Shown here: positions 1 through 64,000 of the stretch, one piece after another
Numbering within the stretch: position 1 is the first letter of the stretch
How the letters are laid out: every line of letters begins with the position of its first letter
Origin: Bacteroidales bacterium
GTDB taxonomy: Bacteria; Bacteroidota; Bacteroidia; Bacteroidales; TTA-H9
NCBI GenBank assembly: GCA_030656615.1
Contig: JAUSOY010000077.1
Span: 1 to 64,000, forward strand
Direction of reading: 5' to 3'
DNA length: 64,000 bases
The notes under the pieces: generated by a model
The model's database searches: none
Seen by the model: only the letters and a program-made list of their open reading frames with translations
Told to the model about the DNA's origin: nothing
Program-made: the position numbers and the translations under genes

Positions 1-142
1 CATGCTCTCTTACTCCTCTGAAATGCTCTCTACAGCTATGTTCATCAGGAAACTCTTCGAAAAATTTGATTATATTCACGTCAAAAGATTTTCTATAAGA
101 TAGGAATTTATTTTTACCTGGCATAATTACGGACTAGCATAA

Positions 143-562
143 AAAATTATTATTGAAAAAGATGATTCATCGGAATATGGAGATAGTCAGATTAAAAATC
201 TTAAAATATTAATTGCCGAAGACGATGAAATATCTGAATTGTTGGTTTCGATAATTATGAAGGATTTTGGCAATCAAATACTAAAAGTAAGCACGGGCAG
301 TGAAGCAGTAGCCATATGCCACGACAATCCTGATATTGATTTGATTTTAATGGATATTCAAATGCCTAATTTAAATGGTTATGAGGCTACACGTCAAATA
401 AGGCAATTCAACAAAAAGGTAATTATTATTGCACAAACAGCCTATGGACTTTCCGGAGATAGAGAAAAGGCGATAGAAGCAGGCTGCAATGATTATATTT
501 CAAAACCGATTAACAAAAACGAGTTGAAGTCTTTAATATATAAAAACTTAAGGCAGGAGTAG
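143..562 (+). pseudogene. Receiver-domain remnant of a hybrid histidine kinase
   Basis: Reads as the C-terminal receiver (REC) domain of a hybrid sensor kinase that has lost its kinase part. The strand-1 segment KILIAEDDE with the acidic pocket lies at bases 203-229, followed by the phospho-acceptor in [10 protein letters not shown] and the conserved lysine in SKPI. The frame is closed by TAA at 140-142 and TAG at 101-103. No ATG, GTG or TTG lies upstream of the acidic pocket, and the first start (TTG at 239) would delete it. Between the two stops the frame reads EFIFTWHNYG, which resembles the FxFTLPY end of a kinase ATPase domain. I infer decay of a hybrid kinase; a rare ATT start giving a free receiver cannot be excluded. 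Confidence 0.6.
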
Positions 563-787
563 AATGCCTATCTGCATCCAAAGGCCTGGAAACTAAGCAT
601 AAGACGATAATACTAAGACTGTGATTAATAACGCCCATAACGAACTCTTGAATTAAAAGGAAGCCTTTCACCAACCTATGGGTTGATAAATCGTTTTATC
701 GGAACCATACTCGCCGGAGTTTTGAGCCACTCTTTTCATGTCAGAAAATCAAGCTGTATTTTATTTCCTTGACAGCGGATTCGCGAA

Positions 788-1855
788 TCATTGTTGTGAT
801 GATTCGTCTGTAATATCAAGCATTTTGTATTTTGCCTGGCGCATTTTCCAACGCTCGCGGGCGTACTCCTGCATATCCGAAATGGTATCCTTTTCGTCGA
901 TGATTTCAAACCCAAGCAGGGTTTCAATAATATCTTCCATAGTAACAATCCCGTCGGTTCCTCCGTATTCATCCACTACCAGCGCGATGTGTTCTTTGTT
1001 TTCGAGTAGTGTTTCCCAAACGGCAAAAAGGGGCTTAGTGGAAGGAACAACTACAATGGCGCGTTTTATATCTTTTAAGGTAAGACCGACGATGTCTTCT
1101 GCTAATTTTTCGAAAACGCTTTGCCTGAAAACGTAGCCAACAATATTTTCGTCAATTCCTGAAAAAACCGGGATACGTGAAAACCTTAGATAAGCCCTGT
1201 CTTTCAAAAAATCCTCCAGCTTCATCTTTTCGTCGGCAAGGGTGATTACAACCCGGGGTGTAAGTATCTCCGAAACTTTGATATTTTTCAAACGAATCAG
1301 GTTTTGGATGATTTTGTTTTCCTTCTCACCAAAAACACCTTCTTCGGTGCCAATATGTGCCAAGGCGGAAATCTCTTCCCTGTTTACAGTTTTATCATGC
1401 GATGAACGGGAAAACACTCTTGTAATAAATATGGATGCAAGCACCAGTGGATAAGTAATAAAGACCATAATTCGTATTATGAAGGCCGTGATGTTCAATA
1501 ATTCGCGCCAGTAATTTGCCCCAATCGTTTTAGGAATTATCTCTGTAATGACAAGTATCAAAATAGTTAAAACTGCCGATACCAAACCAAAATATGCTTC
1601 TCCAAAAACAAGAGTTGCCTGGGCTCCAACTCCTGCAGCTCCCACCGTGTGGGCAACAGTATTCAGCGACAGAATAGCCGAAAGAGGCTTATCGATGTTT
1701 TTCTTTAGCTTAAGAAAGTGGGATGCCGACTTTTTACCACTTTTTTCTTTTACCTTGAGATAAGAAATAGGGGTAGAAAGTAAAACCGCCTCTGCAATTG
1801 AGCAAAGAAACGAGATAATGAGAGCCAATAAGAGGTAAGCTATCAGTAGGAACAT
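788..1855 (-). CDS. CNNM/CBS-domain membrane protein (hemolysin-like family)
   Basis: Integral membrane protein of the CNNM (DUF21) family, linked in the literature to divalent-metal (Mg/Co) handling and often misnamed hemolysin. The first ~145 residues hold about four hydrophobic segments with the family signature ITEIIPKTIGANY. A paired CBS module follows (about residues 180-305), ending in the typical VVDEYGGTDGIVTMEDI. The C-terminal CorC/HlyC domain found in many relatives, including GldE in this window, is absent. The ATG at 1855 is chosen over an in-frame TTG at 1870 because a perfect promoter -7 box covers that TTG. The gene stands alone between a receiver remnant and a divergent secreted protein. 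Confidence 0.85.
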   Translation of the reverse strand: MFLLIAYLLLALIISFLCSIAEAVLLSTPISYLKVKEKSGKKSASHFLKLKKNIDKPLSAILSLNTVAHTVGAAGVGAQATLVFGEAYFGLVSAVLTILILVITEIIPKTIGANYWRELLNITAFIIRIMVFITYPLVLASIFITRVFSRSSHDKTVNREEISALAHIGTEEGVFGEKENKIIQNLIRLKNIKVSEILTPRVVITLADEKMKLEDFLKDRAYLRFSRIPVFSGIDENIVGYVFRQSVFEKLAEDIVGLTLKDIKRAIVVVPSTKPLFAVWETLLENKEHIALVVDEYGGTDGIVTMEDIIETLLGFEIIDEKDTISDMQEYARERWKMRQAKYKMLDITDESSQQ

Positions 1856-1867
1856 AAGTCTTTTTTT

Positions 1868-1875
1868 CAAAGATA
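1868..1875 (-). promoter_or_regulatory. Promoter -7 box TATCTTTG
   Basis: On the minus strand this reads TATCTTTG, a perfect match to the Bacteroidota TAnnTTTG box, about 13 bases before the ATG at 1855. It overlaps the upstream TTG, so that codon cannot be the start. Confidence 0.65.
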
Positions 1876-2058
1876 AGGATACTACGCCTAATCATCGAAA
1901 ATATCGTATTCAAATGATATTCGGATGGCCTTATGTGATAAAAGTCACATTTTTTTGAATGCTAGTGAACAACTGTCTGTTTTTTGATGTTATCTGTAAT
2001 TAGTCTAAATAAAAATAGAATAAATTTTAGTAAGTAAATTCTAACCAAACTTAGCTTT

Positions 2059-5000
2059 ATGAAAGACAGATACTCAATCCTCAACGAGCACAGTACTGGG
2101 GATACAAAAATGAATAGTGCAAGCTCTTCTTACCTAAATATTACAAGAAAAAGCTTATTTCTAACACTAGTAATTGGCTTTTTTTTATTGGGAACAGCAA
2201 TTGATTCAATCGCTAGTCATTACCGCCATGGTAATATGAGCTGGCGCCAAATTAGTGGCAATACCATCGAGTTTAAAATCAGTCAGGCTTATGCCAATTA
2301 TGGAAACTGGACGGTTGGCCAATCGGGTTACGGTGACTATTTATACTTTGGCGATGGTCAGGGCCAGAGTTTTGCCGTTACCATTACTTCGGTAAATACA
2401 ACGGAAGGTTGGTTCTATGGTGAAACAACCATAACGCATACATATCCTACGACAGGAAATTTTATCGCATACTTCAGCAGTTGTTGTCGTATTGGTAATT
2501 TGTCCAATAATGCCAACGGTTATTGGAGAGTGCAAACCATCGTAAATGTTGGAAACGGAAATAATTCTCCGGTTTCTACTTTGCCTCCTCTGGTTAACTT
2601 ACCTCAGGGTCTGGGTTCTGCAAGTTTTCAGATTCCTGCTTTCGATCAGGACGGAAACACCTTATCATACCGCCTTGCAAATAGCACCGAAATGGGCGGT
2701 GGCTCAAACCCCGCCGGACTATCTGTAAACCCTTCATCTGGATTGGTTACCTATAATACCATTGGGAAATCGGTTGGCCAATTATTCAGCGCTGCTATTG
2801 TTGTAGCCGATGGCTTTACGGAAGTTACCATTGACTTCATTATTAAGATTACCCTACAGTCTACTGCTCCGGTATTTGATTATGCTGTAACTCCGGCCAG
2901 CGGAACAGTTTATCAGGTTTCACCGGGCCAGAACGTTAGCTTTTCAATTAAGGCTACCGATCAGGATGTGGGTGATAATGTTACTCTGCAAGGAATTGGA
3001 ATGCCGGTTGGTGTTACCATGATTCCTGCCTTACCCGCCTCAGGAAATCCTGTACAAAGCAGTTTTAACTGGACACCAAGCAATCTGAATCTGGGTACCA
3101 ATGTTATTAATTTTATTGCTCAGGATAATCAGGGCGTACAGGCGTCAAGTTCCGTTACTATTTTGGTAAGTCTGAAGCCGTTATTTGTAGTGCCCCCGAC
3201 ACCTGTTGCCAATTCTTATGTTTCAGTAGTTCCTGGACAGGCGGTTTCGGCAAATATTCTTGCCATCGACCCTGATCCCCTCGATTTGGTTGTTATCAGT
3301 GCGGTTCAGCTTCCTGCAGGAATGAGTTTTTCTCCTGCTCTGCCAACCGCCGGTGGAAACCCTGTAAATACCAATCTTTCGTGGACGCCTGTTGCATCGC
3401 AGTGGGGTCATCAGATGGTTAAACTAAAAGCGACCGATACCTATAATGATTTTGTTAATCATGCTTTCGAGTACGTAGTGAATACGCCTCCTGTATTTGC
3501 CTCGCTGCCTGTTAGCACTGTTACCGTTGGCGCAAGCTATACCTATAACATTGAAGCGACTGATTCGGATATTCCTTATGGTGATGCAGTAAGCATTGTT
3601 TCTTCAGCTTCGCTGCCTTCATGGTTAAGTCTGCAAAGTACTGGAAATGGTACTGCAACCTTAAGTGGTTCGCCGGTACTGGCCGATGCGGGTGATTATA
3701 CCATTACTTTGATGGCTGAAGATATTCACCATCATGCTTCAGCAACTATTCCCTTACAAACGTTCACAATTACCGTGAATCCTTGTAATATCGTTCTGTC
3801 AGAAATTCATACCATCGAAAATTGTGTTGGGTCTGCTGATGCCTCCATTGATGTTACGGGAAGTGGCGTTAACATGCCTGCCACTTATTCGTGGAATGGA
3901 CCGGATGGATTTATTGCAAGTACCGAAGATATTTCGGGCCTCACAAAAGGAGTTTATACTCTTGATGTGGTGGATGCATTTGGATGCACAGCAAATCTTT
4001 CGGTTACAATTATTCAGGAAGACAACACCTATCCGACGGCTATTGCTCAGGATATTACGGCTTATCTCGATATCAATGGAAACGTCTCGATTACTGCCGC
4101 TCAGGTAGATAATGGATCATTTGATAATTGTGGTATTGCATCCTTGGTGCTAAACAAAACTGCTTTCAGTTGTTCTGATATTGGTGAGAATACGATTACA
4201 CTAACAGCTACCGATGTTCATGGTAATGTAAACAGTGCCACGGCCGAAGTCATTGTAATCGATAGTATTGCTCCACTAGCTCTTTGTAAGACGGCCACAT
4301 TAACGCTAAACGCGGGAAGTGCCTTGTTAACGCCTCAAATGGTTGATAATGGCTCTAATGATGCCTGCGGAATTCGCTCACTAAGTGTTAGTCCTGCTAC
4401 ATTTGACTGCTCTAACATTGGAGTAAATGAAGTTATTTTAACCGTCACGGACAATAATGGCAATGTTTCGACTTGCAACACTTCGGTGACCATTGTGGGA
4501 GAAATTCCAAGCTGTTTTATTACCCTTGCTTTGGCGAACAATATCTATACCGGTGGCGATGGTAAAACCATTTTCCTCGGATACGGACCACAGTCACTTA
4601 CTGCCAGTGTTAATGCAAGTGGTGGTGCACCTTTTACATATAGCTGGGACGGTGGAAACGGATACCTGAGTTCAACAACTTCAGCTAATCCTGTTTTTAC
4701 ACCAACTGCAGAAGGTATTTATACGCTAATTGCCACAGTAACTAATGCTTATGGATGCCAGACCAGCTGTGAAGTCAGTATTTGTGTACTCGACATCCGC
4801 GCAGGTGGTAACGGAAATAATGCCAAGGTTTATCTCTGTCATGTTCCCAACGGAAATCCGAACAATCCTCAGACACTGAAAGTTAGCGTTAACGCGGTTC
4901 CTGCTCATTTAGGAAATCATGCCGGCGACCGTCTCGGACATTGTGATCAGAGTTGTGGAAGTATTTCCGGAAACAAATCTGTTTTCATTAATGCTATTGA

Positions 5001-5265
5001 TGGTGACGATCATGATCATGAAGCATCGGTCAATGTTTATCCTAATCCTTCCAGTACTACGTTTAACTTTATACTTGAATCGCACAGCGACGAATTGCTG
5101 AGTCTGTATGTTTTTGAAGCCTCAGGAAGATTGTTGATTTCGCGTGAAAACATAACTCCCAATGATGAAATTAGTTTTGGTGAGAATTTGCCGGTTGGCG
5201 TAATCTATGCTAAAATTATTCAGGGTGATTTTGTGAAGACCGTGAAGATTGTAAAAACCAGGTAA
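2059..5265 (+). CDS. Large secreted surface protein with Ig/cadherin-like repeats and T9SS sorting domain
   Basis: Secreted multidomain protein of 1068 residues. A signal peptide precedes the cleavage region SIAS and a mature start of HYRHGNMSW; the ATG at 2110 gives a more normal signal peptide than the ATG at 2059. An all-beta domain opening HYRHG is followed by several Ig/cadherin-like repeats with the sequence GLSVNPSSGLVTY, two HYR-like modules with paired cysteines (AxDNGSxDxCGIxSL around residues 690-820), a PKD-like module, and a C-terminal T9SS sorting domain with VNVYPNPSSTTF and the end VKTVKIVKTR. An adhesin or matrix role is inferred from architecture only. A strong terminator follows 18 bases after the stop. 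No carbohydrate-active catalytic domain is visible. Confidence 0.85.
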   Translation: MKDRYSILNEHSTGDTKMNSASSSYLNITRKSLFLTLVIGFFLLGTAIDSIASHYRHGNMSWRQISGNTIEFKISQAYANYGNWTVGQSGYGDYLYFGDGQGQSFAVTITSVNTTEGWFYGETTITHTYPTTGNFIAYFSSCCRIGNLSNNANGYWRVQTIVNVGNGNNSPVSTLPPLVNLPQGLGSASFQIPAFDQDGNTLSYRLANSTEMGGGSNPAGLSVNPSSGLVTYNTIGKSVGQLFSAAIVVADGFTEVTIDFIIKITLQSTAPVFDYAVTPASGTVYQVSPGQNVSFSIKATDQDVGDNVTLQGIGMPVGVTMIPALPASGNPVQSSFNWTPSNLNLGTNVINFIAQDNQGVQASSSVTILVSLKPLFVVPPTPVANSYVSVVPGQAVSANILAIDPDPLDLVVISAVQLPAGMSFSPALPTAGGNPVNTNLSWTPVASQWGHQMVKLKATDTYNDFVNHAFEYVVNTPPVFASLPVSTVTVGASYTYNIEATDSDIPYGDAVSIVSSASLPSWLSLQSTGNGTATLSGSPVLADAGDYTITLMAEDIHHHASATIPLQTFTITVNPCNIVLSEIHTIENCVGSADASIDVTGSGVNMPATYSWNGPDGFIASTEDISGLTKGVYTLDVVDAFGCTANLSVTIIQEDNTYPTAIAQDITAYLDINGNVSITAAQVDNGSFDNCGIASLVLNKTAFSCSDIGENTITLTATDVHGNVNSATAEVIVIDSIAPLALCKTATLTLNAGSALLTPQMVDNGSNDACGIRSLSVSPATFDCSNIGVNEVILTVTDNNGNVSTCNTSVTIVGEIPSCFITLALANNIYTGGDGKTIFLGYGPQSLTASVNASGGAPFTYSWDGGNGYLSSTTSANPVFTPTAEGIYTLIATVTNAYGCQTSCEVSICVLDIRAGGNGNNAKVYLCHVPNGNPNNPQTLKVSVNAVPAHLGNHAGDRLGHCDQSCGSISGNKSVFINAIDGDDHDHEASVNVYPNPSSTTFNFILESHSDELLSLYVFEASGRLLISRENITPNDEISFGENLPVGVIYAKIIQGDFVKTVKIVKTR

Positions 5266-5283
5266 ATACAGTTTTTATCTTTC

Positions 5284-5319
5284 AAAAAGGAGCCACCCGT
5301 TTTCGGGGGCTCCTTTTTG
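5284..5319 (+). terminator. Rho-independent terminator after the surface protein
   Basis: Hairpin with arms AGGAGCCACCCG and CGGGGGCTCCT around a TTTT loop, flanked by an A run before and a T run after, just past the stop at 5265. Confidence 0.9.
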
Positions 5320-5587
5320 TTTTATCAGGGATTATTCAGATTAAACAGAACTTATAAAGGGAAGAGATGTGGTAATAAATTTTAGTTCAAAAGATTACAG
5401 GATATAAAAATATGTTTTTATATTTGGTGAAGCATCCTTTGGTCCTTTTTGGATTGCGATAGCGAATTGTTTATTACAGGCCGATGGTGGATTTCTTTAA
5501 CTAACATCTAAAAAGCTGACTACAAATATATTATTAGTATCGTGTAAGATGACTCGTTAACACCTATGCAAAAAAAACGTGCGGGCA
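5320..5587 (+). other. Intergenic stretch, nothing coding seen
   Basis: Together with the terminator this is a 322-base gap. It is AT-rich, with one isolated TATATTTG at 5419-5426 that could be a -7 box, though it lies about 160 bases before the next start. No small gene, tRNA or repeat was recognised. Confidence 0.5.
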
Positions 5588-7024
5588 ATGACTCTGGGAA
5601 ATAATTTCCTACATAACGAACCGAAATTTATTAAAATAACTAGACGAAGACTAGTTGTTGGAATATTAATTGGATTGGGGTATTCTTTCGCATTTTATTC
5701 ATTTTTGTACCTGATTAGAGAAGTTTTTAGAGTCCTTTCAGTTACCGTGACGTATGATATATGGATTCTTACAGATAATGAAGTGTATTTTTACAATCTA
5801 TTCTTTGCTTTTGTATCAGCTATTCTTTCTCAATCAGTTTGTTTCACATTCTGGGTTGACCGACCAAAACAGATATTTGGAAAACAAAATCTTCGAAAGA
5901 CATCAATTGTAAATGACCAAAGAGTCTTAAACTGGTACTTTTTAAGCTGGTTTTCAAAACTGGCAGTTGCTTTCGGAATTTTGTTTGGGCTTGCATGTAA
6001 GAGTAGTTTTTATACTTTCAGCCTTTACCCCGATTACAATTATATTTTCATTCTAATTGTCATCGTTTTATTCTTACAAACATGGAATACAATGCGGTTG
6101 ACATTTATACGAAAAAGCTTAAAATGGATGTTGTTTTCAACTGTTATTGTATCTGTGGTTGCTTTGTGTTTGTCAAGAGTAAACTTAGTTGATTACAAAG
6201 CAATCAACAATAATTATCTTCAAAAAAATATTTATCATAAATACAACCTTGAATTACCTGAAACAGATAATTATGAAAGACTTTGGAATAGTTCATTAAT
6301 AGAGAATATCTATGTAGTTAAAACAAAGGAGCAACAATCGGATTCTGGATTTGTTATCGTTTTTGACAATGTAAGAATCCCTCTGGAAAAATTACATGAA
6401 AAGATTAGGGATTGGCAATCAATGAGAGATGAAGGGCAAATTTCTAACATGGTTTATTTATTGCATATTCATAAAATGGTGAAGATGAATTTTGTAAATC
6501 AAATTAAAAATGAATTATCAAAATCAGGTGTCAGAAGGATTAATTATGCAGTTATCCCAAATAATCCAGAATATGACAAAAGATACTATCGCGACTTTTC
6601 ATTTCCAACCAGAATTGCAAACCAGAATTCTGATTGGATCAAGCCATTAGGGATTTATAATGGAATGAGTAAACATCAAAATATTATCGAGATTAAGCAA
6701 ACAGATCCAGGGAAGAACTACATTAACAAGTCAATTGTAGAATCAAACCAAATTTGTCAAACAATTAAAATTCTAATTCAGAGAAATCCCGATTATGTAA
6801 TCAAATTTTATATTAACGACAGTGTTAATTTTTCTGATTATTTTAATGTCTTGTCTAGTTCGGACGAAGCAGTCCATGAACTAAGAAATGAATATTCAGA
6901 AATGAATTATTCAAGGCAATTCTACGGGCGGGACTCTGAAAAGCAAGAAGAAATCAGTGATAAATATCCTCTACGTATTATTGAGTTGACAACGGAAATA
7001 ATTAAAACAGCTGAAAATAAATAG
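5588..7024 (+). CDS. Multipass membrane protein with tandem ExbD/TolR-like domains
   Basis: A 478-residue protein of unusual build. About five hydrophobic segments fill residues 20-205. A first soluble domain (about 235-330) has an ExbD-like pattern: VRIPLEKLHEKIRDW, then VKMNFVNQIKNELSKSGVRRINYAVIP. A second (about 370-475) resembles the tail of Bacteroidota ExbD proteins: PDYVIKFYINDSVNFSDYF, then LRNEYSEMNYSRQF and KYPLRIIEL. ExbD normally has one membrane anchor and works with ExbB and TonB. Here no ExbB or TonB lies nearby and the N-terminus is multipass. ATG 5588 is preferred over GTG 5579. Codon use is more AT-rich than in the flanking housekeeping genes. The ExbD likeness is my reading by eye; coupling to an ion gradient is inference. 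Confidence 0.5.
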   Translation: MTLGNNFLHNEPKFIKITRRRLVVGILIGLGYSFAFYSFLYLIREVFRVLSVTVTYDIWILTDNEVYFYNLFFAFVSAILSQSVCFTFWVDRPKQIFGKQNLRKTSIVNDQRVLNWYFLSWFSKLAVAFGILFGLACKSSFYTFSLYPDYNYIFILIVIVLFLQTWNTMRLTFIRKSLKWMLFSTVIVSVVALCLSRVNLVDYKAINNNYLQKNIYHKYNLELPETDNYERLWNSSLIENIYVVKTKEQQSDSGFVIVFDNVRIPLEKLHEKIRDWQSMRDEGQISNMVYLLHIHKMVKMNFVNQIKNELSKSGVRRINYAVIPNNPEYDKRYYRDFSFPTRIANQNSDWIKPLGIYNGMSKHQNIIEIKQTDPGKNYINKSIVESNQICQTIKILIQRNPDYVIKFYINDSVNFSDYFNVLSSSDEAVHELRNEYSEMNYSRQFYGRDSEKQEEISDKYPLRIIELTTEIIKTAENK

Positions 7025-7209
7025 GGTGTTACAATATGTAATTTTAAAAATAGGTTCATTGGTATTGCGGTACCAGATTACCGCTCATTCTTTTGTCATT
7101 ATTTGGACAGAGAATCACACGCAAATCGCACTAAGACATGCATCATTTGCCAGACACCACATTAATAATTTAACAAAACATTTGGGTAAGAATAACAATA
7201 TTTACTACT

Positions 7210-8526
7210 ATGAAGAGAAAAGCTTTTTTAAGCCCAATGCAAAAATTTATTCAAGCTGAAAGTTTTAGTGGTATAATTCTTTTCATCGCCATGGCTCTCG
7301 CTTTGATACTTTCCAACTCGCCAATCCGTGATTATTTTAGCTCAATCTGGGATTATGAAATTGGAATCAAATCGGATAATTTCCAATTGGTTAAACCATT
7401 AATATTATGGATAAATGATGGTTTAATGGCGATTTTCTTTTTTCTGATTGGCCTTGAAATAAAAAGGGAAATTCTTATAGGCGAGCTAAACTCGTTAAAA
7501 AAGGCATCATTGCCAATTTTTGCTGCTATTGGTGGAATGCTTATCCCTCTTTCTCTGTATTTAGTTCTGAATGATAGTTCTGAAACGCTAAATGGATGGG
7601 GTATTTCAATGGCTACTGATATTGCCTTTACTCTGGCCATATTAAAGCTTCTTGGAAAAAAAGTGCCTTTCAGTCTAAAAATATTTCTTACAGCATTTGC
7701 CATTATTGATGACATCGGTGCTGTACTTGTAATCGCTCTGTTTTATACGGGTGACATTTCCTGGTTCCTTCTATTATATGCAGGAATATTGCTTTTAGTT
7801 CTTTATGCCTTATCATTTTTTAAAATTCATAACAAAATTATCTTGCTGGTTTTTGGAATTGTAATTTGGATTCTTTTTCTTAAGTCAGGTGTACATCCTA
7901 CGATTGCTGGGATATTACTCGCATTTGCAGTTCCGATTAGACAAAGAATCAATGAATTTCAATACGTAGAGAAACTAAAAAAAACTATTCATAAGTTAAC
8001 GAAATCAATAAATACAAATAGTTTACCCCTGCTAACCAAGAAGCAGATAAAAGAAATAGACGTTCTTGAAGATTGGACCAGAAAATTTCAATCGCCTTTA
8101 CAGCAGCTCGAATATCGCTTACATCATTGGGTAGCATTTCTGATTATGCCTGTTTTTGCTCTTTCAAATGCAGGAATTTATTTCTCAAATGCGATGATTA
8201 TTGACGCTTCATTGGCTTTGAATTTGGCCGTATCATTGTTTTTAGGAAAAGCAATCGGGGTTTCTGTTTTTTCCTATTTGAGTATTAAACTAAAAATTGC
8301 AGCACTTCCCAAGCATACAAATTTCATTGATATTATTGGTGTAGCCGTGTTATCGGGTGTTGGTTTTACAATGTCATTATTTATTGGAGGTTTGGCATTT
8401 AATACCAATGATGTTTTCATGAATTCGGCAAAAATTGGAATTATTGCTGGTTCAATTGTTTCGGGAATTGTAGGATATATAATATTAAGACAGTCGATAG
8501 CAAGAAAGGCAGTATCCAATAAATAG
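7210..8526 (+). CDS. nhaA: Na+/H+ antiporter NhaA
   Basis: Exchanges sodium for protons across the inner membrane for pH and salt homeostasis. The 438 residues cover the whole NhaA family, with about twelve membrane segments. Diagnostic features are IKREILIGEL after TM2, the ATDIAFTLAIL segment, and the paired transport aspartates in FAIIDDIGAV (about residues 157-158). A loop of ~75 residues (about 245-320) between TM8 and TM9 is longer than in E. coli NhaA. The gene is preceded by a 185-base non-coding stretch and followed by a VOC gene with its own promoter. It fits with the sodium-pumping decarboxylase and sodium:solute symporter elsewhere in the window. Confidence 0.95.
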   Translation: MKRKAFLSPMQKFIQAESFSGIILFIAMALALILSNSPIRDYFSSIWDYEIGIKSDNFQLVKPLILWINDGLMAIFFFLIGLEIKREILIGELNSLKKASLPIFAAIGGMLIPLSLYLVLNDSSETLNGWGISMATDIAFTLAILKLLGKKVPFSLKIFLTAFAIIDDIGAVLVIALFYTGDISWFLLLYAGILLLVLYALSFFKIHNKIILLVFGIVIWILFLKSGVHPTIAGILLAFAVPIRQRINEFQYVEKLKKTIHKLTKSINTNSLPLLTKKQIKEIDVLEDWTRKFQSPLQQLEYRLHHWVAFLIMPVFALSNAGIYFSNAMIIDASLALNLAVSLFLGKAIGVSVFSYLSIKLKIAALPKHTNFIDIIGVAVLSGVGFTMSLFIGGLAFNTNDVFMNSAKIGIIAGSIVSGIVGYIILRQSIARKAVSNK

Positions 8527-8632
8527 AACGCTGAGTGGATTCCGTATGCTGTACCATTACATGGCAGCCTAACAGGCGAACCGACTGTAAATAACAGCTA
8601 GGCAAAATGAACAAAAAAGTATTGGCAATTTT

Positions 8633-8640
8633 TATATTTG
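8633..8640 (+). promoter_or_regulatory. Promoter -7 box TATATTTG
   Basis: Perfect TAnnTTTG match 24 bases before the VOC gene; no convincing -33 TTTG. Confidence 0.55.
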
Positions 8641-8663
8641 CAAACGATAAATAAACATATATA

Positions 8664-9113
8664 ATGGAAGAACAAAAAAGCGAACCGGCGTACACCAGTT
8701 CAACGAACGACATAAGCCCTAAAGTAACCGGAATTGGAGGGATTTTCTTTTATTCTGATAATCTGAAGGAAACAAATGAGTGGTACACAAAAAATTTAGG
8801 GATTGAAATAAATGATTGGGGTTCATCGAGTTTCGAATCCAGAAACATTAACAAACCCGACGAGATAAATTCCCTTCAGTGGAAACCTTTCGAAAAAGGA
8901 GATGATTATTTTTCCCCATCCAAAAAGGATTTTATGATTAACTACCAGGTTCAGAATCTTGAAGGACTTGTAGACAAACTCAAAGAAAATGGAGTAAGCA
9001 TACTTGATAGTATTGTTACTTACGATTTCGGGAAATTCATACACATTATGGACCCAGAAGGCAACAAAATTGAATTATGGGAACCTATCTTCAATGAGCA
9101 AGACAGGCAGTAA
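8664..9113 (+). CDS. VOC (glyoxalase/bleomycin-resistance) family protein
   Basis: Small 149-residue protein of the vicinal oxygen chelate fold. It opens with VTGIGGIFFYSDN and NEWYTKNLGIEI and closes with the family motif IMDPEGNKIELWEP, which carries the usual metal-ligand glutamate. The sequence VYDFGKFIHIMDPEGN type ending is seen in glyoxalase-like subfamilies. The substrate cannot be told: family members include lyases, dioxygenases and resistance proteins. It is a single gene with its own -7 box and no partner. Confidence 0.8.
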   Translation: MEEQKSEPAYTSSTNDISPKVTGIGGIFFYSDNLKETNEWYTKNLGIEINDWGSSSFESRNINKPDEINSLQWKPFEKGDDYFSPSKKDFMINYQVQNLEGLVDKLKENGVSILDSIVTYDFGKFIHIMDPEGNKIELWEPIFNEQDRQ

Positions 9114-9272
9114 GTTTGTACGATAATTTTTTGGGATAGACGGACTCAATCGGACTGAAGAGAAAGCCAAGCGCAAGATAAATGGATCTCTGAACGATCA
9201 GTAATTCCCTTTCCGCCTTTTCGGAAATCAGCACTGAGTTCTCCATCCAACTTTTATTGACCTCATTTCAAT

Positions 9273-9305
9273 AAAAACCCGGAAAGATTGACGGGTCTTT
9301 CCGGG
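9273..9305 (-). terminator. Rho-independent terminator of the minus-strand propeller gene
   Basis: Perfect 10-base arms CCCGGAAAGA and TCTTTCCGGG around an 8-base loop. Read on the minus strand the hairpin is followed by a T run (the A run at 9273-9277). It lies 24 bases past the stop at 9329. Confidence 0.85.
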
Positions 9306-9328
9306 CTGTTTCGTATGCGGGAACAAAA

Positions 9329-12247
9329 CTAATTAAACATCACCTTTTGAACATGCATACGGTGTTTGTTTCTGATTTTTATCAGTAATATTTGCGAGCT
9401 TCCTGCTGGAATACCAATGCTTGCGCGGCTAAAGTAGCGGGTTGTGGGGCCATCTTCGCCGGCAATAAAATCTTCAGAATAAAGAATCCGGCCATTGATA
9501 TCGCAAAGTTCGAAGTGCAGTATCTCATTTTTTACGGCATCCATCGTTGCTGAAAATCCATCCATACATGGGTTAGGAAAAATCCAGAGGCTTTTATTCT
9601 TTCCGGATTCCGGATTTGCAATACCCACCGAGGGATCGTATCCACCTGAAACGCAAACCACAAGTCCGTTTCTGCCTCCGGCCATGAGCTCCCGACTGTT
9701 ATCCCCTACAATATCAGGGATGGAACTGAGTGCGTCGATGGGTGTATTGGAAGGCGAAGAGGTAAGAATACTTCCGTTGGTACCATTGAGAAAATAGACG
9801 AAATTATTTTGGTATAAGGTGCCGATACCGGCATCGTTAATTCCATCCCAGTCAACATCCCCAACGTTGGAAACGTTCCACGATTTATCTGCCAAAGAAG
9901 TTAACCAAAGGGTTGAAAGGTCGAGGCCACTGAGTACGATGCCATTGGTTCCGCTATGAGCTACCAGAATGTCGTCATTTCCATCCTGATTTACATCACC
10001 CATGTTTTCGAAGCGTAATATGAGTGAATTTGGAATCGTAACAACTTTTTCCTTGAAACCGCTAACTGCATTATGGATATAAATTTTACCGCTAAAATCA
10101 CCGGAAGCAATATCTTTAATGCCATCGCCGGTCACATCATTTAACTGCATCAGAGCCCAGGTGGATGTTCCCACCGGTACAGATGTCCATTTAATACTTC
10201 CGTCGGAGCCATTAATACCATACACTCTTCCGGCGGTTTCGTTCCCGGTGGTTCCTCCGGCCACTACGTCTGGTTTTCCGTCACCGGTGAAGTCTTCAGC
10301 ACCAATAACCGAGAACATTGCACCGTCAAGGGGCGCTTCCCAAATGGAAATTCCCGTCAGGCCATTTATACAATAAACTCTTTTAGGACCGGTATTTCCT
10401 CCATCGTTTCCGGCAGAGGCCAGTACATCCTGTATGCCGTCATTATTATAATCGTACTTTACAAAGACCTGATATACCCAACCACCACTCCCAACAGTAT
10501 TGGTAGATTTTTTCCAAAGCTGGGCACCGGTTTTTCCGGAAAGTGCCGTGATGGAACGATCGCCTCCGGTTGTTCCAACAATTACATCTGGGTAGCCATC
10601 ATTATTGATATCTTCAATGGTAGTCAGCGCATTTTGTTGATAAATATTTCCCGAGTAAATCATCGTTTCCCACATTACATCGCCACTTCCTGATGCATTT
10701 CCGTTAAAGCAGCGCACGTAGTTATCTTCAGAACAGATAATAACATCCTGGATTCCATCGCCGGTGATGTCGGCAATCGGACAAATGGCTTTAGGGCTAT
10801 TATCGAATGTGGAGCCATTAATGAGATAAGTCCATAAGACCGTACTTTGTGGATACATTGTATCTACACCAACACCTTGTAAAGCAATGTTAAGGCTTGG
10901 CTGTTGAGGATCGTTTGAATTGATGGTAAGTTCTCCGTCAAAAGGCCCGCCGGCATCGGGGTGGAACCATAATCCGATATTGATTGTCTGCTGTGGCTGA
11001 ATGCTGAGGGGCAAATTAACTAGGTCGTCCACGATGAAGTGGGTATCAGACATATCAAGAGCACTAATATTCAGATTTTGATTTCCGGTATTGCTAATCT
11101 GTAGTTTCCATCGCGAATAAGCACCTGCCCGTCGATCACCATAATCATGGCTTTGAAAATTTACGCTGAGATGTGGTCCTGAATAAACAGGATTGCCAGT
11201 AAGAGTCAGCGTTACCTGGGGATGAATGGGATCGTTTGAATTTACATAAACCTGTGTATTCAGCGGGCTGCTGTTGGTTGGACTGTATAAAAACGGAATG
11301 GTGCTGCTGCCCCCGACACCGATGGTGGCAGGAGTGCTGAATGATGTGGTGACGCCTGATCCGGCGGGAATCTGAACACTGCTAATGCTTAAAGGAGCCG
11401 TTCCGGTATTCTGTACCTGACAATTCCAGTTGGAAGATCCACCAATCGTAACGTTTCCATAATTATAGGATGTTAATGGGAAGGTGATGGCCGGGGTGCC
11501 AATTCCTTGTAGGTCTACTTTATATAAGGTACTGTTTGAACTTAACTGTCCGTCGCAATACCAAAGATACGTTCCGTCAAAGACAACGCCGGAAGGTTTG
11601 ATTCCTTGCGATGCGTGGCTTTCGAGAACAGTGCCAGTGGTTGATACCTTATAAAGCATGTTGGCATTATAGTCGGCAATCCACAAGTCGCTGCCTTGTT
11701 TACAGATGTCCCAGGGTTGAGCTGAAGGAGGTGTAAATTGAGAAAGTACGCCTCCTGAACCATCCAGATGGTAAACAGTTCCCGGGTCGGGATAATACGT
11801 ACAAACCCACCAGTTACCATTATCCCATGCAATACCCGACATATAATGGTTGGGAAGGTTAAGCGTCGAAACCATACTTCCGCTCATGGTAAATTCATGC
11901 GCCATAGCGGGTGGTGTGCTTGATGAGGGTTGGTCTATCGTTACAAGATTGGGACTCTTATACGTCATTCCATAGGAATCGCCGAAGGCACCGCTGCATT
12001 GTAGGGTGCTTATTCCATTGGATGGATTGAATTTGTATACGTTTTCACCATTGGATCCATAGATTCCGTAGTAAATATTCGTACCATCCCAAGCGAGTCC
12101 GGAGGCTTTACCACTGATGGTGTAGGATGCTACAATAGACCAGGAATTTGGGGATGCAGGAATTTGAGCGAATAAAAAACCTGGTGAAACGAGCAGGAAC
12201 GCAAGGCAAAGCCTTGTTTTCCAAAAGAGTAGTTCTTTAGGTTGCAT
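9329..12247 (-). CDS. Secreted beta-propeller protein with FG-GAP repeats and T9SS sorting domain
   Basis: Exported 972-residue protein. A signal peptide (residues 1-27, ending FLFAQ) leads into an N-terminal propeller (about 35-250) with YxxGIxWDG-type blades. Two choice-of-anchor-D/ASH-like beta-sandwiches follow (about 255-460; note NYGNVTIGGSS and DYGDRRAGAYS). A second propeller of FG-GAP/VCBS-type blades has repeated calcium-binding DxNxDGxxD motifs such as DINNDGYPDV and DVNQDGNDDI (about 485-865). The end is a T9SS domain starting at LWIFPNPCMDGF. No catalytic residues are evident, so it may be a cell-surface binding protein. The gene has its own terminator. Confidence 0.85.
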   Translation of the reverse strand: MQPKELLFWKTRLCLAFLLVSPGFLFAQIPASPNSWSIVASYTISGKASGLAWDGTNIYYGIYGSNGENVYKFNPSNGISTLQCSGAFGDSYGMTYKSPNLVTIDQPSSSTPPAMAHEFTMSGSMVSTLNLPNHYMSGIAWDNGNWWVCTYYPDPGTVYHLDGSGGVLSQFTPPSAQPWDICKQGSDLWIADYNANMLYKVSTTGTVLESHASQGIKPSGVVFDGTYLWYCDGQLSSNSTLYKVDLQGIGTPAITFPLTSYNYGNVTIGGSSNWNCQVQNTGTAPLSISSVQIPAGSGVTTSFSTPATIGVGGSSTIPFLYSPTNSSPLNTQVYVNSNDPIHPQVTLTLTGNPVYSGPHLSVNFQSHDYGDRRAGAYSRWKLQISNTGNQNLNISALDMSDTHFIVDDLVNLPLSIQPQQTINIGLWFHPDAGGPFDGELTINSNDPQQPSLNIALQGVGVDTMYPQSTVLWTYLINGSTFDNSPKAICPIADITGDGIQDVIICSEDNYVRCFNGNASGSGDVMWETMIYSGNIYQQNALTTIEDINNDGYPDVIVGTTGGDRSITALSGKTGAQLWKKSTNTVGSGGWVYQVFVKYDYNNDGIQDVLASAGNDGGNTGPKRVYCINGLTGISIWEAPLDGAMFSVIGAEDFTGDGKPDVVAGGTTGNETAGRVYGINGSDGSIKWTSVPVGTSTWALMQLNDVTGDGIKDIASGDFSGKIYIHNAVSGFKEKVVTIPNSLILRFENMGDVNQDGNDDILVAHSGTNGIVLSGLDLSTLWLTSLADKSWNVSNVGDVDWDGINDAGIGTLYQNNFVYFLNGTNGSILTSSPSNTPIDALSSIPDIVGDNSRELMAGGRNGLVVCVSGGYDPSVGIANPESGKNKSLWIFPNPCMDGFSATMDAVKNEILHFELCDINGRILYSEDFIAGEDGPTTRYFSRASIGIPAGSSQILLIKIRNKHRMHVQKVMFN

Positions 12248-12303
12248 AAGCTGGATTTTGGTTGAAAATGAGCCTTATAAAGGTAATAATAAATTACGGA
12301 TAA

Positions 12304-12379
12304 TTATACACAGTCGAATGATATCATCGTATGACTCAGTTTATTTATATCGGATGTGTATAAGCGATCGAATCGACTG
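12304..12379. repeat. Split inverted-repeat motifs in the gap before the propeller gene
   Basis: TTATACACAGTCGA at 12304-12317 has both halves repeated in inverse orientation downstream: GTGTATAA at 12356-12363 and TCGACTG at 12373-12379, with the perfect palindrome ATGATATCAT at 12319-12328 between. Meaning unknown; may be operator-like or chance. Confidence 0.3.
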
Positions 12380-12437
12380 TCCTGCCTCAACCGTATAGAT
12401 AAGGACAAAGGGTCATTTAATGCTTCTCGAAATGTTT

Positions 12438-13013
12438 TTAAATCGAACTCAATCGGGTTTTCCAGGTGCCTGATTCAAAGCTGATGGCATTCATTGCATC
12501 TGCAATGGAATATTTTTCGTGGGATGAAAAAATTTGAAGATCGGCTAGCGGGACTAGTTCTTCAATGCTTTTAGATGTAAAACCGTCATATTCTTTTCGG
12601 ATAAGCACAAGCAATCCTGGAATAAGCACTTTTCTGAGGCTTCTGGATTCACAAACGACGATACAGTTTTTGGGAAGTAATGCAATAAATTGAGTCATTG
12701 CTTCTTTCAAATGACTGTCGAGGGAGCGTACAAAAAATACTTTTTTAGCGCCGGCAGCAAGCATTTTTGAGGTGTCTTTATGCCCGTCACGATCAAATTC
12801 CTGATAGATATCGAAAGTCTCCGGTTTTTCGTTTTCATGAATTCCGTGGTGAATATCATCGTTCGGATAAATGCTGCTGACTTTAAGCCCGATGACCGGA
12901 TATAATTCTGAGTAATGCTGTATCAGAGCCAGAGCAAGGGTGGTCTTGCCCACGTTGCGGGCATTGCCTGCAATCATAAGTAAACCGGGGAGATATGGTA
13001 TCGAATTATCCAT
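12438..13013 (-). CDS. MobB-like P-loop NTPase
   Basis: A 191-residue soluble protein with a Walker A motif near the N-terminus, IAGNARNVGKTTLALAL (about residues 13-29), as in the MobB family that binds GTP in molybdopterin-guanine dinucleotide synthesis. The next segment, GLKVSSIYPNDD, fits the MobB pattern in which a metal-binding histidine often follows. No other molybdenum-cofactor gene is seen nearby, so the exact role is open. It lies 51 bases downstream of mutY on the same strand but has a perfect -7 box of its own. Confidence 0.6.
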   Translation of the reverse strand: MDNSIPYLPGLLMIAGNARNVGKTTLALALIQHYSELYPVIGLKVSSIYPNDDIHHGIHENEKPETFDIYQEFDRDGHKDTSKMLAAGAKKVFFVRSLDSHLKEAMTQFIALLPKNCIVVCESRSLRKVLIPGLLVLIRKEYDGFTSKSIEELVPLADLQIFSSHEKYSIADAMNAISFESGTWKTRLSSI

Positions 13014-13029
13014 AGGGAATGATGGTCAG

Positions 13030-13037
13030 CAAAGATA
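13030..13037 (-). promoter_or_regulatory. Promoter -7 box TATCTTTG
   Basis: Perfect minus-strand match 17 bases before the MobB-like start, in the gap behind mutY. Confidence 0.6.
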
Positions 13038-13064
13038 GGTTTTTCCTGTTTTTCCTTTTGGTTC

Positions 13065-14123
13065 TTATTTCAGGAGCTTTTGCAGATAATCAGCGATTGG
13101 CTTTGCTACCGGATATTCATGAACGACGGAGGTTTTAATTTTAATCCAGTCGGAGCCCGGAATCAGATTTTGTTCTTCACCGATAATAATATGATAAAAG
13201 CACAGGAATAAATTCTGGTGACTAAGAATATGTTTCGCCGGGTTTTCTGTGCTTCGGATATGAAGATCTTTTTTAAAATGTTGAGAAAAAAACACAATGG
13301 AAAACAACTCTTCCAAACTGCTTTCTTTTTCTGTTTCAATCATCGGAAATTCGTATAATCCATTCCAAATGTCTTTTTTCTGCCGTTTTAACAAATAGAT
13401 GAAAGAGAGCGATTCGTCACTGATGCAGAAATAGTGAAAGTGCCGGTTTTTCTTTTTTGTTGATGGATTTTTATAAGGAATGTGTGAGACTGTTTTTTGC
13501 CGATAAGCGCTGCAATGATTTCTGAACGGGCAGGTAGAACAGTCCGGATTTGCAGGGGTGCAATGCAGTGCCCCAAATTCCATCACGGCTTGATTATAAT
13601 CGCCCGGATGTTTTTCTGAAATGAGTGAATTTGCCGCTTTCATGATTTCTGAACGGGTTGATGATTTTGTAGTATCTCCGGCAATACCCAGAAAACGGCA
13701 ATAAACCCGGATGGCATTTCCATCCAAAACGGGTTCGGATTTGCCAAAACATATGGAAGCAATGGCTGCTGCGGTGTAATTACCAATTCCCGGAAGTTTT
13801 TTAAGTTCTTTAAGGTCTTGGGGGAACTCACCCTGAAAATTGTTTATAATAATATTTGCTGTTTGATGAAGATACCTGGCACGTGAGTAATAACCGAGCC
13901 CCTGCCATAATTTTAAAACGGAATCTATTGAGGCATTTGCTAATTGTAAAATATCAGGATAGGCTTCGATGAAGCGATGGTAATATGCAATCCCCTGATC
14001 TATGCGGGTTTGTTGGAAAATAATCTCCGACAACCAAATTTTATAAGGCTTAATGTCTGAACGCCAGGGGAGTGGCCTCTTATTGATAGCATACCAAGAA
14101 AGGAGAATTGAAGAAAAATTCAC
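13065..14123 (-). CDS. mutY: A/G-specific adenine glycosylase MutY
   Basis: Base-excision repair enzyme that removes adenine paired with 8-oxoguanine. The 352 residues give the complete family layout. The N-terminal HhH-GPD domain has PLPWR, the catalytic glutamate in LSEIIFQQT (about residue 33), the helix-hairpin-helix LPGIGNYTAAAI and the catalytic aspartate in VLDGNAIRV. The 4Fe-4S loop is CTPANPDCSTCPFRNHC. A C-terminal NUDIX-like MutT domain (about 225-350) has GLYEFPMIE. In many Bacteroidota mutY sits near hup, ssb and gldE, as here. A perfect -7 box lies 17 bases upstream, in the divergent gap with hup. Confidence 0.95.
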   Translation of the reverse strand: MNFSSILLSWYAINKRPLPWRSDIKPYKIWLSEIIFQQTRIDQGIAYYHRFIEAYPDILQLANASIDSVLKLWQGLGYYSRARYLHQTANIIINNFQGEFPQDLKELKKLPGIGNYTAAAIASICFGKSEPVLDGNAIRVYCRFLGIAGDTTKSSTRSEIMKAANSLISEKHPGDYNQAVMEFGALHCTPANPDCSTCPFRNHCSAYRQKTVSHIPYKNPSTKKKNRHFHYFCISDESLSFIYLLKRQKKDIWNGLYEFPMIETEKESSLEELFSIVFFSQHFKKDLHIRSTENPAKHILSHQNLFLCFYHIIIGEEQNLIPGSDWIKIKTSVVHEYPVAKPIADYLQKLLK

Positions 14124-14139
14124 GGGAAGGATTTAAGAA

Positions 14140-14147
14140 CAAATTTA
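14140..14147 (-). promoter_or_regulatory. Promoter -7 box TAAATTTG for mutY
   Basis: Perfect minus-strand TAnnTTTG match 17 bases before the mutY start. Confidence 0.55.
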
Positions 14148-14206
14148 TAAAGAGACAATTAGGTGCAAAAAAAAACATTTTTTTTTAGGTAACTTCATTT
14201 TTTTTA

Positions 14207-14214
14207 TATCTTTG
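14207..14214 (+). promoter_or_regulatory. Promoter -7 box TATCTTTG for the HU gene
   Basis: Perfect match followed by GCAACC, as in many Bacteroidota promoters (TAnnTTTGC). It lies 46 bases before the HU start, behind a long A/T tract at 14168-14206 that may bend DNA. Confidence 0.7.
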
Positions 14215-14259
14215 CAACCCATTAAATCTTAATAATCAATTCATTAAATCGATATTAAA

Positions 14260-14544
14260 ATGACTAAAGCGGAAATCGTAGCAGAAATTTCAGGCAAGAC
14301 CAACGTAGAAAAGGTTGCTGTTCAGCACATTGTAGAAGCCTTCATGGATTCAATCAAGAACTCACTTGCCAATGGTGAAAATGTATACCTCAGGGGTTTT
14401 GGAAGTTTCGTAATTAAAAGAAGGGCTGAAAAAACTGGCCGTAACATTTCGAAGAATACGACCATTATTATTCCTGCTCATAATATTCCTTCGTTCAAAC
14501 CTGCGAAAACTTTCGTTATTGACGTAAAGGATAACGTTAAATAG
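14260..14544 (+). CDS. HU-family DNA-binding protein
   Basis: Histone-like nucleoid protein of 94 residues, the usual HU/IHF length. It has the N-terminal helices MTKAEIVAEISGKT, the dimer core VEAFMDSIKNSLANGENVYLRGFGSFVIKRR split over the middle, and the DNA-binding arm with ARNISKNTTIIIPAHN-like sequence including the conserved arm proline (about residue 73). It is the first gene of a group with the COX24-type mini-protein and RNase E/G. The A/T tract around the promoter would itself suit an HU-controlled promoter, which is inference. Confidence 0.93.
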   Translation: MTKAEIVAEISGKTNVEKVAVQHIVEAFMDSIKNSLANGENVYLRGFGSFVIKRRAEKTGRNISKNTTIIIPAHNIPSFKPAKTFVIDVKDNVK

Positions 14545-14570
14545 TATTATTAATTAAATAATCTCAGGCT

Positions 14571-14660
14571 ATGCCTTGCGGAAAAAAGAGAAAAAGACAT
14601 AAAATGGCGACACACAAACGGAAAAAACGTTTGCGTAAGAATCGTCATAAGAAGAAATAA
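14571..14660 (+). CDS. AURKAIP1/COX24-domain mini-protein (29 residues)
   Basis: An intact 29-residue gene, ATG to TAA, opening MPCGKKRKRHK and ending RLRKNRHKKK; more than half of the residues are lysine, arginine or histidine. It matches the very small Bacteroidota proteins assigned to the AURKAIP1/COX24 family, whose mitochondrial member (mS38) is a ribosomal small-subunit protein. A ribosomal role in bacteria is therefore likely but inferred. It lies 26 bases after the HU gene and before RNase E/G. It is short enough to be missed by most gene callers. Confidence 0.8.
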   Translation: MPCGKKRKRHKMATHKRKKRLRKNRHKKK

Positions 14661-14676
14661 TCTTCTTTAAGAATTT

Positions 14677-14731
14677 CACCAAATATTGTAATACAATGCT
14701 CTGTATAGGGCATTGTATTGTAATTTTGGTG
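14677..14731 (+). promoter_or_regulatory. Long imperfect hairpin in the leader of the RNase E/G gene
   Basis: Outer arms CACCAAA (14677) and TTTGGTG (14725) enclose inner arms AATACAATGC (14690) and GCATTGTATT (14710) with a 10-base loop. No T run follows, so it is a poor terminator. It ends 73 bases before the RNase E/G start and may be a 5' UTR structure. Confidence 0.5.
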
Positions 14732-14804
14732 GATACATACCGGGTTTTCAATTCTGACAAACCCGTAAATACTTCCTATTACGTAACCATTAAAACTTTG
14801 CACA

Positions 14805-16355
14805 GTGAACAGGGAACTGATTATTGATTCCAACTCTGGGGAAGTTGAGATTGCCTTACTTGAAGATAAGGTTCTCAGCGAGCTTCACAAAGAGAAGGCG
14901 AACAATAATTTTGCAGTAGGGGATGTTTATCTTGGCAAGGTGAAGAAAATCATGACGGGGCTAAATGCTGCCTTTGTTAATGTGGGATACGAAAAAGATG
15001 CGTTTTTGCATTACCTCGACCTGGGTCCTCAGGTACGTTCGCTAAACAAGTATATTTTATTGGTTCAGGCCGGGAAAACACAAAATGGCGATTTAGCCGA
15101 TTTTACCTGCGAACCTGACATTGAAAAAACCGGAAAAATTACCGATGTTCTTACCAGCAATCAAACCATTATGGTTCAGATTGCCAAAGAACCGATTTCC
15201 ACCAAAGGGCCGCGTATTTCATCCGAAATAAGTTTTGCCGGCCGTTATATTGTTTTGGTGCCATTTTCGAATCGGATTTCTGTATCGCAAAAGATTAAAA
15301 GTCCCGATGAGCGTAGTCGCTTGAAGCGTTTGATCACCAGTATCAGACCTAAAAATTTCGGGGTTATCATTCGTACAGTTGCCGAAAATAAAATGGTTGC
15401 CGAATTAGATGCCGATTTACGCGACCTGCTTTCCAAATGGGAACAGGCTATCCGTAAGCTCGTTACTGCCAATGCGCCGCAAAAAGTTTGCAGCGAACTT
15501 GACCGTACGGCAGTCATTCTTCGCGATTTACTCAATGAATCGTTTAACAGTATTCACATCAGTGATCCCGGACTGTATGAAGAAACTCGCACGTACATTC
15601 AGACCATTGCCCCCGAAAAACTTAACATTGTTAAGCTTTATAAGGGTAAGGTCCCCATCTTTGAACAGTTTGGCATCGATAAACAATTAAAGAACTCTTT
15701 TGGTCGGATTGTTACCATTAAAAGCGGAACGTACCTTATCATTGAGCACACTGAAGCTCTCCATGTGATTGACGTAAATAGCGGTCACAGGGTAAAAAAA
15801 GATAATGACCAGGAAACCAATGCCATGGAGGTTAATATTGAAGCAGCCACAGAGATGGCTCGTCAGCTTCGCCTCCGCGATATGGGTGGAATTATTGTGG
15901 TTGACTTTATTGACATGGCGCTGGGGCAGAATCGTAGAAAACTCTACGAACATCTGAAAAATGAAATGCTCCGCGATAATGCCAAACATACCATACTTCC
16001 TCCCAGCAAATTCGGCCTGGTTCAGATTACACGGCAGCGTGTACGACCCGAAACCGAGGTAAAAGTTCTTGAAAAGTGCCCCGTTTGCAGCGGCACCGGT
16101 GAGATAAAACCCAGCATCATTCATGTGGATGATATTGAAAATAAAATTAGATATCTCATTCAGGAACAGAATGAAAAACACTTCAAAGTCGTATTTCATC
16201 CGTTTATTCACGCCTTCCTCACCAAAGGCTTAATTTCGGTGAGAATGAAATGGTTTTTTAAATACAAACGGTGGATTAGAATGGGCGCATCATCAGCCTA
16301 CCACCTGTTAGAATACCGGTTTTTCAATCAGAAAGACCACGAAATCAGAATTTGA
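14805..16355 (+). CDS. rng: Ribonuclease E/G family endoribonuclease
   Basis: Single-strand-specific endoribonuclease for rRNA maturation and mRNA decay. The 516 residues match RNase G / the catalytic half of RNase E, without the long RNase E scaffold tail. An S1 domain (about residues 37-125) has GDVYLGKVKKI and GLNAAFVNVG. The catalytic magnesium aspartates are in VIDVNSG (D323) and VVDFIDM (D367). The zinc-link motif CPVCSGTG is near residue 425. The start is GTG at 14805; no ATG gives the conserved N-terminus. The gene is preceded by a structured leader and closed by a terminator that abuts the trpS promoter. Confidence 0.93.
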   Translation: MNRELIIDSNSGEVEIALLEDKVLSELHKEKANNNFAVGDVYLGKVKKIMTGLNAAFVNVGYEKDAFLHYLDLGPQVRSLNKYILLVQAGKTQNGDLADFTCEPDIEKTGKITDVLTSNQTIMVQIAKEPISTKGPRISSEISFAGRYIVLVPFSNRISVSQKIKSPDERSRLKRLITSIRPKNFGVIIRTVAENKMVAELDADLRDLLSKWEQAIRKLVTANAPQKVCSELDRTAVILRDLLNESFNSIHISDPGLYEETRTYIQTIAPEKLNIVKLYKGKVPIFEQFGIDKQLKNSFGRIVTIKSGTYLIIEHTEALHVIDVNSGHRVKKDNDQETNAMEVNIEAATEMARQLRLRDMGGIIVVDFIDMALGQNRRKLYEHLKNEMLRDNAKHTILPPSKFGLVQITRQRVRPETEVKVLEKCPVCSGTGEIKPSIIHVDDIENKIRYLIQEQNEKHFKVVFHPFIHAFLTKGLISVRMKWFFKYKRWIRMGASSAYHLLEYRFFNQKDHEIRI

Positions 16356-16377
16356 ACACCCCTACTGTTGTTCGCCA

Positions 16378-16420
16378 AAGCCTGAATGCTCTGAATGAGT
16401 ATTCAGGCTTTTCTTTTTTT
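16378..16420 (+). terminator. Rho-independent terminator of the RNase E/G gene
   Basis: Arms AAGCCTGAAT and ATTCAGGCTT with a 13-base loop, followed by a T-rich tract to 16420, starting 22 bases after the stop. Confidence 0.85.
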
Positions 16421-16421
16421 G

Positions 16422-16429
16422 TAACTTCG
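16422..16429 (+). promoter_or_regulatory. Probable trpS promoter box TAACTTCG
   Basis: One mismatch from TAnnTTTG, directly after the terminator T tract and only 5 bases before the trpS ATG, implying a leaderless or nearly leaderless transcript. Its context is almost the same as at 31189. Confidence 0.45.
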
Positions 16430-16433
16430 CGGC

Positions 16434-17429
16434 ATGGAAACAGTTGTTAGCGGAATACGCCCCACAGGAGAACTGCATCTGGGTAATTACTTCGGTGCCG
16501 TTGCAAATTTCGTTCAAATGCAGAACGAAAATCAATGCTATTTTTTTATAGCAGACTATCATTCATTAACCACTCATCCTACGCCGGCTGACCTTCATGG
16601 GAATGTGCGTAAAGTCTTGGTGAATTATCTTGCCGCCGGGCTCGACCCCGATAAATCAGTATTATATATTCAGAGCGATGTTCCGGAAGTGACCGAATTG
16701 TATCTGCTCCTGAATATGAATGCTTATATGGGCGAACTTTCGCGCTGTACTTCATTCAAAGAGAAAGCCCGAAAACAACCGGATAATATTAATGCAGGCC
16801 TGATGACCTATCCTACCCTTATGGCTGCTGATATTATTCTACATCGGGCGCAAAAGGTGCCTGTAGGAAAAGATCAGGAACAACATCTCGAAATGACGCG
16901 CACCTTTGCCAACCGATTTAATAGAATGTATAATGTCAATTTTTTCCCGGAACCTCAGGCGTATAATTTTGGTCAGGCTCTGGTAAAAATTCCCGGACTC
17001 GATGGAAGCGGGAAAATGGGAAAATCAGAAGGCGAAGGGAATGCCATATTCTTTGGAGATAGTACGGAGATGATTCGGAAAAAAGTGATGAAGGCCGTCA
17101 GTGATGGTGGCCCCACAGAACCTTTCCAGGCTAAACCGGAAGCCATACAGAATCTTTTCGGACTGATGAAAGTTGTTTCTGATTCGGAGACCTTAAATTT
17201 TTTCGATGAAGAATATAATCAATGTCGTATACGCTATGGCGATATGAAAAAGCAGTTAGCGTTGGATATTGATCGTTTTGTAGCTCCTTTTCGTGAAAAA
17301 ATGATCGAATTGAATTCAAATAATGATTATCTTCGAAAAGTGGTAAATTCGGGTGCAGAAAAAGCCCGTGAGAGCGCTGCAGCTACTATACGCGAAGTTC
17401 GCAGCATTATCGGGTTTAGAGCATTCTGA
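16434..17429 (+). CDS. trpS: Tryptophanyl-tRNA synthetase
   Basis: Class I aminoacyl-tRNA synthetase charging tRNA-Trp. The 331 residues match the bacterial TrpRS length. The N-terminus has SGIRPTGELHLGNYFG, containing the HIGH-like HLGN. The AIDxQ-equivalent region reads DIILHRAQKVPVGKDQEQHLEMTR when taken in short parts (VGKDQEQH is diagnostic). The KMSKS-like loop is GKMGKSEG. It probably heads an operon with two small genes 15 and 2 bases apart behind it. Confidence 0.96.
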   Translation: METVVSGIRPTGELHLGNYFGAVANFVQMQNENQCYFFIADYHSLTTHPTPADLHGNVRKVLVNYLAAGLDPDKSVLYIQSDVPEVTELYLLLNMNAYMGELSRCTSFKEKARKQPDNINAGLMTYPTLMAADIILHRAQKVPVGKDQEQHLEMTRTFANRFNRMYNVNFFPEPQAYNFGQALVKIPGLDGSGKMGKSEGEGNAIFFGDSTEMIRKKVMKAVSDGGPTEPFQAKPEAIQNLFGLMKVVSDSETLNFFDEEYNQCRIRYGDMKKQLALDIDRFVAPFREKMIELNSNNDYLRKVVNSGAEKARESAAATIREVRSIIGFRAF

Positions 17430-17444
17430 TCAAATATTCAGCTT

Positions 17445-17819
17445 ATGGGCAGTGAAAATATTAACCAACGATTCATCAACTTATTCCTGAGGTTTAGTGT
17501 TGTTTTATTCCTGTTTGGAGTATTATACCGCCTGGGAATAAAACCCGATTTGAACAGTCAGTTTTGGGATGGTTTTTTTCAAATTATTTTACTGCTTGTC
17601 TTTGTTTTCCTGGCCATTGTCATTTTTGCTGTTTCTGTCAAAGTCTTTAATGTGGTGGCCTTTTTTCTGGTTGGTATCAGCGCCTTCTTCAGAATTATGC
17701 AGATAATTTTTATTGAGGGCGGCTTTATCGACATACCAGGCTATATTTTACTTATTGCCGTTTCCATTTATTTTCTCACCAAAAATAATCATTCTCACCA
17801 TAGGGGCATGTACTTTTAG
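17445..17819 (+). CDS. Small four-helix membrane protein, unknown
   Basis: A 124-residue protein that is mostly hydrophobic, with about four membrane segments (roughly residues 15-32, 42-60, 64-82 and 93-112) and short loops. The C-terminus is histidine-rich (NNHSHHRGMYF). No family was recognised. It begins 15 bases after trpS and ends 2 bases before the next gene, so it is likely co-transcribed with both. Confidence 0.65.
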   Translation: MGSENINQRFINLFLRFSVVLFLFGVLYRLGIKPDLNSQFWDGFFQIILLLVFVFLAIVIFAVSVKVFNVVAFFLVGISAFFRIMQIIFIEGGFIDIPGYILLIAVSIYFLTKNNHSHHRGMYF

Positions 17820-17821
17820 TC

Positions 17822-18373
17822 ATGCGTAAAGTTCTGAAAATAGCAGCTTGGTTTATATTCGTGCTTGTGGCTATTGTTGCAGCATTTTTTTGGTATGCCG
17901 GTTTTTTTGACCGTACCCATATAGAAGAACGGCAAATGGCTTCGTTTTATGTTGCTTTCCGTGACCATCAAGGGTCATATGAGCAGGCACAGAGCCTTCA
18001 AAATCAGATTTTTCTTGAATTGGTAAGAGATAGTATTGTGCCAATGAAGGCCGTCGGTATTTTTTTTGATGATCCTTCAGTCGGTCGTCAGTCTTCCGGT
18101 CGTTATCGGGTCGGATGTATTATATCGTCTGATAATCTTACCCGGGCTTATGCTTCGATGAGTGGTTACCGAATCATGGCCATTCCTTCGGCACGATATA
18201 TTATAACACAATTCCCGTTTGATAATAAATTATCAGCAGTAGCGGCCACTACAAAAGCATATCATGCGTTTGCTGCTTACCGTAAAACAAGAGGAATGAA
18301 AAAACGGCCTGTCATGGAGGTTTATGACGAGGCCGCTGGTACGATTACTCTTATGACCGAAGTTGTATTCTGA
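17822..18373 (+). CDS. Membrane-anchored GyrI-like domain protein
   Basis: A 183-residue protein with one N-terminal membrane segment (about residues 6-27) and a soluble domain resembling the GyrI/AraC effector-binding fold. It has MASFYVAFRDHQGSYEQA, where the GyrI fold usually shows a G-x-Y element, then a late IPSARYIITQFPF strand and the closing MEVYDEAAGTITLMTEV pattern. Stand-alone members bind small molecules; the ligand is unknown. It follows the preceding gene by 2 bases and converges on aspS with a 10-base gap and no clear terminator. Confidence 0.6.
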   Translation: MRKVLKIAAWFIFVLVAIVAAFFWYAGFFDRTHIEERQMASFYVAFRDHQGSYEQAQSLQNQIFLELVRDSIVPMKAVGIFFDDPSVGRQSSGRYRVGCIISSDNLTRAYASMSGYRIMAIPSARYIITQFPFDNKLSAVAATTKAYHAFAAYRKTRGMKKRPVMEVYDEAAGTITLMTEVVF

Positions 18374-18383
18374 TAAGAGCGGC

Positions 18384-20144
18384 TTATGATTTTTTTTCTG
18401 TTGGTATAATTTTAAGAGATAATTCGTCGAGTTGAACGCCCGATATTTCGGCCGGGGAATCTATCATTACATCTCTTCCTGAATTATTCTTCGGAAATGC
18501 AATGTAATCACGGATGGAATCGTGGCCACCAAATACGGCACACCAACGGTCAAATCCGAAGGCTATTCCACCATGAGGAGGAGCGCCAAATTCAAAAGCA
18601 TTCATCAGAAAGCCGAATTGTTCCTGCGCTTCTGTATCACTGAAACCCAGCAGAGAAAACATGTTTTTTTGCAAATCCTTGTTAAAGATTCGAATGCTTC
18701 CTCCTCCGATTTCCACTCCATTAATGACCAGATCATAGGCGTTTGCTCTTACATTGCCCGGTTGAGTTTCGAGTAAAGCTACATCTTCCGGTTTGGGTGA
18801 AGTGAAAGGATGGTGCATGGCATAAAACCGCTGGGTGGTTTCGTCCCATTCGAGAAGAGGGAAGTCCACAACCCACAAGGGAGCATAAATATCGGGATTT
18901 CTTAACCCAAGACGATTTCCCATTTCGAGGCGTAATTCGCCGAGGGCTTTGCGGGTTTTTGATGGGGCACCTGCAAGAATGAGAATTAAATCGCCGGGTT
19001 CAGCATTAAAGTTTTTTAATAATTCGAGGAGTTGGTCGGGAGTATAGAATTTATCAATGGAAGATTTTGCACTGCCATCTTCATTGTATTTGATAAACAC
19101 AAGGCCAGTAGCACCAATCTGCGGGCGTTTGACCCATTCAGTCAGCGCATCGGTATCTTTTCTCGAATAGGCGGCACAGCCTTTGGCGTTTATGCCTGCA
19201 ACAAGTTCTGCATCATCAAAAACTTTAAATCCTTTATTTTTGACGAAATCATTTATTTCGACAATTTGCATTCCGAAGCGAATATCGGGTTTGTCGCTAC
19301 CATAAAGCCGCATGGCTTCACTGTAAGGCATGCGTGGGAATGAGCCGGGATCTGTATTTTTTATGCTCCGGAAAAGGTGACGCGCCAGCCCTTCGAAGGT
19401 ATTCAGAATATCTTCCTGTTCTACGAAAGCCATCTCGCAGTCAATCTGAGTAAATTCAGGCTGACGGTCGGCACGCAAATCCTCATCACGGAAGCAACGA
19501 ACAATTTGATAATAACGGTCATAGCCAGCTACCATCAGCAATTGTTTGAATGTTTGCGGCGATTGCGGCAAAGCATAAAACTGGCCCGGATTCATGCGTG
19601 AGGGAACTACAAAATCGCGCGCTCCTTCGGGAGTCGACTTTATTAAATATGGGGTTTCCACCTCTATAAACTGTTCGTTATCGAGATAATTTCGGGTAAG
19701 AATTGCCATTCGATGACGAAGAAGAAGGTTGTTTTTCAACGAATTTCTCCGTAAGTCGAGGTATCGGTATTTCATACGTAATTCATCACCACCATCCGTA
19801 TTATCTTCAATCGTGAAGGGTGGTGTTTTTGATTCGTTGAGGATTTCGAGGTTTTCTACCACGATTTCAATTTCGCCTGTGGGTATTTTAAGATTTTTAC
19901 TCTCACGCTCAGCTACATATCCATCGATTTTTATTACATATTCTCTTCCAAGCTTACGGGCTTTAAGGCAAAGCTCGGTATGTGTTTCAAGATTGAAGGC
20001 CAGTTGGGTAATTCCATAGCGGTCGCGTAAATCGATAAAGGTAAGGCCTCCCAAATCGCGGGAGCGTTGTACCCAACCACTTAGTGTAACATATGTTCCT
20101 TTGTGGCTGAGGTTTAATTCGCCACAGGTATTTGTACGATGCAT
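18384..20144 (-). CDS. aspS: Aspartyl-tRNA synthetase
   Basis: Class II synthetase charging tRNA-Asp, 586 residues as usual for the bacterial type. An N-terminal OB-fold (about 1-105) with [21 protein letters not shown] binds the anticodon. The catalytic core has motif 2 ([18 protein letters not shown]), a GAD insertion domain (about 290-420), and motif 3 (GIAFGFDRW) near residue 535. An isolated monocistronic unit: converges with the GyrI-like gene and is divergent from ssb. A TAATTTCG box, one mismatch from consensus, lies 22 bases upstream. Confidence 0.97.
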
Positions 20145-20165
20145 AATTAAAAGAAATTTGGACTG

Positions 20166-20173
20166 CGAAATTA
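20166..20173 (-). promoter_or_regulatory. Probable aspS promoter box TAATTTCG
   Basis: Minus-strand near-match (C for T at position 7) 22 bases before the aspS start; the same variant as at trpS. Confidence 0.4.
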
Positions 20174-20273
20174 CGAAAAATGATGCTTCCTGAGCTTAGC
20201 CTTGTCAGGTATTCAGCCTTTTAGCATTTTTTATTCTTAAAGCCGTTGAAATCCCTTCATTTTTTTGTATTTT

Positions 20274-20281
20274 TACTTTTG
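20274..20281 (+). promoter_or_regulatory. Promoter -7 box TACTTTTG for ssb
   Basis: Perfect TAnnTTTG match 38 bases before the ssb start. Confidence 0.6.
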
Positions 20282-20318
20282 GAAAGCAACAGTATCAAAA
20301 CATTAAAAATCAATTGAC

Positions 20319-20744
20319 ATGGCCAGCGGAATAAATAAAGTTATGCTATTAGGCAATCTGGGAAAAGAGCCAGAAATGCATACATTCGATAATGGAGTTA
20401 AGAAGGTATCTTTTCCTCTTGCTACCAATGAACCCATAAAAAACAAAGATGGACAGCGCATAGATCATACCGAATGGCACAATATCGTGATGTGGCGCGG
20501 CCTTGCAGAAACTGCTGAAAAATATCTGCATAAAGGTGATCAGATTTTTATTGAAGGTCGCTTGCGTACACGCTCCTATGAAGAAAACGGGGTAAAAAAA
20601 TATTTCACCGAAATATTGGCTGATTCGATGACCATGCTTGGCAGTAAAAGAGATTCACAGCCATCGGGTCCGGATACTTCATCTTATTCCTCTCCCGCCG
20701 CAGAAAATATTCCGGACAGACCGGAGGGCGATTTACCTTTTTAA
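20319..20744 (+). CDS. ssb: Single-stranded DNA-binding protein
   Basis: Coats single-stranded DNA in replication and repair. The 141 residues comprise one OB-fold (about 1-108): INKVMLLGNLGKEPEM, then the EWHNIVMWRGLAETAEKYLHKGD region read in parts, and FIEGRLRTRSY. A short glycine-poor, serine/proline-rich linker leads to the acidic tip EGDLPF, the partner-binding tail typical of SSB. The gene is followed by a terminator, yet gldE and gldD follow directly, an order common in Bacteroidota. Confidence 0.96.
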   Translation: MASGINKVMLLGNLGKEPEMHTFDNGVKKVSFPLATNEPIKNKDGQRIDHTEWHNIVMWRGLAETAEKYLHKGDQIFIEGRLRTRSYEENGVKKYFTEILADSMTMLGSKRDSQPSGPDTSSYSSPAAENIPDRPEGDLPF

Positions 20745-20764
20745 GTTGCCATAATGTGATTACG

Positions 20765-20795
20765 AAAGGCTTGCCAGATATTGGTGAGCCTTTTT
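20765..20795 (+). terminator. Rho-independent terminator after ssb
   Basis: Arms AAAGGCTTGCC and GGTGAGCCTTT (11 pairs, two of them G-U) with a 7-base loop and a following T run. Confidence 0.75.
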
Positions 20796-20798
20796 GCT

Positions 20799-20806
20799 TA
20801 TTTTTG
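20799..20806 (+). promoter_or_regulatory. Promoter -7 box TATTTTTG for gldE
   Basis: Perfect match 17 bases before the ATG at 20823, right behind the ssb terminator. It lies inside a longer open frame starting at 20781, so that earlier start is excluded. Confidence 0.65.
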
Positions 20807-20822
20807 TCACGATAATAGTCCA

Positions 20823-22184
20823 ATGCTTATTTTAACTGATATTATTCAAATGACCCCTAACGTATTGCCTTCTGTACATGAAGTAATTATAACTGCAGGG
20901 ATTTTTACCGGACTTGGATGGCAAGCGTTTCTGAGTTTATTCATTATTTTACTATTGCTGGTATGTTCAGGTTTAATTTCCGGGTCTGAAGTTGCCTTCT
21001 TTTCGCTTAGTCCCACTCAGTTGGATAAGTTTCGTAAGGATCGATCCTTGATTTCTCTGCAAATAATGGAATTGGTTAATAAGCCTAAAATGCTATTAGC
21101 TACTATTCTGATTGCCAATAATCTGGTGAATGTTGGTATTGTAATTCTAAGTACCTATTTTATTGCCCATACGTTTGATTTTACAGCTTGGCCTATGATT
21201 GGCTTTTTGGTTCAGGTGATAATTATTACTGCAATGATTCTTCTTTTTGGTGAAGTAATTCCAAAGGTTTATGCCGCACGTCAGAATATGAAGCTGATTC
21301 GTTTCATGGTAAAACCCTTGGCAGTGATTATTCAGATCTTTTATCCGCTGTCTAAAATACTGGTATATTCAACCGGAATTATCGATAAACGGATTAGTCG
21401 TAAGCAAGTTCCAGTTTCATTAAAGGAATTATCAGATGCCATTTCGTTGACGACCGGAAAAAGTGGGAATGCCAATGAAACAAATATGCTAAAAGGCATT
21501 GTTCGGTTTAGTGATACCGAAGCCCGTGAGATTATGAAATCGCGGGTGGATGTTGTTTCGGTAAGCGAAGAATTGGATTATCAGAGCCTTATGAAACACA
21601 TCCTTGAGTCGGGATATTCTCGTATTCCGGTATATAAAGGGAGTCCGGATAACGTAAGAGGGATTTTATATATTAAGGACTTACTACCACATCTTTCCAA
21701 AGACAATACCTTTTTGTGGAATAGCTTGATGCGCCCGGTGTATTTTGTTCCTGAAAACAAGAAAATTAATGATTTACTGGTAGAATTTCAGGAGAAAAAA
21801 AATCATATGGCCGTCGTTGTTGATGAATTTGGCGGAATGTCAGGACTTGTTACCCTCGAAGATATTATCGAAGAGATTGTTGGCGAAATTAATGACGAAT
21901 TTGATGCTGAATCGGATAGCCCGTTATGGAATAAAATTGATGATAACAATTGGTTTTTTGATGGAAAGACCCTTCTTAATGATTTCACCCGCATAATCGG
22001 AATCGACGATAGTGTTTTTGATACCGTGGATGGTGATTTTGAAACGCTGGCGGGTCTCATTCTTGAACTTGAAGGGCGTTTACCGGTAAAGGGCGAGAAA
22101 ATTATTTTCGAAAAATTTATTTTCCAGATAGATGCCGTTGATAACCGTAGGATTAAACGTATAAAAGTTACTCAGAAAGTTTAA
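20823..22184 (+). CDS. gldE: Gliding-motility-associated protein GldE (CNNM/CBS/CorC family)
   Basis: Membrane protein of 453 residues. A CNNM/DUF21 domain (about 35-205) has CSGLISGSEVAFFSLS and FGEVIPKVYAARQ. Two CBS motifs follow (about 225-340) with SGYSRIPVYKG and VVDEFGGMSGLVTLEDI. A CorC/HlyC transporter-associated domain closes the protein (about 360-450; GDFETLAGLILELEGRLP). This is the layout of GldE, needed with GldD for gliding and T9SS function in Flavobacterium; its position directly before gldD supports the name over a generic CorC. Its own promoter and ATG 20823 set the start. Confidence 0.9.
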   Translation: MLILTDIIQMTPNVLPSVHEVIITAGIFTGLGWQAFLSLFIILLLLVCSGLISGSEVAFFSLSPTQLDKFRKDRSLISLQIMELVNKPKMLLATILIANNLVNVGIVILSTYFIAHTFDFTAWPMIGFLVQVIIITAMILLFGEVIPKVYAARQNMKLIRFMVKPLAVIIQIFYPLSKILVYSTGIIDKRISRKQVPVSLKELSDAISLTTGKSGNANETNMLKGIVRFSDTEAREIMKSRVDVVSVSEELDYQSLMKHILESGYSRIPVYKGSPDNVRGILYIKDLLPHLSKDNTFLWNSLMRPVYFVPENKKINDLLVEFQEKKNHMAVVVDEFGGMSGLVTLEDIIEEIVGEINDEFDAESDSPLWNKIDDNNWFFDGKTLLNDFTRIIGIDDSVFDTVDGDFETLAGLILELEGRLPVKGEKIIFEKFIFQIDAVDNRRIKRIKVTQKV

Positions 22185-22188
22185 GCAG

Positions 22189-22776
22189 ATGAGGAAACGA
22201 AAAAACAATATTTGCATTTTGACCCTTTTTATTTTGTCGGGGCTCATGATGTCCTGTGGCAGCGATTATATGCCAAAACCCAGGGCATATCCACGGCTAT
22301 CGCTGCCAGAAGCTTCTTATATGACTTTTGACAGCACGTTTCCATATGCTTTTGAATATTCTTCAGCGGCAAGGATTAGTTTCAAAAATATGCTGAAACC
22401 GGATCAATATTGGTTAAATATTGATTATCCGGGATTTAAAGGAACCATTTACCTGAGTTATAAGAAGGTTGACGGAAATTTGGATGTTTATCTGGAAGAT
22501 GCCCACCGGTTTGTTGTAAAGCATATTCCAAAGGCAAGCGCCATTAATGAATTGCCCGTGATTTATAATACCCATAAAGTTTATGGTACAATTTACCTTA
22601 TCGAAGGAATTAGTGCTGCCTCGGCCTGTCAGTTTTATTTAACCGATAGTGTAAACCATTTTCTTCGTGGTTCGTTGTATTTTAATGTTGTCCCCAATAA
22701 TGACTCTTTAGCTCCGGCAATTGATTTTATAACGGCCGATATTGAGCATCTTGCTGCTTCATTAAAATGGAAATAG
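22189..22776 (+). CDS. gldD: Gliding-motility lipoprotein GldD
   Basis: Outer-membrane-directed lipoprotein of 195 residues. The signal peptide ends in the lipobox LMMSC (cysteine about residue 23), followed by the GldD signature YMPKPRAYPRLSLPEASY and FPYAFEYS. The downstream YWLNIDYPGFKGTIYLSYK also fits the family. It starts 4 bases after gldE. GldD is required for gliding and T9SS secretion in Flavobacterium; in non-gliding Bacteroidota it is kept for secretion. This matches the T9SS cargo genes in the window. Confidence 0.92.
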   Translation: MRKRKNNICILTLFILSGLMMSCGSDYMPKPRAYPRLSLPEASYMTFDSTFPYAFEYSSAARISFKNMLKPDQYWLNIDYPGFKGTIYLSYKKVDGNLDVYLEDAHRFVVKHIPKASAINELPVIYNTHKVYGTIYLIEGISAASACQFYLTDSVNHFLRGSLYFNVVPNNDSLAPAIDFITADIEHLAASLKWK

Positions 22777-22828
22777 TGGTTCGTTTTAACCAAATATTTG
22801 TATTGATATTAACTCAAAACAGGATACC

Positions 22829-25198
22829 GTGAAAAAGCTATTTATTTTATTTCTAATGCAGACGTTTTTAATATTTCCTCTGCTTGCCCAGCATTCGTGG
22901 TCGAGGATATCCATGAGTAATTCTCCACAGATAGTTCTTGCATTGATGCAAAAAGGAATTGCTGCTGATGATATGTATATTGGTAATGATGGACGAATTC
23001 GCCTCGAACTTACTGCTGATGAAATTGAAAAAATAGTTCAGTTAAAAATTGACTATCAGATGGAAGTGGAAGATTTGGGAGCTTATTATACGAAAAGAAA
23101 TGTTGGACTTTCGCCTGAGCAGATTCTTACCAATGCCAGAAATTTTAAGGGCACGAAAGATGTTCCTATTCCTGTTAATTTTTCGTTAGGATCCATGGGT
23201 GGATTTTCGACGCTGGATCAAATCATGAACCATCTGGATACCATGAAGGCGAAATTCCCAAATCTGATTTCGGCGAAACAAACCGTATCTTCCGGGTCGA
23301 CTCACGAAGGCCGTTCGATTTACTGGGTCAGAATATCCGATAATCCGGAAGTGGATGAAAATGAACCGGAGGTTTTATATACGGCATTGCATCATGCCCG
23401 CGAACCAATTGGGTCGCAGCAAATGCTTTTTTATATGTATTATATACTCGAGAATTATGCGAATAATGCAGAAATTAAGAAAATGATAGATACAACGGAA
23501 TTGTATTTTATTCCTTGTGTCAATCCGGATGGTTACGAATATAACCGGGCGATTTCCTCCACAGGTGGAGGTTCATGGCGTAAAAACCGCCGCGATAACG
23601 GAGGTTCGTATGGTGTTGATCTTAACCGGAATTATGGTTTTATGTGGGGGTATGATGATATCGGTTCTTCTCCCGATCCTACGGGTAATACCTATCGCGG
23701 TCCTTCTGCTTTTTCGGAACCTGAAACACAAATGATTTCCGATTTTTGTATAGCGCATCAATTCCGGATCGTACTCAATTATCATTCGTATGGAAATTGG
23801 TTACTTAATCCCTGGGGTTATATTTATGAGGCTACACCCGATCAGGATATTTTTGATGCCTTCAATTATGATTTTACAGCCGAAAATGCCTTTATTGCAG
23901 GGCCCGCCAGCCTGTTACTTTATGCCGTAAACGGCGGTTCTGACGACTGGATGTATGCCGAGCAAAACCTTAAGCCCAAAATTCTGGCATATACACCCGA
24001 AGTTGGCTCAAATGAAGACGGCTTTTGGCCACAGGTTTCACGGATTTTACCACTTTGCCAATTGAATGTTGACCAAAACATTAAAGCAGCACAGTATAGC
24101 GGATGGTATGGTAAAATTAAAGATCTGACTCCGGAAGTCTATAGTAGTAAACAAAATTATGTAAAATTCTCAGCACAAAGATATGGCCTTCAGGAAATTG
24201 ACAAATACCGTATCTATATCGAGCCTGTTTCGGCCAATATTATTTCTGTGGGCGATACAGTAAACATTTCCAATCCGCTGCATCTTCAAATGTATATTGA
24301 TTCGCTATATCTTGAGCTTTCATCAAGTGTTGCCAACGGCGAATATTTTCAATTTAATCTGCATATGACAGACGGGGTGTATGATTATGTTAAAAATATT
24401 ACGAAAATTTATGGTTCTCCATTGATGATTTTTAGTGATAATTGTTCTGATATGAGTAAATGGAACAGTACTTCGTGGAATGTGGCTGAATTTAATTTTT
24501 TCAGCCCGCCTTTTAGTATAACAGATTCTAAATACGGAAATTATGGAAGTAATGTCAGCAAATCCATTACCCTCAAGGAGGGCATTGAGCTGCCTGCAAA
24601 TCAGCCTGCTGTTTTATACTTCAAATCATGGTATGAAATAGAAAGAGGGTATGATTATGTTCAACTGGATCTTAGTACTGACAACGGCAGTAGCTGGATT
24701 ACGTTGTCATGTAATAATACGCGTCCGGGAACAGCTATGCAAACTGGCGGACAAGCTGTTTTTGATGGGAACAGCAATACCTGGATAAATAATGAAATTC
24801 AGTTAGGAGACTGGGCTGGCCATACGGTCAAATTTCGCTTTACCCTTAAAAGTAATTATTCGATTAATAAGGATGGATTTTATTTTGACGATGTTGAAGT
24901 TCATACCTTTTCAAATAATACAGCCATTAGTACTGGTCATCAAAAGGAAGCATTCTTGGGTTATCCATCGCCCAATCCGGCCTCTACGTATTTGAGTATT
25001 TCTTATACTATAGAAGAAACCGACCGTTATGCGATAATGCTAATTACGGACAGTCAGGGCAGGATTTTGCAACAGCATAAGATACCGGGCGGGAATAATA
25101 CACTGATGATAGACACCCATGAACTGGAGGCCGGCGTTTATTTTATTCAATTACAGAGTAAGCAAGGGAAATTCGTTAGAAAAATGATTGTACAATAA
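22829..25198 (+). CDS. Secreted M14 zinc carboxypeptidase with T9SS sorting domain
   Basis: Exported metallocarboxypeptidase of 789 residues. The GTG start gives a signal peptide ending LLAQH. After an N-terminal segment (about 22-110), the M14 domain spans about 125-420. It shows the zinc motif HAREP (H189, E192), the substrate-arginine region NPDGYEYNR and DLNRNY, the third zinc ligand in NYHSYGN, and the catalytic glutamate in YTPEVGS. A beta-sandwich of MAM/choice-of-anchor type (about 540-690) and a T9SS domain with YPSPNPASTYL follow. It is 53 bases behind gldD and may read through from it. Confidence 0.92.
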   Translation: MKKLFILFLMQTFLIFPLLAQHSWSRISMSNSPQIVLALMQKGIAADDMYIGNDGRIRLELTADEIEKIVQLKIDYQMEVEDLGAYYTKRNVGLSPEQILTNARNFKGTKDVPIPVNFSLGSMGGFSTLDQIMNHLDTMKAKFPNLISAKQTVSSGSTHEGRSIYWVRISDNPEVDENEPEVLYTALHHAREPIGSQQMLFYMYYILENYANNAEIKKMIDTTELYFIPCVNPDGYEYNRAISSTGGGSWRKNRRDNGGSYGVDLNRNYGFMWGYDDIGSSPDPTGNTYRGPSAFSEPETQMISDFCIAHQFRIVLNYHSYGNWLLNPWGYIYEATPDQDIFDAFNYDFTAENAFIAGPASLLLYAVNGGSDDWMYAEQNLKPKILAYTPEVGSNEDGFWPQVSRILPLCQLNVDQNIKAAQYSGWYGKIKDLTPEVYSSKQNYVKFSAQRYGLQEIDKYRIYIEPVSANIISVGDTVNISNPLHLQMYIDSLYLELSSSVANGEYFQFNLHMTDGVYDYVKNITKIYGSPLMIFSDNCSDMSKWNSTSWNVAEFNFFSPPFSITDSKYGNYGSNVSKSITLKEGIELPANQPAVLYFKSWYEIERGYDYVQLDLSTDNGSSWITLSCNNTRPGTAMQTGGQAVFDGNSNTWINNEIQLGDWAGHTVKFRFTLKSNYSINKDGFYFDDVEVHTFSNNTAISTGHQKEAFLGYPSPNPASTYLSISYTIEETDRYAIMLITDSQGRILQQHKIPGGNNTLMIDTHELEAGVYFIQLQSKQGKFVRKMIVQ

Positions 25199-25264
25199 GG
25201 TAAACCATTTGGTTCCGCGTATGTTTTAAAAGAACAAAACGGGAACTTTTAAAGATGAATTGAC

Positions 25265-25272
25265 TACTTTTG
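25265..25272 (+). promoter_or_regulatory. Promoter -7 box TACTTTTG
   Basis: Perfect match 61 bases before the CorA-type gene. Confidence 0.5.
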
Positions 25273-25332
25273 TGCATCAAAAAAAACAAACCGGAATGTA
25301 AACCTAAGATTAATTTCTAAAACCACGGGGCT

Positions 25333-26244
25333 ATGATTGAAACCATTAAAATGGGAGCGCTGAAGTGGCATCATGTATTGAATCCCACCGAAGACGACTT
25401 AATATATCTCAAAGACAACTTCCATTTTCACCCACTTGATATTGATGATTGTAAGAGTTTAATAAACCAACGCCCCAAGATTGACGTTTACGACGATTAT
25501 TATTTTCTTATACTCCATTTTCCGTATTTTGATAAATCGAATACATTTATCCGCACCCGGGAGGAAAAGATTTTCTGGGGAACCGATTACATAATAACAC
25601 TTGGTAAAGCCCAATGGGTCGTTTCCGAATTGTTCAGAAACATTAAAAGCAAAGTAGAAAAGCGTGAGGAATTGGATTTCGGAACCAGTGATGCGCTTTT
25701 ATACCGTGTTTTGGAGCATTTGATGAAGGAAAGTTATTTACTGCTCCGCAAAATTGGCGACCATGTTGATAATGCCGGTCGTGATTTATTCGACAAGCGC
25801 GCCCTCAACACCATTGAATTAATAAGCATCACCCGTAAAAATTTGATTCTTTTAAATACGATTTTCAAGCCTCAGTTGCCGGTTTTTAATAAATTTGAAT
25901 CCGGAGAAATTGAAGGCTTTGCTGAAAACATGGAAGAATACTGGGGCAATATTCTCGATTATTATCAGAAGATGTGGGATTTAATTGAAGATTATTCAGA
26001 ATTAATCGAGGGCTACTCTAAAACGTTTGATTCGTTGCAGGCAAATCGTACCAATGAAATTATTAAAACACTGACCCTGGTATCGGCCATTATTCTTCCA
26101 TTGACATTTATTACAGGATTATATGGCATGAATATATTTTTACCCTTACAGGCTCATCCATACGCCTTTATATACGTAATAATGACAATGGTGGGCATAG
26201 CATTATTGATGCTGGTATTTTTTAAACGAAAGCGCTGGATGTAA
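25333..26244 (+). CDS. corA: CorA-family divalent metal transporter
   Basis: Magnesium/cobalt channel of 303 residues. A large cytoplasmic domain with long helices (about 1-240) is followed by two membrane segments. The pore signature GMN sits after the first (YGMN, about residues 264-267), and the basic end FFKRKRWM is typical. The acidic loop after GMN, usually MPE, is replaced by IFLPLQAH, as in divergent CorA subgroups, so ion preference is uncertain. Its stop codon touches the stop of the opposite-strand gene with no base between. Confidence 0.85.
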   Translation: MIETIKMGALKWHHVLNPTEDDLIYLKDNFHFHPLDIDDCKSLINQRPKIDVYDDYYFLILHFPYFDKSNTFIRTREEKIFWGTDYIITLGKAQWVVSELFRNIKSKVEKREELDFGTSDALLYRVLEHLMKESYLLLRKIGDHVDNAGRDLFDKRALNTIELISITRKNLILLNTIFKPQLPVFNKFESGEIEGFAENMEEYWGNILDYYQKMWDLIEDYSELIEGYSKTFDSLQANRTNEIIKTLTLVSAIILPLTFITGLYGMNIFLPLQAHPYAFIYVIMTMVGIALLMLVFFKRKRWM

Positions 26245-26844
26245 CTATTCCTGCTTTTTAAGAGGTATGGTTAGGGGTAATTCTTCTATTTTCTTCTTAA
26301 ATGCCAGAAAGTCAATTAGGCTTCGTGAGAACGGGTGCGTAAGTTCCTCTACCCCTATTTGTAATAAATGGTGATATCCTTCCTGGTCTTTACGTGGTGA
26401 ACTATTGGACGCATCGTTGCGCATGCGTTTTCGCTCCAGAAAAGATTCTTTAACTTCTATTGAACATTTTCCCGGATATTTTGAAACACTTAAATAGATA
26501 ACCCTGACATGCTTTACATGCTTCGGAAAAAAATAATTTAATATTCCACTTCCCGGTTTGCCTTCAATCCGTCTGCTCGAAGAGAAAATAAGCAGATGGT
26601 TATTGAGTTTCGAATCCTTTCTTTTTCCTTCCAGCTTCCCAAAACCTTTTCGATCGGCTTCTGGCAGGTTGTTAACTCTTTCTATCAGGTTTAAAACCTC
26701 GGTAACGAAAGAATCGTACTCTTTCTGAATCTGAATGTAATTTTCGGTAATTCTGTCCTTTTTAATTCGGATTCTCTCGGAATCTGAACCAGAACGTTCA
26801 CCCCGCTTAGCTTTGTTTTCAGCTTCATCAAGCCAGTCAGCCAT
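26245..26844 (-). CDS. Hypothetical protein, charged and probably cytoplasmic
   Basis: A 199-residue protein of no recognised family. The first ~75 residues are very lysine/glutamate/arginine-rich and helical (KNKAKRGERSGSDSE-like). The middle has alternating strands (NHLLIFSSSRRI, HVRVIYLSVSKYPGK). The C-terminal part contains GVEELTHPFSRSLIDFLAF. No signal peptide or membrane segment is seen. It is divergent from the response regulator and tail-to-tail with the CorA gene. Confidence 0.6.
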   Translation of the reverse strand: MADWLDEAENKAKRGERSGSDSERIRIKKDRITENYIQIQKEYDSFVTEVLNLIERVNNLPEADRKGFGKLEGKRKDSKLNNHLLIFSSSRRIEGKPGSGILNYFFPKHVKHVRVIYLSVSKYPGKCSIEVKESFLERKRMRNDASNSSPRKDQEGYHHLLQIGVEELTHPFSRSLIDFLAFKKKIEELPLTIPLKKQE

Positions 26845-26997
26845 ATAGATTCTCTATTGAAGTTTACGGTGAAAGAAAAAATTAAAGCGTAAAGCTAATA
26901 AAATACCTTTTTGCAAATACAAAGTCACATAGTTTTAATTTTAAGTTAAGAATTCGGTTTTCTGGTCTAAAACACGATTAATGTGCTTATTTGGAGC

Positions 26998-27005
26998 TAT
27001 TTTTG
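26998..27005 (+). promoter_or_regulatory. Promoter -7 box TATTTTTG
   Basis: Perfect match 27 bases before the response-regulator ATG at 27032; it falls inside a longer frame from 26981, which is thereby ruled out as coding. Confidence 0.6.
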
Positions 27006-27031
27006 CGTGGATCAATGTAACGAACATTATT

Positions 27032-27715
27032 ATGGAAGCTTCTCATTACAAAATTCTTTTAGTCGACGACGAAGAGGATGTGCTTGATTTTCTGGGTTAT
27101 AACCTCGAAAAAGAAGGGTTTACCGTTTTTAAGGCTTCAGATGGCAAAGAAGCACTGTCAATAGCCCAAAAAGAACATCCACATATTATTCTTCTTGATG
27201 TGATGATGCCCGTTATGGATGGAATGGAAGCATGTGCAGCTATTCGTAATATCTCAGGCATGAAAAATACCATTATTATGTTCCTGACAGCAAGAGGTGA
27301 AGATTATTCTCAAATTGCCGGATTTGATGCTGGTGCTGATGATTATGTTACAAAACCGGTTAAGCCACGAGTTCTTATTAGTCGTATTTTTGCATTGCTC
27401 AGACGGATTAAGGATAATTCGGATGTCGCCAGCCTTATTGAAACGGAACATTTTACTATTAATCGGGAAAAGTATATCGTGATTGCTGATGGTCATGAGT
27501 TGATTTTTCCGAGGAAGGAGTTCGAAGTCTTGGCTTTACTGGCTTCAAGACCTGACAAGGTTTTTACCCGTGAAGAAATTTTTTCAGCCGTTTGGGGCGA
27601 TGATGTTATTGTTGGAGAAAGAACGATTGATGTTCATGTTCGAAAAATTCGCGAGAAGCTTAATATTCCGAACATAAAGACCGTAAAAGGTGTTGGATAT
27701 AAGTACGAATCCTGA
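27032..27715 (+). CDS. OmpR/PhoB-family response regulator
   Basis: Transcription factor of 227 residues. The receiver domain (about 5-120) has the acidic pair in ILLVDDEED, the phospho-acceptor in IILLDVMMPVMDG and the lysine in YVTKPVKPR. A C-terminal winged helix (about 130-225) has FPRKEFEVLALLASRP and the recognition region ERTIDVHVRKIREKL. It is 8 bases upstream of its sensor kinase. The PhoB/PhoR-like pairing suggests envelope or nutrient control, but the signal is unknown. The start follows from the promoter position. Confidence 0.93.
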   Translation: MEASHYKILLVDDEEDVLDFLGYNLEKEGFTVFKASDGKEALSIAQKEHPHIILLDVMMPVMDGMEACAAIRNISGMKNTIIMFLTARGEDYSQIAGFDAGADDYVTKPVKPRVLISRIFALLRRIKDNSDVASLIETEHFTINREKYIVIADGHELIFPRKEFEVLALLASRPDKVFTREEIFSAVWGDDVIVGERTIDVHVRKIREKLNIPNIKTVKGVGYKYES

Positions 27716-27723
27716 TTATAATT

Positions 27724-28809
27724 ATGTTTCATAGATTGAAGAAAATATTTGCAATAGACCGAAGAATACTTTCTTTTTCTGATTCGCGACGGATAGCCGT
27801 GGTCATTGCTTTTTTGGCGGTGGTGTTTCTACTGGTAGTCCGTTTTATTCTTTATGAAACCATTAGTTTGCCCTGGTTTAAATTGCTGGGGATGGCAACG
27901 GCCTTATGGGTATTTCTTTTTCTGGGAGCTTACTATTTAATTGAGCGATTTATTTACGACCGCATACGTGTGATATATAAGAGCATACACCGCCTTAAGG
28001 TTGATAAAAATATTCAACCCAGGCACGTTATTAAAGCTACATCCATCGCTGATGTGCAACGGGAAGTTGAAGAATGGAGCACTGAATATAATGCAGAGAT
28101 GGATCAACTTCGGAGTCTTGAGAATTATCGCCGCGAATATATCGGTAATATCTCCCATGAACTGAAAACACCCATATTCAATATCCAGGGATATATTTCT
28201 ACTTTGCTGGATGGTGGTCTCGAAGATAAGGGGATTAACCGCTCTTATCTCGTAAAAGCTGATAAAAGTATCAGTAGAATGATTGCAATTATTGATGATC
28301 TCGAAACCATTTCCCAGCTTGAATCAAACCAACTTACCATCAAGTCTGAGCGATTCGACATCATTACCCTTGCCCGTGAAATCATGGAATCGCTCGAAAT
28401 GAAAGCGAAAGAAAGGAATAGTACGATTTATTTTGGCCGGGAATATGATAAACCCATATTTGTTATGGCAGATAGGCTCAGAATATCACAGGTATTTAGT
28501 AATCTGACTGAAAATGCAATAAAATATGGAAGTGGAAAAGATGGTCGTGTGAAGGTGGGTTTTTATGATATGGATGAAGTTCTTTTAATAGAAGTTACCG
28601 ATAATGGGCCCGGTATTTCACAACATGATCTACCGCGTATTTTTGAGCGTTTTTATCGTACTGATAAAAGCCGTTCACGCCAAGAGGGTGGAACCGGGCT
28701 TGGGCTGGCTATTGTTAAGCACATAATCGAAGCACATAAACAAAGTGTTAGTGCCAGAAGCACTCTTGGAGTTGGCACTACCTTTTCGTTTACACTAAAA
28801 AAGGCTTGA
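27724..28809 (+). CDS. Sensor histidine kinase (PhoR-like)
   Basis: Inner-membrane kinase of 361 residues, cognate partner of the preceding regulator. Two membrane segments (about 22-42 and 52-74) have almost no periplasmic loop between, so it probably senses within the membrane or cytoplasm. A short linker leads to HisKA with the phospho-histidine in NISHELKTP (about residue 145), then HATPase_c with the N box NLTENAIKYG and G boxes DNGPGIS and [11 protein letters not shown]. No HAMP or PAS domain is evident. Confidence 0.92.
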   Translation: MFHRLKKIFAIDRRILSFSDSRRIAVVIAFLAVVFLLVVRFILYETISLPWFKLLGMATALWVFLFLGAYYLIERFIYDRIRVIYKSIHRLKVDKNIQPRHVIKATSIADVQREVEEWSTEYNAEMDQLRSLENYRREYIGNISHELKTPIFNIQGYISTLLDGGLEDKGINRSYLVKADKSISRMIAIIDDLETISQLESNQLTIKSERFDIITLAREIMESLEMKAKERNSTIYFGREYDKPIFVMADRLRISQVFSNLTENAIKYGSGKDGRVKVGFYDMDEVLLIEVTDNGPGISQHDLPRIFERFYRTDKSRSRQEGGTGLGLAIVKHIIEAHKQSVSARSTLGVGTTFSFTLKKA

Positions 28810-30129
28810 TTATTTTTTTCTTCGGGTATCCATCAATACTTTTATCCGCTTACCATTTTTAAATTCAGCCTGATAATTGGGGAGGCCACTACGGTTGAAG
28901 TAGGTCCAAATTCCGTTCTGTTTTCCATTGAGATAATTTCCTTCGCTTGCTTTTTGCCCATTTACCTGATAGGTTACCAAACGCCCCTCGGCTTTATCAT
29001 TGATAAAATTCTGCTCTCGCAATAAAACATTTCCCGGTTCATAATACGACCAGTTTCCATTTTTCTTACCAGTTTCATATCCGCCTTTTTCGGACGGAGA
29101 TCCTTTTAAGTAATAATTTGTCCAGATACCTTGTTTTAAACCATCCTTATAATACCCTTCGTATTTTTTATTACCGTTTTCATACCAGAATGTCCAAAGG
29201 CCGTGGTCTGTTCCATTTTTATAGTGGTGAACGTACTTTTGCCTTCCATTGAAATAAAATCCCTCCCAGCGGCCGTGCATTTTACCTTCCAAAAATTCGC
29301 CACGGTAATCCAGCTTACCATTTTCGAACCAACATGTCCATAAACCCGTTTCATTGTCGTCCAGAAACTTGCCTTCGTGGTGTTTTATACCGCTTTCATA
29401 GAAAATAGTCCATAAACCATTTCTTTTTCCCTCAGAAAACAGGCCTTCTTTCCATTTTTCTCCGGTTTCGTAAAAGTATATCCATAACCCTTCTTGTTTG
29501 CCATTTATAAAAGGACCTTTACTTCCGATATTTCCGCTTTCATAATAGTACGTCCATTCCTCGTTTTGAAGGTCATTTTTTAATGTTCCTTCCATTTCCT
29601 TACTGCCATCGATACGATACCAAATGCCATGATCGTTCAGACTATCGTTTTTATAAACACCTTCAAAAGCCAGTTTTCCTCCGGGGTGATAGGTCTTAGC
29701 GGCTCCTTGTTTTTTATTATCAATAAATAACAATTCTTTTTCTTTGCCTCCTGTTTCGAAAAAAGCAGTAAAAAGACCATTTTTAAGGCCGTTTTTATGA
29801 CGCCATTCGGCAGATAGGGCAGAAGATAGATAATATTCTTTGCACTGGCCATTATCGGTGGTCTGAAGCTTGAGTGTACCGTCTTCGAACCAATAATTCC
29901 AGACACCGGTTTTTTTATTGGCTTCGTATTGCCCTTCTGATTCCTTGTTCCCGTTTTTGAAATAAATAGTCCATTTACCTGTACGCAAGCTGTCGGTTAT
30001 ATATCCTTCTGCTTTGAGTTGGGTACTGTCTTTGGTGAAATATTCCCTGACGTTTTTTTGTTGAGCGAATCCCGCCACTGTAAAACATAGGGCAAGGCTT
30101 ATTATAATTAAACGTAATTTATAATTCAT
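28810..30129 (-). CDS. Exported MORN-repeat protein (YwqK-type)
   Basis: A 439-residue protein with a signal peptide ending VAGFAQQ, then a nearly continuous array of about seventeen MORN_2-type repeats of ~23 residues. Each has the form G-x-W-x-x-Y-x-x-G-x-x-x-x-x-G-x-Y, e.g. GLWTIFYESGIKHHEG and GLWTFWYENGNKKYEG. Automatic pipelines call such proteins YwqK antitoxins, but there is no toxin gene here and the export signal argues against that role. It starts 1 base behind the polyprenyl synthetase gene and ends stop-to-stop with the kinase. Function unknown. Confidence 0.85.
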   Translation of the reverse strand: MNYKLRLIIISLALCFTVAGFAQQKNVREYFTKDSTQLKAEGYITDSLRTGKWTIYFKNGNKESEGQYEANKKTGVWNYWFEDGTLKLQTTDNGQCKEYYLSSALSAEWRHKNGLKNGLFTAFFETGGKEKELLFIDNKKQGAAKTYHPGGKLAFEGVYKNDSLNDHGIWYRIDGSKEMEGTLKNDLQNEEWTYYYESGNIGSKGPFINGKQEGLWIYFYETGEKWKEGLFSEGKRNGLWTIFYESGIKHHEGKFLDDNETGLWTCWFENGKLDYRGEFLEGKMHGRWEGFYFNGRQKYVHHYKNGTDHGLWTFWYENGNKKYEGYYKDGLKQGIWTNYYLKGSPSEKGGYETGKKNGNWSYYEPGNVLLREQNFINDKAEGRLVTYQVNGQKASEGNYLNGKQNGIWTYFNRSGLPNYQAEFKNGKRIKVLMDTRRKK

Positions 30130-30130
30130 T

Positions 30131-31105
30131 TTATTTGGTTCTTTCTGTAGTGAATATCAATAAATCTTCGAGTGATTGCCGGTATGTCGAATCGGGTAGC
30201 TCATGCAACAACACTAGGGCTTCTTCGCGGTAGTCATACATTTTTTTTCGGGCATATTCCAATCCTCCGGCTTCTTTAACCAGAGCAATTACTTTTTCGG
30301 CGTTTTTTTTATCGCCCGAATGCTTTTTAAGACTATGCGTGATATATTGTTTATCTTTTCGTGATGCATGTTGAAGTGTATAAATAAGCGGAAGGGTCAT
30401 CTTACGCTCTTTGAGGTCGCCACCGGCTGGTTTTCCTGTTTTGTTATCTAGTTGGTAATCAAATAAATCGTCTTTAATCTGAAAGGCAATTCCGGCTTTA
30501 GTACCAAACAGAAGCATATGATTAATCATCGAATGGTCGTTGCCAGAAGAAGCGGCTCCACAAGCACAACAAGAGGCAATGAGGCTCGCTGTTTTTTTGC
30601 GGATAATTTCGAAATATACGTCTTCAGTAATATCAAGCCGACGTGCTTTTTCAATTTGAAGTAATTCTCCTTCACTCATCTCATTGGTTGCTTCTGCCAC
30701 AATTTTAAGTAAATCAAAGTCATCGTTATGAACCGATTGAAGCAAGCCTTTGGCTAATAAATAGTCACCAGCTAAAACGGCGATTTTATTTTTCCAGAGT
30801 GCGTTTATACTAAAAAAGCCACGACGTTCGTATGCATTGTCAACCACATCATCATGAACGAGTGTGGCGGTATGCAATAGTTCAATTAGAGCAGCCGCCC
30901 TGTGTGTCTTTAAATTTATATTCCCTGTAGCTCCGGCACAAAGGAAGACAAACATCGGCCTCATTTGTTTTCCTTTTTGCTTCACAATGTAACGTAGTAC
31001 GATGTTAAGCAAGGGGATTTTACTTTTAAACACCTCTGAAAAACCGGCAGAAAATTCCTTAAGCGGCTGATCGACGGGTGCAGAAATTTCTTGAAGTGAT
31101 TTCAT
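30131..31105 (-). CDS. Polyprenyl diphosphate synthase
   Basis: Trans-prenyltransferase that lengthens isoprenoid chains with isopentenyl diphosphate, probably for the menaquinone side chain. The 324 residues hold the first aspartate-rich motif in LVHDDVVDNAYERRG and the second in FQIKDDLFDYQ, with the flanking GKQMRP and GDYLLAKG segments. This is the octaprenyl/solanesyl synthase type; chain length cannot be read off safely. ATG 31105 is preferred to GTG 31117. It is followed by the MORN gene in one transcript. Confidence 0.92.
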   Translation of the reverse strand: MKSLQEISAPVDQPLKEFSAGFSEVFKSKIPLLNIVLRYIVKQKGKQMRPMFVFLCAGATGNINLKTHRAAALIELLHTATLVHDDVVDNAYERRGFFSINALWKNKIAVLAGDYLLAKGLLQSVHNDDFDLLKIVAEATNEMSEGELLQIEKARRLDITEDVYFEIIRKKTASLIASCCACGAASSGNDHSMINHMLLFGTKAGIAFQIKDDLFDYQLDNKTGKPAGGDLKERKMTLPLIYTLQHASRKDKQYITHSLKKHSGDKKNAEKVIALVKEAGGLEYARKKMYDYREEALVLLHELPDSTYRQSLEDLLIFTTERTK

Positions 31106-31126
31106 ACAACAGTACACTATAAGGCG

Positions 31127-31134
31127 TAAAAGTA
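31127..31134 (-). promoter_or_regulatory. Possible promoter box TACTTTTA
   Basis: Minus-strand near-match (final A for G) 22 bases before the polyprenyl synthase start. Confidence 0.3.
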
Positions 31135-31188
31135 ATCATTTGCCTGCTTTGAGATTAAATTTTAAGCGGTAAGCCTGCTTTGTTTTTT

Positions 31189-31196
31189 TAACTTTG
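31189..31196 (+). promoter_or_regulatory. Promoter -7 box TAACTTTG close to the start codon
   Basis: Perfect match only 5 bases before the ATG at 31201; transcription would start at or next to the A of the start codon (leaderless). Confidence 0.55.
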
Positions 31197-31200
31197 CGCC

Positions 31201-31968
31201 ATGGCAACATTTCTTTTCGATCAGATGGTTTTTGGTCCGGTGAAATCAAGGCGTTTTGGTAAATCGCTGGGAATAAATTTATTACCCGATAATAAAAAAA
31301 TATGTTCTTTTAATTGCCTTTATTGTGAGTGTGGATGGACGGGAAAGTCGGAGAGCGTTTTTCCATCAGCAGGCAATGTTAAAGAAGCATTGAAAGATCG
31401 GCTGGAAACGATGGCCCTTCATAATGATCTCCCCGATACCATCACGTTTGCCGGTAATGGGGAACCCACACTGCATCCTGATTTTTTGGATATTATGAAG
31501 TTTACTATTGCCTTGCGGGATCAGCATGCACCCCTTTCAAAAGTTGCGGTTTTGTCAAACAGTACCACTTTGGATCGAAGCGATGTAAAGGAAGCACTCA
31601 TACTTGCCGATTATAATGTATTAAAGCTGGATGCCGGAACCGATAAAACCTTTAATCTCATCAATAATCCGTCAAGGCCACTGCTGCTTAAGGATATTGT
31701 AAATAATCTGAAGGCATTTCAGAGAAATGTAATTATACAAACCCTGTTTTTTAGAGGTATGTTTGCTGGCGAATTCATCGATAATAGTTTGGCTGTGGAT
31801 TTATATCCCTGGCTTGATTATCTTTGCGAGATTGCACCTCGTGAAGTTATGATATATTCGCTGGAGCGTGGTACGCCTGCATTGGATTTGAAAAAACTTA
31901 GCCAGGAAGAGCTTCAGGCTATCTCAATGATGGTGGAAGCCCGTGGCATAAAAACACAAGTCTATTGA
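31201..31968 (+). CDS. Radical SAM protein
   Basis: A 255-residue radical S-adenosylmethionine enzyme. The 4Fe-4S cysteines are in CSFNCLYCECGW (CxxxCxxC, about residues 37-44), preceded by the FGPVKSRRFGKSLGINLLP opening typical of a stand-alone radical SAM subgroup. The GNGEPTLHPDF glycine-rich SAM motif is near residue 85. There is no SPASM or B12 domain. The reaction is unknown; related proteins are often annotated wybutosine-synthesis-like. The next gene overlaps it by 4 bases. Confidence 0.85.
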   Translation: MATFLFDQMVFGPVKSRRFGKSLGINLLPDNKKICSFNCLYCECGWTGKSESVFPSAGNVKEALKDRLETMALHNDLPDTITFAGNGEPTLHPDFLDIMKFTIALRDQHAPLSKVAVLSNSTTLDRSDVKEALILADYNVLKLDAGTDKTFNLINNPSRPLLLKDIVNNLKAFQRNVIIQTLFFRGMFAGEFIDNSLAVDLYPWLDYLCEIAPREVMIYSLERGTPALDLKKLSQEELQAISMMVEARGIKTQVY

Positions 31969-32366
31969 ATATTATAAAATATCCGCCCAAGATTTTGCTT
32001 GCTTTCGGTGAAACAATTTCCGGAAATGATGAAATTATGATGTGGCTTTTTAAAAATGGCTATCCTGAGTTGGCAGCTTTTTCGCGATCCATACGGGGTA
32101 GTCAGGAAGCCTTTGCATTTTTGCTGAAGCATCACCCACGCCTTGCCGCCCTTGACGGAGCGATTGATGAGGATATTAAGGCATTGGCGTGGCTTAAGAA
32201 GTATGATTTTCAGTTTGAATTAATATTTGCTGGTGCTTGTCAGGGCAAACCGGAGGCCCGTGATTGGTTAATGAAAAAAAAACTGGAGATATTTATTCGT
32301 TTGGCCGATAAAATCCGTTATTATCGGGAGAATCAGTATCACGATTATCATAAAAAACAATTCTAA
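31965..32366 (+). CDS. Hypothetical protein coupled to the radical SAM gene
   Basis: A 133-residue, mostly helical protein with a TTG start overlapping the radical SAM stop by 4 bases, which suggests translational coupling. Short repeated units resembling degenerate helical-hairpin repeats can be seen: MMWLFKNGYPELAAF, AFAFLLKHHPRLAAL, ALAWLKKYDFQFELI and ARDWLMKKKLEIFI. They share an A/W-L-K-x-x-x-P-x-L-A pattern. No known family recognised. It ends stop-to-stop with tadA. Confidence 0.6.
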   Translation: MNIIKYPPKILLAFGETISGNDEIMMWLFKNGYPELAAFSRSIRGSQEAFAFLLKHHPRLAALDGAIDEDIKALAWLKKYDFQFELIFAGACQGKPEARDWLMKKKLEIFIRLADKIRYYRENQYHDYHKKQF

Positions 32367-32807
32367 TCAGCGTTTTTTTCGGAAGAATTCCTGCATCATT
32401 TCTATGGAAGTCTCTTTCATAATGCCACATTCCACAATAGTTTTCGGGTGTAGAAGGTTTTCTCCGAAAAGGTGGTAACCGCGTTTATCATCCGGTGCAG
32501 CATATACAATTTTACTGATTTGTGACCAGGCTAATGCACCGGCACACATGGGGCAGGGTTCGAGGCTTACGTATAGTGTGCAATCGCGAAGGTATTTTCC
32601 ACCCATTGCACTGGCTGCTGAAGTGATGGCCAGCATTTCGGCATGAGCAGTAACGTCATTCAGTTTTTCGGTCATATTATGTGCCCGTGCAATGATGCGA
32701 TTATTAAAAACAATAACGGCTCCTATTGGAATTTCATCTTCTGACATAGCCATTCGGGCCTCTTTAAAGGCCTCATTCATAAAATATTCGTCAGAATATA
32801 GTAGCAT
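32367..32807 (-). CDS. tadA: tRNA-specific adenosine deaminase TadA
   Basis: Deaminates the wobble adenosine of tRNA-Arg to inosine. The 146 residues are the TadA length and form a single CDA fold. The zinc motif is HAEMLAI (H ligand, catalytic E) plus PCPMCAGAL (two cysteine ligands). The N-terminal DEYFMNEAFKEARMA and EIPIGAVIV also match. It is the last gene of the minus-strand signalling operon, 1 base behind a receiver gene, an odd place for a housekeeping enzyme. Confidence 0.93.
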   Translation of the reverse strand: MLLYSDEYFMNEAFKEARMAMSEDEIPIGAVIVFNNRIIARAHNMTEKLNDVTAHAEMLAITSAASAMGGKYLRDCTLYVSLEPCPMCAGALAWSQISKIVYAAPDDKRGYHLFGENLLHPKTIVECGIMKETSIEMMQEFFRKKR

Positions 32808-32808
32808 A

Positions 32809-33183
32809 TTAAAGATAACGGGCTAGCGTTGAAAGTAATACATTTAGTGCTATTGGTTTGGTAAGAAAAGCATTGCATCCAGCATTATTGCTTTCGGCAT
32901 TATCGGTATTCTGAACGTGAGCCGTTTGAGCAATTATTGGTAGGTCAGGATGGGTCTCTCGTATTAGCTTTGCGGCGATAAGCCCGTTCATTACAGGTAG
33001 ATCAAGGTCCATAAGAATGAGATCAATTTCATTCTGTTTATTGATTTCAATGGCTTCCAATCCGGTTCGGGCCCATAATATCTTAATATTGGTGCGGCGG
33101 AGGGCTGCACTGAAATATTGCTTACTGGTTTCAATATCTTCGGCTATAATGATGGTTTTGTCTTCCCAGTTGTAGTTGTTCAT
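32809..33183 (-). CDS. Stand-alone receiver-domain response regulator
   Basis: A 124-residue single REC domain. The acidic pair is in TIIIAEDIETS (IAED), the phospho-acceptor in LILMDLDLPVMNG, and the lysine in FLTKPIAL. It has no output domain, so it probably serves as a phosphate carrier or sink for the two hybrid kinases encoded just upstream in the same operon (11 bases away). The N-terminal NYNWEDKTIII is like free REC proteins of other Bacteroidota phosphorelays. Confidence 0.9.
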   Translation of the reverse strand: MNNYNWEDKTIIIAEDIETSKQYFSAALRRTNIKILWARTGLEAIEINKQNEIDLILMDLDLPVMNGLIAAKLIRETHPDLPIIAQTAHVQNTDNAESNNAGCNAFLTKPIALNVLLSTLARYL

Positions 33184-33194
33184 GTTGATGAGAA

Positions 33195-34781
33195 TTATTG
33201 ATTCTGTAAAGCGTTGTTCAAATCCTCTGTTTTAAAAGGTTTACTGATGTAAGAGTCCATGCCAACGGCAAAACAGCGTTCACGATCTTCTTCAAAAGAA
33301 TTTGCGGTCATGGCAATAATGCGAATGTGCCCTCCTTTTGTTTTTTCCAGATCCCTGATTTTTATAGTAGCGTCGTATCCATCCATTTCGGGCATTTGAA
33401 TATCCATTAGAATACTGTCAAATTTATCCATAGTAAATAGTTCGACAGCTTCTAATCCATTTTTTGCCAGTTGTACTTTATGTCCTAATTTTTGCAGGGT
33501 AACCATTGCAACTTTTTGGTTAATAACATTATCTTCTGCAAGTAGGATATTTAAAGATTTTGTAGGTTTTTTAAATAGTTCCGTATTTTTTTCTACAGCA
33601 TTCTTACTTTCAGTGAAGCGCTCGAATACAGCGGTAAACCAGAACGTTGAACCTTTACCCAATTCACTATCAACACCAATTTCGCCATCCATCATTTCGC
33701 AAAGACTTTTTGAAATGGCAAGACCCAATCCAGTTCCACCGTACTTACGCGTGGTACTTGAGTCGGCCTGTGAAAATGATTTAAAGAGTTTGTTCTGACC
33801 TTCTTTACTGATTCCTATACCAGAATCAGTAACAGCAAAACGAAGTTTTACGGAACCCTCAGTCATTACTAAAGCATTAACTTCCAGTATCACTTTACCT
33901 TCAAAAGTAAATTTTAAGGCATTACTCATTAGGTTTAAAAGGATTTGTTTCAATCGGGTTGGGTCACCTTTCAGGCCTAGAGGGATGGACTCGTCGATGT
34001 CAAGAACCATTTCCACCTTGTTTTCGGTAGCTTTCACCGATAATAATTTAATGAGTTCGGTTAATGGCTCGTTAAGCTTAAATGGAATATTTTCGAGTTC
34101 TACCTGATTTGATTCTATTTTTGAGAAGTCGAGGATGTCGTTAATAATTCCCAATAAACTATTGCTAGATATAATGATGGTATCCAGATAGTCTTTTTGT
34201 TCTTCGGTTAACGCTGTTTGAGACAGAAGATCGCCCATTCCGATGATGCCATTCATCGGAGTACGGATTTCGTGGCTCATATTAGCAAGAAAAATGGATT
34301 TGGCGCGAGTGGCGGCTTCTGCTTTTTCTTTGGCAATGTGCAATTGTTCGTTGATGATTTCTTTCTCTCTCAGCAGTCGTGAAAGTTCCTGAGACTGCAT
34401 ATACAAATCAAGAAATACACTAACTTTTCCACGAAGAACCCGGGGTTCTATGGGTTTTGAAATAAAATCAACAGCACCGGTTTCTATTCCTTTGATAATA
34501 TGAAAGTCTTCTTTATAAATGGCAGAAACAAAGATCACCGGAACGTATTTTGTGCGTGAAATCTGACGCATTAAGGATACCGTTTCGTAGCCATCCATAT
34601 CAGGCATTTGAATATCAATAATGGCGATGGCAAAATCGTTATTAATCGCTTTTGCTAATGCCTCATTTCCAGATAAGGCCCTCACAAACTCAACATCAAA
34701 ACAATCCAGCACCGTTTCAAGTGAAATGAGGTTTTCGATTTTATCATCAACGATGAGTATTTTCGGTCTTTGAGTTACCAT
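33195..34781 (-). CDS. Soluble hybrid histidine kinase, REC-HisKA-HATPase-REC
   Basis: A 528-residue cytoplasmic kinase without membrane segments. An N-terminal receiver (about 6-120, phospho-acceptor in [13 protein letters not shown]) leads through a coiled coil (about 120-160) to HisKA with [15 protein letters not shown] (about 168). HATPase_c follows with NLMSNALKF and [11 protein letters not shown], then a C-terminal receiver (about 405-525, [13 protein letters not shown]). An input receiver suggests that it takes phosphate from another kinase, most simply the one encoded 6 bases upstream. Confidence 0.93.
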
Positions 34782-34787
34782 GGCCTT

Positions 34788-37700
34788 TTATTTATGTAAC
34801 CAAACCCTTATTAGGGACATGAGTTTTTCGACATTTACCGGCTTGGCGATATAATCGCTGGCTCCGGCACTGATGCATTTATTGCGGTCTTCCTTCATGG
34901 CTTTGGCGGTAAGAGCAATAATCGGCAGATTTTTGAATCGTTTATCTTCCCTGATTTTTCCTATGGTTTCATATCCATCCATCACAGGCATCATAATATC
35001 CATTAGTACCAACTGAATATCGGGTTCGTTGTTCAGGGTATCTATAGCGATTTGGCCATTTTCTGCGGCTTTTACGATTATATCTTTTTCTTCCAAAACA
35101 TGGGTAAGCGCGATAACATTACGCATATCATCATCTACCACAAGTAATTTTTTACCCCGGAAGATGGTGTCTTTATCATGGAGAAATGAAATAATATCCT
35201 GTTGTTGTTTTGGCATTTCGCTAACTACACGGTGAAGGAATAAAGCTGTTTCGTCCAGCAATCGTTCTTCTGATTTCACTCCTTTAATGATAATGCTGTT
35301 GGTATATTTATGAAGTTCACGGTCTTCGTCGCGGGTAAGTTCCCGTCCTGTATAAACAATGATGGGAGGTGTTTTGATGCTTTTATTGGAGTGCAGTTGC
35401 TTGAGCAGGTCAAAGCCACTCATATCGGGAAGGCCCAAATCGAGGACCATACAATCAAAGGTTTTTTCCTTAATCAGTTCAAATGCCATGGCTCCGGTAC
35501 TTGCATCGGTTATCAGCAAATCTTTATCACCTATGATGGTTTTAATGCTTGTCCGTAAGTTATCATCATCTTCTACCAGAAGTAAATCCTTCATGCTTTT
35601 TGCGAGATGATTTGTGATGCAGTTGAACGCAGAGTCGAGTGCTTCAGAATTTACCGGTTTTGTAAGGTATCCGATGGCTCCTTTTTTATAGGCATCAATC
35701 GTTTCTTCATATCCGGACATCATATGTACCGGTATGTGTCTTGTGTCAGGATTGTTTTTAATCAGGTCAAGGACTTCCCAACCATCCATGCCCGGGAGAT
35801 TAATATCCAGTACAATTGCAGAGGGTTTAAATTTATCAGCCAGCTTGATGCCTTCTTCACCGGTTGAAGAAGCCAGAATTTTGAATCCTTTATCACGTGC
35901 CTGATCGGCTATAATTTTTGCAAAATTGATGTCGTCTTCTATTATCAGGAGAATTTTTTCGTGTGGTTGGCAATTTTTTCGATCATCCGGAATGGATGGC
36001 ACAACCTGAACATTTGCCGCTGGAACCACTTCCAATATTTTTGCGGACGTTGATTTTACAGGATTTAAATTTCCAAGAGGTTGTGTTCTAACATTTTCAA
36101 CCTCGCTGACTGTTAAAGGCAAAATCAATGTAAATGTTGATCCTTTACCCGATTCGCTTTTAAGATGAATTTCTCCACCAAGCAGACGTGCCAATTCTTT
36201 CGAAATAGATAATCCCAAACCTGTTCCGCCGTATTTTCTTGATGTACTTCCATCGGCTTGTTTGAAGGCTTCGAAGATGTCTTTTTGTTTATTTGGAGGA
36301 ATGCCAATGCCGGTATCTGCTACTGCGATGCTAATACTATCTTTCCCTTGCAGTTCCGCGTTAAAGTATTTTGTATCGGAGGGCGTTCTGCTTAATTCCA
36401 ACGTAATGCTTCCCTGATGTGTAAACTTAATGGCATTGCTAAGTAAGTTTTTGAGTATTTGTTCAACTCTTTGACGGTCAGTTGAAATATTATCCGGACA
36501 ATCGTCTGATATTTCGATATTAAATTGCAGGTTTTTCTGCCGAACCATATGGTTAAAATGCATATGGATGTATTCTGAAATCGAATCCACAACCACAGGC
36601 TCGAAGTTGATATCGAGCTTTCCCGACTCTATTTTTGAAAGATCCAGGATGTCATTAATAAGCGTAAGAAGTTCGTTGCCGCTATTATAAATAATCTCGG
36701 CAGCTTCAACCTGATCTTTTAAAAGATTTTGCTTTTTATTATCGGCCAGACTTCTTGAAAGGATTAACAAACTATTAAGCGGAGTTCGAAGCTCATGCGA
36801 CATATTGGCCAGAAATTCGGATTTGTATTTCGAAGCTCTTTCTACTTCTACGGCTTTATTCTCCACTTCAATTTTTGCAACAGTCAGCTCTTCGTTTTTA
36901 ACGGCGATGTTTTTTTTCTGTTGCTCAAGAAGTTGCGTTTTTTCTTCGAGTTCTTCATTGGTAACCCGAAGCTCCTCTTGTTGAGCCTGAAGTCCGGCTT
37001 CGGATTCTTTCAGTGCTTTGGTTTGCTGTTCGAGTTCTTCATTGGCTTCACGAAGCTCTTCCTGCTGAACACGTAATTCTTCCGATTGTTCCTGTGTTCT
37101 GACAAGGAGTTTTAGCATTTCGGAACGTGTTATAATCGAATTAAAAGCGATGGCGATACTTTCGGCAATGTGCTCGAGAAGGGTTTTGCATAATTCTTCC
37201 GGTTCCTGTATAAAAGCCAGTTCAAGAACGCCAATTACTTTATTCTGGAATATGAATGGGAGCAATACAACGGAGGGTGCATCCCCTTCGCTAAGTCCGC
37301 TTTGTATATAAATAAAATTCTTAGGGACGTTTTCGAAAAGAATCATTTTTTGCTCCATAGCAGCCTGGCCTACCAATCCTTCACCCATGGCAAATTCACT
37401 CGAATGAGATTTCCTTTTACTGAAAGCAAAGGTGCCAGTAAGTTTGAATATCTGATTGTCATCAATCAGATAGCACGCACCGGCTTTTGCTCCTGTTATA
37501 CCTGCAAGTTTTGACAAAAGACTATTGGCCAGGTCGATGGGTGATTTATCACCTCGCAATAATTCATTGATTTCAACAATTGATTGTTGTGTCCAGGAAT
37601 TATCCAAATTTACTTTTGACAATATCTTCAAATTATTACGCATGCCCAATAAGGCATTTCCGAGTTCATCGCGTTGGCTTAAAGGCGTATAGTGTTCATC

Positions 37701-38960
37701 AAGTTTTCCTTGTCCCACAGCACGAGCAAAACGCGAACTCAGGTGGAGACTGTGTGAAAGCTTTTCGATAGCACGGGCCATAGTTCCAAGTTCATCATTG
37801 GTTTTTTCCAGACCAATGTTTTCTTCAATAATCCCTTTTGATAAATGTTCAAGTACTTTAGTTGCCTTCTTAAGTGGGTTTGTAATGCGCCTGGATATGA
37901 GCGTGATTAGAACCAGCATGAGTAATAAACCAATGATGCCGAATAAAATCGTTTGAATAATGGTAATTCGAGTATTTGCGGATAGGGTATCGAGGGGTAC
38001 AATTACTCCGGCACTCCAGCTGTTTGGGCAATTTCCTATCGTTATTGGCACAAAGGAAACGTAGGCATCTTTTTGGGTTACCGGATCGAATAGTTCACCG
38101 CTGAAGGCCAGACCTTTTTCGAAGTTGATTTCCATCTCAAGGTCAATATTGCCTTTTTGATTGTATTCTGATATGTTTTTCCCTACCAGTTGCTTGTCTT
38201 TGCTTGCTACAATGATGCCATTGGACGAAACAAGCATCACATGCCCTGTTTCAAATGGTTTATAATCTCTAATTTTCTCCTGAAGAACATTAAGAGAAGC
38301 ATCAATACCAACAACTCCCATAAATTTACCGTCTTTGATAATGGGAGTTATCAGGTTGGTTTGCAATATTTCATCATTTTTATTGCCCGTATAACTGTAA
38401 TAGTACGGATTAAGAATGGTTTCTTTCAGGCTTGATTTGGGTATGTTATAATAATCACCTTCAAATAGTGTGGCATTTGGCGGAGATACTTCAAGTTTAA
38501 TCACTTTATCAACCTTGTAATAGGTTGGTGAAAAATTACCAATCCGCGTACTTCCTTCACCCATTATATGCTGAGCATCCAAACGGTCGATGGAATTAGG
38601 TTCCCAAATGGTCCAAATCGATAAAAATTCTTCATTTGATTCCAGGACTTTTTTAATAAGACTCATATAGGTTTTGCGGCGATCAGCTTCGGGTATCGAT
38701 TCAAAATCCTCAAAAGTCTGAGCAATGGTACGCGAAGCATCTATATAAACTTCCAGAATCGACTTTGTCTGATTAGCCCGATAATAAGCCCTGGATTCTG
38801 CAAGACTTTTTGCCTGCTCCATACTTTCTGAGGCGTTATGATAGATCACGTAGCCAGTAACAACAGAAAAGATGATGAGAACGGATGATAAAATATAAAG
38901 CATGAGCTTAGTATTTATGCTCATGCGCATTTTATTACGAAATTGAAATATTTTATTCAT
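34788..38960 (-). CDS. Large hybrid histidine kinase: dCache-HAMP-GAF-HisKA-HATPase-REC-REC-REC
   Basis: Inner-membrane sensor kinase of 1390 residues. TM1 is at about 18-38 and TM2 at about 335-358, enclosing a ~300-residue periplasmic dCache-like sensor. HAMP follows (about 358-415), then GAF (about 480-630), a long coiled coil rich in QEELR and NEELE units (about 630-725), HisKA with NMSHELRTPLNS, and HATPase_c with NLLSNAIKF and GGTGLGLSISK. Three receivers follow with acceptors in IVLDINLPGMDG, MVLDLGLPDMSG and VLMDIMMPVMDG. In the middle one the lysine segment is unusual (IIIKGVKSEE). It sits 3 bases behind a sodium:solute symporter gene, suggesting that transport and sensing are linked. 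Confidence 0.93.
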   Translation of the reverse strand: MNKIFQFRNKMRMSINTKLMLYILSSVLIIFSVVTGYVIYHNASESMEQAKSLAESRAYYRANQTKSILEVYIDASRTIAQTFEDFESIPEADRRKTYMSLIKKVLESNEEFLSIWTIWEPNSIDRLDAQHIMGEGSTRIGNFSPTYYKVDKVIKLEVSPPNATLFEGDYYNIPKSSLKETILNPYYYSYTGNKNDEILQTNLITPIIKDGKFMGVVGIDASLNVLQEKIRDYKPFETGHVMLVSSNGIIVASKDKQLVGKNISEYNQKGNIDLEMEINFEKGLAFSGELFDPVTQKDAYVSFVPITIGNCPNSWSAGVIVPLDTLSANTRITIIQTILFGIIGLLLMLVLITLISRRITNPLKKATKVLEHLSKGIIEENIGLEKTNDELGTMARAIEKLSHSLHLSSRFARAVGQGKLDEHYTPLSQRDELGNALLGMRNNLKILSKVNLDNSWTQQSIVEINELLRGDKSPIDLANSLLSKLAGITGAKAGACYLIDDNQIFKLTGTFAFSKRKSHSSEFAMGEGLVGQAAMEQKMILFENVPKNFIYIQSGLSEGDAPSVVLLPFIFQNKVIGVLELAFIQEPEELCKTLLEHIAESIAIAFNSIITRSEMLKLLVRTQEQSEELRVQQEELREANEELEQQTKALKESEAGLQAQQEELRVTNEELEEKTQLLEQQKKNIAVKNEELTVAKIEVENKAVEVERASKYKSEFLANMSHELRTPLNSLLILSRSLADNKKQNLLKDQVEAAEIIYNSGNELLTLINDILDLSKIESGKLDINFEPVVVDSISEYIHMHFNHMVRQKNLQFNIEISDDCPDNISTDRQRVEQILKNLLSNAIKFTHQGSITLELSRTPSDTKYFNAELQGKDSISIAVADTGIGIPPNKQKDIFEAFKQADGSTSRKYGGTGLGLSISKELARLLGGEIHLKSESGKGSTFTLILPLTVSEVENVRTQPLGNLNPVKSTSAKILEVVPAANVQVVPSIPDDRKNCQPHEKILLIIEDDINFAKIIADQARDKGFKILASSTGEEGIKLADKFKPSAIVLDINLPGMDGWEVLDLIKNNPDTRHIPVHMMSGYEETIDAYKKGAIGYLTKPVNSEALDSAFNCITNHLAKSMKDLLLVEDDDNLRTSIKTIIGDKDLLITDASTGAMAFELIKEKTFDCMVLDLGLPDMSGFDLLKQLHSNKSIKTPPIIVYTGRELTRDEDRELHKYTNSIIIKGVKSEERLLDETALFLHRVVSEMPKQQQDIISFLHDKDTIFRGKKLLVVDDDMRNVIALTHVLEEKDIIVKAAENGQIAIDTLNNEPDIQLVLMDIMMPVMDGYETIGKIREDKRFKNLPIIALTAKAMKEDRNKCISAGASDYIAKPVNVEKLMSLIRVWLHK

Positions 38961-38963
38961 AGG

Positions 38964-40403
38964 TCAGTTTTTTCGTTTGTTAAGTTCGGGCCGTGTATGA
39001 TCAACAATCAGGACGCCTGCTACCAAAGTTACTAATGAAATTATGAATGCCGGTATAAAAGATGATTTAGGTTCAAAGAATCCAGCATGTTTCATTCCGA
39101 GAATAAAAAAAACCAGATTACAGATGAAGCCCGAAATCACACTAATTAAGGCGGCTTTGCGATATCGCATAACGTTTCCCTTTGTGAGAGCCAGAAAGGT
39201 AATGGGAACAAAAATAGCAATGGTTCCTATTCCTACCACCATCAAATTTACGATTTCAGGAAGCAAAAGTGCAAGGGCTAATGCTAATAAACCAAAAATA
39301 ATGGATGCTACCCGAATATAAATATATTGTTTATTTTGAGACGTCTTGTGTTTTTTTGTCCATCCGGAAAAATCGCGGATACTGGAAATGGAGATAACAT
39401 TGAGAAAACTATCTCCTGATGACATTAAAGCCGACATTATCCCGATTATAGCAAACCCAAGGGCAAACTCGCCACAATGCCGGCTAAGAAATAGCCAGGC
39501 AACGTCTTCAGGTGCTTCTGTAGCCCCAAATTTCAGACGAATAGCCATGCCAACCAAGGGAAAAATAATATAAAACGGCAACATTCCTGCACCCGACCAT
39601 AATGCCATACTCCTGGCTGTTTTATCGCTTTTTGCTGCCAAAACTCTTTGCCATATATCCATACGGACCAATACTGAGGGGGCGATAAATAATGGTAATG
39701 CTACAAGAAAAGCAATTCCATAGTACGTGCCGTTTAACATTTCGGCAGGCAGTTTATCCAGCAAACGCAGGCCTTCTGTGTCATGATTAATACCGGGAAT
39801 AAAAATAAATGCCACCATAAAAAGGATGAGGATAAACTGCAGTGCATCCGTTATAATTACGCCGGACAGACCGGCAAAAGCCGTATAAGCTATCACAATG
39901 AGGCATGAAATTACTGCCGCTGTAGCGTAATCAATGCTTAGTACGAATTTTAGAATACTTGCCATCCCAACAAATTGTGCGGCTAGTAGGAAGAAAAAAA
40001 TGAAAATATTTACACCCGTAACAACAGCAGTAAAACTCCGATCGAAATGGGGATTGTTTCCGGTAAGATATTTCCGGTTTAGGTACTGAGGGAATGAATA
40101 AAGAGAATGCTTTACGCCCTCATGATGGATTTTCCCTGCATAAAAAGCAAGAATCATAAATCCGATAACATATGCAACCCCAATTCCAACGGCCGCAAAA
40201 CCCGATTCGTAGCCCATGGCAATCAATCCCATGGAGGTTCCTCCACCCACGAAGGTAGCCAGGGTTGTAAAAACCAGCAAGAGGGTTCCTGTTTTTCGCC
40301 GGTTTACCAGATAATCTTCGATGTCCCCCGTTTTTACGTGTCGGAGGGTTAATACAGCCAGAATCAGAACATAAGCAATTGCCCAAAAAAGTAACCAGTT
40401 CAT
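38964..40403 (-). CDS. Sodium:solute symporter (SSF/SLC5 family)
   Basis: Inner-membrane sodium-coupled transporter of 479 residues with about thirteen membrane segments. The N-terminal DYLVNRRKTGTLLLVFTTLATFVGGGTSMG (read in parts: DYLVNRR, FVGGGTS) and the later GVIITDALQFILIL are SSF signatures. The substrate is unknown; relatives carry sugars, amino acids or carboxylates. It is first in a five-gene operon with two hybrid kinases, a receiver and tadA. Some bacterial kinases (CbrA, CrbS) carry an SSF domain fused to the kinase; here transporter and kinase are separate but adjacent. Confidence 0.9.
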   Translation of the reverse strand: MNWLLFWAIAYVLILAVLTLRHVKTGDIEDYLVNRRKTGTLLLVFTTLATFVGGGTSMGLIAMGYESGFAAVGIGVAYVIGFMILAFYAGKIHHEGVKHSLYSFPQYLNRKYLTGNNPHFDRSFTAVVTGVNIFIFFFLLAAQFVGMASILKFVLSIDYATAAVISCLIVIAYTAFAGLSGVIITDALQFILILFMVAFIFIPGINHDTEGLRLLDKLPAEMLNGTYYGIAFLVALPLFIAPSVLVRMDIWQRVLAAKSDKTARSMALWSGAGMLPFYIIFPLVGMAIRLKFGATEAPEDVAWLFLSRHCGEFALGFAIIGIMSALMSSGDSFLNVISISSIRDFSGWTKKHKTSQNKQYIYIRVASIIFGLLALALALLLPEIVNLMVVGIGTIAIFVPITFLALTKGNVMRYRKAALISVISGFICNLVFFILGMKHAGFFEPKSSFIPAFIISLVTLVAGVLIVDHTRPELNKRKN

Positions 40404-40425
40404 TTGTAATCCACTTAGTTTGCAT

Positions 40426-40433
40426 CAAATATA
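40426..40433 (-). promoter_or_regulatory. Promoter -7 box TATATTTG of the symporter-kinase operon
   Basis: Perfect minus-strand match 23 bases before the symporter start; the only promoter-like site seen for the operon. Confidence 0.6.
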
Positions 40434-40556
40434 TGCAAAATCTATGGCTATTAATGGGTTTTGGGGTTTTTTACCAAATTTCAGTCAGGATTGTCGGGAA
40501 ACGAACTGTTGATTATTGTATTTAAAGACAATTTTCCTTGTTTATTTTAGCAAGTG

Positions 40557-40564
40557 TATCTTTG
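40557..40564 (+). promoter_or_regulatory. Promoter -7 box TATCTTTG for the sirtuin
   Basis: Perfect match, with a possible TTG -33 element at 40538-40540. It overlaps GTG 40554, so that codon is not a start; coding begins at ATG 40590 (or 40572). Confidence 0.65.
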
Positions 40565-40589
40565 TAATTCGATGTTAAAAGAAAAACAA

Positions 40590-41288
40590 ATGAAAAAAAT
40601 AGTCATTCTTTCAGGAGCTGGAATGAGTGCCGAAAGCGGAATTAGTACGTTCAGAGACAACAATGGTTTATGGAAAAATCACCGCTTCGAGGATGTGGCA
40701 AGTCCTGAAGCCTGGAGAAAAGATCCCGCGCTGGTTCTTGAATTCTATAATATGCGCCGAAAGAATCTTTTTGAATCGGAACCCAATCCCGGACATTTTG
40801 CCCTGGCAGATCTCGAACAAAAATTCGATGTAAAAATCGTTACGCAGAATGTTGATGATTTACACGAGAGAGCTGGATCTTCTTCCATACTGCATCTTCA
40901 TGGCGAACTGAAAAAAGCCCGTTCTACCGGCGATCCTGAATTAATATATGAATTGAATCATTGGGCATTGAATATGGGTGATACCTGTGAGAAGGGATTT
41001 CAACTACGGCCTCATATCGTGTGGTTTGGTGAAATGGTTGATAATATTTCTCCCGCAATTTTACTCGTTAAAAGGGCGGATATTCTACTGGTTATTGGTA
41101 CTTCTTTAAATGTATATCCGGCAGCGGGTCTTATTCATTATGCTCCTGCACATTGCACAAAATACCTTATTGATCCGGACGCTTCCAATTCGCATTTGTT
41201 TCCCGGACTTGAAATAATACCAGAAAAATCAGGTACTGCCTTACCCGTTTTGGTGAAACGCTTATTGGATACAGCTATGGATTCGTGA
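40590..41288 (+). CDS. NAD-dependent protein deacylase (sirtuin, CobB-type)
   Basis: Removes acyl groups from protein lysines using NAD. The 232 residues form a minimal SIR2 domain: NAD-binding ILSGAGMSAESGISTFRD, TQNVDDLHERAG, the catalytic histidine in HLHGEL, then PHIVWFGEMV and GTSLNVYPAAGL. The usual four zinc cysteines between the catalytic histidine and WFGE are missing; only one cysteine (GDTCEKGF) remains, so the small zinc lobe must fold without metal. The start is fixed by the promoter. It is followed by recX with its own -7 box. Confidence 0.9.
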   Translation: MKKIVILSGAGMSAESGISTFRDNNGLWKNHRFEDVASPEAWRKDPALVLEFYNMRRKNLFESEPNPGHFALADLEQKFDVKIVTQNVDDLHERAGSSSILHLHGELKKARSTGDPELIYELNHWALNMGDTCEKGFQLRPHIVWFGEMVDNISPAILLVKRADILLVIGTSLNVYPAAGLIHYAPAHCTKYLIDPDASNSHLFPGLEIIPEKSGTALPVLVKRLLDTAMDS

Positions 41289-41296
41289 TTTTGGAT

Positions 41297-41304
41297 TATC
41301 TTTG
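41297..41304 (+). promoter_or_regulatory. Promoter -7 box TATCTTTG for recX-prfB
   Basis: Perfect match 19 bases before the TTG start of recX and 9 bases after the sirtuin stop. Confidence 0.6.
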
Positions 41305-41322
41305 TAGATTGATCATAAAAAG

Positions 41323-41793
41323 TTGAAAATCAATTCAATTCTTAATACAGAAGAATTAGCAGAAAAAGCCCGGAGATGGTGTAGCTATCAGGAACGCTGC
41401 CAGTATGAAGTGGTTCTGAAGCTAAAATCGTGGGGAGCAACTTCCAGTCAACTTGAAAAAGTGTGCGAAACGCTTATTTCCGAAGGTTTTATTGATGATC
41501 AGCGATTTGCACGAATGTATGCATCAGGAAAATTCAGAAATAACTATTGGGGAAAGCTTAAGATTACAGCCGGATTGCGTTCAAAGAATATTGATAACAC
41601 ATTGATCCAAGAAGCGCTGGGCGGAATTGATGAAGATGAGTATTTGCAGATCATTAAAAAACTTGTTCTTAGAAAAGGACAAATCACTGGCTTAAAAAAC
41701 TATGCTGATCGCATGAAAATTGCTGCCTATATGGCATCTAAAGGTTTTGAAAGTCATCTTATTATGGAAATCATTAATAATATAAAATCATAA
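41323..41793 (+). CDS. recX: RecA regulator RecX
   Basis: Small helical protein that modulates RecA filaments. The 156 residues show the tandem three-helix RecX repeats: the opening ARRWCSYQERCQYEVVLKLKSWG (W-C-S-x-Q-E-R motif) and the signature EGFIDDQRFARMYASGK. The start is TTG 41323, since an in-frame stop at 41305 leaves no ATG or GTG upstream. It lies 4 bases before prfB, and no recA is in view. Confidence 0.9.
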   Translation: MKINSILNTEELAEKARRWCSYQERCQYEVVLKLKSWGATSSQLEKVCETLISEGFIDDQRFARMYASGKFRNNYWGKLKITAGLRSKNIDNTLIQEALGGIDEDEYLQIIKKLVLRKGQITGLKNYADRMKIAAYMASKGFESHLIMEIINNIKS

Positions 41794-41797
41794 AATA

Positions 41798-42890
41798 ATG
41801 TTTAATCCCGAAGAACTTAAAGTATTGGATAAAAGGCTTGATGCCTTGAGGAGGTACCTTTGACATCAACGAAAAACGTCGTCAGATAGAAGAATTAGAA
41901 ACAAAAAGCCATGAAGCCGATTTTTGGAATGACCCAAAGGGCGCTGAAATAGTACTAAAAACGATACGGGATAAGAAGATTTGGACCGAAAAATTCGACA
42001 AAGCATTATTAGGCTTAGAAGATTTGAAGGTGATGAATGATTTTTTTGAAGCCGAAGAGGCCAGCGAGGAAGATCTGGACAAACAAGCACTCATTACCAC
42101 CGATTTGATTAGCGATTTGGAGTTTATGAATATGCTGTCCAGCGAAGAGGATCGCATGGGAGCCATTCTTGAAATTAATTCCGGAGCGGGTGGTACCGAA
42201 AGTCAGGATTGGGTGCAGATGCTCATGCGTATGTACATCCGTTATGGAGAAAGAAATAATTATAAGGTCAGTGAACTCGATATTCACGAAGGTGATGTGG
42301 CTGGAATTAAAAGTGTTACGCTCGAATTTACCGGTGACTATTCTTTCGGATATCTGAAAGCCGAAAGCGGTGTTCATCGCCTCGTACGTCTTTCGCCTTT
42401 TGATTCGAATAACCGCCGCCATACTTCATTTGCTTCCGTTTTTGTTTATCCAATTGTTGATGATGCCATCGATATTGAAATCAATCCGGCAGACATTACC
42501 TGGGAAACATTTCGCTCGAGTGGTCCCGGTGGACAGAATGTAAATAAAGTAGAAACGGCTGTACGTCTTAAGCATGAACCATCGGGTATTGTTGTCGAAT
42601 GTCAGGTAACCCGCTCACAGCAGCAAAATCGTGATAAAGCCATTCAAATGCTTAAATCAAAACTGTATGAAATTGAGCTGAGAAAGAAGCGCGAAAAAAT
42701 TGATGCCATGGAAGCCACCAAAAAACGGATAGAATGGGGTAGTCAGATTCGTTCGTATGTTATGCATCCGTATAAAATGGTTAAAGACCATCGTACCAAT
42801 CACGAAACCGGTAATGTACAAATTGTGATGGATGGCGATATCAACGATTTCATTAAGGCCTATTTAATGGAGTTTGGTGGAAAAGTCTGA
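41798..42890 (+). CDS. prfB: Peptide chain release factor 2, with programmed +1 frameshift
   Basis: Terminates translation at UGA and UAA. Translation starts at ATG 41798 (MFNPEELK), runs 21 codons to CTT TGA at 41858-41863 and continues in the +1 frame from GAC 41862, giving about 363 residues, normal for RF2. Downstream are the codon-recognition domain and the catalytic GGQ in [14 protein letters not shown] (about residue 240). The in-frame UGA makes synthesis depend on RF2 level, the classic autoregulation. A caller that ignores the shift would start at 42024 and lose the N-terminal 75 residues. Spacing puts it in one operon with recX. Confidence 0.95.
41849..41864 (+). promoter_or_regulatory. 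prfB programmed frameshift site
   Basis: AGGAGG at 41849-41854, a 3-base spacer, the slippery codon CTT, then TGA C. Same geometry as E. coli prfB, where the Shine-Dalgarno-like hexamer pushes the ribosome forward. Confidence 0.9.
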
Positions 42891-42963
42891 TTTCAAGGAA
42901 GATTTTTTAGTGATTTTGTTGAAAAAAACCTTGAATAAGAGAAATTCGACTTCGAAATTAAAT

Positions 42964-43104
42964 ATTTATTGCCTATTGCTGAATTGTGAAACGGGCTGTG
43001 AAGGTCAGACAAAGGTCGATATATCCCATTTTTCAGCTTCGTGGGTCCTGCTTACTGCCGAGCAAAATGGCCAATCGTATTCAAGAAAGATAATGTTGAA
43101 GTAA
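42964..43104 (+). pseudogene. Remnant of a T9SS sorting domain
   Basis: Behind prfB a short frame ends in TKVDISHF, then SASWVLLTAEQNG and QSYSRKIMLK with a stop at 43102. This is the closing pattern of a type A T9SS sorting domain (xVDISxxxxGxYLLxxxxNGxxYxRKIxxx), except that the usual G-V/I-Y turn is garbled to SWV. No PNP motif, signal peptide or cargo domain can be traced upstream. A strong terminator follows 22 bases later. I infer the tail of a deleted secreted-protein gene. Confidence 0.5.
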
Positions 43105-43125
43105 TATTGAAATTGCTAATTGATC

Positions 43126-43173
43126 GGCCGAAAGTCTTAACTCTGGCGTTGGAATCTGACTTTCGGCCTTTTT
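43126..43173 (+). terminator. Rho-independent terminator behind prfB region
   Basis: Perfect 11-base arms GGCCGAAAGTC (43126) and GACTTTCGGCC (43158), a 21-base loop, then TTTTT. Confidence 0.85.
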
Positions 43174-43420
43174 ATTATATGAAATGATGATTTTCGAAAC
43201 GTGTGACTTCACTATCGGAGGATAAATCACTTATTTATGTTTTCTAAGGAGGGGTACATATATTCCATTATTGGTATAATATTTGTAAATTGTCACCAAA
43301 ACCAACGCAACAAAAATCCTGAAAAGGCTATTAATAAAATGGCGAGGGTTTTTCAACTTTTTGAAAATATTGATTAGAATGTTACGAATAATTAATGATG
43401 TCACTAAAATTTTTATCCAG
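43174..43420 (+). other. AT-rich gap, no feature recognised
   Basis: Runs from the terminator to the LpoB-like start. It has an AATATTTG at about 43287, one base off the promoter consensus, but no gene, tRNA or repeat that I can support. Confidence 0.4.
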
Positions 43421-44008
43421 ATGAAAAAGATCATTTTTTTCTCACTCGTTTTAACGATTGTTTTGAGCATTAGCTCATGTCAGACACGCAAAGTTACCCG
43501 TGTTGATCCAGGTACCACCATTGATTTGAGCGGACGTTGGAATGATGCCGATGCCCGAATGACCGGCGAAGCCATGATTGATGAGGCTCTTGGAAACCGC
43601 TGGCTCACCGATTTCGAACAGGCAAAGTCGCGCAAACCTGTGGTAATTGTCGGTTTTGTAAAAAATAAAACCAATGAGCATATCGATGCGGAACCTTTCC
43701 TGAAAGATCTTGAAAGAGCGTTTATTCAATCAGCTCGTGTACGCGTGGTTCAAAGTGGTGAAAAGCGTGATGCCATTCGTGGCGAACGGGCCGATCAACA
43801 GGAATATGCTGCTACAGAAACCATTAAAAAATGGGGCCGCGAAGTTGGTGCCGACTTTATGCTTCAGGGCAGTATTAATCAGATTGTAGATTCATACAAT
43901 AATGAAAGGGTCAATTTTTATCAGGTTAATTTGGAACTAACCAATCTCGAAACCAATGAAATTGTATGGATTGGTCAGAAGAAACTTAAGAAATACGTCA
44001 ATAAATAG
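43421..44008 (+). CDS. LpoB-like penicillin-binding-protein activator lipoprotein
   Basis: Lipoprotein of 195 residues. The signal peptide ends in the lipobox SISSC (about residue 20), followed by TRVDPGTTIDLSGRWNDADA, the start of the LpoB/PBP-activator family, and the domain core KPVVIVGFVKNKTNEHIDA, GREVGADFMLQGSINQIVD and VWIGQKKLKKYV. LpoB-type proteins reach peptidoglycan synthases from the outer membrane. ATG 43421 is chosen because the longer frame from 43361 puts 20 residues before the signal peptide. A probable partner of the next lipoprotein gene, as in other Bacteroidota. Confidence 0.85.
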   Translation: MKKIIFFSLVLTIVLSISSCQTRKVTRVDPGTTIDLSGRWNDADARMTGEAMIDEALGNRWLTDFEQAKSRKPVVIVGFVKNKTNEHIDAEPFLKDLERAFIQSARVRVVQSGEKRDAIRGERADQQEYAATETIKKWGREVGADFMLQGSINQIVDSYNNERVNFYQVNLELTNLETNEIVWIGQKKLKKYVNK

Positions 44009-44017
44009 GAAGTAGTC

Positions 44018-44056
44018 AGGTGGTCTTTCTTGTGTTTGGAAGGACCACTTTTTTAT
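44018..44056 (+). terminator. Terminator or attenuator between the two lipoprotein genes
   Basis: Arms GTGGTCTTTC (44020) and GGAAGGACCAC (44038) with an 8-base loop, then TTTTTT, 10 bases after the stop at 44008 and 19 bases before the next ATG. Confidence 0.7.
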
Positions 44057-44074
44057 TTAAATCCCCATTTCGTC

Positions 44075-45496
44075 ATGAAGCTTTACAAAGCCTTAGCGGG
44101 TCTGAGTTTAGTTGCTGTTTTGCTTTCATCCTGCGCAACATATTATCAAAGGACGCAGCAAATGCAGACGTATGTTCAACAGGGCAAGCTTAACGAAGCC
44201 CAGGAGGTATTGCTTAAGGATAAGAAAGCAGAAAAGGGTAAAAACAGAGTTCTTCAATATTTTAATTTAGGCTGGTTAGAATTCGCCAGAGGTAATTATC
44301 AGCAGAGTCTGATATATATGGAGAAAGCCGATTTGTATATTGAAGATCAACAAAAGAATTATGGTAGCGAAGCCCTGGCCCTGCTCACAAACCCCAATGT
44401 AAAGGCGTATGCCCCTGAAGATCCGGAAAAAGTGATGGTGAATTATTATAAGGCGATGAACTATCTCATGCTTGGTAATAATGAATCTGCGATGGTGGAG
44501 GCCCGTAAAATCACACAACGTTTGTATGATCTCAATGATAAATATAAAAATCGCAAAAACCGGTATGCCGATGATGCCTTTGCACACATACTCATTGGCC
44601 TAATTTATGATGCTTCCAATGACGTAAATAATGCGTTTATTGCATATAGAAATGCGGTTAAAGTTTACGATTCAATTTATACTCCGCAATTTGGGATACC
44701 CATTCCTGATCAATTGAAGAAAGATTTGTTACGTACTGCATATCTTAATGGTTTTCAGGATGAATTAACCTTTTTCAGCACCAAGTTTAATACAAAATAT
44801 AAGCATCAGCCGCAATCGTTAGCTAATCTCGTGTTTTTGTGGGAAAATGGTATGGGCCCTGTTAAAAGCGAATGGAGCCTTATGTTTTCTAAGCTGAATT
44901 CGTCGGATGGTTTCATGCAATTTCAGAATGATGAAATGGGACTTGCTGTTCCGTTTAATACGGGGGCATTAAGTAATGCAGATCGGTCGGCCCTTTCCGA
45001 TTTAAGTGTTTTTAGGGTTGCATTCCCGAAATACCTAGAACGTAAACCGATATATGGTAGCGCAAATATCCGCCTTGGCGATCAAGTCTTTGCCCTAAAC
45101 AAAGCTCAGGATTGTAACGCAATTCTATTTAAAACGATGGAGGATAGAATGTTGCGCGAGTTTGCTAATTCGCTCTTGCGATTGGCAACCAAAAAAGCCC
45201 TGGAGACCGCGGTAAAATCAAAGGATAAAACTGCCGGAGCAATCTTGGGTATTGTGAATGCAATGACCGAACAATCAGACACCCGAAACTGGCAAACACT
45301 TCCGTACGAAATTAGTTATGTACGCATACCAGTCCCCAAAGGGCCACAAACAATAATTCTTGATTTGAAATCGTCGCAGGGTAATAAGGAAATATGCATC
45401 GATGTGGATATGCCGGAAAAAGGACAAGTATTCAAAAGTTTTCGAACCCTTGATGCCGGACCTGCTCAATCGAGAATTCTTAATCAGAAGCGGTAG
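44075..45496 (+). CDS. TPR-containing lipoprotein (COG3014-like)
   Basis: Outer-membrane-directed lipoprotein of 473 residues. The signal peptide ends LLSSC (about residue 20). TPR-like helices follow (about 25-240): YFNLGWLEFARGNYQQSLIYMEKAD and AHILIGLIYDASNDVNNAFIAYRNAV, read in parts. A C-terminal all-beta region (about 300-465) is YEISYVRIPVPKG-like. The usual company of COG3014 proteins is an LpoB-like lipoprotein, as here, suggesting an envelope or peptidoglycan role. ATG 44075 replaces a TTG at 44030 that lies in the terminator hairpin. Its last codons overlap the 3' end of a small minus-strand gene. Confidence 0.8.
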   Translation: MKLYKALAGLSLVAVLLSSCATYYQRTQQMQTYVQQGKLNEAQEVLLKDKKAEKGKNRVLQYFNLGWLEFARGNYQQSLIYMEKADLYIEDQQKNYGSEALALLTNPNVKAYAPEDPEKVMVNYYKAMNYLMLGNNESAMVEARKITQRLYDLNDKYKNRKNRYADDAFAHILIGLIYDASNDVNNAFIAYRNAVKVYDSIYTPQFGIPIPDQLKKDLLRTAYLNGFQDELTFFSTKFNTKYKHQPQSLANLVFLWENGMGPVKSEWSLMFSKLNSSDGFMQFQNDEMGLAVPFNTGALSNADRSALSDLSVFRVAFPKYLERKPIYGSANIRLGDQVFALNKAQDCNAILFKTMEDRMLREFANSLLRLATKKALETAVKSKDKTAGAILGIVNAMTEQSDTRNWQTLPYEISYVRIPVPKGPQTIILDLKSSQGNKEICIDVDMPEKGQVFKSFRTLDAGPAQSRILNQKR

Positions 45497-45642
45497 CGGA
45501 TATTTAATCCGAATTCGCCGGAACGAAGTCCAAGTTCAAAACCCTGATATTGTTTTTTGCTGAATGGTTTGGCAGCTTGCGTTTGACTTATGCAGCACAT
45601 CGTAATTATCAGTACGAGGCTGATGTATTTTAGCTTTGACAT
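45484..45642 (-). CDS. Small secreted protein, 52 residues, outer-membrane-strand-like end
   Basis: Open frame of 52 codons on the minus strand, starting at ATG 45642. A clear signal peptide (MSKLKYISLVL, then IITMCCISQTQA) is followed by KPFSKKQYQGFELGLRSG and the end LNIRYRF. The alternating, aromatic-terminated tail looks like the last beta-strand of an outer-membrane protein. A perfect -7 box lies 19 bases upstream. The stop lies inside the end of the opposite-strand lipoprotein gene (13-base overlap). It may be a true mini-protein or an outer-membrane protein gene with its middle deleted. Confidence 0.5.
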   Translation of the reverse strand: MSKLKYISLVLIITMCCISQTQAAKPFSKKQYQGFELGLRSGEFGLNIRYRF

Positions 45643-45660
45643 TTATTCAGATAATTCAGG

Positions 45661-45668
45661 CAAAAATA
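45661..45668 (-). promoter_or_regulatory. Promoter -7 box TATTTTTG for the 52-residue gene
   Basis: Perfect minus-strand match 19 bases before ATG 45642. Confidence 0.55.
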
Positions 45669-45739
45669 ATGGCTATCTTTGGATTTCATAAACATTTGAA
45701 CGCATATAACGTTTCAACATTGTATTAATTTTACATTTA

Positions 45740-46336
45740 ATGAGTGCACGTAATTCGTATTTAAAATTTCCAATTCACGAACTGTTGGCTAATCGCTGGA
45801 GTCCTAGGGCCTTCTCAACAGAAGCGATACCTACCGGTATTTTGCGAAGGATTTTTGAGGCAGCTCGTCAAGCCCCTTCGGCCTATAACGATCAGCCCTG
45901 GCACTTTGTTATAGCCCCTAAGGGAAGTTCGGAATTTGAAGCGATTATGGATGCTTTAGTCGACTGGAATAAATTGTGGGCTGGTTCGGCGCCAATGCTG
46001 GTTCTTGCATGTAATAAGCGTTTTTTTTCTAATAAACCAGATGTTCTGAATAAGGTTGCATCTTATGATACAGGTCAGGCAGTGGCACATCTCAGCATTC
46101 AGGCTATGCACGAAGATGTATATGTTCATCAGATGAGTGGTTTTGATATCAATAAAATGACATCAAATCTTTCTCTCTCAGAAAGCATGGAGCCGGTTTG
46201 CGTTCTCGCATTGGGGTTTTTAGGTGAAAAGGAAACACTTCCTGAAGATATTGCCGCTCTTGAAAATGGATTTAAACCCAGAAATGAATTCCTTAGTTTT
46301 GTAAGTGGAACTGCTGCTGAAGAATTATTCGGCTAA
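45740..46336 (+). CDS. Nitroreductase-family FMN oxidoreductase
   Basis: NAD(P)H-dependent flavoprotein of 198 residues. It has the FMN-phosphate motif NRWSPRAF, then RRIFEAARQAPSAYNDQPWHFVIAPKG in the canonical order (APSAYNDQPW is diagnostic), and the late AVAHLSIQAMHEDVYVHQMSGFD. It lacks the C-terminal GRK motif of NfsB-type enzymes, as in the smaller nitroreductase branch. The substrate is unknown. It is 10 bases before the M28-type gene, so an operon is likely. Confidence 0.88.
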   Translation: MSARNSYLKFPIHELLANRWSPRAFSTEAIPTGILRRIFEAARQAPSAYNDQPWHFVIAPKGSSEFEAIMDALVDWNKLWAGSAPMLVLACNKRFFSNKPDVLNKVASYDTGQAVAHLSIQAMHEDVYVHQMSGFDINKMTSNLSLSESMEPVCVLALGFLGEKETLPEDIAALENGFKPRNEFLSFVSGTAAEELFG

Positions 46337-46346
46337 TACATGAATT

Positions 46347-47354
46347 ATGAAATTTAGAAGTCTCTTGTTTTTTATAAGCGTAGTATTTGTGGGCTTAGTT
46401 TTTTTCTCCTCATGCGGTCCCTCAGGACAGACGGATTCAAATCAAACTGATACAAAAAAAGTATTGCGGCAGAGCATTCCTGTTTTTAGTGCCGATTCTG
46501 CCTTTTCGTATGTAAAAAAGCAAATCGATTTTGGACCAAGGGTACCGGGCAGTAAAGCCTGGACAACTTGTGCATCCTGGTTTGAGTCGGAACTTAAGGT
46601 TTGGGCAGATACGATAATCATTCAGAATTTTCAGGCAAGAGCATTTAATAAAGAAGTTTTAAAAGGGAGAAACATTGTTGCGGTTTTTAATCCAAAGGCC
46701 AAAAAAAGGTTGATGCTTTCTTCGCACTGGGATTCGAGGCCATTTGCTGACCATGATCCTTTGCCGGAAAATCACCGGAAAGCCGTTCCTGGTGCTAATG
46801 ATGGGGCCAGTGGCGTGGGTGTTTTAATGGAAATTGCCCGCATACTAAGTAAAGAAAGTCCGGATATTGGTGTGGATATCGTTTTATTTGATCTGGAAGA
46901 TTATGGTCCACCTCAAGATTTACAGCGTAATTCAGATAGCGAAGATTTCTGGGGACTGGGTTCACAGTATTGGTCAAGAAATCCACATATTGAAAATTAC
47001 CGTGCATTTTATGGCATTCTACTCGATATGGTTGGTGTTCCGGAACCTCGGTTTTTGCAGGAGGGTTTTTCGTTATACTATGCTCCACACATTGTAAAAA
47101 AAGTTTGGACTATGGCCTCAAATCTGGGTTATAGTCAATATTTTCCGCAGGAACAGGGTGGGTATATTACAGACGATCATTATTACGTAAATAAAATTGC
47201 AGGAATCCCTACCATTAATATTATCCATTTGGAAAAGGGGAATAATAGTTTTTTTAAACACTGGCACACGATTAACGATAATCTGGACTCGGTGGATCCA
47301 AAAAGCTTAGATATAGTAGGCACAGTTTTACTTAACCTGATTTATTCTGAATAG
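46347..47354 (+). CDS. M28-family lipoprotein, glutaminyl-cyclase-like
   Basis: Zinc-dependent enzyme of 335 residues. The signal peptide ends in the lipobox VFFSSC (about residue 23). The M28 fold (about 55-330) has FGPRVPGSKAW, the metal-site segment SSHWDSRPFADHD, the bridging aspartate in PGANDGASGVGVLMEIAR, the catalytic glutamate in LFDLEDYG and the late histidine in DDHYYVNKIAGIPTINIIH. This pattern is closest to glutaminyl-peptide cyclases, which form N-terminal pyroglutamate on exported proteins. In Bacteroidota many T9SS and exported proteins begin with glutamine after signal cleavage, so they are likely substrates (inference). Confidence 0.88.
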   Translation: MKFRSLLFFISVVFVGLVFFSSCGPSGQTDSNQTDTKKVLRQSIPVFSADSAFSYVKKQIDFGPRVPGSKAWTTCASWFESELKVWADTIIIQNFQARAFNKEVLKGRNIVAVFNPKAKKRLMLSSHWDSRPFADHDPLPENHRKAVPGANDGASGVGVLMEIARILSKESPDIGVDIVLFDLEDYGPPQDLQRNSDSEDFWGLGSQYWSRNPHIENYRAFYGILLDMVGVPEPRFLQEGFSLYYAPHIVKKVWTMASNLGYSQYFPQEQGGYITDDHYYVNKIAGIPTINIIHLEKGNNSFFKHWHTINDNLDSVDPKSLDIVGTVLLNLIYSE

Positions 47355-47417
47355 GGATATTGATGAAAATCAGGTTTTTCTGAAAAAGTGTTTCCGTAGG
47401 AATTTAAAGCAATACGA

Positions 47418-47657
47418 ATGAAACAAGATGGACTTATTCGGGTATTTAGTGGAAACGAAATTCTTGTTTTATTGCTGCAAGGCGAATTGGAAGCAAAAGG
47501 TATCTTTTCACTCATAAAAAATGATTATCAATCGGGAATAACGGCCGGTTTTTTTGGCGGGATTCCTTCGGCGATTGACCTTTTTATTCAGGAATCTGAT
47601 TTGCCTCAGGCCGAACCCTTGATTAACGAATTCCTCCGAATTAACAGTGACGAATAA
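47418..47657 (+). CDS. DUF2007-domain putative signal-transducing protein
   Basis: A 79-residue soluble protein matching the DUF2007 fold: strand VRVFSGNEI-like opening (IRVFSGNEILVLLLQGELEAKGI), a variable middle, and the closing strand IDLFIQESDLPQAEPLINEFL. The family resembles a ferredoxin-like domain, sometimes fused to zinc ribbons, with no proven function. It lies 63 bases behind the M28 gene and may share its transcript. Confidence 0.8.
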   Translation: MKQDGLIRVFSGNEILVLLLQGELEAKGIFSLIKNDYQSGITAGFFGGIPSAIDLFIQESDLPQAEPLINEFLRINSDE

Positions 47658-47751
47658 GTCAATACCGAATTTATCAGAAACAGGCTTAAGAGAAATTAAT
47701 AATTCAGATTAGAAAACGTGGACTAATAGAAAAGACTTATCGTAATTTCGA

Positions 47752-48201
47752 TTAAGCATTATCATCGGCAAACCACTCAGCATAGGATGTAACCGTTTCT
47801 CGCAGTTTCATGCTGTAAAGCTGAATTCCTTCCGGAAGTAGTGGCATCAATATTCTGGAAAAATGAATCAGCAGATTTTCGCTCGAAGGCTGAAAATCAA
47901 CAATAATTAATCGTTCAAAAAGACCTTCTCTTTGAGGAATTTCAGAAGAGGGCACATTGTTTCCTAAAACCAAGGCATGGTCATATACCGTTACAATGTT
48001 TTTATGTACAATTTTTTTAAGATCCGTAAAATCCATCACCATTCCATTTTTTGGTGATTGTGGATCAATCACGGGAACACCTTTAATGGTTACAAAGAGT
48101 TCATACGAATGTCCGTGAACATGACGACAGGGTCCATCATGTCCATAAAGCGCATGCGCCATTTCAAACTTGAATTCTTTGGTTATCCTTACAATGGCCA
48201 T
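47752..48201 (-). CDS. queD: 6-carboxytetrahydropterin synthase (QueD/PTPS family)
   Basis: Converts dihydroneopterin triphosphate to 6-carboxytetrahydropterin for queuosine synthesis. The 149 residues hold the zinc histidines in FEMAHAL and HVHGHSYEL, the catalytic cysteine just before (GPCRHVHGH), the MDFTDLKKIV signature, DHALVLG and the late glutamate of LRETVTSYAEW. It starts 3 bases behind the endonuclease gene. No other queuosine gene is near. Confidence 0.92.
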   Translation of the reverse strand: MAIVRITKEFKFEMAHALYGHDGPCRHVHGHSYELFVTIKGVPVIDPQSPKNGMVMDFTDLKKIVHKNIVTVYDHALVLGNNVPSSEIPQREGLFERLIIVDFQPSSENLLIHFSRILMPLLPEGIQLYSMKLRETVTSYAEWFADDNA

Positions 48202-48204
48202 GAC

Positions 48205-49275
48205 TTAGAATTTTGCGGTTTTTAATCCGTAAACAAAATGTTTGTCGATGATAGAAACGATATAAATTCCGTTGGGGAGAGACGATGCATTAATGTTAAT
48301 ACTGCCCGAGGTATATGTAGATTCAAAATTAATTTTGCGGCCACTCATATCGGATACCATTATTATTGCTTTTGTATTTTCTTCGAAGGGTCCAATTACG
48401 ATTGATTGGCTTTGATTATTATAATAAGCAATCATCAGAGGACGGGTGATTTCAGGTATTGCCGTTGGATCACCCCAAATACGTACTGCAAATTCAGGAT
48501 GATCGATATACGGATTACGGTTATGCTGGAATGTGTAAACAGCATTATTACGATCGGTTTCTTTTAGACTCACGGGGTCGTTGGTGTGCCATTCGAGGAG
48601 CATATTGGCTGCCCATGTTTTCAGCTGAGAGCCGGTAACCATGCCATTACTTGCCCAACCGGCATCTTCACCAAGATAACGTGTGCCCATGTAAAAATAA
48701 TTGCGGGCAAAATCACCTTTATAGGCATTTATGGGTTCAAAAACAGTTCCGGAATAGCCGGGATAGGTGTTGCTTCCAAGTTTACTTCCATTCATCGAGC
48801 TCCAGGTGGTAGATCCAACTACTCCGTATGGGTAATTACTTCTGCGATTATTAACATAGCCATCGGTAGGACATATTTGAAAAAGATCAGTATACATCGG
48901 GTATTTATCATTAAACCAGCTTGCAGGCCATGAATGTTCACGGTTATAACAATCGCCTTCTGAATTGTAGTTTCCGCACTGATTACTTCCGAATGTATAT
49001 AAATATGGCGGATTGCCAGAGGGAATATCAGAGTACATATCCCAAACCTTGCCATCAGGCCGGTCGTCGGTTGTATAAAATGCATTCCATAATCCGGAAT
49101 ATGTTAAGGAAGTGTGATTTTTAATGATATCATGAAGCTTCGACTGTAGTGCTGTGCCAATCAATCCATCTGTACCATTATAATACCCGGTAGGGGGTTG
49201 AGCTTGTAAAGTAAAAATGAAAAAGAACAGAAAATGGAAAAGTAAAGCTTTGATTGTCAGCGGCAAGTGTTTCAT
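48205..49275 (-). CDS. Secreted endonuclease I with T9SS sorting domain
   Basis: Exported nuclease of 356 residues. A signal peptide ends TLQAQPP. The EndA/endonuclease I domain (about 28-265) has the catalytic motif YNREHSWPASWF (H about 114) and CPTDGYVNNRRSNYPYG, then ARNYFYMGTRY and the RNNAVYTFQHNRNPYIDHPEF region. The C-terminal ~75 residues form a compact T9SS domain ending VYGLKTAKF. It probably degrades extracellular DNA for phosphate or nucleosides. A perfect -7 box lies 30 bases upstream. Confidence 0.92.
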   Translation of the reverse strand: MKHLPLTIKALLFHFLFFFIFTLQAQPPTGYYNGTDGLIGTALQSKLHDIIKNHTSLTYSGLWNAFYTTDDRPDGKVWDMYSDIPSGNPPYLYTFGSNQCGNYNSEGDCYNREHSWPASWFNDKYPMYTDLFQICPTDGYVNNRRSNYPYGVVGSTTWSSMNGSKLGSNTYPGYSGTVFEPINAYKGDFARNYFYMGTRYLGEDAGWASNGMVTGSQLKTWAANMLLEWHTNDPVSLKETDRNNAVYTFQHNRNPYIDHPEFAVRIWGDPTAIPEITRPLMIAYYNNQSQSIVIGPFEENTKAIIMVSDMSGRKINFESTYTSGSININASSLPNGIYIVSIIDKHFVYGLKTAKF

Positions 49276-49304
49276 ATACCAGGGGAATTGATTTTTTTGG
49301 ATTG

Positions 49305-49312
49305 CAAAAGTA
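49305..49312 (-). promoter_or_regulatory. Promoter -7 box TACTTTTG for the endonuclease gene
   Basis: Perfect minus-strand match followed by GCAATCC, 30 bases before the start at 49275. Confidence 0.65.
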
Positions 49313-49400
49313 GTATATTTTCAATAGCTAAAACCATAAGTGGCAATGAATTGACAATAAAATATTTTGACTGAAATGGCAATTTCATCTTTAATTGCTT

Positions 49401-49408
49401 TATCTTTG
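49401..49408 (+). promoter_or_regulatory. Promoter -7 box TATCTTTG with a ~90-base leader
   Basis: Perfect match followed by GCAGC, 94 bases before the pseudouridine synthase ATG. The leader holds a small hairpin (CTCCT 49454-49458 with AGGAG 49464-49468) followed by an A-rich tract. Confidence 0.55.
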
Positions 49409-49501
49409 CAGCAGATTTATAAGCTATTGGTTAGAAAAACAGCTAAAAATTACCTCCTGAGATAGGAGTTTAAAAAAGTGTAACAATTAATCTTTTGTGC
49501 A

Positions 49502-50929
49502 ATGAGTGAGAATAATGAATGGAAAGCGGAAGATAATCCGGGAGGGGAGTCACGCAAAAATGATGAGAATGGGGACAAACACAGAGCCAAACGTCCGGTA
49601 TATTCAACCCGGGAAGACAGTGAAAAAAGACATCGTAGGCCTCGAAAAATAGTAGACCCAAGTCCTGCAAAAGAAACCCCACGCGAGTACAAACCTCAAC
49701 GTGAAGATCGTCCGGATAGGGATTACAGACCTTATAGCAGTGATCGTCCGGATACGTATAACCCATATCCCCCTCGTGAACCCCGTTATCAACCAGGCGA
49801 AAATCGTGATCAGGGTGGTGGTAACCGATATCAACCCAGAGATAATCGTGGTCCTGTTCGTGATAACAGGAATTCTGATCAGCAAAACCGATATCCATCG
49901 CGCGACAATAGAAGTACCGATAGTGGCAATCGATATGCCCCGCGTACCGATCGGAACGACAGAGGCAATCGGAATGATAATACGAGCGATAGATATAATA
50001 GAACAGACAGTGGCCGTCCTCAAGGAGAGCGACCATCATATCAGCGGAACGACCGATCATACGGTGGTGGCAGACCCGACCAAAGGGACGGACGCAGACC
50101 TTATGATGGACAAAACAGAAGGTCGAATGATAGCCGTTCTGGAAGCGGAAAACCATTTCAAAAGAATTACCGTGTTCAGACAACCGAAGAAGCCCCTGTA
50201 TTACCAACAACCTATGATGGCCCTGTTCGTTTGAACAAATACATTGCCAATGCGGGCATTTGTTCGAGAAGAGAAGCTGATAAACTTATTATTGCTGGTG
50301 CTGTAAGTGTTAATGGTGTTATTGTTATCACATTGGGAGCACGTGTAAATCCAGGTGATAAAGTTCAGTATGGTGAGCAAACGCTTACAGGTGAACGTAA
50401 ATTATATGTTTTACTAAATAAACCCAAGAATTACATCACAACGATGGATGATCCACAGGATCGGAAAACGGTAATGGCTTTAGTTCGTAATGCATGCCGT
50501 GAAAGAATTTTTCCAGTGGGTCGATTGGACAGGAGCACCACTGGGCTGCTTTTATTGACCAATGATGGCGATATGGCAAAAAAGCTCACTCACCCATCAA
50601 GCAGAATCCGGAAAGTATATCATGTTACGCTTGATAAGGCCTTAAGCCGGACGGATATGCAGCAGATAGCCGAAGGGATTGAACTCGAAGATGGTCTCAT
50701 TCAAGTAGATGCGGTGGCATATGTTGGCAATGGAGATGATAAAAAGCAAATAGGACTAGAAATCCATTCGGGTAAAAACCGAATTGTTCGTCGTATTTTT
50801 GAATCCTTGCAATATCAGGTTGTTAAACTGGATAGAGTTGTATTTGCAGGACTTACCAAAAAAGATGTTCCTCGTGGCCAGTGGAGGTTTCTTAACATCA
50901 AGGAAATTAATTATATGAAGATGTTATAA
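49502..50929 (+). CDS. rluB: RsuA/RluB-family pseudouridine synthase with long disordered N-terminus
   Basis: rRNA pseudouridine synthase of 475 residues. About 240 residues at the N-terminus are low-complexity, rich in R, D, N, Y, G, S and P, with repeats such as RPDRDYRPY, NRYQPRDNR and NRYPSRDNR. An S4 RNA-binding domain (about 244-300; LNKYIANAGICSRREADKLI) and the catalytic domain follow, with the catalytic aspartate in GRLDRSTTGLLLLTNDG and the closing GKNRIVRRIFE. Bacterial RluB is usually 240-300 residues, so the whole N-terminal half is extra. Such tails occur in Bacteroidota pseudouridine synthases and likely bind RNA. Confidence 0.88.
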   Translation: MSENNEWKAEDNPGGESRKNDENGDKHRAKRPVYSTREDSEKRHRRPRKIVDPSPAKETPREYKPQREDRPDRDYRPYSSDRPDTYNPYPPREPRYQPGENRDQGGGNRYQPRDNRGPVRDNRNSDQQNRYPSRDNRSTDSGNRYAPRTDRNDRGNRNDNTSDRYNRTDSGRPQGERPSYQRNDRSYGGGRPDQRDGRRPYDGQNRRSNDSRSGSGKPFQKNYRVQTTEEAPVLPTTYDGPVRLNKYIANAGICSRREADKLIIAGAVSVNGVIVITLGARVNPGDKVQYGEQTLTGERKLYVLLNKPKNYITTMDDPQDRKTVMALVRNACRERIFPVGRLDRSTTGLLLLTNDGDMAKKLTHPSSRIRKVYHVTLDKALSRTDMQQIAEGIELEDGLIQVDAVAYVGNGDDKKQIGLEIHSGKNRIVRRIFESLQYQVVKLDRVVFAGLTKKDVPRGQWRFLNIKEINYMKML

Positions 50930-50939
50930 GGGTTATTTC

Positions 50940-50985
50940 AAAATGGAAGAGGCTGTTTTGGAAACAAAACAGCCTCTTCCATTTT
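50940..50985 (+). terminator. Very strong 21-bp terminator hairpin
   Basis: Arms at 50940-50960 and 50965-50985 are perfectly complementary over 21 bases (core GGAAGAGGCTG / CAGCCTCTTCC) with a GAAA tetraloop, flanked by A and T runs. It lies 11 bases after the stop. Confidence 0.9.
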
Positions 50986-51380
50986 ATGGAAAAGATAATT
51001 TATTTTGATTTTTTAATAATTGCCTTTTTTAATGATGCGTATAGCGATTAAAATAGAATAGTAATTTTTTGTAAAGCATTAAATTACTGAAGGTTTCAAT
51101 CCAATAAATACATCAGAAAGATATTGATTTGGGGCGGCTTGTGTTTTTTCCAAATATTGAGTATTTTACAAAGGATTTAGAGCAAAAATCGCATATTCCA
51201 AAAACAAGACAGGCTCGTATCGGATTTTGCTAATAATTCAGAAAACATTTTCAATATGGAGCAACTATTTCCAAATATTGGACAAAACACAAATTTTTGT
51301 TTTTTTATTGGAATGGTTTACAGTAAATTACGGTTTTGGCATGATTTTCACTACATTACTATTAAATTAACACATCAGCC
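50986..51380 (+). other. Long AT-rich upstream region of the lipoprotein/LruC pair
   Basis: A 395-base stretch without a convincing gene and without a clear TAnnTTTG box. It contains a 13-base direct repeat and a 42-codon frame (51256-51384) that overlaps the next start. Likely regulatory. Confidence 0.4.
51147..51280 (+). repeat. Two 13-base direct repeats TTTCCAAATATTG
   Basis: Identical copies at 51147-51159 and 51268-51280, 121 bases apart (about 11.5 helical turns); the second continues as GG, making a near-palindrome CCAAATATTGG. Possible operator pair for the gene at 51381. Confidence 0.45.
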
Positions 51381-51767
51381 ATGAATCAGATCAAATTACT
51401 ATTATTACTCGCGGTTATGATCGGGCTGGCTGCTTGTCAGAAGGATGAGTTAGTTATGCCTATACCGCAAGACATCGAAAACGTCTCAACATCAGAGGAG
51501 TTTTCTTGGTCTACAGGAGATATTGTTACTTTTCGCTTGGAAGGATTGCCTTCTAAAGTAGCTTATGCTTCTACATTAACACTTACTACTCCCGACGGAA
51601 AAATTCTGTTTAAACGCTTGCACTCAATTCAGGAAGACTTTAGTATTGAACTTACCGTCCCCAGTATTCATCAAAATCTGGAAATGACGTATGGTAAAAT
51701 GAAAAAGTCTTTACTCATTGTTAATGCAGTAGCAGAATATTCTTTTATCCCCGGGGGTAATAAGTAA
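51381..51767 (+). CDS. Small lipoprotein, unknown
   Basis: A 128-residue lipoprotein with signal peptide and lipobox GLAAC (about residue 19), then QKDELVMPIPQDI. The body is strand-rich (FSWSTGDIVTFRLEG, ASTLTLTTPDGKILFKR), resembling a small beta-sandwich. No known family. It lies 29 bases before the LruC gene; such short lipoproteins often accompany LruC proteins in Bacteroidota, and the two probably form one unit. Confidence 0.7.
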   Translation: MNQIKLLLLLAVMIGLAACQKDELVMPIPQDIENVSTSEEFSWSTGDIVTFRLEGLPSKVAYASTLTLTTPDGKILFKRLHSIQEDFSIELTVPSIHQNLEMTYGKMKKSLLIVNAVAEYSFIPGGNK

Positions 51768-51796
51768 GGATTGTAAACGCTAAAAACATCTAACTC

Positions 51797-53251
51797 ATGA
51801 AAAGATATTTTTTACTCATCAGTTTGGCCTTGTCTTTCTTGTGGTTTTCGCAACCACTTTTGGCTATTGAAACTCAGGACTTTGAATCTGGAAGTACATC
51901 CATCGAAGAAGGAAACTGCTGGTCGTTTGAAGAAGCCGATATTGTTCTGAAGTCGAACATCTCTGGATCTTACCTTTGCCAAACCACGCAATTGAATGGT
52001 TCGACGCGTTGGATCAAAACAGCATGGATCAATATTACCACAGCCGGAAATCTCGAATTTAAGCACCGGCTAAGTGGTACCAGTGGAAGTAGCAGGGTTC
52101 TTAAGGTCTACCAAATAGGAACAAGCGGAAGCCAAACGCTGATATTTACACATAATTACCAATCAGGACAGTATACCACCCTTCAAACAGAGTCGGTGGC
52201 AATTACTGAAACCGGCGTATATCAATTCAAATTTGAATTCGATGGGTCAGGTGGTAGTAGCAAGGGTTGGCTTGATGATATTGACATGCCCGGCTCTTAT
52301 ACCTTTGATCCCACATCCAATAATGGGAGTGGCACATGTGGCTGGTTAAATCCGGTGCTGGATGCTGATAATGATGGAGTTGCTGACGCAGATGACGATT
52401 ATCCAACGGATCCTTACCGGGCATATAATAACTATTATCCCGCAGGTGGTGATTTTGGAACTCTGGCTTTTGAGGATAACTGGCCAGCCCGTGCCGATTA
52501 CGATTTTAATGATCTCGTAATAGACTATCGCATGAATACGGTTACCAATTCCAGTAATCAGGTAGTTGAATTATTATCAACTTTTGTTCTTAGAGCATCG
52601 GGGGCAAGTTTTAAAAATGGTCTGGGAGTGCAATTAGACGGCATTAGCCCTTCTAAAATCAGTTTGTGTTCCGGCTATCAACTAAGTTCCGGTACTTATA
52701 TAAATACAGCTTCCTCTGGTTTGGAGGCAAATCAAACCTATGCTAATTGCATAGTCTTCGATAATTTTCAAAATATTATGCAGCATCCGGGCACCGGTAT
52801 CGGTATTAATACAGATCCTTCGGCTCCTTTCGTGCCGTACGACACCCTGGAAATTGCATTGATCTTTATTAATAATGGTATTGTTGCGTCAGGGGGTTAC
52901 GTTTTGGATTCGGAAATGCCAAGCTCAGCATTTAATTTCTATGTAATATCCAAACAGGATAGAGGACGAGAAATCCATCTTCCCGATCATCAACCGACCG
53001 ATTTATATAATCCTGAATTTTTTAACACACTTGATGATGATTCAAATGTGGTTACGGGAAAGTATTATAAAACGGAAAATAATTTGCCCTGGGCTATAAA
53101 TATTCTTCAGGGATTTAGTTATCCCAAAGAAACAGAAAAAATTAGCGATGCTTATCTGCATTTTAACGAATGGGCTCAAAGTTCAGGCGCCCAGTATTCT
53201 GACTGGTATGAGGATTTTTCCGGATATAGAAATCCGGATAAAATCTATTGA
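51797..53251 (+). CDS. LruC-domain secreted protein
   Basis: Exported protein of 484 residues. The signal peptide ends QPLLAIE. An N-terminal beta-sandwich (about 27-170; FKFEFDGSGGSSKGWLDDID) is followed by a calcium-binding stretch DADNDGVADADDDYPTDP (about 190-207) and the LruC domain (about 215-480), recognised by GTLAFEDNWPARADYDFNDLVIDY. LruC was first named in Leptospira; the domain is widespread in surface or secreted proteins of Bacteroidota, with unknown role. No T9SS tail is visible, so it may be held at the surface by another route. A strong terminator follows. Confidence 0.85.
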   Translation: MKRYFLLISLALSFLWFSQPLLAIETQDFESGSTSIEEGNCWSFEEADIVLKSNISGSYLCQTTQLNGSTRWIKTAWINITTAGNLEFKHRLSGTSGSSRVLKVYQIGTSGSQTLIFTHNYQSGQYTTLQTESVAITETGVYQFKFEFDGSGGSSKGWLDDIDMPGSYTFDPTSNNGSGTCGWLNPVLDADNDGVADADDDYPTDPYRAYNNYYPAGGDFGTLAFEDNWPARADYDFNDLVIDYRMNTVTNSSNQVVELLSTFVLRASGASFKNGLGVQLDGISPSKISLCSGYQLSSGTYINTASSGLEANQTYANCIVFDNFQNIMQHPGTGIGINTDPSAPFVPYDTLEIALIFINNGIVASGGYVLDSEMPSSAFNFYVISKQDRGREIHLPDHQPTDLYNPEFFNTLDDDSNVVTGKYYKTENNLPWAINILQGFSYPKETEKISDAYLHFNEWAQSSGAQYSDWYEDFSGYRNPDKIY

Positions 53252-53270
53252 TCATGTTGTGTAAATTTGA

Positions 53271-53304
53271 AAAAGGCCGCCCCATTAAAGGGTGGCCTTT
53301 TTTT
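53271..53304 (+). terminator. Rho-independent terminator after the LruC gene
   Basis: Arms GGCCGCCC and GGGTGGCC (one G-U) with a 7-base loop, preceded by AAAA and followed by TTTTTTT. Confidence 0.88.
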
Positions 53305-53496
53305 GTGGATATGCATTCGTTTTCGCCAGAAGTTTAAAAAAGTAAATTTAGAATGATTCTAAGGAAAATGTTAATAATTGTTAAAATCAAGAGAATCAGA
53401 AGCTAGAGGATAGCCTGAGCATTCAAGATGATATGCTGAGGTTTAAATATGTCTAAATCAAGTAGTTTTTGTCTTTTTTATACCAAAAAATGCCTG

Positions 53497-53504
53497 TAAT
53501 TTTG
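53497..53504 (+). promoter_or_regulatory. Promoter -7 box TAATTTTG of the decarboxylase operon
   Basis: Perfect match followed by GCGCC, 28 bases before the epimerase ATG 53532. A TTTG lies at 53468-53471, a rather long 25-base spacing. The longer frame from 53469 runs over this box and is not coding. Confidence 0.6.
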
Positions 53505-53531
53505 CGCCACAAATTTAAACATACTGCATTT

Positions 53532-53942
53532 ATGAAAATTTCTCATATTGAACATATTGGTATTGCGGTGAAAAATTTGGAATTGGCTATTCCATATTAT
53601 GAAAACATACTCGGACTAAAGTGCTATGCTGTAGAAGAGGTTGTTGAACAGAAGGTTAAAACCGCCTTTTTTAAAGTTGGCCAAACGAAGATCGAACTGC
53701 TTGAATCAACGGATCCGGAAGGTCCCATTGGTAAGTTTATAGAAAAAAAAGGAGAAGGAGTACATCACATTGCCTATGCTGTAGATCAATTAGAAGATGC
53801 CTTGTCTGAGGCAGAAAGCAAAGGCGTTCAACTAATCGATAAAACCCCCCGAAAAGGTGCCGAGGGACTGCATATTGCTTTTTTGCACCCTAAATCAACA
53901 GCCGGTGTATTAACGGAATTTTGTGAAGATAAAAATTTATAA
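53532..53942 (+). CDS. mce: Methylmalonyl-CoA epimerase
   Basis: Interconverts the (R) and (S) forms of methylmalonyl-CoA. The 136 residues form the double VOC fold: [28 protein letters not shown] with the first metal histidine, the glutamate in [20 protein letters not shown] with the second histidine, and the last glutamate in GVLTEFCE. It is first in an operon with the methylmalonyl-CoA decarboxylase genes (2 bases to the next), which fits a propionate-forming or propionate-using pathway. ATG 53532 is set by the promoter. Confidence 0.95.
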
Positions 53943-53944
53943 CC

Positions 53945-55504
53945 ATGGCATTTGAAGATAAAATCAAAGAACTTCTGGAGAAAAGGGAACAGGCTATTCT
54001 CGGCGGAGGTCAAAAGCGAATAGATGCTCAGCATGCAAAGGGAAAACTTACAGCCCGAGAGCGTATTGAATTATTACTGGATGAGGGCAGTTTCGAAGAG
54101 TTTGACATGTTTGTTACCCACCGCTGTACTGAATTTGGGCTTGAAAAGCAACAATTCCTTTCTGATGGTGTAGTAACGGGTCACGGTACTATTGATGGAC
54201 GTGTTGTTTATGTGTTTTCACAGGACTTTACAGTTTTTGGCGGTTCCTTATCGGAGACCTTTGCGCAAAAAATATGCAAAATCATGGATCAGGCCATGAA
54301 AGTTGGAGCACCTTTAATTGGTATCAATGATAGTGGTGGCGCCCGAATTCAGGAAGGTGTGCAAAGCCTTGCAGGTTACGCCGAAATTTTTCAGCGTAAC
54401 ATCATGGCATCGGGTGTAATTCCTCAGATTTCTGCCATTTTTGGCCCCTGTGCCGGAGGTGCGGTATATTCACCCGCCCTCACCGATTTTATCATCATGA
54501 GCAAGCAAACAAGTTACATGTTTGTTACCGGTCCTAAGGTTGTAAAAACAGTCACTGGTGAAGTTGTAACCGATGAGGAGCTTGGCGGGGCTATGGTCCA
54601 TGGGTCAAAATCAGGTATCGCACATTTTGTTGCTGATGATGAACGCGAGGGCATTTTATTGACCCGAAAATTATTAAGTTTTCTACCGCAGAATAACCTG
54701 GAAGATCCTCCATCAATTCCATGCGATGATCCAATTGATCGTCTGGATGATTCGCTCAATTATTTCATTCCCGATAATCCCAACAAACCCTATGATGTTA
54801 AAGACATTATCCATAGCATTGTTGATAATGGTGAGTTTTTAGAAGTACAGCGGCATTTTGCACCAAATATTATCACTGGTTTTGCCCGTTTTAATGGTAT
54901 GCCTATGGGTATTGTTGCCAATCAGCCACAGTATCTGGCAGGTGTACTTGATATTAATGCTTCCCGTAAAGCTGCCCGTTTTGTACGTTTTTGCGATGCT
55001 TTTAATATTCCCATCCTTACTTTGGTGGATGTTCCTGGTTTCCTTCCAGGAACAGCACAGGAATACGGTGGTATAATTATTCACGGGGCAAAACTATTGT
55101 TCGCCTATGGTGAAGCTACCGTTCCTAAAATCACGGTAATTCTTCGCAAAGCCTACGGCGGTGCTTATGATGTAATGAGTTCAAAACACCTTCGTGGAGA
55201 TATCAATTATGCATGGCCAACTGCTGAAATTGCTGTTATGGGACCCAAAGGTGCTATCGAGATATTGCATAGTAAAAACCTGGCTGAAATCACGGATCCG
55301 ATTGAACGCGAAGCTTATACATCTAAAGCGGAGGCAGAATACAAGAAAAAGTTTGCCAATCCGTACAATGCGGCCAAATATGGTTTCATAGATGATGTTA
55401 TCGAGCCGCGCAATACACGTTTCCGTGTTATTAGAGCCTTACAGGCTTTGGCCACGAAAAAGGACACGAATCCTCCTAAAAAACACACCAATATTCCCTT
55501 ATAA
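53945..55504 (+). CDS. mmdA: Methylmalonyl-CoA decarboxylase / acyl-CoA carboxylase carboxyltransferase subunit
   Basis: Carboxyltransferase of 519 residues with two crotonase-like halves. The N-terminal half has [21 protein letters not shown], the oxyanion region [15 protein letters not shown], and [16 protein letters not shown]. The C-terminal half has [27 protein letters not shown] (in parts) and [11 protein letters not shown]. Together with the gamma-like, biotin-carrier and beta genes that follow it forms a membrane sodium pump driven by decarboxylation. The same protein can serve propionyl-CoA carboxylase, but no biotin carboxylase is in the operon, favouring the decarboxylase. Confidence 0.93.
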
Positions 55505-55505
55505 T

Positions 55506-56411
55506 ATGATCAGTATTAAAGCAATATTGAAGGCGTGGAAGTTTGTTTTTATTGTGATGATTTTTGTGCTGGGTATCAATGAAACCCAGGCCCAAAGTGG
55601 ATCCGATTTAAAAATTAATGAAATTCTCGTTTATAACGATTCGAGTTGCGTTGATGATTTCGGTATGCACTCATCATGGATAGAAATTTTTAACACGGCC
55701 TACAATTCGGTTGAAATTGGAGGTTTATACCTTACCAACGACCTGAGTAATCCTAAGAAATATTATATTCCTAAAGGAGATCCTCGTACCATTATTCCTC
55801 CCCGCGGATTTATTGTGTTTTGGGCAGATAGCCGCCCTACACGCGGAATTCTTCATTTGAATTTCGGACTTCAGCATTCCAAAACTCTGGCATTATTCGA
55901 TGCGAATGGACGCACGATGATAGATGTTGTAAAAACAGATAAGGATCATAAGCCTAACATTACCTATGGACGAATTGAAGATGGCGGTACTGCCATGGGT
56001 TTTCTGGATAAAAACACACCCTCAGCCTCTAATGATACCCGGGTAAAGGTAACAGGGGCTCAGATATTCTCTGAAATGGATCCATATGGTGGTGGACTGG
56101 CAATTATTGCCATGTCAGTTGTATTTAGTGCGCTCACTATTTTGTATTTTGTATTCAAGAACGCATCAAGAATCATCGCATTGGACTTTAAAAAGCTGTT
56201 TTCGAGAAAGAAAAAAATTGACATCGCTGTAACTCCAAAAGAAGATATTCCTGGTGAAGTTTGTGCTGCAATTGCAATGGCTTTGTATTCTTACCGTACA
56301 ACGCTTCACGATATTGAAAATACGGTTCTTACTATTAAAAAAATATCCAAAACATATTCTCCCTGGAGTTCTAAGATTTATGGTTTGCGTAAATTGCCCC
56401 GGGGCAACTAA
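55506..56411 (+). CDS. Sodium pump decarboxylase gamma-like subunit fused to a lamin-tail domain
   Basis: A 301-residue protein. The signal peptide (about 1-31, ETQAQ) leads to a lamin-tail domain on the outside (about 32-165; LKINEILVYNDSSCVDDFG, SSWIEIFNTAYNSVEIGG and YLTNDLSNPKKYYIPKGD). A membrane segment (about 193-220; GGGLAIIAMSVVFSALTILYFVF) follows, and a cytoplasmic tail with EVCAAIAMALYSY typical of OadG in Bacteroidota. OadG/MmdD anchors and assembles the pump. The lamin-tail part is additional to classic gamma subunits of ~80-110 residues. The start is ATG 55506, 1 base after mmdA, not the long frame from 55392 within it. Confidence 0.85.
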   Translation: MISIKAILKAWKFVFIVMIFVLGINETQAQSGSDLKINEILVYNDSSCVDDFGMHSSWIEIFNTAYNSVEIGGLYLTNDLSNPKKYYIPKGDPRTIIPPRGFIVFWADSRPTRGILHLNFGLQHSKTLALFDANGRTMIDVVKTDKDHKPNITYGRIEDGGTAMGFLDKNTPSASNDTRVKVTGAQIFSEMDPYGGGLAIIAMSVVFSALTILYFVFKNASRIIALDFKKLFSRKKKIDIAVTPKEDIPGEVCAAIAMALYSYRTTLHDIENTVLTIKKISKTYSPWSSKIYGLRKLPRGN

Positions 56412-56486
56412 ACATGAATAATCCGAAAAAATCAGATTATTCTGAGTGTGTCGGGAATTTATTTTTAATGACGAAATATCAATTCA

Positions 56487-56930
56487 ATGAAAAAGTTTAA
56501 GTTCAATATACATGGCAATCAATACGATGCCGAAATTATTAGTGTTGAAGATAATATTGCCACGGTTGAAATCAATGGCACTTCATACACCGTAGAGGTT
56601 GATAAATCGATTCAGCCTACTAAAACACCGAAATTAGTCAGGTCAGTGTCCGTACCTTCAACCGACAGTCATCCTTCACAAGTCAAAACCAGTGGTCCTG
56701 GATCTCCTAAAGGAAGTGGTAGTATTAAATCGCCACTTCCTGGTACCATTCTCGAACTCTACGTTCGTGAAGGCGACAAGGTAAAAATTGGTCAAAAATT
56801 GTTGATGCTTGAAGCCATGAAAATGGAAAACAATATCAACTCGGATAAGGAAGGGATAGTATTGGCGATTAATAAGCATAAAGGCGATTCGGTTATGGAA
56901 GGCGACGTGCTTATCGTAATAGGAGAATAA
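56487..56930 (+). CDS. mmdC: Biotin carboxyl-carrier subunit of the decarboxylase
   Basis: Carrier of 147 residues. The N-terminal ~60 residues form a small beta-domain (FKFNIHGNQYDAEIISVEDNIATVEINGTSYTVEV, in parts) and a Pro/Ser/Gly/Lys linker follows (about 60-80). The biotinyl domain (about 80-147) has the biotin lysine in EAMKMEN (about residue 113) and the opening SPLPGTILELYVREGD. It moves CO2 from the carboxyltransferase to the membrane beta subunit. It ends 2 bases before the beta gene. Confidence 0.94.
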   Translation: MKKFKFNIHGNQYDAEIISVEDNIATVEINGTSYTVEVDKSIQPTKTPKLVRSVSVPSTDSHPSQVKTSGPGSPKGSGSIKSPLPGTILELYVREGDKVKIGQKLLMLEAMKMENNINSDKEGIVLAINKHKGDSVMEGDVLIVIGE

Positions 56931-56932
56931 TC

Positions 56933-58096
56933 ATGGTAGAGCATACAAGTTTTTTTGAATTTATCGGAGAGCATTTGATGCAGTTTGGCTCTTATACTGC
57001 ATTTGCTAACATGACTGCCGGCCATTTAATAATGATAAGTGTAGGTCTGGTCTTCATTTATCTTGCTGTTGCCAAGGAATATGAACCTCTACTATTGATC
57101 CCTATTGGGTTTGGAATTATTCTGGGGAATATTCCTTTTTATCCTGGACTTAAAGTGGGCATATACGAAAGTGGAAGTGTCTTGAATTATTTATACTTTG
57201 GGGTACTTCAAGGGGTTTATCCCCCACTGATTTTTCTTGGAATTGGTGCAATGACGGATTTTTCCGCGCTTTTATCCAACCCGCGACTGGTATTAATTGG
57301 TGCTGCTGCGCAGCTTGGAATTTTTGCTGCATATGGGGCTGCTCTTGCATTGGGTTTTTCGCCTGCAGAAGCCGGAGCTATCGGAATTATTGGTGGAGCC
57401 GACGGTCCTACAGCTATTTTCCTTTCATCAAAACTGGCCCCGGATTTAATGGGTGCTATTGCAATTTCAGCATATTCATATATGGCACTGGTTCCGGTTA
57501 TTCAACCACCAATTATGCGATGGCTGACGAACAGTAAGGAGCGTACCATTCGTATGAAACCACCGCGTACTGTATCACGTACCGAAAAAATTATTTTCCC
57601 CATTCTTGGATTATTGCTTACCTGCTTTATCGTTCCTTCAGGTCTTCCGCTTTTAGGGATGTTGTTTTTTGGTAATCTATTGAAAGAAAGCGGTGTAACC
57701 AAACGTTTGGCAGATACTGCAAAAGGCCCTATGATTGATGTTGTAACAATTTTACTTGGATTAACGGTTGGCGCATCAACACAAGCCACTACTTTTCTTA
57801 CTGCAAAATCGATTGGGATCTTTGCCCTGGGAGCCTTTAGCTTCATGATTGCGACTTCTGGCGGGGTTCTCTTCGTTAAATTTATGAATCTCTTTTTGAA
57901 GGAGGGTAATAAAATTAATCCGCTCATAGGAAATTCCGGCGTTTCGGCTGTGCCCGATAGTGCGAGGGTTTCGCAGGTTGTGGGCCTCGAATATGATAAA
58001 ACCAACCATTTATTAATGCATGCTATGGGACCGAATGTTGCAGGGGTTATTGGCAGCGCAGTAGCAGCTGGTATAATGTTGAGTTTTTTATACTAA
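56933..58096 (+). CDS. mmdB: Sodium-translocating decarboxylase beta subunit
   Basis: Integral membrane subunit that decarboxylates carboxybiotin and exports sodium. The 387 residues have about nine to eleven membrane segments. The signature GIIGGADGPTAIFLSSKLAP carries the conserved aspartate of the sodium site (about residue 155). Further family segments are SVLNYLYFGVLQGVYPPLIFLGIGAMTDF (in parts) and GPNVAGVIGSAVAAG at the end. It is the last gene of the operon, closed by a strong hairpin. Confidence 0.95.
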   Translation: MVEHTSFFEFIGEHLMQFGSYTAFANMTAGHLIMISVGLVFIYLAVAKEYEPLLLIPIGFGIILGNIPFYPGLKVGIYESGSVLNYLYFGVLQGVYPPLIFLGIGAMTDFSALLSNPRLVLIGAAAQLGIFAAYGAALALGFSPAEAGAIGIIGGADGPTAIFLSSKLAPDLMGAIAISAYSYMALVPVIQPPIMRWLTNSKERTIRMKPPRTVSRTEKIIFPILGLLLTCFIVPSGLPLLGMLFFGNLLKESGVTKRLADTAKGPMIDVVTILLGLTVGASTQATTFLTAKSIGIFALGAFSFMIATSGGVLFVKFMNLFLKEGNKINPLIGNSGVSAVPDSARVSQVVGLEYDKTNHLLMHAMGPNVAGVIGSAVAAGIMLSFLY

Positions 58097-58114
58097 GGAT
58101 TGTATAATTATTTA

Positions 58115-58122
58115 TAATTTTG
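58115..58122 (+). promoter_or_regulatory. Promoter-like box TAATTTTG before udk
   Basis: Perfect TAnnTTTG match 46 bases before the udk ATG. Its predicted start would fall in the left arm of the terminator hairpin, so the two signals interlock. Confidence 0.45.
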
Positions 58123-58161
58123 ATTCCCGTGATAGACTGAAATCTATCACGGGAAATTTTT
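58123..58161 (+). terminator. Terminator of the decarboxylase operon
   Basis: Perfect 13-base arms TTCCCGTGATAGA (58124) and TCTATCACGGGAA (58143) with a 6-base loop, then ATTTTT. It ends only 7 bases before the udk start. Confidence 0.88.
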
Positions 58162-58167
58162 ATCACT

Positions 58168-58782
58168 ATGTTAATTATTGGTATCGCAGGAGGTTCGGGC
58201 TCCGGTAAAACAACCGTTGTCAGACGTATTATTGAGTTACTGCCTCAAAAAGCGGTTTCCGTTATCTCACAGGACTCATATTATTGTGATAATGGGCATT
58301 TATCGGAAGAAGAGCGGGCTAAAATTAATTTTGATCATCCATCATCCATCGAATTCGGTTTACTGGTAAAACATCTGGATGCCCTTATTAAAGGTCAAAC
58401 CATTGAGATGCCCATATATTCTTATTTAACCTGTGCCCGAGCTACTGAAACCATACCGATTCACCCAACCAATGTTATCATTGTTGAAGGAATCCTGATT
58501 TATACCGATGCAGCCCTGCGCAAACGATTGAATGTTAAGGTTTTTGTAGATGCTGATTCCGACGATCGTTTAATGCGCATCATCCGGCGCGATACCGTTG
58601 AACGCGGGCGCTCACTTTCTCAGGCCTTGGGTCATTACGAAACGTATGTTAAGCCCATGCATTTGCAGTTTATAGAACCTACCAAGCGCTATGCCGATAT
58701 TATTGTTCCCCAGGGTGGGGAAAACACGGTGGCCATCGATTTTCTAACTTCCCGTATTTCGCATAAGTTGGGCATTATTTAA
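58168..58782 (+). CDS. udk: Uridine kinase
   Basis: Phosphorylates uridine and cytidine in pyrimidine salvage. The 204 residues are the usual Udk length. The P-loop is GIAGGSGSGKTTV (about 5-17); also present are SQDSYYCDN, NFDHPSSIEFGLL (nucleoside binding), IVEGILIYTDA and the lid region RIIRRDTVERGRS. It lies behind a strong terminator, so it probably has its own promoter. Confidence 0.95.
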   Translation: MLIIGIAGGSGSGKTTVVRRIIELLPQKAVSVISQDSYYCDNGHLSEEERAKINFDHPSSIEFGLLVKHLDALIKGQTIEMPIYSYLTCARATETIPIHPTNVIIVEGILIYTDAALRKRLNVKVFVDADSDDRLMRIIRRDTVERGRSLSQALGHYETYVKPMHLQFIEPTKRYADIIVPQGGENTVAIDFLTSRISHKLGII

Positions 58783-58813
58783 GGATATTCCATTGAAATG
58801 CTTAGGTTTAAAT

Positions 58814-59809
58814 ATGCAAATATCTACAAGTAGGATATTACTTTGCCTTACAGCCGCTTCCATCCTTTTCATTATTTCATCCTGTTCCAAAGCAATCGAC
58901 GAGGATACTTCCTGGATTAAATCGTCGGTATGCCCCGATATTCCTTTGCGTGATGTTGCTTTCAGTGATAACAACTGGTATGCTTGTGGAGGGGTAAAGA
59001 ATAGTAACGGAGGTATTTTCCGCTCAGCGGATTATGGAAAATCATGGACTACTTTACGTCTTAATTTGAATCACAGTTTCAATGCTTTAGGATTCCTGGA
59101 TAATTCGGTAGGGTGGGCTGCTGGAGATTCGCTTTATATGGAAAGAAGTTTTTCAGATGGTTCTTTTTGGAATTTTTATTGGCTGGCTGATAATGTTCCA
59201 CCCAATGAATTTGACCGCACATCCTTTAAGGGCATGCAGATTTTTCAGGATAGCATGATGGCTTTTGCCGGAGGAGATGGTTATGCTAAGGGTTTGTTTT
59301 ATATTTCAAAGGATCGAGGGATGCACTGGTATTTTAAAACCTTTGACCGGGAAATGTCGGATGTGTTTTTCTTCAACGAAAATGAAGGATTGATTTGTGG
59401 CAACGGTGCTATTATGCATACCGTCGATGGAGGACTGAATTTTAATTATGTCACCCCTTCTCATGATTTCTTTACCGGACTCGATTTTGCCAATAGTGGT
59501 CTTGGATTTTGTTGTAGTTATGATGCGAATGTATATACAACAAATGATTATGGTAAAAACTGGGAAGTTCTTCTGAAAATGAATTCAGTATTGTGTAAAA
59601 ATTATCACTTTAATGATATTTCTACCGATGAGTCTGGTAACTGGGTCGCTGTGGGTGATGATGGTATTGTTGTTTTTTCTGATAAAACAGGGAAGGATCG
59701 GAAGATGGTTGTTATCAGTGAGAAACCGAGGTTATTGCGGGTAAAAAGATATCTGAACGAGGTTTTAATTACTTCCGCAAACGGTTGTTTATATCATAAG
59801 GTTTTATAG
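58814..59809 (+). CDS. Ycf48-like beta-propeller lipoprotein
   Basis: A 331-residue exported protein. The signal peptide ends in the lipobox IISSC (about residue 24 from ATG 58814; a TTG start at 58793 adds seven residues). The rest is a seven-bladed propeller of Ycf48/BNR type, with repeated GGIFRSADYGKSWTTL, GLFYISKDRGMHWYF, AIMHTVDGGLNF and VYTTNDYGKNWEVL units. Ycf48 helps photosystem II assembly in phototrophs; bacterial lipoprotein versions have no known substrate. It lies 31 bases behind udk. Confidence 0.8.
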   Translation: MQISTSRILLCLTAASILFIISSCSKAIDEDTSWIKSSVCPDIPLRDVAFSDNNWYACGGVKNSNGGIFRSADYGKSWTTLRLNLNHSFNALGFLDNSVGWAAGDSLYMERSFSDGSFWNFYWLADNVPPNEFDRTSFKGMQIFQDSMMAFAGGDGYAKGLFYISKDRGMHWYFKTFDREMSDVFFFNENEGLICGNGAIMHTVDGGLNFNYVTPSHDFFTGLDFANSGLGFCCSYDANVYTTNDYGKNWEVLLKMNSVLCKNYHFNDISTDESGNWVAVGDDGIVVFSDKTGKDRKMVVISEKPRLLRVKRYLNEVLITSANGCLYHKVL

Positions 59810-59817
59810 TTGTATAA

Positions 59818-59851
59818 CAAAAAAGCTTGCCCGAAATAACGGACAAGCTTT
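59818..59851. terminator. Bidirectional terminator between convergent genes
   Basis: Arms AAAGCTTGCCCG (59822) and CGGACAAGCTTT (59840) with a 6-base loop, flanked by an A run and a T-rich stretch, between the plus-strand propeller gene and the minus-strand coiled-coil gene. Confidence 0.8.
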
Positions 59852-59873
59852 CTATAATTTTTGTTTTTAGGAA

Positions 59874-60773
59874 TTACCGTACGCTAAAGGTGGTTTCGCC
59901 CACCATGGCATCTTCGTAGAAAATCCCTACATGGTAGTTTCCAGTAATGAACTTATCCATCATTGGAAGTTTATTCCAGTAGAGGCATAGTTCTATTGAT
60001 TTATTCTGATAGTCTAAACTACCCGAGATGCTGTACTGGAGGGTTTCTCCCTTATAGTTAAAGGTGTAGTCGTCGCCACGGCCTTTTACCAGAATGGCAC
60101 CATTGGGGTCAGCGATGCGGACAAAAAAGTTCTTTTTCCCAGCGGGAGTAAGAATATTTTCAGAAACGGCAAAGCAGACTTTTATTTTTTCGATGCGTTT
60201 TCCTTTATCCGTTGCTTCTTCACGTCCGCCGCTGCGGTCGCGCATACCGGTGGCGGTGATGTTATATAAAGAAAGCATGGAACCCTGGGTTATTTTTGTA
60301 GCCATCTGTTCTTTATCGCGGTTAAGCGTTTCGTTTTTCCGCTGTTCTTTTTTGAATTCCTCTTTTATTTCCGTGTTTTCACGAGTCAGTTCACGGTTAA
60401 CCGTGTAAAGCGAATCCATTTGTTTGAGATAATTTTGAGAGACCGTACGTAAGCGATTAAGCTTTTTCATCACTTTTACGTATTCCCATTTGGTATCGAG
60501 AAGTTTTCTTATCTCGGTGGCATTGGCCTGGATGATGCTGTCCTTAGCGGAAAGGCTGTCGGCCAGTTGTCCATATTCAGCTTTTATGCGGTTATGTTCT
60601 CCCATTAAGGAGTCGACTTGTTGCTGGAATGAGATTTTTTCCTGGTCTTTAATTCCTTCAACTTCTTTTAGATCGGAGCGGGTACTGAGCCACTGCCATC
60701 CAAAGAAAATAGCGAGTAGAAGAAGAATGCCTAGACCAATCTGTAAGGTTTTGTTGTTGCCTGTTTCTGACAT
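59874..60773 (-). CDS. Single-pass coiled-coil membrane protein, unknown
   Basis: A 299-residue protein with a short cytoplasmic start, one membrane segment (about 9-28), a long coiled coil (about 32-165, E/K/Q/L-rich) and a C-terminal beta-domain (about 190-299; KVCFAVSENILTPAGKKNFFVRIADPNG and SIELCLYWNKLP, in parts). The orientation suggests a rod holding a globular head in the periplasm. Such proteins are conserved in Bacteroidota without known function and are sometimes mislabelled chromosome-partitioning proteins. It has a full promoter. Confidence 0.7.
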   Translation of the reverse strand: MSETGNNKTLQIGLGILLLLAIFFGWQWLSTRSDLKEVEGIKDQEKISFQQQVDSLMGEHNRIKAEYGQLADSLSAKDSIIQANATEIRKLLDTKWEYVKVMKKLNRLRTVSQNYLKQMDSLYTVNRELTRENTEIKEEFKKEQRKNETLNRDKEQMATKITQGSMLSLYNITATGMRDRSGGREEATDKGKRIEKIKVCFAVSENILTPAGKKNFFVRIADPNGAILVKGRGDDYTFNYKGETLQYSISGSLDYQNKSIELCLYWNKLPMMDKFITGNYHVGIFYEDAMVGETTFSVR

Positions 60774-60832
60774 ATTGAGGGGTTTTATTCTCTTGTGAAT
60801 GCTGTTAAACGTAGAATACCTGAATTTTGTTG

Positions 60833-60863
60833 CAAAAGTAATTCAAAATCGGCAATGTTCAAA
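60833..60863 (-). promoter_or_regulatory. Full Bacteroidota promoter (TTTG, 19-base spacer, TACTTTTG)
   Basis: On the minus strand a -33 TTTG (60860-60863) and a perfect -7 TACTTTTG (60833-60840) are 19 bases apart, the best complete match in the window, 60 bases before the coiled-coil gene. Confidence 0.75.
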
Positions 60864-60915
60864 GTTCAGTCTTATCGTTCAGGTCATTATAAAATGCTAC
60901 TCCAACCCCCGGCTA

Positions 60916-60947
60916 TTCCCCCTGCCGATGGCTATCGGCAGGGGGAA
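60916..60947. repeat. GC-rich perfect palindrome, possible interspersed repeat
   Basis: 14-base perfect arms TTCCCCCTGCCGAT and ATCGGCAGGGGGAA with loop GGCT, in an otherwise AT-rich gap. No T run follows in either direction, so it is not an ordinary terminator. It looks like a REP- or MITE-type unit. Confidence 0.55.
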
Positions 60948-61027
60948 GGGTGTGATTGTAGAAGATGGTTTGTCTTGTCCTGAAATGAGTTGATAAGGAA
61001 TGCATATTATGTCAATTTAAAGCAGGA

Positions 61028-62134
61028 TTATTCATTATAAAATGCAGGCAAATTTGGAGAGGTTAATGTAAGAGTTCCATTCGTAATCATGGGAAGGTTT
61101 TCCAGACCTATTTTACCTATGTATAAGCGGTGTATGATTTCTTTTGGTTGCTGTTGCATTTTTAAAAAGCCTCTATAATAAACTAAATCCTTTACGTATG
61201 CAGCATGTAGCGAGGTGTCTGATAGCCCTCGTTTTAATCGAAGGCAGGTTTTCCAGGCTTTATCAAAATCATTGAAATTCAGTTCAAAGCATTCGGTAAA
61301 AAGCTCATAAAAATCACTTGTAAGTGCTTTCTTAGCCATGATTAGACGTAATGCATATCGGTACAAATTTTTATCGGATAGGCAGCCATTCAGATGTTCG
61401 TTGTATATAGCCAGACCTTCTTCCGTTTCTAGGTAATCAGGGAATCCGTACTGAAAAACCTTGTACGATTGCATAGCGCCGTTATGACTTCTGAGAATGT
61501 GGGTATCTATTTCATGAATAATGAGTTGCCTGATTCTTTCCTCGCTGAAAAATGCATTTTCATTGATTTTCAGTTTTTTCTGTAAACTGTTTACAGCAAC
61601 ATCAGCCACCATTTTTGTTATTTCAACGGTCCAGTCATTGTAAAATCTCTGTTTTAGTGCATCTGAAAATGCCAACGCAGCATCCTGTGCTTTAATGGTG
61701 TTAGCGATATTGTTGTTAACGGGATTTGTGCGATTTTTAATTATTTGCTGTGCAGAAGTTAATTCTGCGTCTGTTGGTTCGGCGTATAAACCTGACAGAT
61801 ATGGAAGAAAATCAGCCTGATCTCTACGGTGAAAGAAATGAAGGTGTTGACTGGTTCGTGTACATAGCTCAATATATACTGGCTGTAAGGGCCAGTCGGT
61901 AAATGCTTTCAGCTTACGGATAAAGGTCTCCAGGGTAGAGGCATATCCAGGATGATTAATTTTTTTATAGATAAATTGCGGATTGTATCTGATGTTTTGA
62001 TGAAACAAATGTTGAAAATGCAGTTTTTCTTCATCCTGATTCAAGGGTGTAAAATCATGAAATAACTCAAGTTCTTTCTTGAATTTCCAGAAGCCAATAT
62101 CAAAATCTTTAATAATCTGATCAGTGATTTTCAC
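61028..62134 (-). CDS. DUF1704 (MATCAP-like) zinc carboxypeptidase family protein
   Basis: A 368-residue protein of the DUF1704 family, which includes eukaryotic tubulin tyrosine carboxypeptidases (MATCAP) and bacterial proteins annotated flavohemoglobin expression-modulating QEGLA-motif proteins. The zinc-peptidase signature HEIDTH (about 207-212) is followed by ILRSHNGA, PDYLETEEGLAIYNEH with the third-ligand glutamate region (EEGLA, 238-242), and the closing YVKDLVYYRGFL and IGKIGLENLP. No signal peptide. The start is GTG 62134, overlapping the end of the upstream STAND-like gene by 14 bases, so the two are translationally coupled. Protease activity and target are inferred. Confidence 0.85.
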   Translation of the reverse strand: MKITDQIIKDFDIGFWKFKKELELFHDFTPLNQDEEKLHFQHLFHQNIRYNPQFIYKKINHPGYASTLETFIRKLKAFTDWPLQPVYIELCTRTSQHLHFFHRRDQADFLPYLSGLYAEPTDAELTSAQQIIKNRTNPVNNNIANTIKAQDAALAFSDALKQRFYNDWTVEITKMVADVAVNSLQKKLKINENAFFSEERIRQLIIHEIDTHILRSHNGAMQSYKVFQYGFPDYLETEEGLAIYNEHLNGCLSDKNLYRYALRLIMAKKALTSDFYELFTECFELNFNDFDKAWKTCLRLKRGLSDTSLHAAYVKDLVYYRGFLKMQQQPKEIIHRLYIGKIGLENLPMITNGTLTLTSPNLPAFYNE

Positions 62135-64000
62135 TTTGCAAGTTTTTTAATTCGTTTTCAATATCTAACTTAAGCTTCTCTGATTTTTCAATGGCCAATT
62201 CGTTTTTAGGATTCATACTATTTTTACTTATTAATGCTTTCTGAACATGCACATAGGCCGAATCGAGGTCTTCCTTTGTTTTTCTGTATTTGAAAAGATG
62301 GTATAAGATTTCTGCAACTGTATGCATCGAACTACCAAGAAAGGGGCTGGAGTCGGTTTTATAAATGGCTAAACGCATGTCTTTTGCCTTCACTGCCTTT
62401 TCCAATGCTTCTAACAAAATTGTATACTTTTCATCATTATTCATTTCTTTGTCGTTCATAAATATTTTGAGCTTTAAACTGGCAATATTATTCAGGATAA
62501 GTGCTCGGGCCGTATGAATTTCAGGTAGTTTTTTGTCACGGATGTTGTAGCAAATAGTATAATGCTTAAGTGAGTTTTCGAATTTATTAAGTTTAGAGTA
62601 AATCACCCCTAGGTTATTATGGGTTACGGCTGTTTTTGTATGATCTGGGCCTAGTGTATTTTTATGCAACTCCAAGGCCTGTATTCGGAATTCAATGGAT
62701 TTTTCATTTAATCGTACAAATTCCTCAGGGTCTGTTTTTTCAATTTCATTCGACTTTATACTGGCAGAAAATCCTAAGTTATCGTACGTTAATGCTAACT
62801 CGATGGAGTAATCTGCTGAAGTTTTGTAAAAATTTACACAGTCCTCTAACAGTTTGATGGATAAATCAAAGAGCTTATGTACCCGGTAACTGAGAGCCAG
62901 ATCTCTTTTGATTTTGTACCTTAAATAATCCGGAGGATTATTTAGTGATAAAAAGACTTCATCGGAAAGTATTCGTAAATCCATGGACAGACTTGCATTT
63001 CCATTTTGGCTTGTGAGCTTGGCCATGGTTAACAATAAATCAATTACATCGGGAGTATTTGAAGTGTGAAGGCGCAAGTACATATTTAATCCCTCGTATC
63101 CTACTTTCAGGGCGAAGTCTTTTTCTCCGGAATCACTTAACAAGATAGAACTGGCCTCTAAAAACGAAATTAAACAGACATCGTCATTGACTTTTATATC
63201 ACTTATGTTATTTCTGTTATATACCATTTCCCTGATTTGGCTTGAAAAAGTAGGGTCAGAAATCATTACCTCGGGTAGATTGTGAAAAAAATAGGATATT
63301 ATTGAACGGGTTAAGGGGATAAAAGCCACCATATCGGCAAAGGCCTTTTTAAGGTGGCCTTGTTTGGTGTAGGTAATAATATTCGATATTGTGTTAATGA
63401 ACACTTTAACAGATTCCGGTGAGGGGCTTAATAAGTTGTGGGTTCCTAATTTGGTAATTTCATGAAACTTATACTCTTCGGTTCCTCCTTCTGTATTATC
63501 AATAATCCATCCTTTGTCGCAAAGCCGTCTGAATAGGTAAGTGTCATCCTGTTTAAGAGCAAATATTTCTATAAGAAAGGAGGTGGCATAATATTCTGAT
63601 GGAAGTAAAACGAAGTATTCTAGTATTTTACGCTCGTCATTTGATAATAATTTTATGGTATTATTGAATAGCATTTCTATGTAATTTGCAGTGGTTATAT
63701 CCTGACCCACCTTTTCTTTTATCACAGATGGATTTATGTTTGCCGGTCTATTTTCCAATGGAATTTTTTGGCATAGGTCATCCAGATCAAGGCTGTCATA
63801 GCAGCCGTATTGTTTTCCCAAACATTCGCAGTACAATGGATTGTTGCCTTTTCCCTTAAGATGTTTTTTCAGGGCTTCTTTATCAAAGGGCTTATCTCCG
63901 CTATGTCTTTCAAATATCTTAATACAGTCTTCATCTTCTAATTGAGGAAGTTCGATGTGTTCACAGCCATTGATGTTTTTACAAACACTAGTGATAACCA
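62121..64000 (-). CDS. STAND/NB-ARC-like ATPase with TPR repeats (5' end beyond window)
   Basis: A frame open to the right edge; the first start inside it (TTG 63836) is not the real N-terminus. Translation up to the edge reads VITSVCKN, then IELPQLEDEDCIKIFERH and KNNPLYCECLG, which fits the end of an NB-ARC/AP-ATPase core (sensor-1 VITSR-like, ELPxLxxxxAxxLF, GxPL). A winged-helix-like region follows (KLLSNDERKILEYFVLLP), then TPRs with LALTYDNLGFS and AVTHNNLGVIYSKLNKFENSLKHY. The P-loop lies outside. STAND proteins are signal-activated switches, often in defence. It overlaps the DUF1704 gene. Confidence 0.7.
   Translation of the reverse strand, partial: VITSVCKNINGCEHIELPQLEDEDCIKIFERHSGDKPFDKEALKKHLKGKGNNPLYCECLGKQYGCYDSLDLDDLCQKIPLENRPANINPSVIKEKVGQDITTANYIEMLFNNTIKLLSNDERKILEYFVLLPSEYYATSFLIEIFALKQDDTYLFRRLCDKGWIIDNTEGGTEEYKFHEITKLGTHNLLSPSPESVKVFINTISNIITYTKQGHLKKAFADMVAFIPLTRSIISYFFHNLPEVMISDPTFSSQIREMVYNRNNISDIKVNDDVCLISFLEASSILLSDSGEKDFALKVGYEGLNMYLRLHTSNTPDVIDLLLTMAKLTSQNGNASLSMDLRILSDEVFLSLNNPPDYLRYKIKRDLALSYRVHKLFDLSIKLLEDCVNFYKTSADYSIELALTYDNLGFSASIKSNEIEKTDPEEFVRLNEKSIEFRIQALELHKNTLGPDHTKTAVTHNNLGVIYSKLNKFENSLKHYTICYNIRDKKLPEIHTARALILNNIASLKLKIFMNDKEMNNDEKYTILLEALEKAVKAKDMRLAIYKTDSSPFLGSSMHTVAEILYHLFKYRKTKEDLDSAYVHVQKALISKNSMNPKNELAIEKSEKLKLDIENELKNLQSENH

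What the first reader, a model, noticed from the sequence alone, without database searches (positions are those of the whole stretch)
61028..64000. Coupled STAND/TPR switch and DUF1704 zinc-peptidase-like protein: candidate new two-gene system
A STAND-type NTPase with TPR sensor repeats overlaps by 14 bases a gene with the HEIDTH...EEGLA zinc signature of the DUF1704/MATCAP family. Established: STAND ATPases with sensor repeats act as switches, many in anti-phage defence, often next to or fused to effectors; MATCAP is a carboxypeptidase. Inferred: the ATPase may sense a trigger and unleash or direct the peptidase, a pairing I do not know as a described system. The DUF1704 protein could also be an ordinary metabolic or regulatory enzyme.
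Basis: partly seen in the sequence, partly recalled or inferred. Interest (0 to 1): 0.72.

Follow-up and report, generated by a model that had tools for sequence, protein, structure and literature searches.

The report
STAND switch beside MATCAP-type metallopeptidase
A bacterium carries two overlapping genes, a molecular-switch ATPase and a metal-dependent peptidase that resembles the human enzyme which trims tubulin tails more than it resembles its usual bacterial cousins; they may form a triggered protein-trimming device, but the pair was seen in only one genome.

Summary
Window 61028-62134 (-) encodes a 368-aa MATCAP/DUF1704 protein with HEIDTH and EEG metal motifs.

The peptidase is not the usual bacterial QEGLA form, which sits with or is fused to N-formylglutamate amidohydrolase. 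By motifs (TEEGLA, KRGxxDTS insertion), score against human MATCAP, predicted fold (Z 21.6 to MATCAP) and tree, it falls with DPANN-archaeal and human MATCAP, in a Bacteroidota genome. The ATPase is an orphan in what was searched. The other 8 genomes of the family lack the peptidase, and no other locus examined has the pair.

Best reading: an accessory two-gene device in which the STAND protein senses a trigger by its TPRs and delivers or unlocks a carboxypeptidase that trims the tail of a target protein. Gene overlap and motifs are shown, the fold is predicted; coupling, trigger and target are inferred. Defence is possible but unsupported by neighbours or conservation. New variant of a known kind, moderate interest.

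The parts
61028..62134 (-). MATCAP-type (PF08014) metallocarboxypeptidase-like gene, 368 aa, GTG start
   Evidence: ORF; Pfam 150.3 bits; predicted fold Z 21.6 to human MATCAP 7z5g
61499..61516 (-). HEIDTH metal-binding/catalytic motif, residues 207-212
   Evidence: H207, E208 and H212 invariant in a 39-row alignment that includes the window
61409..61429 (-). ETEEGLA motif with the putative third metal ligand E239, residues 236-242
   Evidence: EEG motif in human TMCP1 described in PMC10499314 (passages)
61211..61234 (-). KRGLSDTS, part of the insertion shared with human MATCAP and DPANN-archaeal proteins, residues 301-308
62121..62134 (-). 14-base overlap of ATPase end and peptidase start
62121..64000 (-). 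STAND-like ATPase gene, C-terminal 625 residues in the window; the gene continues to contig C17 base 64814 (897 aa, ATG); Walker A at residues 158-165 lies beyond the window
63831..63848 (-). GNNPLY, a GxP-like motif of the STAND/NB-ARC core, residues 323-328
   Evidence: sequence; meaning recalled
63450..63650 (-). winged-helix-like region after the ATPase core, residues about 389-455
   Evidence: sequence; assignment by eye
62448..62705 (-). TPR region, residues about 704-789
   Evidence: TPR_12 49.3 bits at 704-759; kinesin light chain TPR matches at 712-780
59874..60773 (-). conserved flanking gene (299 aa), beyond which gene order differs from the family relatives
   Evidence: 7 of 9 family genomes; gene order

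Best explanation
An accessory two-gene unit. The STAND ATPase is a switch: its C-terminal TPR region recognises a trigger, ATP-driven rearrangement or oligomerisation follows, and the MATCAP-type metallopeptidase made from the same message is thereby unlocked or brought to its substrate. The peptidase then removes residues from the exposed C-terminal tail of a host or invader protein, changing or stopping its function. Shown: gene overlap, metal-site motifs, ATPase P-loop, TPR match. Strongly predicted: the MATCAP fold. Inferred: a shared message, that the two proteins act together, the trigger, the substrate, and any role in defence.
For: Overlapping co-directional genes with an overlapping start that has no good alternative. 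116 bases to a divergent gene upstream of the ATPase and 254 bases to the next likely gene downstream of the peptidase, so the two look like their own unit. H207, E208, H212 and E239 are among 23 columns invariant in a 39-row alignment that includes the window. AlphaFold model mean pLDDT 90.9; best match human MATCAP, Z 21.6, 3.0 A over 275 residues, then two putative lipoproteins and carboxypeptidases of the M32 type. Walker A and NB-ARC-like motifs, TPRs. No enzymatic Pfam family in the ATPase N-terminus, so an effector in trans is plausible. Separately encoded peptidases working with an NLR-like ATPase have precedent: LypABC (abstract of PMC13236601), and systems whose effectors lie in adjacent genes and share EAD domains (passages of PMC7159879). 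The pair is absent from the matching place in six family relatives.
Against: One instance only; no conserved adjacency. Only P-loop-level PADLOC matches. Archaeal relatives of the peptidase sit among varied, largely housekeeping genes (by eye). No shared adaptor domain was seen linking the two proteins. The window peptidase departs from near-invariant positions of its family (D for G210, A for G311 and G312, V for T314). Named STAND models stay under their cut-offs. The ATPase model covers only its window part and is poor (pLDDT 40.9).
Confidence: 0.42

Rival explanations
1. The MATCAP-type protein is an independent enzyme, for example a scavenging or regulatory carboxypeptidase like its archaeal relatives may be. 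The STAND gene is an unrelated signalling gene, and the overlap only reflects compact packing in a variable region.
For: The pair is seen once. Archaeal members have varied neighbours: 99 families over 64 neighbours, of which the first 25 are shown, led by CorA 5, PTH2 4, RsmB/F 3, M48 3. Bacterial QEGLA members sit with N-formylglutamate amidohydrolase (57 of 75 upstream neighbours) or ATP-grasp genes (10 of 75), so relatives have other partners.
Against: The start codon lies inside the partner gene, which often means coupled translation. None of the canonical partners is adjacent here. The peptidase is absent from the 8 other family genomes and the ATPase core too, which fits joint gain or loss.
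Confidence: 0.33
2. The pair is an anti-phage (abortive infection) system: the TPRs recognise a phage protein and the peptidase disables an essential host or phage protein.
For: The architecture resembles NLR-like defence (recalled, and abstract of PMC13236601), and the genes are not at this place in six relatives.
Against: Only P-loop-level PADLOC matches in the pair and 8 neighbouring proteins (other window genes were not scanned). No relatives of either protein in 50,697 phage records. Three viral-contig scans confirmed no relative. No conserved association.
Confidence: 0.17
3. The STAND protein is a signalling or transcription regulator whose output is not the peptidase; the peptidase instead processes the regulator or a peptide signal.
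For: Many STAND proteins with a winged helix and TPRs are regulators (recalled).
Against: No DNA-binding Pfam family detected in the ATPase.
Confidence: 0.08

Closest known systems
Human MATCAP / TMCP1 (KIAA0895L), PF08014
   Same: Predicted fold (Z 21.6), HExxxH and EEG metal motifs, KRGxxDTSL insertion, 56.9-bit phmmer match.
   Different: 22% identical over the aligned structure. Encoded in a Bacteroidota beside a STAND-like gene; the genome's one match to the tubulin family is FtsZ by sequence (recalled), whose tail ends NSYLHDNVD, not EEY.
MATCAP-like proteins of DPANN archaea (Nanoarchaeota/Woesearchaeota)
   Same: Highest identity among 80 named loci, 30-32%; same loop insertion in those four; about 350 aa.
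   Different: Varied neighbours; no relative of the ATPase in the archaeal loci held and none of the P-loop-bearing proteins among 64 immediate neighbours looks STAND-like.
Bacterial QEGLA / DUF1704 proteins (TIGR02421)
   Same: Same Pfam family and HExxxH motif.
   Different: Window score 145.7 against a cut-off of 338.65; the 76 other named loci lack the loop insertion; upstream neighbour is FGase in 57 of 75, and one of four examined proteins carries FGase fused.
LypABC (CARD-NLR-like, Caulobacter) and EAD-coupled STAND systems
   Same: ATPase switch with peptidases encoded separately (abstract of PMC13236601; passages of PMC7159879).
   Different: Their peptidases are not called MATCAP-type in the parts seen; no CARD or EAD domain was identified here.

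Membership tests
MATCAP family (PF08014) | Pfam score over the gathering cut-off | tested here: met
   150.3 bits against 27
MATCAP family (PF08014) | HExxxH plus EEG metal site | tested here: met
   HEIDTH 207-212 and TEEG 237-240; H207, E208, H212 and E239 invariant in 39 rows, window included
MATCAP family (PF08014) | MATCAP fold | tested here: met
   Predicted model, pLDDT 90.9; 7z5g_A Z 21.6, 3.0 A, 275 residues; Foldseek ranks it first, E 2.2e-9, though its own alignment has TM 0.51 and rmsd 13.5
MATCAP family (PF08014) | Carboxypeptidase activity on protein tails | not testable with these tools
   Needs an assay
QEGLA equivalog (TIGR02421) | NCBIfam score over the curated cut-off | tested here: not met
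   145.7 against 338.65 bits
QEGLA equivalog (TIGR02421) | FGase or ATP-grasp partner, fused or adjacent | tested here: not met
   Neighbours are the STAND-like gene and a 299-aa gene without a Pfam family over its cut-off; in QEGLA loci FGase is 57 of 75 upstream neighbours
STAND ATPase | P-loop ATPase core | tested here: met
   Walker A at 158-165; AAA_14 27.5 bits against 27
STAND ATPase | Match to a named STAND/NB-ARC model over its cut-off | tested here: not met
   NB-ARC 19.8 against 23.5; nSTAND6 18.6 against 27.7; nSTAND3 16.4 against 27.2. STAND is assigned from motif order and architecture, hence 'STAND-like'
STAND ATPase | C-terminal sensor repeats | tested here: met
   TPR_12 49.3 against 30.1 bits, one stretch
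Known anti-phage system | Match to a described defence component | tested here: inconclusive
   10 proteins scanned; ATPase best mad8 E 9e-4 at the P-loop; ClpX-like neighbour best BrxF E 2.9e-5 at its P-loop
Conserved two-gene system | Adjacency kept in relatives | tested here: not met
   Peptidase in 0 of 8 other family genomes; no ATPase relative in 20 and 57 loci, and in 80 named loci only one weak TPR-region match (L110, E 0.003)

The most novel reading that the evidence does not exclude
A bacterial NLR-like switch has captured a MATCAP of the archaeal/eukaryotic lineage as its effector. When triggered, it trims the C-terminal tail of a cellular or phage protein: regulated tail-trimming as an immune or stress output, related in enzyme to tubulin detyrosination but working without tubulin.
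Probability: 0.2. Interest if true: 0.78.

Novelty: new variant of a known kind. Interest (0 to 1): 0.46.

Why it matters
The papers that my searches list for MATCAP deal, by title and abstract, mainly with eukaryotic tubulin and microtubules, and I found none on the function of a prokaryotic member (the single hits were seen as listings only). A bacterial member of the archaeal/eukaryotic branch with a dedicated ATPase switch would offer a small system in which the ancestral job of these enzymes can be asked directly, and would add C-terminal trimming to the outputs of STAND switches.

Tried and rejected
Rejected: ordinary bacterial QEGLA/DUF1704 enzyme (score far under the cut-off, other motifs, other partners). 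Rejected: window-edge artefact (the ATPase is complete on the contig). Rejected: contamination by an archaeal contig: genes on the window side match family relatives in order, a gliding-motility-type C-terminal domain (recalled) lies at the far end of the contig, and third-position GC of the pair (0.353 and 0.340) lies at the low end of nine window genes (0.34-0.47). FtsZ as substrate was considered: the genome has one match to the tubulin family and its tail lacks the EEY end, so there is no support.

Led nowhere: genome-contig scan with the single protein (29 pattern matches, none confirmed); viral scans; plasmid tblastn with the ATPase (none) and with the peptidase (124 records, all under 60% identity, mostly Sinorhizobium and Rhizobium, several annotated as QEGLA proteins); phage tblastn (none). 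The ATPase N-terminus and core searched in 295 class genomes gave 8 foreign matches at E up to 0.01. Seven were fetched: short, mostly P-loop-centred matches. In four loci (L172-L175) the matched proteins, read by eye, are a secreted protein, Lon-type, helicase and ABC transporter proteins; L176-L178 were judged from the match table only. The eighth, L166, was not inspected. A single-sequence model of the window part of the ATPase was too poor to use. Paper searches gave general conflict-system papers, nothing, or unrelated papers.

Limits: genome samples are draws from larger groups. The pattern scan kept the best 80 of 452 confirmed loci and would miss proteins with odd motifs like this one. 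Only 25 of 99 neighbour families were shown; archaeal flanks were mostly 1.5 kb. Of 35 archaeal places, five came without a locus and were not examined. Of the 20 Bacteroidota loci fetched, L037 (partial match) was left out of alignment A1 and the tree. Only upstream neighbours of QEGLA loci were scanned. Window and human rows are long branches in the tree, so only their side of the QEGLA split is used.

Full report
What is there. Window 61028-62134 (-) is a 368-codon gene whose product matches Pfam MATCAP/DUF1704 at 150.3 bits (cut-off 27). Its GTG start lies 14 bases inside the end of a longer co-directional gene. The overlap has no good alternative: an in-frame stop lies five codons upstream and the next start-type codon is 30 codons in, while archaeal relatives start at about the same alignment position. 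The upstream gene is cut by the window edge. On the 77,245-base contig it spans 62121-64814 and encodes 897 aa. It has Walker A GQRGSGKTT at residue 158, a Walker-B-like stretch at 242, NB-ARC-like motifs at 271 and 323, a winged-helix-like region at about 389-455 and a TPR region near 704-789 (motif meanings recalled). AAA_14 just passes its Pfam cut-off. The named STAND models (NB-ARC, nSTAND3, nSTAND6) stay under theirs, so 'STAND' rests on motif order and architecture. No enzymatic family is found before the P-loop region.

The peptidase is of an unexpected branch. It scores 145.7 bits against a cut-off of 338.65 for the bacterial QEGLA equivalog. It is only 22-26% identical to 19 Bacteroidota DUF1704 proteins (one of the 20 fetched loci, L037, was not aligned). 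The best matches among 80 named loci are four DPANN-archaeal proteins at 30-32%. Human MATCAP scores 56.9 bits with the window protein, 64.6 with one archaeal protein and 33.1 with one flavobacterial QEGLA protein. The window protein, human MATCAP and these four archaeal proteins share a seven-residue insertion with KRGxxDTS; the other 76 of 80 loci lack it, and no RGxxDT[SGF] match is found in 25 Bacteroidota loci. In 32 archaeal rows, RGxxD[TS] is seen in 18, a same-length loop with other letters in 4, and the pattern was not found in 10; TEEG(L/M)A is seen in 27 of 32. So the insertion is common but not universal on the archaeal side. A 48-row tree separates the 19 QEGLA rows from window, human and 27 archaeal rows with support 99/99. 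Window and human are long branches and their exact place is unresolved. The archaeal-type profile, which includes the window row, matches in 33 of 193 genomes of the archaeal phylum.

It may well be an active enzyme. H207, E208, H212 and E239 are invariant in a 39-row alignment that includes the window. The corresponding human enzyme has an HExxxH motif with a putative third ligand in an EEG motif, and its E281A mutant was inactive (PMC10499314, passages). Against this, the window protein departs from near-invariant G210, G311, G312 and T314. The AlphaFold model (pLDDT 90.9) matches human MATCAP at Z 21.6 over 275 residues; two putative lipoproteins follow at 15.3 and 14.6, and carboxypeptidases of the M32 type at 11-13. 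Foldseek also ranks MATCAP first (E 2.2e-9), with TM 0.51-0.58 and large rmsd in its own alignment.

Conservation and setting. The peptidase matches in 1 of 9 family genomes, the own one. The ATPase matches in 2 of 9, the second in its TPR region only. The peptidase as query matches in 8 of 295 order genomes and 19 of 395 phylum genomes, own included. The ATPase gave no other match at 1e-10 in 295 class genomes. Around 20 unnamed and 80 named DUF1704 loci, and in 57 shorter loci, no relative of the ATPase was found, apart from one weak match in the TPR region (E 0.003, L110). Upstream neighbours of the QEGLA forms are N-formylglutamate amidohydrolase in 57 of 75 and glutathione-synthetase-type ATP-grasp in 10 of 75. 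Of 64 immediate archaeal neighbours 4 show a loose P-loop pattern and none of these looks STAND-like; RimK-type ATP-grasp matches in 2 of 64. In two family relatives (L194, L197) genes matching window 55392-60773 are kept in order (the 58793-59809 gene is not seen in L197); beyond them other genes (a 397-aa or 396-aa protein, glycine C-acetyltransferase by recall; in L194 after a 567-aa ORF) stand where the pair is here. In the other four (L195, L196, L198, L199) the 299-aa gene lies in other company on both sides. In none of the six does a gene have its best match in contig 61028-77245. So the pair is not at this place in relatives; whether the other genes of that 16-kb stretch occur elsewhere in them was tested only for one, the ClpX-like gene, whose best family match is 28% identical. 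Third-position GC of the pair is ordinary.

Reading. An ATPase switch with a TPR region, no recognised effector of its own and an overlapping peptidase gene is most simply a two-gene switch-effector unit. Precedents with separately encoded peptidases exist (LypABC, abstract of PMC13236601; adjacent-gene effectors joined by EAD domains, passages of PMC7159879). The weak points are that it is a single instance, that no adaptor domain was seen joining the two proteins, and that PADLOC matches are at P-loop level only. The rival that the two genes merely lie together cannot be dismissed; I give it one chance in three. Tubulin is not available as a substrate in this genome beyond one FtsZ, whose tail differs from EEY.

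Verdict. Its system claim is unproven and fails its own conservation test. The new point is that the peptidase is an archaeal/eukaryotic-type MATCAP in a Bacteroidota, next to a STAND-like protein without close relatives in what was searched.

Noticed in passing
contig G000:C17 70590-75167 (L002:12591-17168), beyond the window: Minus-strand run with an AAA ATPase (595 aa, PF00004), a 272-aa protein, a membrane protein by eye (387 aa) and a 254-aa protein with DRSGSS...LILLSDG motifs like a von Willebrand A domain (recalled) but no family match over a cut-off; possibly a vWA-AAA type module.
   Followed up: no
contig G000:C17 64931-68466 (L002:6932-10467), beyond the window: Genes divergent from the ATPase: a protein with a hydrophobic C-terminal tail, a WG-repeat protein, a ClpX-like AAA protein far under the ClpX cut-off (139 against 359 bits), and a 212-aa orphan.
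   Followed up: partly
L137, L144, L145, L153, L158 (archaeal loci): Matches reported with one in-frame stop; the stop lies within the last seven residues of each matched stretch, so these look like ordinary gene ends.
   Followed up: yes
L033, L038, L047 (QEGLA loci): Long bacterial DUF1704 proteins have an N-terminal part of some 230-290 residues: FGase in L033; no Pfam match at E 0.01 in L038 and L047.
   Followed up: partly
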